IMG/VR virus record: IMGVR_UViG_3300027749_003598 | Location: 1 to 40,377 of that record | Source of the DNA: a virus | Strand: one strand, 5' to 3' | Length of the DNA stretch: 40,377 nucleotides | Shown: in pieces, positions 1 to 40,377 of the stretch | Layout: the number at the start of each line of letters is the position of its first letter | How positions within the stretch are numbered: position 1 is the first letter of the stretch | Made by a program: the position numbers and the translations under genes | The notes under the pieces: model-generated | What the model was told of the DNA's origin: nothing | Seen by the model: only the letters and a program-made list of their open reading frames with translations | Databases searched by the model: none

Positions 1-199
1 TCAATGCAGTATTGTTGTTAGTGGTCACAGTGCCACTATTAACATTGTTAGTGTTAATTGTGCTTGTACTGGTACTTGTGCTGTTAGTGTCAACTAGACT
101 TTTTGAGTCGTAGCCGCCTTGATTAATAACAGTTTGTGGCAACACGGTGGTGCTGATTAATGCCAACAACAACGTTGGCAGGATATGAATAATACGCAT
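1..199 (-). CDS. Secreted protein, N-terminal part (runs off left edge)
   Basis: The ATG at 199 opens a frame that stays open to the window edge (66 codons). It begins with a clear signal peptide: basic MRIIH, a leucine-rich core (LPTLLLALI) and a likely cut near VLPQ. After that the protein is very rich in Thr, Asn and Ser (TSTSTST and NTNN-like stretches), as in low-complexity surface or periplasmic proteins. A good ribosome site (GGGAG) lies 8 bases upstream and a late-type promoter lies at 224-232, so it has its own transcription start although it follows the amino-acid uptake genes on the same strand. Function unknown; the C-terminal part is outside the window. Confidence 0.72.
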   Translation of the reverse strand, partial: MRIIHILPTLLLALISTTVLPQTVINQGGYDSKSLVDTNSTSTSTSTINTNNVNSGTVTTNNNTAL

Positions 200-223
200 G
201 GTTCGCTCCCGGTAATTCCACAT

Positions 224-232
224 GTATTTAAA
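224..232 (-). promoter_or_regulatory. Late-type promoter (TTTAAATAC)
   Basis: Minus-strand TTTAAATAC, close to the T4 late consensus TATAAATA. It should start a transcript about 20 bases before the ATG at 199. Confidence 0.5.
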
Positions 233-283
233 CTACACGGGTAACGAATTAAACTGTACTATTTTATAGTTACTTCTATATTT

Positions 284-427
284 TTATTTGGCGACTACGT
301 TATACAATGCAAGTTCTCTTGCATCTTCCCTTGCACTTAATGCAACTTCTTCTGCACTTGGTGTCCATGCTGATGCACAGGCTGCAGCAAATACGGAAAT
401 GACAAATATAAATGATGTTAATTTCAT
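284..427 (-). CDS. Small secreted protein, 47 residues
   Basis: A short gene with a clear signal peptide: MKLTSFIFVISVFAAACASA, then a mature part of about 27 residues that is charged and alanine-rich (AEEVALSAREDARELAL). A strong ribosome site (AAAGGAAAC) precedes the ATG. The start lies one base after the stop codon of the racemase gene, so the two are almost surely translated from one mRNA. The Cys at position 17 could make it a lipoprotein, but AACAS is only a weak lipobox. It is the fifth gene of the amino-acid uptake module; a periplasmic helper role is possible but nothing in the sequence proves it. Confidence 0.68.
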   Translation of the reverse strand: MKLTSFIFVISVFAAACASAWTPSAEEVALSAREDARELALYNVVAK

Positions 428-428
428 G

Positions 429-1127
429 TTAGTTTCCTTTTTTAAATTGTTTAATAGCAGATTTGACTAGACTGTCAATGCTGTTTATTATTGGAGTGTC
501 CTGTACTGAGTCTTCTCTCACACTCAGTGGTATTTCAGTACAGCCCAATACCACTGCTTTTGCACCTCTGTCAATAAGACTATGAATAACTGTTATAAAC
601 ATTGAATGTGCTTCATCTATACAATTGGCTTTGATTAAATCAATTGCAGGTTGTACTAACGTATCCATTTCCTCTTTAGTTGGAACAATACAGTCCCAAC
701 CCAGCTTGTTGAGTCTGTATTGATATAATCCCAATTCCACTGTTGCTTGTGTGCCCATGACTCCGATGGTAGAATTAATCACATGCACATCTCGTAATGC
801 ATCTGCTACACTGTCTACTATATGTATGATTTGTACATTTGATTTACCAAACTCATGAAACCAAAAGTGTGCGGTATTGCATGGAATAACAATTAATTTA
901 CAACCTGCAGATTTTAGTCCCTTAATGCCATCCAGCAAATAGGGCAATGGCTTATCGTCACCGTTGCGCATACTGGTACTGCGGTCCGGAACAGTTGGGT
1001 CACTCCAAAGTACAGTAGGAATATGATCTTGATCGCACGTTGCAGGAGTTTGTGCAACTAGGCGTACCATAAATTCGGCACTGGCGGCAGGCCCCATTCC
1101 ACCTAGTACGCCAAGTTTTTTAATCAT
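429..1127 (-). CDS. Aspartate/glutamate racemase family protein
   Basis: A 232-residue protein of the Asp/Glu racemase superfamily (YgeA/RacX-like), cofactor-independent enzymes that interconvert L- and D-acidic amino acids with two cysteines. Both catalytic Cys regions are present: IPCNTAHFW (Cys83) and VLGCTEIPL (Cys196). The N-terminal LGVLGGMGPAAS is the usual substrate-binding loop. Length matches the family (about 230). The ATG overlaps the TGA of the upstream membrane protein (ATGA at 1124-1127), so translation is coupled. It sits downstream of a periplasmic amino-acid binding protein and an acidic amino-acid symporter, which suggests that the imported substrate is Asp, Glu or their D-forms. 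The exact substrate cannot be read from the sequence. Confidence 0.9.
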   Translation of the reverse strand: MIKKLGVLGGMGPAASAEFMVRLVAQTPATCDQDHIPTVLWSDPTVPDRSTSMRNGDDKPLPYLLDGIKGLKSAGCKLIVIPCNTAHFWFHEFGKSNVQIIHIVDSVADALRDVHVINSTIGVMGTQATVELGLYQYRLNKLGWDCIVPTKEEMDTLVQPAIDLIKANCIDEAHSMFITVIHSLIDRGAKAVVLGCTEIPLSVREDSVQDTPIINSIDSLVKSAIKQFKKGN

Positions 1128-1738
1128 TTTTTGTTGTATAGTAAACCGCTGGCCACAACCATCACAGTTTGTTGGACATCAACAAGTATTTTGTCCACAG
1201 GCACTTCAGTCCAACCTACTGATATTTGTCCAATGAATATGCCGGGCTCTGCCGGCACACTGATACGACACATCCACTTGACACCTTTTTCAACATAGAT
1301 GAACCCCATCAAGCTCTGCGGTTTTTCATAAGTTTGGCATGGTATTTTTCCCGACATCATGGAAATAACATCGTTGTTGTTGTCGTAATTTTTAGTTAGT
1401 AAACCAACATCAGTACCGTACATTGATTTGTCTTGACCGCCTTTGCGTGTAACAAAGTATACTAATTTTCTAGTGTTTAACAAAGTATTAACTTCAAATA
1501 TAGCTATCAGTTCTGCTTGGCTGTTTTTAAGTATAAAGTTAGCGGCTTTTTCGTATTCGCCATTCATGCGCGGTAGTGCTTGCTGTGCTCGATAACTGGC
1601 CATAAAGTTGTCTTTTTCCGTGTAGGCAACCCATCCAACAAAGGTTAGAAAGCACAGTAGTATTACTGTGAATAACCTGAACGGGCTTTCACCAATCCAG
1701 GTTAATAAACTAAGTAGGAACTCTTTCAGTTTGTCCAT
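1124..1738 (-). CDS. Membrane-anchored protein of unknown function
   Basis: A 204-residue protein with one transmembrane segment near residues 20-40 (FRLFTVILLCFLTFVGWVAY). The rest is probably outside the cytoplasm and contains two cysteines (IPCQTYEKP and WMCRISVPAE) that could pair. I do not recognise the domain; the mix of beta-rich stretches hints at a small sensor-like or spanin-like fold. The start has a ribosome site (AAGGAACACG) and overlaps the end of the symporter gene by 29 bases; its stop overlaps the racemase start. It is therefore an integral part of the uptake operon and could be a regulator or accessory subunit of the symporter. Confidence 0.72.
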   Translation of the reverse strand: MDKLKEFLLSLLTWIGESPFRLFTVILLCFLTFVGWVAYTEKDNFMASYRAQQALPRMNGEYEKAANFILKNSQAELIAIFEVNTLLNTRKLVYFVTRKGGQDKSMYGTDVGLLTKNYDNNNDVISMMSGKIPCQTYEKPQSLMGFIYVEKGVKWMCRISVPAEPGIFIGQISVGWTEVPVDKILVDVQQTVMVVASGLLYNKK

Positions 1739-3002
1739 CTACGTGTTCCTTATCACACACAAATGCTGTTACTGCCACATTGCCGTGTACATGGCTTGCT
1801 GTGCGAATCATATCCATTAGTGGATCAACTGCAATCAACAACACCAACACAGCTTCGCTTGGTAATTTCAACAAATCACACACAACTGCCACAGTAGCAA
1901 CTGTGAGGATACCTGTTGTGCCTGCACTTGCTAATCCAGCCAGTATACTACCAAACAACACAACAAATAAGCCAGTAAAGCCTAGTGGAGCATCATAGAT
2001 ATTAGCAATGAACACAGTGGCAATGGCATAGTAAACAATGCTACCAATACGATTAACTGTGAAACTCAGCGGAACAGTTAGTTCAACTCCGCCTTTGTCA
2101 AAATGTAGTTTGTGTAGTGCTTCTTGTGCGTAAGGAATACAAGCAAGACTGCTACGTGAACTGATAGCAACAATTAGTGTTTCTTTAGTTTCACGTATCA
2201 CAGTCATTAGATCCAATCCTGAACGTTTCCAAATTACAATAGTGCCTAACACAACTACTAACAGTCCGCCAACAAACTGTTGGAACACAAAGTCAAACAT
2301 GGTCAAGAATATACCAACTCCTACTTTTCCAACCTGTGCAGAAATCATTGCTAGTAGTGCAATAGGTAGGAAGTAGTTTAGGAATTTAAAGATACTGATG
2401 CTGGCCTGTTGAATACTTTTCAGTACTTCAACCAACATGCGTTGACCTTCTGTTTTTAAGTGTCCAAGGGCAACACCGAAAATCAAACAGAAAATAACAA
2501 TCTTCAAACTTTCACCATTGTTTAGCGTGGCAAAAATATTTTCTGGAATGAACTTCTCAGCCATTTTTCCTGCGCTAACTTCGGCTGCTTTTGGCATCGG
2601 TTCGTGTAGTGTAATACTTAATTCAGTACCGGTATCTTTGTTGTTGACCAAGACACCAAATTCTGTCTTCTTTTCAGGAGTCATGTCAGTGCCAGTGACC
2701 AACACAGTACCTACACCAATAACAGCGGCCAAGAACATACTGCCCACAAAGCCAATGATAATTTTGCGTATCAGGGTCTCACTGCCTTCTTTTTGTAGCA
2801 GTCCTATAATACCAACAAGAATAGTTGCCAACAAGAACGGCAGTACAACTACTTTGAGCAAACTGATATAGACACTACCAATACTGTCAAGACCTATACT
2901 GAATCCTGGAGCATACACGCCACAGAGTATACCTACGATGATTGATCCTAAAATAGTCCAAGGACTAACCAGGAAACTTTTTAAATGTGATGTTGTTATC
3001 AT
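1710..3002 (-). CDS. Dicarboxylate/amino acid:cation symporter (DAACS family)
   Basis: A 430-residue integral membrane protein of the GltP/DctA/EAAT family, which imports Glu, Asp or C4-dicarboxylates with Na+ or H+. Family landmarks are visible in order: several N-terminal hydrophobic helices, the serine-rich hairpin SSRSSLACIP (family usually SSSAATLP), the unwound-helix region PLSFTVNRIGS in the place of NMDGT, a second hairpin LASAGTTGIL, and the substrate helix DPLMDMIRTASHVHGN (family DRxRTxxNVxGD). The changes in the second and last motifs mean that the substrate may differ from Glu or Asp. A ribosome site (AAGGATAAATC) precedes the ATG, nine bases after the binding-protein gene. An SBP next to a DAACS carrier is unusual, since SBPs normally serve ABC or TRAP systems. 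Confidence 0.93.
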   Translation of the reverse strand: MITTSHLKSFLVSPWTILGSIIVGILCGVYAPGFSIGLDSIGSVYISLLKVVVLPFLLATILVGIIGLLQKEGSETLIRKIIIGFVGSMFLAAVIGVGTVLVTGTDMTPEKKTEFGVLVNNKDTGTELSITLHEPMPKAAEVSAGKMAEKFIPENIFATLNNGESLKIVIFCLIFGVALGHLKTEGQRMLVEVLKSIQQASISIFKFLNYFLPIALLAMISAQVGKVGVGIFLTMFDFVFQQFVGGLLVVVLGTIVIWKRSGLDLMTVIRETKETLIVAISSRSSLACIPYAQEALHKLHFDKGGVELTVPLSFTVNRIGSIVYYAIATVFIANIYDAPLGFTGLFVVLFGSILAGLASAGTTGILTVATVAVVCDLLKLPSEAVLVLLIAVDPLMDMIRTASHVHGNVAVTAFVCDKEHVDGQTERVPT

Positions 3003-3011
3003 GATTTATCC

Positions 3012-3836
3012 TTATTTCTTTTCAGCTTTGTAGCGTTCCATTAACTTTTTAGTGTTAATGTCGCTGTATTCATTTTTAACAACATAGTTAACAACGCTTA
3101 ACAATTGTATTGCTCGGGGATTTACTGCTATGGCAATATAATCCACACTGTCACTGATTGTAATAGTTTTGGTGCTAATTGCGGCATCTGGTTTTTCAAA
3201 CGAAATTTTCTTGATTTCAAATTCATCACGATAAGCGGCAGCAATGTCTCCACGAGTGACTTTATCAATAATTACTTCCCACTTTTCTTCAGGAAGGTAC
3301 GTGGCGTTGGGAAAATTAATACGAGCAAATGTATCATAACTGGAGTTCTTGATAAAACTTATTTTACCGTTGAAGTCGCGTATGACTTGATACGTTTCTT
3401 TGCCTTGACTGTTTTGACTTAGCCACAAGCGATTGATAATTAAACTTTGTTTTAGTCTAACATAAGGATCACTAAATCTAACAACTTGTAGTCTAGGACC
3501 AGTAACTGATAATTTGCTGACAGCAATGTCAGCACGGCCGTCACGCACCTGTTCCACCACTTCGGCAAAACTTTCTGCGTCTCTACGGAACTTGACTGGT
3601 ACACCTAACAGTACACCAATTCGTTGTGCAATTTCAACATCAAGACCGTGTAAGTGTTCTTCGTCTCCACTAAAGAATGGAGGAACATCTTTCTTGGTCA
3701 TGGCCACTACTAACACATTGGCTTTTTTAATTGCGGCAATGTCTGCTGGTAAGGGAACTGTTGAAGTTGCTGTTTGTGCAAAGCTGGGGAACACAGCTAA
3801 TACACTGATAGTTAAGGATATAATTAAGTTTTTCAT
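3012..3836 (-). CDS. Periplasmic amino-acid binding protein (SBP family 3)
   Basis: A 274-residue solute-binding protein of the type that delivers polar amino acids to transporters. A signal peptide covers about residues 1-20 (cut after FPSFA). The mature part shows the family pattern: LDVEIAQRIGVLLG, a helix-rich FAEVVEQVRDGRADIAVS, then RFSDPYVRLKQSLIINR at the hinge. No ABC permease or ATPase is near; the next gene, nine bases away, is a DAACS symporter. There is no Shine-Dalgarno sequence, and the late-type promoter at 3841-3849 would place the transcript start exactly on the A of the ATG, so the mRNA is probably leaderless. First gene of the uptake module. Confidence 0.9.
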   Translation of the reverse strand: MKNLIISLTISVLAVFPSFAQTATSTVPLPADIAAIKKANVLVVAMTKKDVPPFFSGDEEHLHGLDVEIAQRIGVLLGVPVKFRRDAESFAEVVEQVRDGRADIAVSKLSVTGPRLQVVRFSDPYVRLKQSLIINRLWLSQNSQGKETYQVIRDFNGKISFIKNSSYDTFARINFPNATYLPEEKWEVIIDKVTRGDIAAAYRDEFEIKKISFEKPDAAISTKTITISDSVDYIAIAVNPRAIQLLSVVNYVVKNEYSDINTKKLMERYKAEKK

Positions 3837-3840
3837 AGTA

Positions 3841-3849
3841 GTATTTATA
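3841..3849 (-). promoter_or_regulatory. Late-type promoter (TATAAATAC), leaderless geometry
   Basis: Perfect T4 late box TATAAATA on the minus strand followed by five bases and then the ATG at 3836. With T4 spacing, transcription would start on that A. Confidence 0.68.
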
Positions 3850-3936
3850 CTATGAAAAGAAATTAAACTGCTACATTATTACAATGATCTTACAGTGTGT
3901 TCATGGTGTTGAAAAATTGACACCTTAACATTTAAA

Positions 3937-5799
3937 TTATTGTTTTTTTACTATTTTTGGTGATCTTGCAGTAGCCAAATATGTAGGAGTTGCACTTTGT
4001 TGATCGTCGTTCCAATAGAAACCGCTTGAAATACGAATAGGTGCTGTGCCTACTCCTTTTAGTTTTTCAGACAAGTCGTTGCCGTTTCGAGCAATACTAT
4101 AATCAAGTGTTTCAGTATTTAAGAACAGAATAGCTTCCACACCGTCTGCCCTGTTGTAACTAGCATAGGCCAATTGAGTATATGCGTCCATCATTGTTGG
4201 AACATCAATAGTGCCGTCGTCTTTACATGCAGAGTCTATCAAAGACTCTGCATTTAATCCTGGAAATGCAATTTCGCCTTCGGCTGACAATTTTGGTACT
4301 TGTTTTCCTTTGCTTGCATTCACCATCATTGGTTGTTCAACATCATCTAAATTTGTTATAAGTTTTGAAATAGTGCTGAAGAATAAATCGTATGTTTTTT
4401 CGTATGTACTGTAAATTAAAACTTCATCGTTTAATTTGTTTAACATTTTATAAGACCAATTATATACACAACCTTGTTTGAAATGTCCTTTAGTATTTTT
4501 ATTATACGTATTAGGTGTATAATTTTCTTTAGTCATTATTTCTTCTTGGCCGGTTTTATCAGTTCTTACACCCAGTTCTGTTCCTGCTTTTAGTTTCCTT
4601 GCTGGTGCAGTTTTGATAATCTTCGTGATTTTTTCAGTCCAAGTTGGCCACGCAGCTGGACCTTTAAGTATTTTTTTACTGTTTAATCTACCACCCGTAT
4701 TGGCTCCTGCTTTAATTTCTAGATTAACGTCTCCAATAATTAAGTCGCCGCCGTGTTGTGCTTTCTGGGTAGGACTACCCATCATTGCCAAGGCCATTTC
4801 GCCAGGGCCGATGGCACCACTTGATTTTCCAGGGCTCCATGTGAATACCCCATAACTAGAGAATAAATCTAGCATGTCTTCATAATCAGAATTAACATGT
4901 TCTTTTACATTGCCTGCATCTTGATTTATCAATGATTCCATATTGATAACCTGGCCTTGATAACATGCGTCTAAGAACTTTATAATAGTATCTCGATCAA
5001 TTTCTTTATTTTGTCTCAACATACGCATAATCATTCCAAAAAATGCTTGTTTGAATATTGAAGCAAAATTTCTTGCGTTGTCGTGTACTTTCTTCTCTGC
5101 TTTGTTTAATGCTTTATACACGTCGTTATCAATCGCGGTATATCCTTGCACTTTGTTTGCTAGTAGTTCAAGTTTATCAAACATACTGTTGGTAATTTCT
5201 TCAGCTTTTAGTACATATTTCTTTTCAAGAGCTTTAAATTCTGTTCTTGCGTTTTTTACCATCTTAATAGCAAGCGATGCAATTTCTACAGTCTCGTCAA
5301 GTTTCATTAATCCTTGAGTTTCTAAGAACTTAATATTTTTTATTGCAATGGCTATTTCTTCGGGAGAAATTACAGGAGATTTTGATTCTTTTAACACACT
5401 ATCTGTTGTTAATGTATTAATCAAATCTGTAACTAATTTTTTAGCAGGCTCCCAGTCGGGCAAACTATTGGCATCTGCAATGAGTCTTTTTAATTTACTG
5501 CTTACAACATTTGCAAGTATAGAAGAATTTTCAATGGGTTGCTGTTGTGCAATAGGTGTGGCCTGGGGCTGGACTGCGGTAGCAGGCTGTGCCTGAGCTA
5601 CTGGTTCAGCAACGGGTTCTGGTTGAGCTACTGGTTCGGCAACGGGTTCTTCAGGGGCAGGTTGTGCCTGGGCTACTGGTTCAGGAATGGGTTCTTCTGC
5701 TTCAACAGGAGGTTGCTGTCCAGGAAATCCAGCAAGACGTCTTTCGTCTTCTTCGGGGCTCGTTGGAGCAAATTCTTTTAAAATATCTAGTACACGCAT
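3937..5799 (-). CDS. Large probable internal virion protein, 620 residues
   Basis: I do not recognise a named domain. The N-terminus MRVLDILKEF resembles that of four other proteins in this window (near 28-30 kb), and a short shared N-terminal tag recalls the capsid-targeting sequence of T4 internal proteins. Residues about 20-90 are a Pro/Ala/Gln/Glu-rich linker with PEPVAQ repeats; about 90-290 is mostly charged helix; about 320-480 has Gly/Lys-rich mixed sequence; the C-terminal part is compact. No Shine-Dalgarno sequence is seen, and the late-type box at 5807-5815 gives a predicted leader of about three bases. It stands alone between the uptake module and the bilin operon. Possible roles are prohead core protein or ejected protein; this is inference. 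Confidence 0.72.
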   Translation of the reverse strand: MRVLDILKEFAPTSPEEDERRLAGFPGQQPPVEAEEPIPEPVAQAQPAPEEPVAEPVAQPEPVAEPVAQAQPATAVQPQATPIAQQQPIENSSILANVVSSKLKRLIADANSLPDWEPAKKLVTDLINTLTTDSVLKESKSPVISPEEIAIAIKNIKFLETQGLMKLDETVEIASLAIKMVKNARTEFKALEKKYVLKAEEITNSMFDKLELLANKVQGYTAIDNDVYKALNKAEKKVHDNARNFASIFKQAFFGMIMRMLRQNKEIDRDTIIKFLDACYQGQVINMESLINQDAGNVKEHVNSDYEDMLDLFSSYGVFTWSPGKSSGAIGPGEMALAMMGSPTQKAQHGGDLIIGDVNLEIKAGANTGGRLNSKKILKGPAAWPTWTEKITKIIKTAPARKLKAGTELGVRTDKTGQEEIMTKENYTPNTYNKNTKGHFKQGCVYNWSYKMLNKLNDEVLIYSTYEKTYDLFFSTISKLITNLDDVEQPMMVNASKGKQVPKLSAEGEIAFPGLNAESLIDSACKDDGTIDVPTMMDAYTQLAYASYNRADGVEAILFLNTETLDYSIARNGNDLSEKLKGVGTAPIRISSGFYWNDDQQSATPTYLATARSPKIVKKQ

Positions 5800-5806
5800 A
5801 GTACTA

Positions 5807-5815
5807 ATATTTATG
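5807..5815 (-). promoter_or_regulatory. Late-type promoter (CATAAATAT)
   Basis: Minus-strand CATAAATAT overlapping the stop codon of the bilin reductase gene. It drives the 620-residue protein with an almost absent leader. Confidence 0.55.
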
Positions 5816-6491
5816 CTATTTCAGGGAACAGACAATTTTGTATGAAAACTTGCACATCTTCTTCACTAAGCCCTAAACTAACCATTACACGCGGTGTATG
5901 TGGGTTACATTTTTGATTTTGACAGTAGTAGTTTTGCTGTTCTGTAGTATCTGCGGCGGTGTTGTTAGTTTCACCCACTGTGGCCAAATAATGTGCCAAT
6001 GTAGTGTGCGCCATCTCAGTAATTTGATCCAGTTCTGCTTCATCGCTAACGTTGCCTGCGGCCACCATACTGGGGCTGAATATGTTGGTTGCCCATTCTG
6101 GAAGTGGCCGGGGTTTACGCCATTCTAGTTTGGCCACTTCATCTGCAAACCACTCCATCATAGGATGATTAGGATCTCCAGCTTTGCTATAATCATGAAA
6201 ACAGCCAGTCATTTTGTTTTTACCGGCCACTACATCAAAGCCGTAAATTGGTGCTGGGTTATGTGTATGTGGAAAGATGCAACAATGCATCATCCATAAT
6301 CCTTTAGTTTCGCGAGCATCAACCACGTCAACGTGAGCACGGCGATACTGATCACTAGTCCATACCCTATTAATCCAGCCAGGTTGATTAAAACGATCCA
6401 TTCCAGGCTCGAAAATTTCAGTGCCAGTGCGTTCAAAGTTTTCTTCCAATAAGTGCTGAATTTCTATTAACGTATCCCAAACTTTACTCAT
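5811..6491 (-). CDS. Ferredoxin-dependent bilin reductase (PcyA/PcyX/PebS family)
   Basis: This enzyme family reduces biliverdin IXalpha to phycobilins with electrons from ferredoxin. Numbering from a TTG at 6506, the motifs are: YRRAHVD (Asp60 where PcyA has its active-site Glu76), WMMHCCIFP (His74, PcyA His88), YGFDVVAG (Asp91, PcyA Asp105), IFSPSM, and the C-terminal YCQNQKCNPHTPRVM. His and Asp are kept while Glu is changed to Asp, so reduction of the exovinyl group may be lost and a phycoerythrobilin-type product is possible. I chose the ATG at 6491 (MSKVWDTL), eight bases inside the heme oxygenase stop; a TTG at 6506 behind GGAGA is the alternative. Two-gene coupling with heme oxygenase gives a heme-to-bilin route. 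The phage protein PcyX is the closest known parallel. Confidence 0.87.
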   Translation of the reverse strand: MSKVWDTLIEIQHLLEENFERTGTEIFEPGMDRFNQPGWINRVWTSDQYRRAHVDVVDARETKGLWMMHCCIFPHTHNPAPIYGFDVVAGKNKMTGCFHDYSKAGDPNHPMMEWFADEVAKLEWRKPRPLPEWATNIFSPSMVAAGNVSDEAELDQITEMAHTTLAHYLATVGETNNTAADTTEQQNYYCQNQKCNPHTPRVMVSLGLSEEDVQVFIQNCLFPEIA

Positions 6492-7032
6492 CTTTATACT
6501 CAACAATCTCCATCATCTGTTGGAAAAATCTTGTGGCAAAATCAAAACAAACTTTGGCTTCGTCTGCCATGTCGTCGCTTATACGTTCTCTAATAGCTAG
6601 TTTAAGCGTTTCAGGATCTTCAAATTGATACATGGTGCCAGAACCTGGAACACGTTTTGCAATCATCTGCCCGCCTGCAAGATCTCCCATGTGACGCACA
6701 TACACATGTGCCATGAGTCTCTTTGGATCATCTTTAATGCTCATGATGTAATCCATATATTCTTTCACTATGGGAAGTATTTCTGCATCTTCCTCAGCAG
6801 GCCACAATTCTTTATAGTCCGCATTGATTTTTGGTGCTCTACGAATATCAGGTAGTCCTGCTAACAAACCCTTGGCCATAGCACATACTTCCAGGATCTC
6901 GTATTGCGGATGTTGATTTTTTAAATAGGTAGCATACAGTTTAGGATTTATTGACCCCGAAAACAGTATTTTTACAAATTCTTGTCGTTCGGCATTTGTG
7001 TGTGCTTCTTTGGTTAAATCGCGTAGGCTCAT
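6484..7032 (-). CDS. Heme oxygenase (biliverdin-forming)
   Basis: A 182-residue HO-1/HemO-type enzyme that opens heme to biliverdin, CO and iron using reduced ferredoxin or a similar donor. The proximal heme ligand region is LRDLTKEAHTNAE (His11), and the distal helix signature is HMGDLAGGQM (GDLAGGQ at 116-122; usual form GDLSGGQ). Slightly shorter than plant and cyanobacterial enzymes (about 230), and in the range of bacterial HemO. Its ATG overlaps the clpS stop (ATGA), and its stop overlaps the bilin reductase start, so the three genes are translationally linked. Biliverdin made here would be the substrate of the next gene product. Confidence 0.93.
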   Translation of the reverse strand: MSLRDLTKEAHTNAERQEFVKILFSGSINPKLYATYLKNQHPQYEILEVCAMAKGLLAGLPDIRRAPKINADYKELWPAEEDAEILPIVKEYMDYIMSIKDDPKRLMAHVYVRHMGDLAGGQMIAKRVPGSGTMYQFEDPETLKLAIRERISDDMADEAKVCFDFATRFFQQMMEIVEYKDE

Positions 7033-7331
7033 TCTTCCTCCAATTTAATTTGAAGAGGATAATTATTTTCTCTAGCTGTTGATGTTGTTTCCACAGCCTT
7101 GGCCTCTGCAATTTCAAAACTATAAATTCCTGCTACTCCGCTTCCAGTCTCGTGGATTTGAAGCATTATATCTCGTGCCGAATCAGTTGAATGCCTAAAG
7201 ATATTGGATAAGATTGATATCACAAATTCCATTGGAGTTACATCATCATTTAGCAGTATGACCTTCCAACGTTTTGGTTCACTGATTACTACTTTAATTT
7301 TTTCGTCAATTGCGATATCTGTACTTGACAT
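7029..7331 (-). CDS. clpS: ClpS-like N-degron adaptor for ClpAP/ClpCP
   Basis: A 100-residue ClpS homologue. ClpS hands proteins bearing N-terminal Leu, Phe, Tyr or Trp to the ClpA (or ClpC) unfoldase. The core is complete: WKVILLNDDVTPMEFV with the N-end pocket residues Asn28 and Asp29, the helix FRHSTDSARDIMLQIHETG with His60, and GIYSFEIAEAKA at the Clp-binding face. The N-terminal extension (about 20 residues) needed for delivery is present. No Clp protease gene is in the window, so it would act on the host machine. It is the first gene of a clpS-heme oxygenase-bilin reductase operon, placed just after a strong hairpin; a weak ribosome site (AAAGAG) precedes the ATG. Confidence 0.92.
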   Translation of the reverse strand: MSSTDIAIDEKIKVVISEPKRWKVILLNDDVTPMEFVISILSNIFRHSTDSARDIMLQIHETGSGVAGIYSFEIAEAKAVETTSTARENNYPLQIKLEEE

Positions 7332-7343
7332 TGTTTTCTCTTT

Positions 7344-7367
7344 AAAAAAGGGGGAGTTGCCTCCCCC
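7344..7367 (-). terminator. Rho-independent terminator after hsp20
   Basis: Minus strand: seven-pair stem GGGGGAG/CTCCCCC with GCAA loop, followed by six T. It ends hsp20 transcripts. It lies just before clpS, so the bilin operon needs read-through or the weak late-type box at 7374-7381, whose start would fall right at the hairpin. Confidence 0.85.
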
Positions 7368-7373
7368 GGTTGA

Positions 7374-7381
7374 TTATTTAA
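7374..7381 (-). promoter_or_regulatory. Possible late-type promoter (TTAAATAA) for clpS operon
   Basis: TTAAATAA overlapping the hsp20 stop codon. If used, the RNA would begin with the GC-rich hairpin at 7350-7367, which could protect the 5' end. Weak match. Confidence 0.28.
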
Positions 7382-7805
7382 CTGTAATGATACGTGGCTT
7401 TAGTGATTCCGGTACAATACGTTCAATCTTAACGATCAACATACCGTCCTTTACTTCAGCGTCTTTGATTTCCATGTACTCAGCTAAAGTCCATGTTTGT
7501 TCAAAATTACGACTGGCAAGACCTCGATGTAGATACTCTTTGTCTTCGGCTGTGATATCAGTTTGCATACCACGAACAACTAATTGATCCTGGTCTACTT
7601 CTACTGAAATTTGATCTTTACTAAAACCTGCTACAGCTACTTCAATCGCATAATCAGTGTCATTATATTTTACAATATTATGTGGTGGATAATTATTTGA
7701 TTGTTGCTGTAATCTTTGATTAAAAATTTGATCAAATCCGACTAAAGCTCTACTTAGATGTGCAAAGTCCGCTGGACTCACTGTTTTTAATTGCATTGTT
7801 GCCAT
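7374..7805 (-). CDS. Small heat shock protein, Hsp20/IbpA family
   Basis: A 143-residue alpha-crystallin-type chaperone that holds unfolded proteins for refolding by DnaK. The N-terminal part carries FDQIFNQRL, typical of IbpA (FDRLFN). The alpha-crystallin domain runs from about residue 43 (NIVKYNDTDYAIEVAVAGF, edge of the domain) to IVKIERIVPES, with the GMLIVKIER strand. The C-terminal anchor is short (LKPRIITVK), with an R-I-I version of the IxI motif. Hsp20 genes are common in T4-like aquatic phages. A good ribosome site (AAGGAGATAAC) lies before the ATG. It has its own sigma70 promoter at 7868-7896 inside the end of dnaK, and a terminator follows it. Confidence 0.93.
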   Translation of the reverse strand: MATMQLKTVSPADFAHLSRALVGFDQIFNQRLQQQSNNYPPHNIVKYNDTDYAIEVAVAGFSKDQISVEVDQDQLVVRGMQTDITAEDKEYLHRGLASRNFEQTWTLAEYMEIKDAEVKDGMLIVKIERIVPESLKPRIITVK

Positions 7806-7831
7806 TTGTTATCTCCTTATATTAAGCAAGA

Positions 7832-7864
7832 ATGTGTGGGGCCCCATTATGGGCACCCCACGCT
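7832..7864 (-). other. GC-rich hairpin in the hsp20 leader
   Basis: Inverted repeat GTGGGG-T-GCCC / GGG-G-CCCCAC around ATAAT, between the dnaK stop and the hsp20 ribosome site. No T-run follows, so it is a poor terminator. It is the 5' leader structure of the sigma70 hsp20 transcript. Confidence 0.5.
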
Positions 7865-7867
7865 TGT

Positions 7868-7896
7868 ATTATATTACTTTTTCTCAGTAGGGTCAA
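7868..7896 (-). promoter_or_regulatory. Sigma70 promoter for hsp20 (TTGACC-N17-TATAAT)
   Basis: Minus strand TTGACC (7896-7891), 17-base spacer, perfect TATAAT (7873-7868), overlapping the last codons of dnaK. Transcription should begin near 7861, just before the leader hairpin. Confidence 0.72.
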
Positions 7897-9781
7897 CCTC
7901 TGTGAATGCCGCATTAACTGACTGGCCTTCTTCTGGTTGTACTGGTTCTGTTTGTGTTGCACTTTCTGCTGCTTGTTTCTTGGCCATTACTGGACCTGCC
8001 GCATTAAAGAATTCTTCAACTGATTTTTGAATAGCATCTTTGTCTTCTCCGGCACAGGCTGTTTCTACAGCTTTGGCTGCATCGTCAAATGTTGTACGCT
8101 CTTCATCAGTTAACTGATCTTTATACGTATCGTAGTCTTTCTTGATACTGTGCGTAGTGCCTTCAGCGTTGTTACGTGCATTGATTAATTCTGCTTGTTG
8201 TTTATCTGCTTCAGCATTTTCTTCAGCTTCTTGAACCATGCGTTTGATTTCAGCTTCAGTTAATCCCGAGTCAGATTTGATAGTAATCTTGTTTTCTTTG
8301 CCAGTATTTTTATCCTTAGCACTTACATTAAGAATACCATTTGCGTCAATATCAAGTGTAACTTCAATTTGTGGCATGCCGCGCGGCGCAGGTGCAATGC
8401 CTTCGAGATTAAACTCACCCAACGACTTGTTGTACTTGAACAAGTCACGCTCACCTTGTGCAACTTTGATAGTCACAGCTGGTTGATTGTCGTCTGCTGT
8501 GCTAAACGTTTGGCTATGTTTAGTTGGGATTGTTGTGTTTTTGGCAATCAGCTTGGTAAACACACCGCCCATTGTTTCGATACCCAATGTTAGTGGTGTA
8601 ACGTCTAACAACAATACATCGGTTTTGTCACCCGCTAATACAGCACCCTGAATGGCTGCACCAGCGGCTACAGCTTCGTCTGGGTTGACATCTTTGCGTG
8701 GAGCCTTGCCAAACAATGCTTCAACAGCTTCCTGCACCTTAGGCATACGTGACTGTCCGCCAACAAGAATAACTTCGTCAATGTCTGCGGCAGTTACTTT
8801 GGCATCTGCCATGGCAATCTTACATGGCTCAATACTACGTGCAATTAATGTCTCAACCATAGCTTCAAACTTAGCACGGCTGATGGTTACATTCATGTGC
8901 TTAGGGCCGCTTGCATCTGCTGTGATGTATGGTAAATTAACACTTGTGCTTGCGGCGCTGGACAGTTCAATCTTGGCCTTTTCTGCAGCTTCTTTCAAAC
9001 GCTGTAGAGCCAACATGTCTTGCTTGAGGTCCATGCCGTTGTCTTTCTTGAACTCTGCAACCAAATAGTCCATTAGAACTTGATCAAAGTCTTCACCACC
9101 TAGGAATGTATCGCCGTTTGTTGATAGTACTTCAATTTGCTTGTCGCCATCCACGTTGGCAATTTCAATGATAGATACGTCAAATGTGCCACCGCCCAAG
9201 TCATACACAGCAATCTTACGATCCTTCTTGTCAGCTTTGTCCACACCATAGGCCAGTGCAGCCGCTGTTGGCTCGTTGATAATACGTAGTACTTCGAGTC
9301 CAGCAATACGTCCAGCATCTTTAGTAGCTTGACGTTGACTGTCGTTAAAGTAAGCAGGCACAGTGATAACTGCTTGAGTCACATTATAACCCAAATAGTC
9401 TTCAGCTGTTTTTTTCATTTTGCGCAACACTTCTGCTGACACTTGTTGCGGTGCCAACTTTTCGCCATTTGCTTCAATCCAAGCGTCACCATTTTCTGCC
9501 TTGATAATACTGTAAGGCATTAAGTCAATGTCTTTCTGTACTTCTTTTTCTTCAAACTTACGTCCAATAAGACGCTTGCTTGCATAGATTGTGTTCTTTG
9601 GGTTTGTGACTGCTTGTCGTTTTGCTGTTGCACCCACTAGGATTTCATCCTTTGTATATGCAATGATTGATGGTGTTGTTCTAGCACCTTCGCTGTTTTC
9701 GATTACTTTAGCAATGCCATTTTCTAAGATTGCTACACAGCTATTTGTTGTACCTAAATCGATACCGATGATTTTACTCAT
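7874..9781 (-). CDS. dnaK: Hsp70 chaperone DnaK
   Basis: A full-length 635-residue DnaK, the ATP-driven chaperone. ATPase landmarks: [13 protein letters not shown] (8-14 phosphate loop), [24 protein letters not shown], and [11 protein letters not shown]. The substrate-binding domain starts near [11 protein letters not shown] and has the usual beta-sandwich and lid. The tail differs from host DnaK: instead of EEV-D-type ends it finishes [14 protein letters not shown]. No dnaJ or grpE is nearby, so it should rely on host co-chaperones. A strong ribosome site (AAAGGAGA) is present, and a late-type box lies at 9862-9871. Phage-borne dnaK is uncommon; together with hsp20 and clpS it forms a folding and turnover set. 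Confidence 0.97.
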
Positions 9782-9861
9782 AATTTTCTCCTTTAATTAA
9801 GCGAGTAGTTTGTTGGGCACCTTGCCCTGTGTACTAAACCCTTACGGCGTTTCAGCACGTA

Positions 9862-9871
9862 ATTATTTATG
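9862..9871 (-). promoter_or_regulatory. Late-type promoter before dnaK (CATAAATAAT)
   Basis: Minus-strand CATAAATAAT about 80 bases before the dnaK ATG, directly after the MazG-like gene. It gives a leader of about 75 bases. Confidence 0.45.
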
Positions 9872-9875
9872 TCTG

Positions 9876-10157
9876 TCAGACTTTTTCTTTAAAAATATTT
9901 GACCAAATTTTAAGTTTTTCTCGTTTGGCTTCTGCGGCTTGTTCAATATTAGTCCAGCTGACTACATCTAGTTCTTGCAGGATTTCAATCATTGCATACA
10001 AGTCGCCCAGTTCTTCTTCCAAGTGTTCCCTATTAGTTTTGGGTTTACCTGGCTTGAGATTATCAAGTCCAAACCTGCTGATTTTGCTTACTGCTTGAAT
10101 TACTTCGGCACACTCTTCTTGCAGAATGTCCATTACTTCTTTAGTTTGTGAGTCCAT
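9876..10157 (-). CDS. MazG-like nucleotide pyrophosphohydrolase
   Basis: A 93-residue all-alpha NTP pyrophosphatase-like protein of the MazG fold, which hydrolyses nucleoside triphosphates (dNTP clean-up or ppGpp control in phages). Metal-binding acidic motifs are seen: LQEECAEVIQAVSK (ExxE) and HLEEELGDLYAMIEIL (EExxD). The insert between them (FGLDNLKPGKPKTNRE) is typical of the phage group. A longer frame exists to 10259, but the ATG at 10157 has the ribosome site (AGAGGTAATT) and sits two bases after the exonuclease stop, so I chose it. Operon with the DexA-like exonuclease under the sigma70 promoter at 10772-10800. Confidence 0.85.
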   Translation of the reverse strand: MDSQTKEVMDILQEECAEVIQAVSKISRFGLDNLKPGKPKTNREHLEEELGDLYAMIEILQELDVVSWTNIEQAAEAKREKLKIWSNIFKEKV

Positions 10158-10159
10158 AA

Positions 10160-10744
10160 TTACCTCTGATTTGCAAATGGTGCGATGTATGTTCCACCGC
10201 TCGTTGTGCTGGTGCGCAGTGTGTTGTACACGTTCTGAATACCCACCGCTTGATTCCAAGCGTCTTCCAATGCATGGTGTGCTGTGACTGGCGGACGTTG
10301 TGGATTGATACCCAAGTCAAATGCTGTACGTACATCGCGCACTTCCCAGAACTTCCAAGGAACAGCTCGATTGATTTTACGGAACACATGTTCGCAAATG
10401 ATGATATCAAAACATGAACCATTTGACCATACACGTTTTGCTCCCCAACAGAATTTATACAGTCGAGCAAACGCTTCTTCTACATCAAGTCTATCAGTTG
10501 GATCAAAAGCCGCATCTTGGGCTTCTTTACTTTGGTTGGCCCACCAAGCAATGGTATCATCGTTAGTGGTTAGTCCAATACGGTCACAGCTATCAGTGTC
10601 TACTTTGCAGTAAAAACTATCCATATCTGGTTCTTTTAATTCAGAACCAAACGGATCAAATTTTACTGCGCCTATTGTTAAAATTGTAGCATCTGGAGTA
10701 GTATTAAGTGTCTCCAAATCTATCATAATATCTGTTTTAGCCAT
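10160..10744 (-). CDS. DEDDh 3'-5' exonuclease, DexA/Rv2179c-like
   Basis: A 194-residue exonuclease of the RNase H-like DEDD superfamily, similar in layout to T4 DexA and the Rv2179c exoribonuclease domain. Motif ExoI: DIMIDLETLNTTPDA (D8-x-E10). ExoII: VWSNGSCFDIIICE, with Asp in SCFD. ExoIII: AHHALEDAWNQA (the HxxxxD type). It degrades single-stranded DNA or RNA from the 3' end. First gene of an early operon with the MazG-like gene, led by a near-perfect sigma70 promoter. Shorter than T4 DexA (227). Confidence 0.9.
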   Translation of the reverse strand: MAKTDIMIDLETLNTTPDATILTIGAVKFDPFGSELKEPDMDSFYCKVDTDSCDRIGLTTNDDTIAWWANQSKEAQDAAFDPTDRLDVEEAFARLYKFCWGAKRVWSNGSCFDIIICEHVFRKINRAVPWKFWEVRDVRTAFDLGINPQRPPVTAHHALEDAWNQAVGIQNVYNTLRTSTTSGGTYIAPFANQR

Positions 10745-10771
10745 TAAGTTCTTTCTTTATTGTGAACTTAT

Positions 10772-10800
10772 ATTATAACAGAGTTATTGTGTTATGTCAA
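10772..10800 (-). promoter_or_regulatory. Sigma70 promoter, consensus (TTGACA-N17-TATAAT)
   Basis: Minus strand TTGACA (10800-10795), 17-base spacer, TATAAT (10777-10772): an exact match to both consensus boxes at ideal spacing. It drives the exonuclease and MazG-like genes and overlaps the end of the bS21 gene. This is an early-type promoter. Confidence 0.88.
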
Positions 10801-11030
10801 TAGAGTTTTGGTGGAAGTTGTTGATCGCGTAGTTGTTTACGCCAACGGCTTTTGGCCGCACCTTTTTTACGTTTGCGTTCAGTTGTGGGTTTTTCGTAAA
10901 ACTCTTTGGCACGTAGTGCGTCCAAAGTTCCGGCGTCTTCAACTTTGCGTTTAAAACGGCGTAAGGCTTGGTTAATGTTTTCACCATCCTTAACAGTAAC
11001 GCCAGTGCCTTTACTCTTCTTGTGAATCAT
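10797..11030 (-). CDS. rpsU: Ribosomal protein bS21, phage-encoded
   Basis: A 77-residue bS21 homologue. The family core is clear: [40 protein letters not shown] (visible in pieces), followed by a basic C-terminus ([10 protein letters not shown]). bS21 sits near the anti-Shine-Dalgarno end of 16S rRNA in the 30S subunit, so a phage copy could steer initiation on phage mRNA. A longer frame reaches 11084, but the ATG at 11030 has the ribosome site (GAGGAAAAC) and starts where the family starts. It overlaps the upstream unknown gene by 20 bases. The tail ([10 protein letters not shown]) is longer than in E. coli (71 residues). Confidence 0.94.
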
Positions 11031-11433
11031 TATCGTTTTCCTCGTCTTCGTCTTGGTTTTCCAATTGTTCAACAATTGAATCAAGATTATAAATTCGATT
11101 CTTACTGATTAAACCGTATGGAGTTATTTCATCGCTAGTTATGTAACTTGCATTGGGTTGGGCAATAATCAAAGTAATGAATTTTTGTGTAATACTGTCA
11201 CAATTATCTACATCTACTATTACACAATCTACTTGCTGACATATGCTTAACAACCAACCAATATCCACATCATCGGTATCGTAAATAAAAACATTCAAAT
11301 CATCAATGCTTTTACTTAAAATTGTTTGAAATTGTTCCTTCACTGATGTACTAGGTTTAATTAGTAGATAACTTAGGTTCATATTGAACAGTTTATCAGG
11401 AGGGGTTATTAACGTTATTTTTCCTAAGTTCAT
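11011..11433 (-). CDS. Conserved-looking phage protein of unknown function, 140 residues
   Basis: An acidic protein with alternating strands and helices ([38 protein letters not shown]), like a small Rossmann-type or P-loop-derived fold but without a Walker A motif. The C-terminus is very acidic ([18 protein letters not shown]). No catalytic motif is recognised. The ATG at 11433 lies inside the -1 frame extension of the upstream membrane protein (38-base overlap), and the stop lies inside the bS21 gene, so the three are tightly coupled. Confidence 0.7.
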
Positions 11434-11731
11434 AAATTTTATCTACAAAGTATTTTATTTTTTCTGTTGAATAGTTACTAAATTTTGGACCTTGTTGTTT
11501 TGTTTCTTTTACAAATTTTGCTAGTTCTGGATCGTTTTCAGAACTAACTTCAAGGTTGTCAAATATCCCATTGCTGTATAATTTATATAATTCGTCTTTA
11601 GGTCTAGCACCAGATCGGTTTAATATACGTGACCAAACACTTTCTTCGTTCTGTTCTGAATTTTGAACATATCCTATGTCTCCGTATTCTTTACTTGCAT
11701 CTTCCCCGTTTGATCTTTTATCATATAGGTC
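11396..11731 (-). CDS. -1 frame extension of the membrane protein (111 codons, no start codon)
   Basis: This open frame runs from the slippery site to TGA at 11396-11398 and contains no ATG, GTG or TTG codon. The next stop upstream is only about ten codons before the slip, with no start between. The peptide is coding-like, with a compact region VWSRILNRSGARPKDELYKL and a following [19 protein letters not shown]. Reading it requires a -1 shift at A AAA AAG (11737-11731), giving a 491-residue fusion product in place of the 398-residue product. The alternative is a lost base in the nine-A run (assembly or true mutation). Confidence 0.72.
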   Translation of the reverse strand, partial: DLYDKRSNGEDASKEYGDIGYVQNSEQNEESVWSRILNRSGARPKDELYKLYSNGIFDNLEVSSENDPELAKFVKETKQQGPKFSNYSTEKIKYFVDKIYELRKNNVNNPS

Positions 11732-12870
11732 TTTTTTTTTGAATCTTCTGTAACCGGTGCTTCTTCGACATGTGTTTCATTGCCTTGGCTATCAATATAG
11801 CTTTCGCCTGTTGCTAATCTTTCTTCCACTGTAGATGAGTCTATTTCAACTGAGCTAGATGCAAGTAGTTCACTGTCTTTTATTGTTTCTATGATTTGCA
11901 CATCTTGTTTTGCAACTTCGAACTCTGGACCAGTTTGAATCCATTCGCCGCCGGGTTCGCGCACACCTTCAAAATCCATAGTTGTTTCTTTAACTTTTTC
12001 TTCGTGTGGTTCAACTATAGCATTGTCTAATTCTGTAACAGTAGGTTCAATAATTATATTATCTTCACTCTCCGTAGTCAGGCTGTTACCCTCTGATTCT
12101 TGCTCTTTTTGTTCTCTAGTCCAGCCAAATGTCATTTGTGCTGCCAATAACATAATAACGGCAAGTGGATCAAACACAACCACAATAAGAACAATAATCC
12201 AAGTTACTGCTTTTTCCAACATGTTTTCATCTGCGCCATGGTCGCCGTAGATAAATTTAGCAATGTATTTGATTGGGCCTACTTCAGCTTCAACTTTGCG
12301 TACTTCTGCTCGAATTGGTGCGGCTTGGTCATTAAGGCTAGCAATCTGTTTCTGGTTGGCTTCAATATCTTTGGCAAGACTAGATCGATCACGTTGCTGA
12401 CTTTTACGTACAGCATTGGCTTTGTCCGCACCCTTTTCGTCTTGGCTACGACCCATGATTTGATCCACAGCCTCATCCATTTGTTTGAGTTGTTTACGGC
12501 TAGCTTCAATATTCTCTTTTGCGGTTTTAATCTTTTCATCATAGATAGCAATCTTACTTTGAACATCACCACTTACTAAATTTTGATCGTTGTGTGCTTT
12601 GCTAAGGAATCCAAAGATACCCATACTGGTAATCAGCATCAGTACCATGACTGCTGAAATCATGTAATACTTCATGAAACGTGGAGCACGTTCCCAATTT
12701 TCTTTAAGCCAACTAGCGCATACTAGTTTGCCTACTTCTAGTGCTGAGCCCATGATGATAATTGGAATCACAGCCGCTGAAAAGATAGCGGTCAAACCTA
12801 CTACTGAGTAATAGATTGCGACCGCTGAAATGGTGAGACCAGTAAGAAGCAATAGCCAGGCTAAAATCAT
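11674..12870 (-). CDS. Polytopic membrane protein with coiled coil (0-frame product, 398 residues)
   Basis: Four hydrophobic segments are visible at about residues 3-22, 25-46, 68-89 and 222-246. Between the third and fourth lies a long charged coiled coil (about 105-195, rich in Lys, Gln, Glu) that would lie outside or inside the membrane as a stalk. The C-terminal 150 residues are acidic and disordered (Glu/Thr/Val-rich). Similar proteins occur beside virion genes in T4-like aquatic phages, but I cannot give a function. The 0-frame ends 18 codons after the slippery site. Its start lies four bases after the structural gene at 12874; the ribosome site is weak (GAGTAACAG). Confidence 0.85.
   Translation of the reverse strand: MILAWLLLLTGLTISAVAIYYSVVGLTAIFSAAVIPIIIMGSALEVGKLVCASWLKENWERAPRFMKYYMISAVMVLMLITSMGIFGFLSKAHNDQNLVSGDVQSKIAIYDEKIKTAKENIEASRKQLKQMDEAVDQIMGRSQDEKGADKANAVRKSQQRDRSSLAKDIEANQKQIASLNDQAAPIRAEVRKVEAEVGPIKYIAKFIYGDHGADENMLEKAVTWIIVLIVVVFDPLAVIMLLAAQMTFGWTREQKEQESEGNSLTTESEDNIIIEPTVTELDNAIVEPHEEKVKETTMDFEGVREPGGEWIQTGPEFEVAKQDVQIIETIKDSELLASSSVEIDSSTVEERLATGESYIDSQGNETHVEEAPVTEDSKKKTYMIKDQTGKMQVKNTET
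11731..11737 (-). other. dnaX-type slippery heptamer A AAA AAG
   Basis: Within TCA AAA AAA AAG (nine A then G) in the 0-frame of the membrane protein gene. This is the heptamer used by E. coli dnaX for -1 frameshifting. Only a weak pairing (CCTAT with ATAGG about 40 bases on) is seen downstream. Confidence 0.68.
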
Positions 12871-12873
12871 CTG

Positions 12874-13506
12874 TTACTCGGCTGTTCCTGCGTTATCGAA
12901 AGTAATCACTTCAGTACCGTCAATTTGTGCAACTGAAACTGTTCCGTAGATGTTGGCAGTGGTGGCATTTGGAGAAGCCACTGTGATTGATTCTTGACTG
13001 TCACCGTTGCCTGCTGGATTGTAAACACGGGCAGATGATGTGGTAGCATCTATAATACCACGTGTAACAGCATCCTTGATAGCTTTGGCAACAGTGTCCA
13101 TTGCATTACCAGCAACATCATTACCTACTACGGTTGCACCTTGATATGTACCAGTTAATGGAATACCAGCGTCACGGTCATAGCGAGCAGTAAATGCCAA
13201 ACTGGTTGCTTGTGCGTCGCCGTTGGTTTCTGCACCAATTTCAATGTCGATAATTTGGCAATCTGCAAGGCCTGTTAAACGATTAACGATATTGCGAAAA
13301 CGCATATTACCACGTGCTCTGGCTTTGCCTTTAATATATGTAGTTGGAAGATTTGCAGTGGTAAAACTATCAGCTGAATTTGGTGTTACGCCGCCGTTTG
13401 TATTAGCATCTGCGGTTGGGTAATATGAACTGTTGGTCATATCAACCACAACTCTATAGAAGTCCGGTGATAGTTGGTTGATGTCTTGTTGAAATCCTGA
13501 TGGCAT
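12874..13506 (-). CDS. Virion-type structural protein, 210 residues
   Basis: A beta-rich Thr/Asn/Ala-rich protein starting MPSGFQQDINQLSPDFYRV, a beginning I associate with structural proteins of T4-like aquatic phages. It has no signal peptide and no enzyme motif. The middle has an SLAFTARYDRDAG-type strand and the C-terminal half is glycine/alanine-rich, ending in ITVASPNATTANIYGTVSVAQ-like strands. A strong ribosome site (AAGGAG) and a late-type promoter (13529-13537) are present, as for virion genes. It is followed after three bases by the membrane protein gene. Whether it belongs to head or tail is unknown. Confidence 0.76.
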   Translation of the reverse strand: MPSGFQQDINQLSPDFYRVVVDMTNSSYYPTADANTNGGVTPNSADSFTTANLPTTYIKGKARARGNMRFRNIVNRLTGLADCQIIDIEIGAETNGDAQATSLAFTARYDRDAGIPLTGTYQGATVVGNDVAGNAMDTVAKAIKDAVTRGIIDATTSSARVYNPAGNGDSQESITVASPNATTANIYGTVSVAQIDGTEVITFDNAGTAE

Positions 13507-13528
13507 TATTATGCTCCTTAATTATCTA

Positions 13529-13537
13529 GTATTTATC
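13529..13537 (-). promoter_or_regulatory. Late-type promoter (GATAAATAC)
   Basis: Minus-strand GATAAATAC with a normal 25-base leader and Shine-Dalgarno before the structural gene. It overlaps the left arm of the inverted repeat at 13533-13580. Confidence 0.62.
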
Positions 13538-13580
13538 GCATCGAGCCTAATGTATTATTCTACACTAGGCTATGCGATAA
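13533..13580. repeat. Long inverted repeat overlapping a late promoter
   Basis: Arms TTATCGCA-tcg-AGCCTA (13533-13549) and TAGGCT-a-TGCGATAA (13566-13580), 14 pairs with a small bulge, loop of 16 bases. It lies between two minus-strand genes. It can act as terminator of the upstream gene, as an operator, or as a cruciform covering the promoter. Confidence 0.7.
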
Positions 13581-13586
13581 ATCAAG

Positions 13587-13928
13587 TTATTTGAATACAA
13601 TCAATGCCAGCATTGCTGCTTGCACAAAGAACCCTAAACCAATTGTGACAATGTTTAATAAGTCTTTTTGTACCGTTGCTTTTAGGAAAAAGCAGAACAA
13701 TCCAGCCCAACTAAACAAAACCATGTCAACTGGTGGCATTTTTTCGGTTAGTCCTGTAAGCACAGCCAATTCTGTGGGAATTGTTGCCAAGTGTAACAGA
13801 ATCACAGCTACCCAGCCCATTGTTTCTGCACTGACATGGGGAGCGTGTGTTTTAACATTTTCTACCCACAAGTTCAAATCAAAAAAGTCATGTATACCTG
13901 TTTTAATTTTTTCTACAATTACGTTCAT
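13587..13928 (-). CDS. Small polytopic membrane protein, 113 residues
   Basis: Three hydrophobic segments are seen at about residues 36-56 (MGWVAVILLHLATIPTEL), 66-85 (VDMVLFSWAGLFCFFL) and 92-112 (LNIVTIGLGFFVQAAMLALI). The N-terminal 35 residues are soluble. The family is not recognised. A good ribosome site (AAGGATTAAA) precedes the ATG. It follows the cell wall hydrolase gene by nine bases, so a role beside the lysin (holin-like permeabiliser) is possible on context and topology alone. Confidence 0.7.
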   Translation of the reverse strand: MNVIVEKIKTGIHDFFDLNLWVENVKTHAPHVSAETMGWVAVILLHLATIPTELAVLTGLTEKMPPVDMVLFSWAGLFCFFLKATVQKDLLNIVTIGLGFFVQAAMLALIVFK

Positions 13929-13937
13929 TTTTAATCC

Positions 13938-14633
13938 TTAGTTATAAAAAATATGTCGACCAATTTTTGCCACTGGTTTTTTATTCCAACCCGGGTTCAC
14001 ATAGTCTCCGTGAAAATAAAGTGCTTTTTTTAGATCAGGAAGTCTGAACCCTTCCAACAATACTTTTTTTGCTACTTCCATACTTTCTGTGTATACTGGA
14101 CCATTCATTGGTTTTTTAACACTGGCTTGTTCGCAATACCAGCTGAACTGGCAAAGTACTTTTTCGTAGACTATATTTTTTTGATAAACTACCCTGCAAA
14201 TGTCTCCGGGAAATTGCCCGCTTTCTGCACGGTTGATTGTTACTTGGGCCACTGCTACTTTGCCTTCAAAAGGCTCGTATCCGGCTTCATGATATATATT
14301 ACGAGCTAGACAATCCAATTGTGTTTGTCTCATTTGTGCTGTAATAGGACTCGCTGTTTCTCGAGCTTGTTCTAAACGCTGAAATTTCAGCAAGACTACA
14401 TGTTGTACTGTAAGTCCGATTGCTAGTATAACTAATAAGTTTACTGCTAATTTGATAATCCGTATCATTGTTTTCTCCTTTACGGTGGATGAGGTATCGC
14501 TACTACCATCATTGATTATTGCTTGGCTGTGTTTGTTTCTCCTTTTAGTAGCCTTGCCCTCTAAATCTTTAGTGGACAATATATAGTTATCCTCTGCTGA
14601 CAAGGGTAAACAACTATTATTATTGTCGACCAT
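13938..14633 (-). CDS. Cell wall hydrolase, SleB/CwlJ family, membrane anchored
   Basis: The C-terminal half carries a SleB/CwlJ-type hydrolase domain (lytic-transglycosylase-like peptidoglycan cleavage): LARNIYHEAGYEPFEGK with the catalytic Glu, VAQVTINRAESGQFPG, CQFSWYCE, and ALYFHGDYVNPGW near the end. A transmembrane anchor lies at about residues 57-78 (IRIIKLAVNLLVILAIGLTV). Two starts are possible: ATG at 14633 behind GAGGCG, giving a 55-residue Ser/Lys-rich cytoplasmic head, and ATG at 14468 behind a much stronger AAAGGAG, giving a signal-anchor protein. Both may be used. It is probably the phage lysin or a signal-anchor-release lysin. Confidence 0.86.
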   Translation of the reverse strand: MVDNNNSCLPLSAEDNYILSTKDLEGKATKRRNKHSQAIINDGSSDTSSTVKEKTMIRIIKLAVNLLVILAIGLTVQHVVLLKFQRLEQARETASPITAQMRQTQLDCLARNIYHEAGYEPFEGKVAVAQVTINRAESGQFPGDICRVVYQKNIVYEKVLCQFSWYCEQASVKKPMNGPVYTESMEVAKKVLLEGFRLPDLKKALYFHGDYVNPGWNKKPVAKIGRHIFYN

Positions 14634-14636
14634 GCT

Positions 14637-15029
14637 TTAACGCCTCATACGAGCGATGTCAACTGCTTCCTCATCGCTAAAAATTGGCACGGCATTGCTT
14701 TTGTGCATGGTTGCAATACCTTTTACCTTAGTTCCTGTATAAACTTTTGGGCTGGCCAAAGTTGCATTACCACCTGTGTCTCTGCTGGGAATATGTGCTG
14801 TACTGCGATGTGCCGGAATAGCCAAACTGTAATGGCCTTTCAAGGGTTCTGCTGTCAGTGCTCGAGTACGTTTTCGATCTTCTGCTTCGATGCCCCAACG
14901 CTTTTGAATTTCTTTCCAAGATTCGTCCAATTCTCTGGCCTTTCGTGCGTGTTCTGCTGATGCGAATTTTTGTTTGCCTTTTTTCCTGCCAGTTAGGCTA
15001 AGACTAGGATGATGCAAGTGCATACTCAA
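14637..15029 (-). CDS. Conserved-looking phage protein, 130 residues
   Basis: A basic, soluble protein. It opens with MSMHLHHPSLSLTGRKKGK and continues with a helix rich in Lys, Arg and Glu (HARKARELDESWKEIQKRW). The rest is Pro/Ser/Thr-rich with little predicted structure, and it ends with DEEAVDIARMRR. I do not know its role; proteins with this start occur in other aquatic phages. It has its own sigma70 promoter (15060-15088) and a good ribosome site (GGAGATTATT), which point to early expression. The hydrolase gene starts three bases after its stop. Confidence 0.78.
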   Translation of the reverse strand: MSMHLHHPSLSLTGRKKGKQKFASAEHARKARELDESWKEIQKRWGIEAEDRKRTRALTAEPLKGHYSLAIPAHRSTAHIPSRDTGGNATLASPKVYTGTKVKGIATMHKSNAVPIFSDEEAVDIARMRR

Positions 15030-15059
15030 AATAATCTCCGATAGTTAAACATAGCTTGT

Positions 15060-15088
15060 ATTATAGCAGAGTTTTACTACAGGGTCAA
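15060..15088 (-). promoter_or_regulatory. Sigma70 promoter (TTGACC-N17-TATAAT)
   Basis: Minus strand TTGACC (15088-15083), 17-base spacer, TATAAT (15065-15060). It starts transcripts of the 130-residue protein gene and probably the hydrolase behind it. Confidence 0.8.
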
Positions 15089-15098
15089 TTAGTTTGGT

Positions 15099-15425
15099 TT
15101 ATATTCTAAAGGATTCGCCACAACCACATTCGCCCTTGGAATTAGGATTGGCAAATTCAAATCCTTCATTGAGTCCATTGCGAACCCAATCCATTGTTAG
15201 TCCGTTTAAGTAGACAAGTGACTTTTCATCCACTAATACTACAAAATCATTTTGGGCAAAGTTGATTACTCCAACTTCATGTTCGTAGCTATCTACATAT
15301 TCTAGAACATATGCTAGTCCGCTACATCCGGTGGTTCTAACACCTATGCGTATTCCAACGCCTTTACCACGACGTTCTAAAGTTTGTTTAATTTTTTTAC
15401 TTGCCGTGTCGGTTATATTAATCAT
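15099..15425 (-). CDS. A-type iron-sulfur carrier (IscA/ErpA/SufA family)
   Basis: A 108-residue carrier that receives an Fe-S cluster from a scaffold and passes it to target enzymes. The three conserved cysteines are present: RTTGCSGLAYV (Cys34) and GECGCGESF (Cys100, Cys102). Length and the start (INITDTASKKI) fit the family. It overlaps the halogenase gene by eight bases and stands in the same operon as IscU, so the phage brings both a scaffold and a carrier but no cysteine desulfurase in this window. Likely clients include a ferredoxin that would feed the bilin reductase. Confidence 0.94.
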   Translation of the reverse strand: MINITDTASKKIKQTLERRGKGVGIRIGVRTTGCSGLAYVLEYVDSYEHEVGVINFAQNDFVVLVDEKSLVYLNGLTMDWVRNGLNEGFEFANPNSKGECGCGESFRI

Positions 15426-16563
15426 TTATTAAATTATTTAATCTTGGATATAAATCTAAGTTTCCTAAATTTAATTTTAAATTCCAATATTCCCACATCG
15501 CATATTGAATTTCAAATGCAGGGACACTTGGATCGATAATTTTTAATAACTCTCTAAACTTAGGATCTTCTGCTTTTGATAATATATGATTGTATGCCGA
15601 TAGTCTAGCATGTTTCCAAAATGCAGTATTATATTTGTTTGAACTAAAATAATGCAATAAAATTATTGTTTCAATTTCTGAAACTAGTTGGAGGAAATAA
15701 TTATTAATTGCTTTGACCGGGACATTTTTATTCCATTGATCATAGGCAAATTGCTGAACTTTAGTAGAAAGCCATAATGGAGTAGTTTCCATGGGTTCTA
15801 AAAACATACTTGCACTACCATTGTATACTATTCGTTTAGTAAAATTTTCTTTACGAAAGTAATTTTTCCAAGAAAATGTGCCAGTATTCTCGCTAGGTAT
15901 TAATTGGTATTCTTCAAAGACATTAACAACATCGTCTTTGATGTCATCGACATTATTAATATCTGTATTATACACATACCCAACAGCACACCTGTTTTGC
16001 AACGGTACACAAAACACCCACCCATATGGTCTAGCAATAGTCAGTGTTTCATTAAACTTAGGGTAATCCCAGTAACACTGAGTTATATAAGCGCCGTTTA
16101 CTGGGATTGAACTAGTAGTCGAATACTCATCAAAATTGGTTGGCCTGCCTGAACAATCAATTACAAAGTCAGAATCTATATCTTCGTTTGCAATATTTTT
16201 ATCAATAAGTTTTATTCTTGGATTAGTCGATGCATAGTTAACTATATACTCTTGTAGTTTAACAGCATTAAAATGATATCCTACAGCAGGTGGTGCAAAA
16301 TAATTTAAAATAGGTTTTTCTGAAAACCCAATTTTTTTAACACCTGTTTTAAAAGTACCATCTATTAAATGCAAATCACTATGTGTAAATCCAAATAAAT
16401 CGTGAAGCTGTTGTGTAAATCCAACAAAGCCGCCTTCACCTACTGGTTGCGGCTTTATATTACTGTCAAAGTACCAGTCTATTTCCCAATCGGTGTATTT
16501 TAGAAAATGTCCCACATTCATGCAACCTGCGGTGCCTTTTCCAACTATGGCTACTTTTTTCAT
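15418..16563 (-). CDS. Flavin-dependent halogenase-like protein (tryptophan halogenase family)
   Basis: A 381-residue FAD enzyme related to PrnA/RebH. The N-terminal FAD motif is VGKGTAGCMN (G8, G10, G13). GTFKTGVKK holds Lys72 at the place of the catalytic lysine (Lys79 of RebH/PrnA) that activates HOCl. A later FAD motif is DFVIDCSGR (133-140). The signature WxWxIP is altered to GWVFCVP (181-187), with Phe for the second Trp, and the protein is shorter than classical members (about 530), so the C-terminal substrate domain is reduced. T4-like cyanophages carry similar genes of unknown substrate. It lies between iscU and the A-type carrier, overlapping both by a few bases. Confidence 0.88.
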   Translation of the reverse strand: MKKVAIVGKGTAGCMNVGHFLKYTDWEIDWYFDSNIKPQPVGEGGFVGFTQQLHDLFGFTHSDLHLIDGTFKTGVKKIGFSEKPILNYFAPPAVGYHFNAVKLQEYIVNYASTNPRIKLIDKNIANEDIDSDFVIDCSGRPTNFDEYSTTSSIPVNGAYITQCYWDYPKFNETLTIARPYGWVFCVPLQNRCAVGYVYNTDINNVDDIKDDVVNVFEEYQLIPSENTGTFSWKNYFRKENFTKRIVYNGSASMFLEPMETTPLWLSTKVQQFAYDQWNKNVPVKAINNYFLQLVSEIETIILLHYFSSNKYNTAFWKHARLSAYNHILSKAEDPKFRELLKIIDPSVPAFEIQYAMWEYWNLKLNLGNLDLYPRLNNLIND

Positions 16564-16940
16564 TTGTGTTTTTCTTTATAGTCTGCTATTGCGGCTTTGA
16601 TAGCATCTTCTGCTAGAATTGAACAATGTATCTTAACTGGAGGTAATGCTAGTTCTTCGGCGATTTGGGAGTTTTTAAGGTTACTAGCATCATCAATATG
16701 CATACCCTTAACCCACTCTGTAACCAACGACGAACTGGCGATTGCCGAACCGCATCCATATGTCTTGAAACGAGCATCTCTAATAATACCATCTGAGTCT
16801 ACCTTTATTTGTAATTTCATTACATCGCCGCAAGCAGGGGCTCCAACCATTCCAGTTCCTATACCATCTTCATCTTTGGCAAAAGAACCTACATTGCGGG
16901 GGTTTTCGTAATGATCAATTACTTTATCCGAATATGCCAT
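16560..16940 (-). CDS. iscU: Iron-sulfur cluster scaffold IscU
   Basis: A 126-residue full-length IscU. All three cluster-ligand cysteines are kept: GAPACGDVM (Cys37, with Asp39), KTYGCGSAIASSS (Cys63) and KIHCSILAED (Cys106). The LPPVK motif (99-103) recognised by the HscA chaperone is present. It accepts sulfur from host IscS and builds [2Fe-2S] clusters. The phage has DnaK, which could partly replace HscA. Start overlaps the carbamoyltransferase stop; ribosome site AAGGTAA. Operon: carbamoyltransferase, iscU, halogenase, A-type carrier. Confidence 0.96.
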   Translation of the reverse strand: MAYSDKVIDHYENPRNVGSFAKDEDGIGTGMVGAPACGDVMKLQIKVDSDGIIRDARFKTYGCGSAIASSSLVTEWVKGMHIDDASNLKNSQIAEELALPPVKIHCSILAEDAIKAAIADYKEKHK

Positions 16941-18580
16941 TATGAGTTACCTTTTGTTATTAGTTTATTTACCTCGGGAAGATATAGGTATTTGATTCCA
17001 GATCTCCTTAAAGTACTCAATGCGTCGTCAAGTGTTTCTACCAAAGGCTCTCCGCCTAAATTAAAACTAGTATTAAACAAAATTGGTACGCCAGTCTGTT
17101 TATTGAATTCAGCTATTAAATTATAAAAATGAAAATTCTGATTGTTGTTAACTGTTTGTACTCGACATGTGCCGTCTACGTGTACAATACTTGGTATTTT
17201 TTCTTTCTTATTTTCCAAGACATCCACAGCAAACATCATAAATGGGCTACTGTTTATGCCACGCATGTCAAACCACTCATAAACGTGTTCTTCCAAAATA
17301 GTTCCGGCAAACGGTCTATACCATTCCCGACCCTTTACACGATTAACTATATCTTTACCTGTTTGTATCCTAGGGTCAAATAAAATACTTCGATTCCCTA
17401 GTGCTCGAGGTCCTGCTTCGGATCCTCCTTGGAATATAGCTACTATATTTTCAGATACTAATAAATTAACTATATCCAAATAATCAACAGTTTGCTCTGT
17501 TTCATTTGATTCTAATTTGTAATTGTACGTAGGAGATGGTCCTAAACAAAAAGATAGTTGCTTGTGTTGAGTTGTATTGTTGTTAGCACTGTGGTAAGCT
17601 AGTTTGGCTATTCCTATACTTTGTCCGCCATCATGTGCAGGTGGATCTATGAATATATTAACATCATTAGGAATATGTTTCAAATATTCATAGTTGGCCA
17701 CACAATTCAATGCATATCCGCCCGATATTACTAAATTTTTAGAGTTAGATATTCTAAGTGCGGTTAGTATTAAATCAGTGGCTACTGATTGAGTAGACTG
17801 TTGTACAGCATAACAAAGATTAGCCGCATTGTATTGCGCTATATTATCAAGAAACGGTGCAGCATACATGGCATTATTTGGTCTAAATAACTGTTTGTTA
17901 GGTGTTTTTTGACCGTTGACAGTTACATATATTTGTGGAATAGTTTCATCAAGTTCCCCGTAAGAACTTAATCCCATAGCTTTGCCACACTCTAAATTGG
18001 TATGGCCTAGGGAAATACTTAACGCAGAGTATATACTGGCAATACCCTGTTCATTAGAAAAGACTTTTTCTTCATGAAATTTAGTAAGCTGATTATAATT
18101 ATTGCCAAACTTTTTATATACAGGTGTAAACGTCTTTGGAAATTCTGCTAGATATATACTTTCAACTTCATATCCGGCTTTGCCAGTTTGATCTAATTCA
18201 ATATATTTTCCAGCTGCATCTATTACTACACACACCGCTTGGTCAAATCCAGAACTGTAAAATCCGCTTGTTGCGTGATATATGTGGTGCTCGCCGTTAT
18301 TAAACACTTGCGCATGGTTATCAATTAACCCCAGTTTTAAAGCAAATTTAATAAACGGTCCAGCTTCATTTGTAGTTTCTGAAGATCCTACAGATATAGC
18401 TAGACAATCAATTTTATTTGTGTACTCGAGGATTTTAAGTAATCCTAAGAACGGACTATCATCATATTTTTTTCGACTTAGTCTTTCTTCTTCTACATAA
18501 AAAACAATAGTACCATTCTTAAGTAAACAAGTAGATGCGTTATGCCCTGTACTTATACCTGCAATCCAGTTGTCACGCAT
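16940..18580 (-). CDS. Carbamoyltransferase (NodU/TobZ family)
   Basis: A 546-residue O-carbamoyltransferase of the type that moves the carbamoyl group from carbamoyl phosphate to a hydroxyl through carbamoyl-AMP. The N-terminal Kae1/YrdC-like part shows ISTGHNASTCLL, EEERLSRKK, GEHHIYHATSGFY (metal-binding His) and ISGGYALNCVANY. The C-terminal part shows GGSEAGPRALGNRSI, EWYRPFAG and ILFNTSFNLGGEPLV. Substrate is unknown; NodU-type enzymes decorate sugars and phage members have been linked to nucleotide or surface modification. The gene begins six bases after the secreted protein's stop and has a weak ribosome site. Confidence 0.93.
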   Translation of the reverse strand: MRDNWIAGISTGHNASTCLLKNGTIVFYVEEERLSRKKYDDSPFLGLLKILEYTNKIDCLAISVGSSETTNEAGPFIKFALKLGLIDNHAQVFNNGEHHIYHATSGFYSSGFDQAVCVVIDAAGKYIELDQTGKAGYEVESIYLAEFPKTFTPVYKKFGNNYNQLTKFHEEKVFSNEQGIASIYSALSISLGHTNLECGKAMGLSSYGELDETIPQIYVTVNGQKTPNKQLFRPNNAMYAAPFLDNIAQYNAANLCYAVQQSTQSVATDLILTALRISNSKNLVISGGYALNCVANYEYLKHIPNDVNIFIDPPAHDGGQSIGIAKLAYHSANNNTTQHKQLSFCLGPSPTYNYKLESNETEQTVDYLDIVNLLVSENIVAIFQGGSEAGPRALGNRSILFDPRIQTGKDIVNRVKGREWYRPFAGTILEEHVYEWFDMRGINSSPFMMFAVDVLENKKEKIPSIVHVDGTCRVQTVNNNQNFHFYNLIAEFNKQTGVPILFNTSFNLGGEPLVETLDDALSTLRRSGIKYLYLPEVNKLITKGNS

Positions 18581-18586
18581 TTACTA

Positions 18587-18922
18587 TCACTGTGAGCAAG
18601 TACGTTCTCGATAGATTTGACCATCGGGTTGCTGTATTTCTTTCCACTCTGTACAAACGGTTTGACGTTGTACATACACAGGTTGCGGTTGTACATACAC
18701 AGGTTGCGGTTGTACATACACAGGTTGTTGCTGAACAATAACCGGTTGTTGGTTTTGGTTTGCAATAACTGCTCCTGCAATACCACCAATAATCAAAGGT
18801 GCCATCCAGTTGCCGTTGCCGCCGTAATACCCGCCACGATAATATCCACCATGATGATGCCATTGTGCATTAGCTGTGCCAACAATTGCCAACATTGAAA
18901 ATGCCAAAATTAACTTTTTCAT
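18587..18922 (-). CDS. Secreted repeat protein, 111 residues
   Basis: Signal peptide MKKLILAFSMLAIVGTANA, then a His/Gly/Tyr-rich part (WHHHGGYYRGGYYGG), a hydrophobic glycine-rich segment (MAPLIIGGIAGAVIANQ), three tandem VYVQPQP-type repeats, and a C-terminal TEWKEIQQPDGQIYRERTC tail with two cysteines. This layout is widespread in small proteobacterial outer-membrane or periplasmic proteins with a glycine-zipper helix, so the gene was probably taken from a host. Strong ribosome site (AAAGGAGTAC); late-type promoter at 18968-18975. Confidence 0.85.
   Translation of the reverse strand: MKKLILAFSMLAIVGTANAQWHHHGGYYRGGYYGGNGNWMAPLIIGGIAGAVIANQNQQPVIVQQQPVYVQPQPVYVQPQPVYVQRQTVCTEWKEIQQPDGQIYRERTCSQ
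18665..18727 (-). repeat. Tandem 21-bp repeat, three units
   Basis: Three near-identical units (TTGTACATACACAGGTTGCGG on plus, read in register) coding for VYVQPQP. Only the last bases differ. Recent slippage expansion is likely. Confidence 0.78.
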
Positions 18923-18967
18923 AATATGTACTCCTTTAAGCGTATACTAATATAACGCCTTAGACTA

Positions 18968-18975
18968 GTATTTAG
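18968..18975 (-). promoter_or_regulatory. Late-type promoter (CTAAATAC)
   Basis: CTAAATAC on the minus strand about 45 bases before the ATG of the secreted repeat protein. Confidence 0.45.
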
Positions 18976-18980
18976 TTGAC

Positions 18981-19175
18981 TTATTTGGCTTCTTTTCGTG
19001 CGTTTTTAATTGCAGTAACGTCGTTACGAGTTTCTTTGCACAACTTGGCCAGGTCTTGACAGTGTTTACGAACGCGAGTACCAGCGGCACCTACTTCTTT
19101 ATCGTAAAACTTTTCAAAATCTGCTTCCATTGCTTCGATGATTGCAGTAAATTCTGCGTATTTGTTTGCGGCCAT
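18981..19175 (-). CDS. Histone H1-like protein (Hc1 family)
   Basis: A 64-residue basic helical protein. It matches the small Hc1-like family by the order YAEFTAIIEAMEADFEKFYDKEVGAAGTRVRKHCQDLAKLCKE; the core AAGTRVRKH is the recognisable piece. Hc1 proteins bind DNA and compact it. Unlike chlamydial Hc1, it lacks the long lysine-rich tail, as is usual for phage members. It would act in the cytoplasm on phage or host DNA. Ribosome site AAAGGAG; a sigma70 promoter lies at 19214-19242, so early expression is expected, and the leader can form a hairpin (AAGTAC/GTACTT). Confidence 0.82.
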   Translation of the reverse strand: MAANKYAEFTAIIEAMEADFEKFYDKEVGAAGTRVRKHCQDLAKLCKETRNDVTAIKNARKEAK

Positions 19176-19213
19176 TTATTTCTCCTTTAGGCAAGTACAG
19201 AGTACTTATACCT

Positions 19214-19242
19214 ATTTTAACACTATAGAAAATAAATGTCAA
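19214..19242 (-). promoter_or_regulatory. Sigma70 promoter (TTGACA-N17-TAAAAT)
   Basis: Minus strand TTGACA (19242-19237), 17-base spacer, TAAAAT (19219-19214), overlapping the PAAR gene stop. It drives the histone-like gene. Confidence 0.72.
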
Positions 19243-19640
19243 CTGTTAGCGAAAACATCGCCTTGAGAAACAACCGAAATTGGATGTGCAGGATCTACAG
19301 CTAGCCCAGGGCTATCAGGGCCGGTTCCTCCAACTTTATAAATATCTCCCAATCTTCCAATATTCAAAAAGTTGGCATATACATTTGGACTGTATGTGGA
19401 TAAAGTTGGTGTATGATCTATTGGAGAACCTGTGCAAGGATTTTCGTCCGGATGGGTGGTCATAGCATCTCCTGCTCGGACAACTCCAATACTATGAACA
19501 AACACATCGCCAGAACCTGCAAGGGTAAATTGCGTAGTATCAGTATCCCAATGCCATTTATTTTTGCCGCAACTAGAACCTTTGGCACCATCAGGGCTGG
19601 CAATTAAATCAACACTGGCTTTTCTTGCTACGAGTGGCAT
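19239..19640 (-). CDS. PAAR-repeat protein, tail spike tip
   Basis: A 133-residue protein of the PAAR type that caps the central spike of contractile tails (as gp5.4 in T4) and helps to pierce the outer membrane. Evidence: short repeated strands ending in G-D-V-F (GSGDVFVHSIGVVRAGDAM, LNIGRLGDIYKVGG, VSQGDVFAN), and the metal-site type residues His and Cys (SSCGKNKWHW, MTTHPDENPC). The usual start M-P-x-V-A-R is present. It overlaps the upstream small protein by one base. This supports a contractile-tailed phage. Confidence 0.85.
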   Translation of the reverse strand: MPLVARKASVDLIASPDGAKGSSCGKNKWHWDTDTTQFTLAGSGDVFVHSIGVVRAGDAMTTHPDENPCTGSPIDHTPTLSTYSPNVYANFLNIGRLGDIYKVGGTGPDSPGLAVDPAHPISVVSQGDVFANS

Positions 19641-19930
19641 TATGCTAATTTGATTCCGGTTGTTTGTTCAGTATAACGATCTGCAGCTTCTTTGATAGTG
19701 GGTGCTAAAACCATTATAGTACTTTTATTTATAACAACTTCTGCATCAGGATCTGTGGTAAACAAAAATGGCACTAGTCCAATTCCGTCTTTGGTTGCAG
19801 TTAGGCACAATGGCTTTTTAACCTTAACGCCCATTGGGCCGTCTTCTACTAACTTAGCAACAATCTCTTCTCCTGCTGTAGTTTTAATTGTAACTACTTC
19901 ACCTTCTGCGATACCTTTATTAATTAACAT
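19640..19930 (-). CDS. Small beta-rich phage protein, 96 residues
   Basis: I do not recognise a named function. The sequence is a run of short strands (GEVVTIKTTAGEEIVAKLVED, GVKVKKPLCLTA, GIGLVPFLFTTDPDAEVVI), which is the pattern of an Sm-like or other small barrel, followed by a helix (PTIKEAADRYTEQTTGI). Proteins with this pattern occur in T4-like aquatic phages next to tail or nrd genes. It lies between glutaredoxin and PAAR with one-base spacing, so it is co-transcribed with both. Confidence 0.72.
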   Translation of the reverse strand: MLINKGIAEGEVVTIKTTAGEEIVAKLVEDGPMGVKVKKPLCLTATKDGIGLVPFLFTTDPDAEVVINKSTIMVLAPTIKEAADRYTEQTTGIKLA

Positions 19931-19931
19931 G

Positions 19932-20159
19932 TTATACCTTTTCTAAATGTCGCTTGAGTTCAGTGAACCCGCCAATGTAATTATCATCTAAAAATATTTG
20001 TGGCACAGTCCTGGCATTGGGAACTGCTTCCATTAATTCTTCTTTAGTGTACCCGTCGCCGACCTTGCGCTCGTCAATTTGATAACCTTTGGCTTGCAAT
20101 AGTTTGTATGCTTGGTCGCAGTAGGGGCAATGGTATTTAGACCATATTGTTGCTTTCAT
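19932..20159 (-). CDS. Glutaredoxin
   Basis: A 75-residue thioredoxin-fold reductant. Active site HCPYCDQA (Cys11, Cys14), cis-proline loop ARTVPQIFLDD, and glutathione-binding GGFTELKRHL. It would reduce the phage ribonucleotide reductase whose genes lie directly upstream in the same operon (nrdA, nrdB, then this gene), as in T4. Ribosome site GGAAATAAA. Length is close to T4 NrdC and E. coli Grx1 and Grx3 (about 83-87), slightly short. Confidence 0.95.
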   Translation of the reverse strand: MKATIWSKYHCPYCDQAYKLLQAKGYQIDERKVGDGYTKEELMEAVPNARTVPQIFLDDNYIGGFTELKRHLEKV

Positions 20160-20168
20160 TTTATTTCC

Positions 20169-21269
20169 TTATAGTGCTGGTAATGCATTGTAGTCCAATG
20201 TCTCACTCATGATGCCAATGACATAGTTCGTTGATTCATTTTCTTGCAATGCTGTTTGTTTTTTACTTGTATCTGTGTGTTTGTTAAACCACGGTATAGG
20301 CGTTGACTTGGGAGCGGAGGCTTGATATTTGATACCAATGTCTTTGAGGGCGCCCACCGCTGTGTAGTCTACAAAATCTTTTAAGATATTAGCATTTAAT
20401 CCAATGACTGGGCCTTTCTTAAACAAATAAACAGCCCAGTCCTTTTCTTCACGTATCACATCCATGTACAGATTATACACTTCTTGTTCACATTCTGCCT
20501 TGGCTTCAACAAAGCGAGAGTCTTCTTTGATCACTTGATTGATCAGGTAGGCTGTCCAACCTTTGTGTAGTAGCTCGTCCTGGAGAATCAAACTGATAAT
20601 ATTTCCATTACCCATAAAAATCTTGTTCTCTACCATGGCTAGTGAGGTGGCAAATGATACCATGAATCGGAACGCCTCCAGTGCATAGCTTGCATGTAGT
20701 GCCATCCAAATCGCTTTGATGTGAACTTTCTCATCAATCTGTTCACCTGCTTCTTTGCGGCAGTTGATAACATGCAATGCATCATAATAATTTCCCACTG
20801 AACTGGCCATGCCTACAATTTCTTCCGTGTCATGAATGGTGTTGAACACATCCTTGGGCACATTATAGATGTTACGGATTATATGACTGTAGCTTTTTGA
20901 GTGTATGTTGGTTTCGAAGAATCCCCAGTTGTACATCAGTGCTTCAACTTCGGGCAAACTACAAACAGGAGTGAACACCTGTGTTGGACCACGGCCTTGT
21001 AAACTGTCTAATGCTGTTTGGCGTAACAAGTTGCTGGTAAAGATATGTTTGACAGCATCGCTTGCATCCTTAAAATCGTTTGAGTCTTTGCTCAAACTAA
21101 TTTCTTCTGGTTGCCAAAAGAAGCCTCGTGCCGTGGCTTCAAAGTCTGCTATCTTTTTGTACTTGACTTCTTCAAAGCGTTGAATAGTAACTGGACCAGC
21201 TGGATCCAGAAACATCTTGCGATTAAGATAATCTGTTTTTGTTGTTAAGTTGTATTGTTGTTTTGACAT
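20169..21269 (-). CDS. nrdB: Ribonucleotide reductase class Ia, beta subunit
   Basis: A 366-residue R2 subunit that holds the diiron-tyrosyl radical cofactor for dNTP synthesis. Ligand and radical residues are seen: WGFFETNIHSKSYSHI with Glu, His and the radical Tyr (E115, H118, Y122 in E. coli numbering), EAFRFMVSFA with a ligand Glu, and ILQDELLHKGW with Glu and His. The C-terminal tail (MSETLDYNALPAL) is the part that docks on NrdA. The frame extends to 21311, but the ATG at 21269 (MSKQQYN) starts where the family starts and is 13 bases after the nrdA stop. Confidence 0.97.
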   Translation of the reverse strand: MSKQQYNLTTKTDYLNRKMFLDPAGPVTIQRFEEVKYKKIADFEATARGFFWQPEEISLSKDSNDFKDASDAVKHIFTSNLLRQTALDSLQGRGPTQVFTPVCSLPEVEALMYNWGFFETNIHSKSYSHIIRNIYNVPKDVFNTIHDTEEIVGMASSVGNYYDALHVINCRKEAGEQIDEKVHIKAIWMALHASYALEAFRFMVSFATSLAMVENKIFMGNGNIISLILQDELLHKGWTAYLINQVIKEDSRFVEAKAECEQEVYNLYMDVIREEKDWAVYLFKKGPVIGLNANILKDFVDYTAVGALKDIGIKYQASAPKSTPIPWFNKHTDTSKKQTALQENESTNYVIGIMSETLDYNALPAL

Positions 21270-21282
21270 TATTTTTTCGTTT

Positions 21283-23628
21283 TTAAAGTTTACATGCTTC
21301 ACAGTCATCATCTAAACTGTCTTCGATTAATTCTCTTTCATTATGAAATCCATTGTAGTGGACTTCGGGTGTAAGCTCTTCAACAGCTTTACTGCCTGCC
21401 TTGTTAATCAAACTATAATAGAATGTTTTTAATCCCCACATCTGTGCTTGCATTAAATTTTTAGCTATCAATGTAGTCGGCACTTTACGATCTGCAAAAT
21501 GTGCTGGATTGTAAAATGTATTTGTGCTAATTGATTGATCCACATAGGCGGCGAGAACAGACGCTGTTTTTAAATAACCATCACAATCTTTCTGTTCCCA
21601 CATCATTTGATATTTGTTTTTGAGTTTATGATATTCAGGAACAACTTGAATAAACGATCCTGCTTTGGATTCTTTTACACTGATCAAGCTCATGGGCAAC
21701 TCAATTCCATTAGTGCTGTTTATAACAACACTTGAGCTTTCGACTGGTGCAATGGCCATTAATGTGGCATTGCGAACACCGTATTGTTTCATATTAACTC
21801 GTAGTGTTTCCCAATCAAGTTCTGGGGCAAAGTTTGCTAATTGATTAACACCTTCTGCTCGTAATTCCCAAGGGAATATGCCTTGACCGTATCGTGTGTG
21901 TGAGCTATGCTGACAAGAACCACGCTCTCGGGCCAGCTCAACTGTAGCTTCAGTCAAGTAAAAGGCCTGGTGCTCCATCCAACTTTTAACATCTTGTAAT
22001 GCATCTTTTTCGCCATACTTGAATCCACGTTTGGCATGCCAGTAAGCTAGATTAGTGACACCAATTCCCAGTGGACTAATTTCGTCATTACTTAATTTGC
22101 TCTGGATTGAAAGGAAGTCCTGGTAATCAAGTATATTGCACAAGCTACGCTGTAAAATACGGCAAGCTCTGCGCATGTCTTCTGGATTACGGAAGGCACC
22201 CCAGTTGATAGATCCCAATGTACATAACGCTATGCGGCCTTCAGCGTCATCCAGACGTTTGAAAGATTTTGTAGGTAGCAGGATCTCGCAACACAAATTG
22301 CTTTGGTAGATAGTATGGTACTCAGGGTCAAATGGACCTTGATTCTGTACATTATCAATGAACACAAGATAGATACGTCCAGTGTCTGTACGTTCTTTAA
22401 GTATACCACTTTTGAATACTTCTTCAGCACTCATCGTCTTGGTACGCAAGTCCTTGCGTTTTTCGTATTTCACATACAGTTCTTCAAATTCTGCTGTGTT
22501 ACGATAAAAGGCTTCGTATAGGTCTGGTACTTCATTCGGGTCAAAGAAGGTGATATCTTCTTTGTTCTTGAATCGGCGCCAAAAGAATTTGCTAAGGACA
22601 ACTCCGTAGTCCATGTGTCGAACTCTAGTTTCCTCTGTGCCTTGATTGTTTTTAAGAACAATAAGATCATCAAACTGATGATGCCAAATGGGATAAAATA
22701 CTGTAGCACTTGCATTGCGAATACCTCCTTGACTACAACTACGCAGATCACCAAACCATTTCTTTAAGAATGGTATCATACCAGTATGCATGATTTCGCC
22801 ACCGCGAATTGGGGAGCCCAATGGGCGTAGTCGACCGATTTCCAATCCGATCCCCGCACGTTTACTGGCATACTTGGCCATCATTTCCCCAGAGGCAAAG
22901 ATGGAGTCAAGATCATCGTCTGACCTGATAAGTACGCAACTGCTAAATTGTTTGGTAGGAGTACCAAGCCCAGCAAGCACAGGAGTAGCAAGAGTAAACA
23001 AGCCATCTGATGCGGCATTGTAATATTCTTTAATATATCGCATACGAGCCGAGTTAGGTTCTTCTTTATGAAACACAGTTGCTGCTGCGACCATATATCT
23101 AATCTGCGGAGTTTCATATGTTTCCTTGGTAGCACGATTTTTTACTAGGTATTTTTCAATCAATTGTTCAATAGCCGCATAACTGTATTGCTCATCTTTT
23201 TCATGATCCAACATAGCGTCCATTTTGTTCCAGTCGTCTTCTGTATACCATTCTAGAAGTTCTATAGAATATAGACCAATTTTAACATTTTTCTCTATAA
23301 TAGAAAAAAGACTTGGAGGTGTATATGAACCGTATACATCTTTACGCAACATACTCAAACGTTGTTTACCTGCCACGTACTGATAATTGGTGTGGCCGGT
23401 ATCGGGATTGGATTCTACATCAATAAGATCAACAACCGCACGTAATGTGATTTCATCAATTTCTTTTGTTGTTATTCCGTCATAAAAATGAGGCTGACTC
23501 TTGATTTCTATCATTGACTGACTAACGTCAGCTATTCCCTTGCATACTTTGGCAATTTGTGCTTGCCATTTTTCTACAGCCAATACTTCTGTAGTTCCAT
23601 TTCTTTTTATTACCGTTATGTTGTTCAT
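21283..23628 (-). CDS. nrdA: Ribonucleotide reductase class Ia, alpha subunit
   Basis: A 781-residue R1 subunit that reduces ribonucleoside diphosphates. The N-terminal ATP cone is present (MNNITVIKRNGTTEVLAVEKW onward, about 90 residues). Active-site cysteines: FSSCVLIRSDDD (C225 equivalent), SNLCCEILLPT (N437, C439 and E441 equivalents) and IALCTLGSINWG (C462). The C-terminal pair that is recharged by glutaredoxin is DDDCEACKL. Length fits E. coli NrdA (761). The ribosome site is weak (GCGAAGAA), and the late-type box at 23681-23688 is the only promoter-like signal upstream. Confidence 0.98.
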   Translation of the reverse strand: MNNITVIKRNGTTEVLAVEKWQAQIAKVCKGIADVSQSMIEIKSQPHFYDGITTKEIDEITLRAVVDLIDVESNPDTGHTNYQYVAGKQRLSMLRKDVYGSYTPPSLFSIIEKNVKIGLYSIELLEWYTEDDWNKMDAMLDHEKDEQYSYAAIEQLIEKYLVKNRATKETYETPQIRYMVAAATVFHKEEPNSARMRYIKEYYNAASDGLFTLATPVLAGLGTPTKQFSSCVLIRSDDDLDSIFASGEMMAKYASKRAGIGLEIGRLRPLGSPIRGGEIMHTGMIPFLKKWFGDLRSCSQGGIRNASATVFYPIWHHQFDDLIVLKNNQGTEETRVRHMDYGVVLSKFFWRRFKNKEDITFFDPNEVPDLYEAFYRNTAEFEELYVKYEKRKDLRTKTMSAEEVFKSGILKERTDTGRIYLVFIDNVQNQGPFDPEYHTIYQSNLCCEILLPTKSFKRLDDAEGRIALCTLGSINWGAFRNPEDMRRACRILQRSLCNILDYQDFLSIQSKLSNDEISPLGIGVTNLAYWHAKRGFKYGEKDALQDVKSWMEHQAFYLTEATVELARERGSCQHSSHTRYGQGIFPWELRAEGVNQLANFAPELDWETLRVNMKQYGVRNATLMAIAPVESSSVVINSTNGIELPMSLISVKESKAGSFIQVVPEYHKLKNKYQMMWEQKDCDGYLKTASVLAAYVDQSISTNTFYNPAHFADRKVPTTLIAKNLMQAQMWGLKTFYYSLINKAGSKAVEELTPEVHYNGFHNERELIEDSLDDDCEACKL

Positions 23629-23680
23629 TTCTTCGCTTTAAAATTGGTTATGCTGTATTATACTTAATATTGATTAGGAA

Positions 23681-23688
23681 GTATTTAG
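23681..23688 (-). promoter_or_regulatory. Late-type promoter-like box before nrdA (CTAAATAC)
   Basis: CTAAATAC about 55 bases before the nrdA ATG. Late expression of nrdA would be odd for a T4-like phage, so this assignment is weak. The rest of the 207-base gap (23629-23835) is AT-rich with no other feature seen. Confidence 0.35.
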
Positions 23689-23835
23689 TGATGTGAAACG
23701 CTCGAAGAAATCTATTCGCAGTCAACGGTTTAAGCGTGATTTTTAATAGATTGTTTTATTAAATATTATTATCACAGGCATGAACTAAATTATATACGCA
23801 TTTATTAGCGTTGTCTATGTAATTTGAAGGATAAC

Positions 23836-30820: not shown

Positions 30821-31603
30821 TTACACCTTGCTGTATTTTAATAACACTGAATGATCTGTTTGATTCGGATGCCAATCAGCTCGCATAAAGTCCCACATGT
30901 GTTTTGCACTGCAACGGATCAATCCGCTTTGTTTGTCAAACAACATGGTCCAAGCATCTTTGGCTGTCTGCCACTTCCACAATTGTTTATCGGCATGCAA
31001 AAACATTATGGTATGTTTGCACATGTAATATGTATAATACATTAAAACGTATAGCATTGCAAGTCTTCTGGTAGATGTTTTGCCACCAATTGCATTCCAA
31101 ACATCCATGGCCACTGCTTTGTGTTCTATCTCCTCGATGCCATGCCAACGCCACACTTGTTCAAAGTGTGGATGCATTTTCTTAAGACTAGTCCTGTACT
31201 TGAGGAACAATTCAGCATTAGTAGCTGTGATATGTTCAATACAAATGGTTGCTGCCAGACAAGCACGATTGCCCCAATTGGGTCTAATCTTGGTCCAGAA
31301 TACATTCATGTCGTCTTCGACCCGTTTGCTTGGCAAGCCTTGACGTTCCATCCATTCATTGTACTGTATGTGTAAATGCCGGTGCCAGTTTTCCTGTTTG
31401 ATAAACTCTTGTATTTCAGCAAGTTGTTGTGGATCAGTAAGACGATCTCGATATGGCTTTATACTGTCAATAAAGAAACGTTCACCATCAGGGAAAGTTA
31501 CGCTGAGTGCATTGAGGAAATGTGTTTTAAAGGGACTGTGATCATTCCAGTGTTGTGGAAGTTCTTGTGTCCAATCTAGTTTGAGTGGGTGGCTTGTAAA
31601 CAT
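30821..31603 (-). CDS. Ferritin-like diiron enzyme (metal-dependent hydrolase family, PF10118-like)
   Basis: A 260-residue protein of the family annotated as predicted metal-dependent hydrolase, which has a four-helix diiron core. Ligand motifs in order: FPDGERFFIDSIKPYRD (Glu41), FIKQENWHRHLH (E71-x-x-H74), TICIEHITAT (Glu123) and WHGIEEIEHKAVAMDVW (E157, E160-H161). This carboxylate-histidine pattern is that of oxygen-using diiron enzymes. With acyl carrier protein as the next gene, oxidation or desaturation of an acyl-ACP is the attractive guess. No ribosome site; the late box 31607-31615 is four bases before the ATG, so the mRNA may be leaderless. Confidence 0.86.
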   Translation of the reverse strand: MFTSHPLKLDWTQELPQHWNDHSPFKTHFLNALSVTFPDGERFFIDSIKPYRDRLTDPQQLAEIQEFIKQENWHRHLHIQYNEWMERQGLPSKRVEDDMNVFWTKIRPNWGNRACLAATICIEHITATNAELFLKYRTSLKKMHPHFEQVWRWHGIEEIEHKAVAMDVWNAIGGKTSTRRLAMLYVLMYYTYYMCKHTIMFLHADKQLWKWQTAKDAWTMLFDKQSGLIRCSAKHMWDFMRADWHPNQTDHSVLLKYSKV

Positions 31604-31620
31604 ACGATATTTATCGTATG
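31601..31620. repeat. Near-perfect 20-bp palindrome holding a late promoter and a start codon
   Basis: Nine-base arms CATACGATA and TATCGTATG around AA. One arm contains the ATG of the diiron enzyme; the centre is the GATAAATAT late box. It fills the gap between that ATG and the protease stop at 31621. Confidence 0.62.
31607..31615 (-). promoter_or_regulatory. Late-type promoter (GATAAATAT), near-leaderless
   Basis: GATAAATA then four bases then the ATG at 31603. Predicted start is within one base of the ATG. Confidence 0.58.
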
Positions 31621-33183
31621 TTACAATCCTGAATATCCGCTGTGATACGGATTGTACAAGTACTTGTTGGCCGCTCCCAACAATGCTGTTTGATTAGTCC
31701 AAGCATTAGTACTAGTTGTTGGATTGTATAATTGATTAGTTTTAGCTTGTGTAGTAATCCAACTTTTAACCTGTGCTGGAGTTGCTGTTGTATTGCCCTG
31801 TAGGTATAATGCAACTACTCCAGTGACATTTGGAGTTGCCATACTAGTTCCTGAAATCTTACAAGCGTTGTAGGTATTTTGTTGTTCTGTACCAAACAAA
31901 TATTGAAATGGTGTAAAACTACTTTGATTACTAGTGCTGCTTGTGATGTCAGTGCCTGGACTAATAATGTCACAACCTGGACCACGTTCGCTGTAATTGG
32001 CCAATTGTTCCAAGTAATTGGTTTTATTGCGAACAGTTGCACTATCACTCGCACTCACACGAATTGTTCCAATAGGGCTTCCGCCGCGATGATAGTATAT
32101 AGGCGTATCAGCTGGTGCAATGGCGCTGGAAAAACTATGAGTGTAATAATTATTATAATCTCGCCCGCCATCTATATCAATCTTGTGCCCATAATTTCCA
32201 GCAGCTGTGACATAAACAATACCAGCGGCTTGACCTTGTGTTATACGCATATCAGTAGCTGGATCCGTTACACAATGCTCCGGCCCTACCATACCCTTAC
32301 TAGGCAAATATTGTGAACCACTAGAATAACTAGTAGTGGAACCTTCGTAAACAATCTTTTTAATATTCTTTTGACTTAGACGAAATGGATTGTCGCTATA
32401 ATACCAAACGTAGCCCCAGCTCATGTTAACCACAGTTGGTCGACGACTTCCACCTTGTGCAAATTTTTTAAGATGCCAGGCACGCAATATATCAAATGCT
32501 GTGTAAGGATCAAAACTCTTTGTACCGCCTGGAGAATTGTCAAATATGCGTAGGCTATAAATGTTAGCGCCTTTAGCAGCACCGTAAGTCTTGCCTGCGG
32601 ATATTCCAGCCACATGAGTACCGTGCGAGCCTTCTCCAGAGATACTGTAATCATAAAATCCAGTAGGCATTGTTCCTGCTACACCTGCATCTTGGAACCA
32701 GTTAATTTCTTTTAGTCTTGAACCAAACTCTGGATGTCCGGTTTGTACACCGTCATCCATTATAACAATGTCAACACCTGTGCCATCGCGGTTGGCAGCA
32801 TAAGTTGTACCTGTGGTATTTTCTGTATTGGCTAATGTAGCACGACGAAGGCCCCAGTTGACATTATACAAATCTGGATTGATAGCACGACGAGCAAAAT
32901 TGCCGGCTGTGTTATTATAGGCACGGGGAGTTTGTGTTACATCTGGTGCCACATGCGGACGTGCAACATGCGGACGTGCGGCGCTAGTAGGTAGTTTGTA
33001 GTGTATGTGTGCTACCCGAGGATCATTGGCCAGTTTGGCCGCTTCCTCGTTGGTCAGCATGTAGTGATAAGTTAGTTCGTTTAAAGGAACTAGATCCGCT
33101 ACTTCAGTGCCATCGGCCATTAGCTCAGCATGCAAACTATCTATATCTGCTTCGCTATGGGCAACAATAACACATTCTTTCAT
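31621..33183 (-). CDS. Subtilisin-like serine protease (S8 family)
   Basis: A 520-residue subtilase. Catalytic residues are visible: Asp143 in IVIMDDGVQTGHPE, His187 in EGSHGTHVAGI and Ser447 in ISGTSMATPNVTG, with oxyanion Asn330 in VTAAGN. The N-terminal 70 residues look like an I9-type inhibitor or prodomain (MKECVIVAHSEADIDSLHAE and on), followed by a duplicated ARPHV-ARPHV linker. There is no signal peptide, so the enzyme stays in the cytoplasm, travels in the virion, or is freed by lysis. The active-site set is complete. It follows a 69-residue gene by a one-base overlap. Possible roles are virion maturation or digestion of host surface protein. Confidence 0.94.
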   Translation of the reverse strand: MKECVIVAHSEADIDSLHAELMADGTEVADLVPLNELTYHYMLTNEEAAKLANDPRVAHIHYKLPTSAARPHVARPHVAPDVTQTPRAYNNTAGNFARRAINPDLYNVNWGLRRATLANTENTTGTTYAANRDGTGVDIVIMDDGVQTGHPEFGSRLKEINWFQDAGVAGTMPTGFYDYSISGEGSHGTHVAGISAGKTYGAAKGANIYSLRIFDNSPGGTKSFDPYTAFDILRAWHLKKFAQGGSRRPTVVNMSWGYVWYYSDNPFRLSQKNIKKIVYEGSTTSYSSGSQYLPSKGMVGPEHCVTDPATDMRITQGQAAGIVYVTAAGNYGHKIDIDGGRDYNNYYTHSFSSAIAPADTPIYYHRGGSPIGTIRVSASDSATVRNKTNYLEQLANYSERGPGCDIISPGTDITSSTSNQSSFTPFQYLFGTEQQNTYNACKISGTSMATPNVTGVVALYLQGNTTATPAQVKSWITTQAKTNQLYNPTTSTNAWTNQTALLGAANKYLYNPYHSGYSGL

Positions 33184-33392
33184 TATTTTCTACTAGTAAG
33201 TCTATTTGCATGAAACGCTGCAATCTTTGCCATGCGTTCTTCGCTCAGAGGTTTTAGTTTGGTAATTTTATTACCTTCTAATCCCATTGTTGCTCGTATT
33301 TCTGCATTTTGTTGTTTGCGAGCGTCTAACTTTGCTTGCCCGGTTGCACGAGCCAGTGTAACCTTACTTGGTGAAAATGTGTTGTTTGCCAT
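33183..33392 (-). CDS. Small basic protein, 69 residues
   Basis: A basic, helical, cysteine-free protein: MANNTFSPSKVTLARATGQA, then KLDARKQQNAEIRATMGLEG and a C-terminal helix with LSEERMAKIAAFHANRLTSRK. No domain is recognised. Ribosome site AAGGAAAAATC. It sits between the first paralogous virion protein and the protease, overlapping the protease start by one base, so it could be a partner of either. Function unknown. Confidence 0.68.
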   Translation of the reverse strand: MANNTFSPSKVTLARATGQAKLDARKQQNAEIRATMGLEGNKITKLKPLSEERMAKIAAFHANRLTSRK

Positions 33393-33401
33393 GATTTTTC
33401 C

Positions 33402-34193
33402 TTAAAAGTTGTTTGGACTAGCCAAACTAAATCCTGAATCGCCAGCCAGCTTACCTGGAGCAAAACTCCAACCTAGATCATCACAATACGCAACGCTCCA
33501 GCCGTCGCCGTTGCCGCCGTAACCGTAGACGCTGTCGTTTAATGCGTCGGATAACGCACTGGCCAAGTCTGTTGGAATAGAATTCTCGCCAGCATCGTGG
33601 CCTTGTTCAGGTTCGTCGTCACCATTCTCGTCGTAATCACTAGTAGTCAATTCATCACTTATGCCAAATACAAAGTTGCCAAATGTGTCAGTATAGATAG
33701 CCCAATCCAACGGAGTTGGTGCTCCAAGATAATATATCTCAGCTACTTTTTGTATAGCACGAACAATATAAGAATAAAAACTATCCGGATCATTAAAGCC
33801 TGCACGAACAATGGTGCCGCCAGTTACTGGATTGCCTGATTGATACCAGTCAACTGTGACACTGCTGGTGGTGGCAGCTACCACGGTGTATTCGCCGTTG
33901 TACTGGGTGTGATCCATGTCAGAAACAAATATGGTGTCTCCCGCTGCATAAGGAGCTGTGGACTGTTCACTGAACGTGTAGGTCACTTGCTTGCCGTCTG
34001 CTGTGCCGCCTTGCACGTTAATGGCACCGTCGTAAAAATTATGAGTATTGGTGTACAAGGAATAATAGATACTGAAAGTAAAAAACTTTAAGTTTCTAGT
34101 ACCAAACAAACTGCTTGGTTGTACTTTTTGTGTGTTTAGTGCAACGCCAAGTGCATTGTTTGGGTTGTATAAATTACCTGCGTATCTTGTCAT
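33402..34193 (-). CDS. Paralogous virion-type protein E (263 residues)
   Basis: Member of a five-copy family in this window. N-terminal family block: MTRYAGNLYNPNN, then SSLFGTRNLKFFTFSI. A second family block, FYSYIVRAIQKVAEIYYLGAP, lies at about residues 138-160. Between them is an inserted beta module (about 60-125) with APYAAGDTIFVSD and YNGEYTVVAA, shared only with copy D. The C-terminus is unlike the other copies (Asp/Glu-rich, then Gly-rich). Ribosome site AAGGAAC; no promoter of its own, so it is transcribed with copy D nine bases upstream. Role unknown; fibre, decoration or baseplate-like. Confidence 0.8.
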   Translation of the reverse strand: MTRYAGNLYNPNNALGVALNTQKVQPSSLFGTRNLKFFTFSIYYSLYTNTHNFYDGAINVQGGTADGKQVTYTFSEQSTAPYAAGDTIFVSDMDHTQYNGEYTVVAATTSSVTVDWYQSGNPVTGGTIVRAGFNDPDSFYSYIVRAIQKVAEIYYLGAPTPLDWAIYTDTFGNFVFGISDELTTSDYDENGDDEPEQGHDAGENSIPTDLASALSDALNDSVYGYGGNGDGWSVAYCDDLGWSFAPGKLAGDSGFSLASPNNF

Positions 34194-34202
34194 GATTGTT
34201 CC

Positions 34203-35087
34203 TTAAAGTGATGTTAGGCCAATATTTGATTTTAATCTGTAAATATCAAAGTTGGTGCTGTTTAATTGGTTATCTACTAATACTTGGTATATGGCAAACC
34301 AGAAATTTGCAGGAACAATGGTGCCGCCAAAACTTCCATCACAGCAATAGCATTCGCCGTCGCCTGCTATTCCCATATAGTCAGTATCGCCAAAATTTCC
34401 ACTGCCTCTTGGTAAGAATGGCTCAGCATCATCTACTACAGCAAATGTAAAGCAATCAGCACCTAGGTCAGCAAATACATAAGCACCTGACAAATCATCA
34501 AAGGTGCTGGCAGCTGTGGTGCTGTTAAATTCAACATAAGTTGGTGTACATGCTGTAACAAAATGCTGGTCACTCAAATTGCAATTATATGTAGCATCAA
34601 CATTGACAACTTGCACAGGATCGCCCACGTTGAATGGAGCAGTGCCTTGATTTGAACCAAATGTTAATCTAGCAATTCCAACTGAAGCGGTAGGTTCAGC
34701 CTTTATAACACTAATATGATTGGTAGGATAAACAGGTTTGAAACCGTACCAGTTGCTTTGCTGATTTAATGTACTGGTTGCTGAGTTTTGCGGTGTGCCC
34801 ACATAGAACAATTCAGCTCCGCCACCACCACCGCCTCGGATATCACCGTTGCCTTCTGTATTAGATCCGTCGCCGACGCCGCCTATAAAACTGCCTTGCT
34901 GAATAGCACGAACCATTTGATAGAATAGGCTGTTGTTTTCAGCATAGTTTTCAGCCAGACCATGATCCTGTTCGACCCATACTGTGTACCATGCTAGTTT
35001 GCGTGTGCCAAAGTTTGAACTGGGTGCTGTTCTGCGATAGTTTTGTGCTAGTGTAGTGTTTACTAGATTACCTGAATATACTGGCAT
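34203..35087 (-). CDS. Paralogous virion-type protein D (294 residues)
   Basis: Largest copy of the family. N-terminal block MPVYSGNLVNTTLAQNYRRT and SSNFGTRKLAWYTVWV; second block LFYQMVRAIQQGSF at about residue 55. An inserted beta module with GTAPFNVGDPVQVVN matches that of copy E. The C-terminal part has a glycine-rich stretch (DIRGGGGGGAE), a Cys pair (GECYCCDG) and a helix with ANFWFAIYQVLVDNQ. Ribosome site TTAGGAGAC; late promoter 35111-35120. Probably a virion surface component, judged by promoter type and family. Confidence 0.8.
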   Translation of the reverse strand: MPVYSGNLVNTTLAQNYRRTAPSSNFGTRKLAWYTVWVEQDHGLAENYAENNSLFYQMVRAIQQGSFIGGVGDGSNTEGNGDIRGGGGGGAELFYVGTPQNSATSTLNQQSNWYGFKPVYPTNHISVIKAEPTASVGIARLTFGSNQGTAPFNVGDPVQVVNVDATYNCNLSDQHFVTACTPTYVEFNSTTAASTFDDLSGAYVFADLGADCFTFAVVDDAEPFLPRGSGNFGDTDYMGIAGDGECYCCDGSFGGTIVPANFWFAIYQVLVDNQLNSTNFDIYRLKSNIGLTSL

Positions 35088-35110
35088 TATTGTCTCCTAA
35101 ATGCGTTTGT

Positions 35111-35120
35111 ATTATTTATA
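35111..35120 (-). promoter_or_regulatory. Late-type promoter (TATAAATAAT)
   Basis: Full TATAAATA box on the minus strand about 25 bases before the ATG of copy D, and just downstream of the terminator of copy C. Confidence 0.66.
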
Positions 35121-35133
35121 TGTTCTAGTCAAC

Positions 35134-35154
35134 AAAAAAGCACCCTAAGGTGCT
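35134..35154 (-). terminator. Rho-independent terminator after paralogue C
   Basis: Minus strand stem AGCACC/GGTGCT with TTAG loop, then six T. Confidence 0.85.
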
Positions 35155-35175
35155 TGATTGTGACATCATTGTGAA

Positions 35176-35685
35176 TTATGGGTTGCCAGTGGTATATGAA
35201 TTCTCTTCAAATTCAGTTTTGGTAGCATATTCTTGATATATATCGTTAACTGACCAACCATCATAACTGTTGTGATTAGTGGCTGGAGCACCGTACAAGT
35301 AAAATTGTTGAACGTTAACACTGCTGTTACCTGTTACTTCTTGCAATGCTTGTTCAAGTGTAGTGGCCTGTGTATTAGGATGTTGAACACCTGTGATGTC
35401 GTTGTTTGGACCGTCGTTGAATGTGTCTTCAAATACTGCTACCATGAACTTGTTCCAACCTGAATCGTTAACAATATACGGTGCACCTACCATAACAATT
35501 TCTGCACGGGTTTGGATACAATCAATCACAGTGTTAAACAATGCCATGTCTAACACACCGTTTTCTGAATCTACGTCTAAACTTCCAATTTTGTACCAAA
35601 CTACTTTGCGTGTACCAAAACGACTGAATGGTACGATTTGTTGGCGATAGTTAGCTGCTACTGAAGTTCCAATTAATGATGGCAT
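35176..35685 (-). CDS. Paralogous virion-type protein C (169 residues)
   Basis: Shortest member. N-terminal block MPSLIGTSVAANYRQ and FSRFGTRKVVWYKIG. Second block ALFNTVIDCIQTRAEIVMVGAP at about 47-68. Third block TTLEQALQEVTGNSSVNVQQ at about 110-129, shared with copies A and B. C-terminus unique and Tyr/Asn/Glu-rich. Ribosome site CAGGAG; its late promoter (35715-35723) lies inside the end of the pirin gene. Own terminator downstream. Confidence 0.8.
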   Translation of the reverse strand: MPSLIGTSVAANYRQQIVPFSRFGTRKVVWYKIGSLDVDSENGVLDMALFNTVIDCIQTRAEIVMVGAPYIVNDSGWNKFMVAVFEDTFNDGPNNDITGVQHPNTQATTLEQALQEVTGNSSVNVQQFYLYGAPATNHNSYDGWSVNDIYQEYATKTEFEENSYTTGNP

Positions 35686-35707
35686 AATATTCTCCTGTTT
35701 ATGCTGT

Positions 35708-36370
35708 TTATAATTTATTTATCTCAAACAATATGATATGTGTGTTATCTATGCGTTCTATCAAGGTCTGTTCGTAAAGTTCGGCGCTGTCGCCCGATTC
35801 CAGCACAACTCCATTGATTCTACATGATCCTTCCAGCACCAGCAGGTATGCATCACCATCAGTGACCACATGATCTTCCATGATGCCAGCATAAACTGTG
35901 ATGCCCTTGTTGGCCAAAGTAACGGGCAAGGCGGCAAACCCAGGTGTTGTATCAATCAAAGTATATCTGGCTGTCATATCTGCAGGAGTATGGTCCGCTG
36001 GATACATGATCCAGATCTGCAGGTAACGGTTGGGTTGGGTGCTGGCGTTGGCTTCACTGTGCCATATGCTGTTGCCGCACCACATGTGCTGTACTTGTCC
36101 AGCCCGTGCTGTGAGTTCATTGCCCAAGTTGTCTTTATGGCTCACTGAACCAGAAACCACATAGCTGAGTATGTCCAAGTGCTGGTGTTCGTGCCATGTG
36201 GTTTCAAAGCCTGGCTGTGTTCTGTCATCGTTTATGGTCTTGATGGGTCCCCAATGAGTGTAGGCAGGATCTTGATAGCCTTCAAATGAGAAACTTCTAT
36301 AGCTGTGTATGAGTCCAGTTCGCGGCGGTTGCACAAATCCCCTCTCGTTGTTGTGTCTTATCTTAATCAT
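35708..36370 (-). CDS. Pirin family protein (bicupin)
   Basis: A 220-residue pirin, a metal-binding bicupin; bacterial members can be quercetinases or regulators. The N-terminal cupin has the metal site pattern WHEHQHLDILSYVVSG, a His pair with a third His, and a further site in QHMWCGNSIWHSEAN. The second cupin is degenerate (GDAYLLVLEGSCRIN). The frame extends to 36400, but the ATG at 36370 (MIKIRHNNERG) fits the family. No ribosome site; late box GTTAAATAC at 36374-36382 predicts a leaderless mRNA. It lies as a foreign gene among the virion paralogues. Role in the phage is unknown. Confidence 0.91.
   Translation of the reverse strand: MIKIRHNNERGFVQPPRTGLIHSYRSFSFEGYQDPAYTHWGPIKTINDDRTQPGFETTWHEHQHLDILSYVVSGSVSHKDNLGNELTARAGQVQHMWCGNSIWHSEANASTQPNRYLQIWIMYPADHTPADMTARYTLIDTTPGFAALPVTLANKGITVYAGIMEDHVVTDGDAYLLVLEGSCRINGVVLESGDSAELYEQTLIERIDNTHIILFEINKL
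35715..35723 (-). promoter_or_regulatory. Late-type promoter inside pirin end (GATAAATAA)
   Basis: GATAAATAA falls in the last codons of the pirin gene (Glu-Ile-Asn-Lys) and serves copy C, with a leader of about 24 bases. Confidence 0.58.
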
Positions 36371-36373
36371 GCT

Positions 36374-36382
36374 GTATTTAAC
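36374..36382 (-). promoter_or_regulatory. Late-type promoter (GTTAAATAC), near-leaderless
   Basis: GTTAAATA then four bases then the pirin ATG. Predicted start within one base of the ATG. Confidence 0.58.
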
Positions 36383-36388
36383 GGCGAC

Positions 36389-36414
36389 AAAAAAGCCCAC
36401 TGAAAAAGTGGGCT
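36389..36414 (-). terminator. Rho-independent terminator after paralogue B
   Basis: Minus strand stem AGCCCAC/GTGGGCT, loop TTTTTCA, then six T. Confidence 0.86.
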
Positions 36415-36441
36415 GTTTGTTGTGCTACTAGTAACTAGTGA

Positions 36442-36972
36442 TTAGCAATCTTGCCAAATGCTTTCGTCTGAGTACATTTGAGTTGCGCTTCTCAATCCAG
36501 CTCCGTGGAATATTTTGTAAGTTGCATCGCATTCGCCGCCGGTGGCTGCATTGATAGCCTGTTCAATGTTTTGAGCATTGGGATTGTATTCAGGGCTAAA
36601 GTTGAGATTGTTATCATCCAATCCAGTTTGATCGTTTGGGCCTTGGGTGTCGTCGTTTCCGTTGTAGTCAGTGCCTTGCTCAACGCCAATTTGAGTACGA
36701 TTTCCATCGTTCAGTGTGTCATATGCCACTACCACAATAAAGTCATTGACTGTGGGCTCACCCAGCATCTGGATTTCTGCCACAGTTTGAATGCCGCGTA
36801 CAGCTTTGCTGTACAAGCTGTTGGGTGCGTATGGGTTGGTGCCCACACCACTTAAATTTATTTCCAGTATCTGTAGTTGACGTGTGCTGAAACGTGTGCT
36901 GGGTTTGGTTCTAGCATAGTTGGCCACTAGAGTTGAGTTATTTGCGACTTGGTCGCCTGCATATCTTGCCAT
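36442..36972 (-). CDS. Paralogous virion-type protein B (176 residues)
   Basis: N-terminal block MARYAGDQVANNSTLVANYA and TRFSTRQLQILEINL. Second block YSKAVRGIQTVAEIQMLGEP at about 55-74. Third block QNIEQAINAATGGECD at about 130-145. C-terminus unique, with two Cys. The frame extends to 36999, but the ATG at 36972 has the ribosome site (ACAGGAG) and matches the family start. Own late promoter (37019-37026), leader hairpin and terminator, so it is a single-gene unit. Confidence 0.82.
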   Translation of the reverse strand: MARYAGDQVANNSTLVANYARTKPSTRFSTRQLQILEINLSGVGTNPYAPNSLYSKAVRGIQTVAEIQMLGEPTVNDFIVVVAYDTLNDGNRTQIGVEQGTDYNGNDDTQGPNDQTGLDDNNLNFSPEYNPNAQNIEQAINAATGGECDATYKIFHGAGLRSATQMYSDESIWQDC

Positions 36973-36994
36973 GTTTGTTCTCCTGTTTTTTTCA

Positions 36995-37009
36995 ATCACA
37001 CTGTGTGAT
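36995..37009 (-). other. Leader palindrome of paralogue B mRNA
   Basis: ATCACAC-T-GTGTGAT right behind the predicted transcript start (near 37014). May protect the 5' end; the one-base loop means that the real helix is shorter. Confidence 0.45.
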
Positions 37010-37018
37010 CATTGTGTA

Positions 37019-37026
37019 GTATTTAG
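37019..37026 (-). promoter_or_regulatory. Late-type promoter (CTAAATAC)
   Basis: CTAAATAC on the minus strand about 46 bases before the ATG of copy B. Confidence 0.55.
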
Positions 37027-37036
37027 TTCAGCCAAC

Positions 37037-37059
37037 AAAAAAGGGTTCCGAAGAACCCT
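37037..37059 (-). terminator. Rho-independent terminator after paralogue A
   Basis: Minus strand stem AGGGTTC/GAACCCT with TTCG tetraloop, then six T. Confidence 0.88.
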
Positions 37060-37092
37060 AATCTGCTTCCCATCCCTTTGAGAATTTACCAA

Positions 37093-37635
37093 TTAATAAG
37101 CATTGCCTGTTGGAGTGAATGTGATGCCAACTGGAAATACTGGTTGTACTGTGACACTGCCGTCGCCGGTTGCAGCTTGTACTGATTGCTCGATTGAGCG
37201 AGCGTTTGTATTGGCTGAATTGGCATTTTGCATGTCAGCATTGGCACTGGCCGCTGTGTCCACATAGATACCAACAACAAACTTTGCTTTACCAGTAACA
37301 ACTGCTACATCTCCAACAAAGCATACTTCAGCAGCCAATTGCACACCACTGATTGCACGTGAAACGTGGCTGTCAGTCACATAGATGCCAGTTTCTGGAA
37401 TCACTGTACCTTCATTATTGTCATATATTGCGTATGTTTCGCCTGTACCGCCCACGTTGTTGGTGTCGCTGACATCAACGTATGCATCTGTTGTGCTTGT
37501 GTTAACTGATAAGTTTTGAATGGCCAAAAATGCAATTTGACGTGTGCCAAAGTTGCTGAATGGTGCCATTGCACGACGATAGTTGGCTGCAACTGCGTCG
37601 CCGCCTGTGATTAAATTACCTGAATATTGTGCCAT
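37093..37635 (-). CDS. Paralogous virion-type protein A (180 residues)
   Basis: N-terminal block MAQYSGNLITGGDAVAANYR and FSNFGTRQIAFLAIQ, the clearest form of the family consensus. Second block VSRAISGVQLAAEVCFVGD at about 80-98. Third block RSIEQSVQAATGDGSVTVQP at about 146-165, ending with FPVGITFTPTGNAY. The ATG at 37635 has a strong ribosome site (GAGGAG) and is chosen over the longer frame to 37668. Own late promoter, leader hairpin and terminator. Confidence 0.82.
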   Translation of the reverse strand: MAQYSGNLITGGDAVAANYRRAMAPFSNFGTRQIAFLAIQNLSVNTSTTDAYVDVSDTNNVGGTGETYAIYDNNEGTVIPETGIYVTDSHVSRAISGVQLAAEVCFVGDVAVVTGKAKFVVGIYVDTAASANADMQNANSANTNARSIEQSVQAATGDGSVTVQPVFPVGITFTPTGNAY

Positions 37636-37662
37636 TTTAATTTCTCCTCGAATAGCATATCT

Positions 37663-37679
37663 GTTCACACTCTGTGAAC
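37663..37679 (-). other. Leader hairpin of paralogue A mRNA
   Basis: GTTCACA / TGTGAAC, seven pairs with a three-base loop, in the untranslated leader. Similar in place to the palindrome before copy B. Confidence 0.5.
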
Positions 37680-37704
37680 GACCTTCCTAAAAGGCCTTTG
37701 TACT

Positions 37705-37713
37705 ATTATTTAG
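37705..37713 (-). promoter_or_regulatory. Late-type promoter (CTAAATAAT)
   Basis: CTAAATAAT on the minus strand, about 75 bases before the ATG of copy A. Confidence 0.48.
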
Positions 37714-37762
37714 TTGAGTTTGGAGGAATGCTAGAGTTATACCAAGATTTTGGTATGTACGT

Positions 37763-38014
37763 TTACTCTTTGCTTTCTTGGATACGCTTGATACCACGTT
37801 TAAACTTGTTGATATCGTTGGCTTTGATACTGTTGATAAATCGTCGTTCCAGTTCTGCAGCTGTTTCGATATCGTAGTTTTCACGTATCATGTCTAAGAG
37901 GTTAATAGCACTTTGTATAATATTCGATCCACGGCTTTCGATGACCAGCTCAGTATCTCTACTGAGACCAATATCGTTTAATTCTTGTAATATACTACGG
38001 GTGCTTTTACGCAT
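37763..38014 (-). CDS. Conserved-looking phage protein, 83 residues
   Basis: A fully helical, charged protein: MRKSTRSILQELNDIGLSRD, then TELVIESRGSNIIQSAINLL and ETAAELERRFINSIKANDIN, ending with KRGIKRIQESK. I recall proteins of this pattern as a small conserved gene in T4-like phages, without a proven role. Ribosome site AGAGAAC. It is the first gene of the minus-strand block, reading away from the divergent promoter region, with a late-type box at 38032-38040. Confidence 0.78.
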   Translation of the reverse strand: MRKSTRSILQELNDIGLSRDTELVIESRGSNIIQSAINLLDMIRENYDIETAAELERRFINSIKANDINKFKRGIKRIQESKE

Positions 38015-38031
38015 TATTGTTCTCTTTATAC

Positions 38032-38040
38032 GTTATTTAT
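38032..38040 (-). promoter_or_regulatory. Late-type promoter (ATAAATAAC)
   Basis: Minus-strand ATAAATAAC, the left-going member of a divergent pair. Confidence 0.48.
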
Positions 38041-38107
38041 TTGATTATACAGTCTAATTATCATTAGATCAATAAGGTTGATAAATGTTGCGGCTGCACA
38101 TATAATA

Positions 38108-38116
38108 CATAAATAC
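38108..38116 (+). promoter_or_regulatory. Late-type promoter (CATAAATAC), right-going
   Basis: Plus-strand CATAAATAC, about 45 bases before the ATG at 38160. With 38032-38040 it marks the point where transcription diverges. Confidence 0.58.
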
Positions 38117-38159
38117 TCAGTAGAAACCATGAGTAACTACAAACACACAGGAAAACACA

Positions 38160-40377: not shown

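Follow-up and report, generated by a model that had tools for sequence, protein, structure and literature searches.

Before TAXI-GltS of Bordetella pertussis was described, the use of a soluble substrate-binding protein (SBP) by secondary carriers was known only for the TRAP and TTT families, according to the authors of that work (PMC12344293). TAXI-GltS provides a precedent for an SBP that serves an elevator carrier outside TRAP, in that gene linkage there associates a periplasmic SBP with a glutamate carrier of the elevator type that is not a TRAP carrier (PMC12344293). The phage cassette described here has the same kind of pairing with different parts: a TAXI SBP and the ESS-family GltS in B. 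pertussis, compared with a family-3 SBP and a DAACS (SDF) carrier in the phage. It also resembles TRAP transporters in its layout of SBP, ATP-independent elevator carrier and small membrane protein, but has no homology to DctM/DctQ or to TRAP-type SBPs; with an SDF carrier and a family-3 SBP, and neither DctM/DctQ nor a DctP or TAXI SBP, it was not classed as TRAP. An ABC amino-acid importer was likewise rejected, the SBP being accompanied by no permease or ATPase genes among the five genes of the locus, and none being seen among the recurrent neighbours listed. A literature search of partial coverage found no description of an SBP-SDF transporter or of the phage cassette.

The DNA analysed is an IMG/VR virus record of 40,377 bp, and the whole of it is referred to as the window. 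Five minus-strand open reading frames lie at one end, all of them as the first-pass annotation had described: an SBP of 274 residues with an N-terminal signal peptide (3012..3836; Pfam SBP_bac_3, E = 1.4e-16, 60.9 bits), an elevator-type carrier of 430 residues (1710..3002; SDF, E = 6.8e-66, 223 bits against a gathering score of 27.9, residues 15-415), a 204-residue membrane protein that we call TM204 (1124..1738), an Asp/Glu-superfamily racemase of 232 residues (429..1127; Asp_Glu_race, E = 3.7e-39) and a predicted secreted peptide of 47 residues (284..427). No Pfam family was found for TM204 or the peptide; a weak match of TM204 and its relatives to DUF4383 (best E = 0.004) was taken as chance. 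The carrier and TM204 genes overlap by 29 nt and the TM204 and racemase genes by 4 nt. Among the PHROGs, the four larger genes are present only as families without known function. tRNA genes were searched for and none found, and sigma-70 promoters and terminators were no more frequent than in shuffled sequence.

What might such a transporter carry? R115 and D204 of the SBP are invariant in 23 aligned sequences and also in Gemmobacter and Paraburkholderia homologues; in SBPs of family 3, the residues at these positions bind the alpha-carboxylate and alpha-amino group of the ligand. A structure model of the protein matches amino-acid SBPs, including the Glu-bound 5eyf. The carrier shares only 20-25% identity with GltPh, GltTk and E. 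coli GltP, but has in common with them its fold, its family and the substrate residues, its D397, R400 and T401 corresponding to GltPh D394, R397 and T398; these three are kept in all phage members and in the closest bacterial relatives. The altered substrate motifs seen at first reading are real: TM7 has NRIGS where GltPh has NMDGT, and in TM8, which contains GN, an asparagine stands in place of D405. Relative to GltPh, the phage protein replaces M311 by Arg, D312 by an aliphatic residue, N401 by His and D405 by Asn (N408), the last of these shared with the H+-coupled GltP, and differs further in having an SBP partner. The Na+ sites of the Na+-coupled members (TM7 NMDGT, TM8 D405) are thus replaced in the phage carriers by NRIGS and N408, and Na+ coupling is doubtful. 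Membership of the DAACS/SDF family stands all the same, because these sites do not define the family as a whole.

In the racemase, both catalytic cysteines are present as originally noted, C83 and C196 being invariant in 18 aligned sequences; R49 and K166 are also kept and correspond to R48 and K164 of PhAspR. The protein shares the cysteine pair with CuyB and Asp racemases and scores 222 bits against the NCBIfam cysteate racemase (CuyB) model, the range being 208-222 bits and the cut-off 190; the phage relatives tested and the Gemmobacter racemase also exceed the cut-off. It differs from those enzymes in being phage-borne, and its substrate is putative. An acidic alpha-amino acid, or a sulfonate analogue, would fit the conserved residues of SBP, carrier and racemase alike.

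Scans of IMG/VR with carrier and SBP queries returned 34, 79, 77 and 80 loci in largely overlapping sets, on contigs of 4-525 kb. The gene order recurs in about 80 viral contigs from many samples, several of them 150-525 kb long, with phage flanks; the phages that bear the cassette are large lake phages. Its core is three genes in constant order, SBP, carrier and TM204. Where loci were long enough to tell, the SBP lay upstream of the carrier in 72 of 72 and TM204 directly downstream in 70 of 70, the latter count not representing 70 independent events, as contigs share lineages, and a TM204-less cassette far below 60% identity being one that searches by carrier or SBP would miss. The linkage of carrier and TM204 persists at carrier identities as low as 61% and in varied genome neighbourhoods, and translational overlaps mostly accompany it. 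The racemase is optional, occurring within 2.9 kb in 49 of 61, and the most distant cassettes (L140-L144, carrier 61-66%) have the first three genes without it. The peptide is less frequent still: it is a real gene, 74-79% identical in several contigs, but optional and variable in position, lying between SBP and carrier in others. The proposed path of uptake and racemisation is not the conserved unit, because racemase and peptide are accessory and missing from many cassettes. In one relative (L016:12762-13583), a homologue (51%) of the window ORF at 30821-31603 sits between TM204 and racemase.

The grouping of the cassette genes is far above chance, and the next commonest neighbours accompany only 20 of 70 distinct cassettes. 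Purifying selection acts on each of the four main genes, the median dN/dS among 21 non-redundant cassettes being 0.08 for the SBP, 0.09 for the carrier, 0.10 for TM204 and 0.15 for the racemase, with synonymous sites near saturation. Evolutionary distances of SBP and carrier are correlated (r = 0.79), which together with their 72 of 72 linkage upholds the original view that the two belong together; pairs involving TM204 or the racemase give r = 0.34-0.46. The cassette is exchanged as a block, since in L055/L132 most upstream flank genes of the window are shared at 92-96% and the carrier at just 69%, and since neighbourhoods vary. Two cassettes in opposite orientation (L037 and L042) lie on one 524,565-bp contig that may be a chimeric assembly. 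Among the isolate phages of INPHARED, none carries the system and none has a close match to carrier, SBP or racemase; the annotated transporter and racemase hits, at 20-39% identity, are bacterial-type genes in bacterial-looking records and were set aside. Several such "phage" records (AFYI01, AGRM01, CAKLQF/CAKLQH) resemble bacterial chromosome contigs.

The idea that no such system exists outside phages did not survive. Scans of 84,980 species genomes by conserved patterns for carrier and TM204 gave none, and one phage contig within a MAG; because such scans miss relatives at about 35% identity, which a plasmid search then found, a phage-only system was rejected. Gemmobacter aquarius, P. phymatum and Paraburkholderia sp. 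PGU19 have plasmid-borne operons of SBP, carrier, racemase and second carrier, and in Cupriavidus P-10 the SBP and carrier genes adjoin; the best four plasmid matches of the carrier (33-35%) are in the same four records as those of the Gemmobacter SBP. Identities between phage and bacterial operon proteins are 31-38% for the carrier, 33-44% for the SBP and 29-34% for the racemase. Two Verrucomicrobiota genomes have more distant SBP-carrier pairs. In phage and bacterial sets alike the SBP gene comes first and the carrier gene second, with a racemase from a single clade after them; shared too are the TM7 Arg and TM8 D-x3-D-x2-R-T of the carrier and the RDEFE of the SBP. The bacterial operons differ by an additional carrier, the phage cassette by a late promoter and by TM204, which lies between carrier and racemase; the holin-like gene is absent from all three bacterial operons examined. 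On present evidence, judged from these homologues, the SBP-carrier pair is an uncharacterised bacterial system and TM204 a phage addition. In P. phymatum the genes (Bphy_5989-5992) lie inside a T6SS-b cluster, similar clusters occur in other Burkholderiales, and the authors who described them found the symporters intriguing and suggested dicarboxylate sensing (PMC8356804). In our map of pBPHY01 (L377), the operon is placed between VgrG-side genes and TssJ/TssK-like genes.

Expression of the phage genes appears to be late. The first-pass annotation had placed all five under one perfect late box, and the octamer TATAAATA, a late promoter box of T4 type, is indeed exact at 3842..3849 on the minus strand, beginning 13 nt before the SBP start codon, and is the sole box upstream of the cassette. 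Taken alone it is within chance, with 5 occurrences in the window against 3.5 expected; what gives it weight is its recurrence in relatives, where 30 of 62 distinct sequences have it no more than 100 nt upstream of the SBP, 18 at -13 or -15, compared with none within the same distance of the other genes (carrier 0/48, TM204 0/49, racemase 0/36). Since the octamer precedes only the SBP among the cassette genes, and genes for a T4-like DNA polymerase, clamp loader and sliding clamp stand beside the cassette of relative L135, the reading as one late operon is well founded. The box lies 5-7 nt from the start codon, beginning 13-15 nt before it in the 18 relatives, which suggests that the SBP-led transcript is almost leaderless.

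TM204 is not the orphan subunit that it had seemed. It is a member of a large phage family, and relatives without SBP or carrier were found in 44 and 210 stretches in two scans. Many of these stand-alone genes follow tail-fibre-like genes and precede 3TM holin and endolysin genes in the gene maps, with PF11351/phrog_3427 holin, endolysin and phage lysozyme as profile-confirmed neighbours; the T4 t gene likewise follows tail-fibre genes. A relation to holin T was proposed before any structures were compared. In the AlphaFold2 model (pLDDT 87), TM204 has an N-terminal amphipathic helix, one TM helix and a periplasmic GAF-like domain; C134 and C157 are invariant. The first Foldseek match was the periplasmic domain of T4 holin T (6psk, E = 5e-5), and the first VIA-align match was again holin T (6px4, Z = 12.7, rmsd 3.3 over 134 residues), nearly tied with GAF domains at Z = 12.2. 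Family-to-family hhalign gave 93.8% over 191 columns with a score of 53.5, whereas shuffling the columns 60 times never gave more than 20.4 and the reversed profile scored 15.2; limited to the periplasmic domain it was weaker, at 29.2, with one of 60 shuffles reaching 30.5. BLASTP and single-sequence hhalign of TM204 against T4 t gave nothing usable, the relation being seen by family profiles only.

We conclude from profiles and model that TM204 is very probably a distant relative of holin T. With T, and with T5-type class III holins, it shares the amphipathic N-terminal helix and single TM, both reported to be important in T (PMC12162936), a C-terminal periplasmic domain of a fold that GAF domains match almost as well, similarity of profiles over the whole length and, through its stand-alone relatives, a place in lysis cassettes. 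It differs in its low identity (~15%), in the placement of its cysteines, in its linkage to a transporter and in the presence of a further holin-like gene elsewhere in the phage. This relation is no proof of hole formation, and holin activity is putative. It is also unlikely that the copy in the cassette is the sole holin, since 11 of 18 large records contain a separate GTA_holin_3TM-like gene and GH19 endolysin matches are present too; in G002, G003, G005, G006 and G008 the 3TM-holin-like gene is ~1-4 kb from the GH19 match. A second TM204 of stand-alone type accompanies the cassette copy in L063, L068/L233, G002 and G003. In L224 (4744-5010) and L234 (4648-4989), a small secreted protein of 89-114 residues without a family match directly follows a stand-alone TM204, its size and place suggesting an RI-like antiholin.

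Other genes in these phages give some view of their setting. At 1-205 on the minus strand, the window has the first part of a secreted repeat protein (VINQGGYDSKSLVDTNSTS...) that the contig end truncates and that has a late-like box to itself. Relatives show it grouped with a secreted protein of ~616 residues and one of ~206 residues, near 18-20 of 70 cassettes. An upstream gene for a 620-residue protein has no match in PHROG or INPHARED. Further minus-strand genes encode a "ferredoxin oxidoreductase" (phrog_7278) overlapping an ORF that by eye is heme-oxygenase-like (5811-7032), possibly a pair for bilin synthesis, the phage not resembling a cyanophage; a tryptophan halogenase (phrog_2928) and a Nol/NodU-like carbamoyltransferase (phrog_1601) at 15418-18580; and a subtilisin-like protease (phrog_9158, phrog_3677) at 31621-33183. 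One relative has an outer-membrane porin just after the racemase (L014:12644-13549), and another phage a TctC-type SBP 8 kb upstream (L007:1047-2033); these two genes hint at betaproteobacteria, perhaps Burkholderiales, as hosts and at additional genes for uptake.

How, then, might the cassette work? On balance, and with modest confidence, we favour a secondary transporter for an acidic amino acid that depends on a binding protein, was captured by phages, is expressed late and is coupled to a holin-like protein. The periplasmic SBP would bind an alpha-amino acid, either Asp or Glu or a sulfonate analogue, for example cysteate, in L or D form, and hand it to an elevator carrier that has the DAACS fold and belongs to a subfamily linked to SBPs and altered in its cation sites; the racemase, where present, would interconvert L and D forms in the cytoplasm; and TM204 would most likely contact the SBP or the carrier through its periplasmic GAF-like domain and couple its state to the membrane. 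TM204 might thereby dock the SBP, modulate transport or put lysis under the control of the ligand. The sequence-based part of this account comprises the identity, order and linkage of the genes, purifying selection on them, the late promoter, conserved ligand residues, the relation to holin T and the bacterial homologues. Transport, binding and racemase function are predicted, and we infer the hand-over, the substrate, the direction, the racemase substrate and the role of the holin-like protein. Because TM204 is found in every testable phage cassette and in none of the three bacterial operons, the phage version would seem to do more than uptake. A late lytic operon would bring in acidic amino acids just before lysis, which counts against the reading as uptake, and recombination is freer for TM204 (r = 0.34 with the carrier), the behaviour expected of a loose partner.

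Ligand-gated lysis is a possible, if less probable, reading, in which SBP and carrier act as a transceptor that senses an acidic or D-amino acid in the periplasm, for instance from host wall turnover or lysing neighbours, and signal to the T-holin-like protein as antiholin RI does to holin T, with nutrient import secondary. TM204 is related to a holin whose periplasmic domain is bound by RI (PMC11413866). The late box, the 70 of 70 linkage, the lysis genes beside stand-alone TM204 and the sensing suggested for the T6SS-borne bacterial homologue (PMC8356804) all point the same way. A full carrier with its transport residues, plus a racemase, exceeds a sensor's needs, however, and TM204 need not be the holin in phages with a separate 3TM-holin-like gene, which in five records is some 1-4 kb from a match to GH19 endolysin. 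Rather unlikely, in our estimate, is a timing device gated by an amino acid outside the cell or in the periplasm, in which SBP and elevator carrier act as receptor and TM204 as output: lysis would be advanced or delayed by acidic or D-amino acids, such as those from lysing neighbours, and the racemase would clear the signal.

TM204 could instead be only an accessory transporter subunit, a holin-T fold re-used as a membrane anchor or docking site that serves the SBP much as the small Q subunit does in TRAP systems, with no role in lysis. We consider this unlikely: the three-part layout, the strict linkage and the invariant, disulfide-capable cysteines favour it, but the three bacterial operons manage without TM204, whose relatives occur in lysis cassettes without a carrier. 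DctQ, moreover, has four TM helices and a different fold. Independent recombination of TM204 and racemase relative to the SBP-carrier pair, and the many phages with TM204 alone, would be expected if the two parts did unrelated jobs and shared only a late promoter; linkage kept down to 61% carrier identity, with overlapping genes in diverse surroundings, makes this very improbable. Assembly artefact or bacterial contamination, the objection foreseen at the outset, has in its favour that no isolate phage has the set; recurrence in about 80 contigs, some of several hundred kilobases, from many samples, with phage flanks, a phage-type late promoter and no close relative by two pattern scans of 84,980 species genomes save one phage contig, leaves it a negligible probability, and we regard it as ruled out.

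Finally, a family-3 SBP working with a DAACS carrier would, if real, constitute a further class of SBP-using secondary carriers, in the family of the human glutamate transporters and distributed across phages and bacteria. Through its link with the cassette, TM204 also gives a way into PHROG 31287, a large phage family to which no function has so far been given. If the union of TM204, SBP and carrier is functional, it would tie nutrient binding to the machinery that times the bursting of the host.
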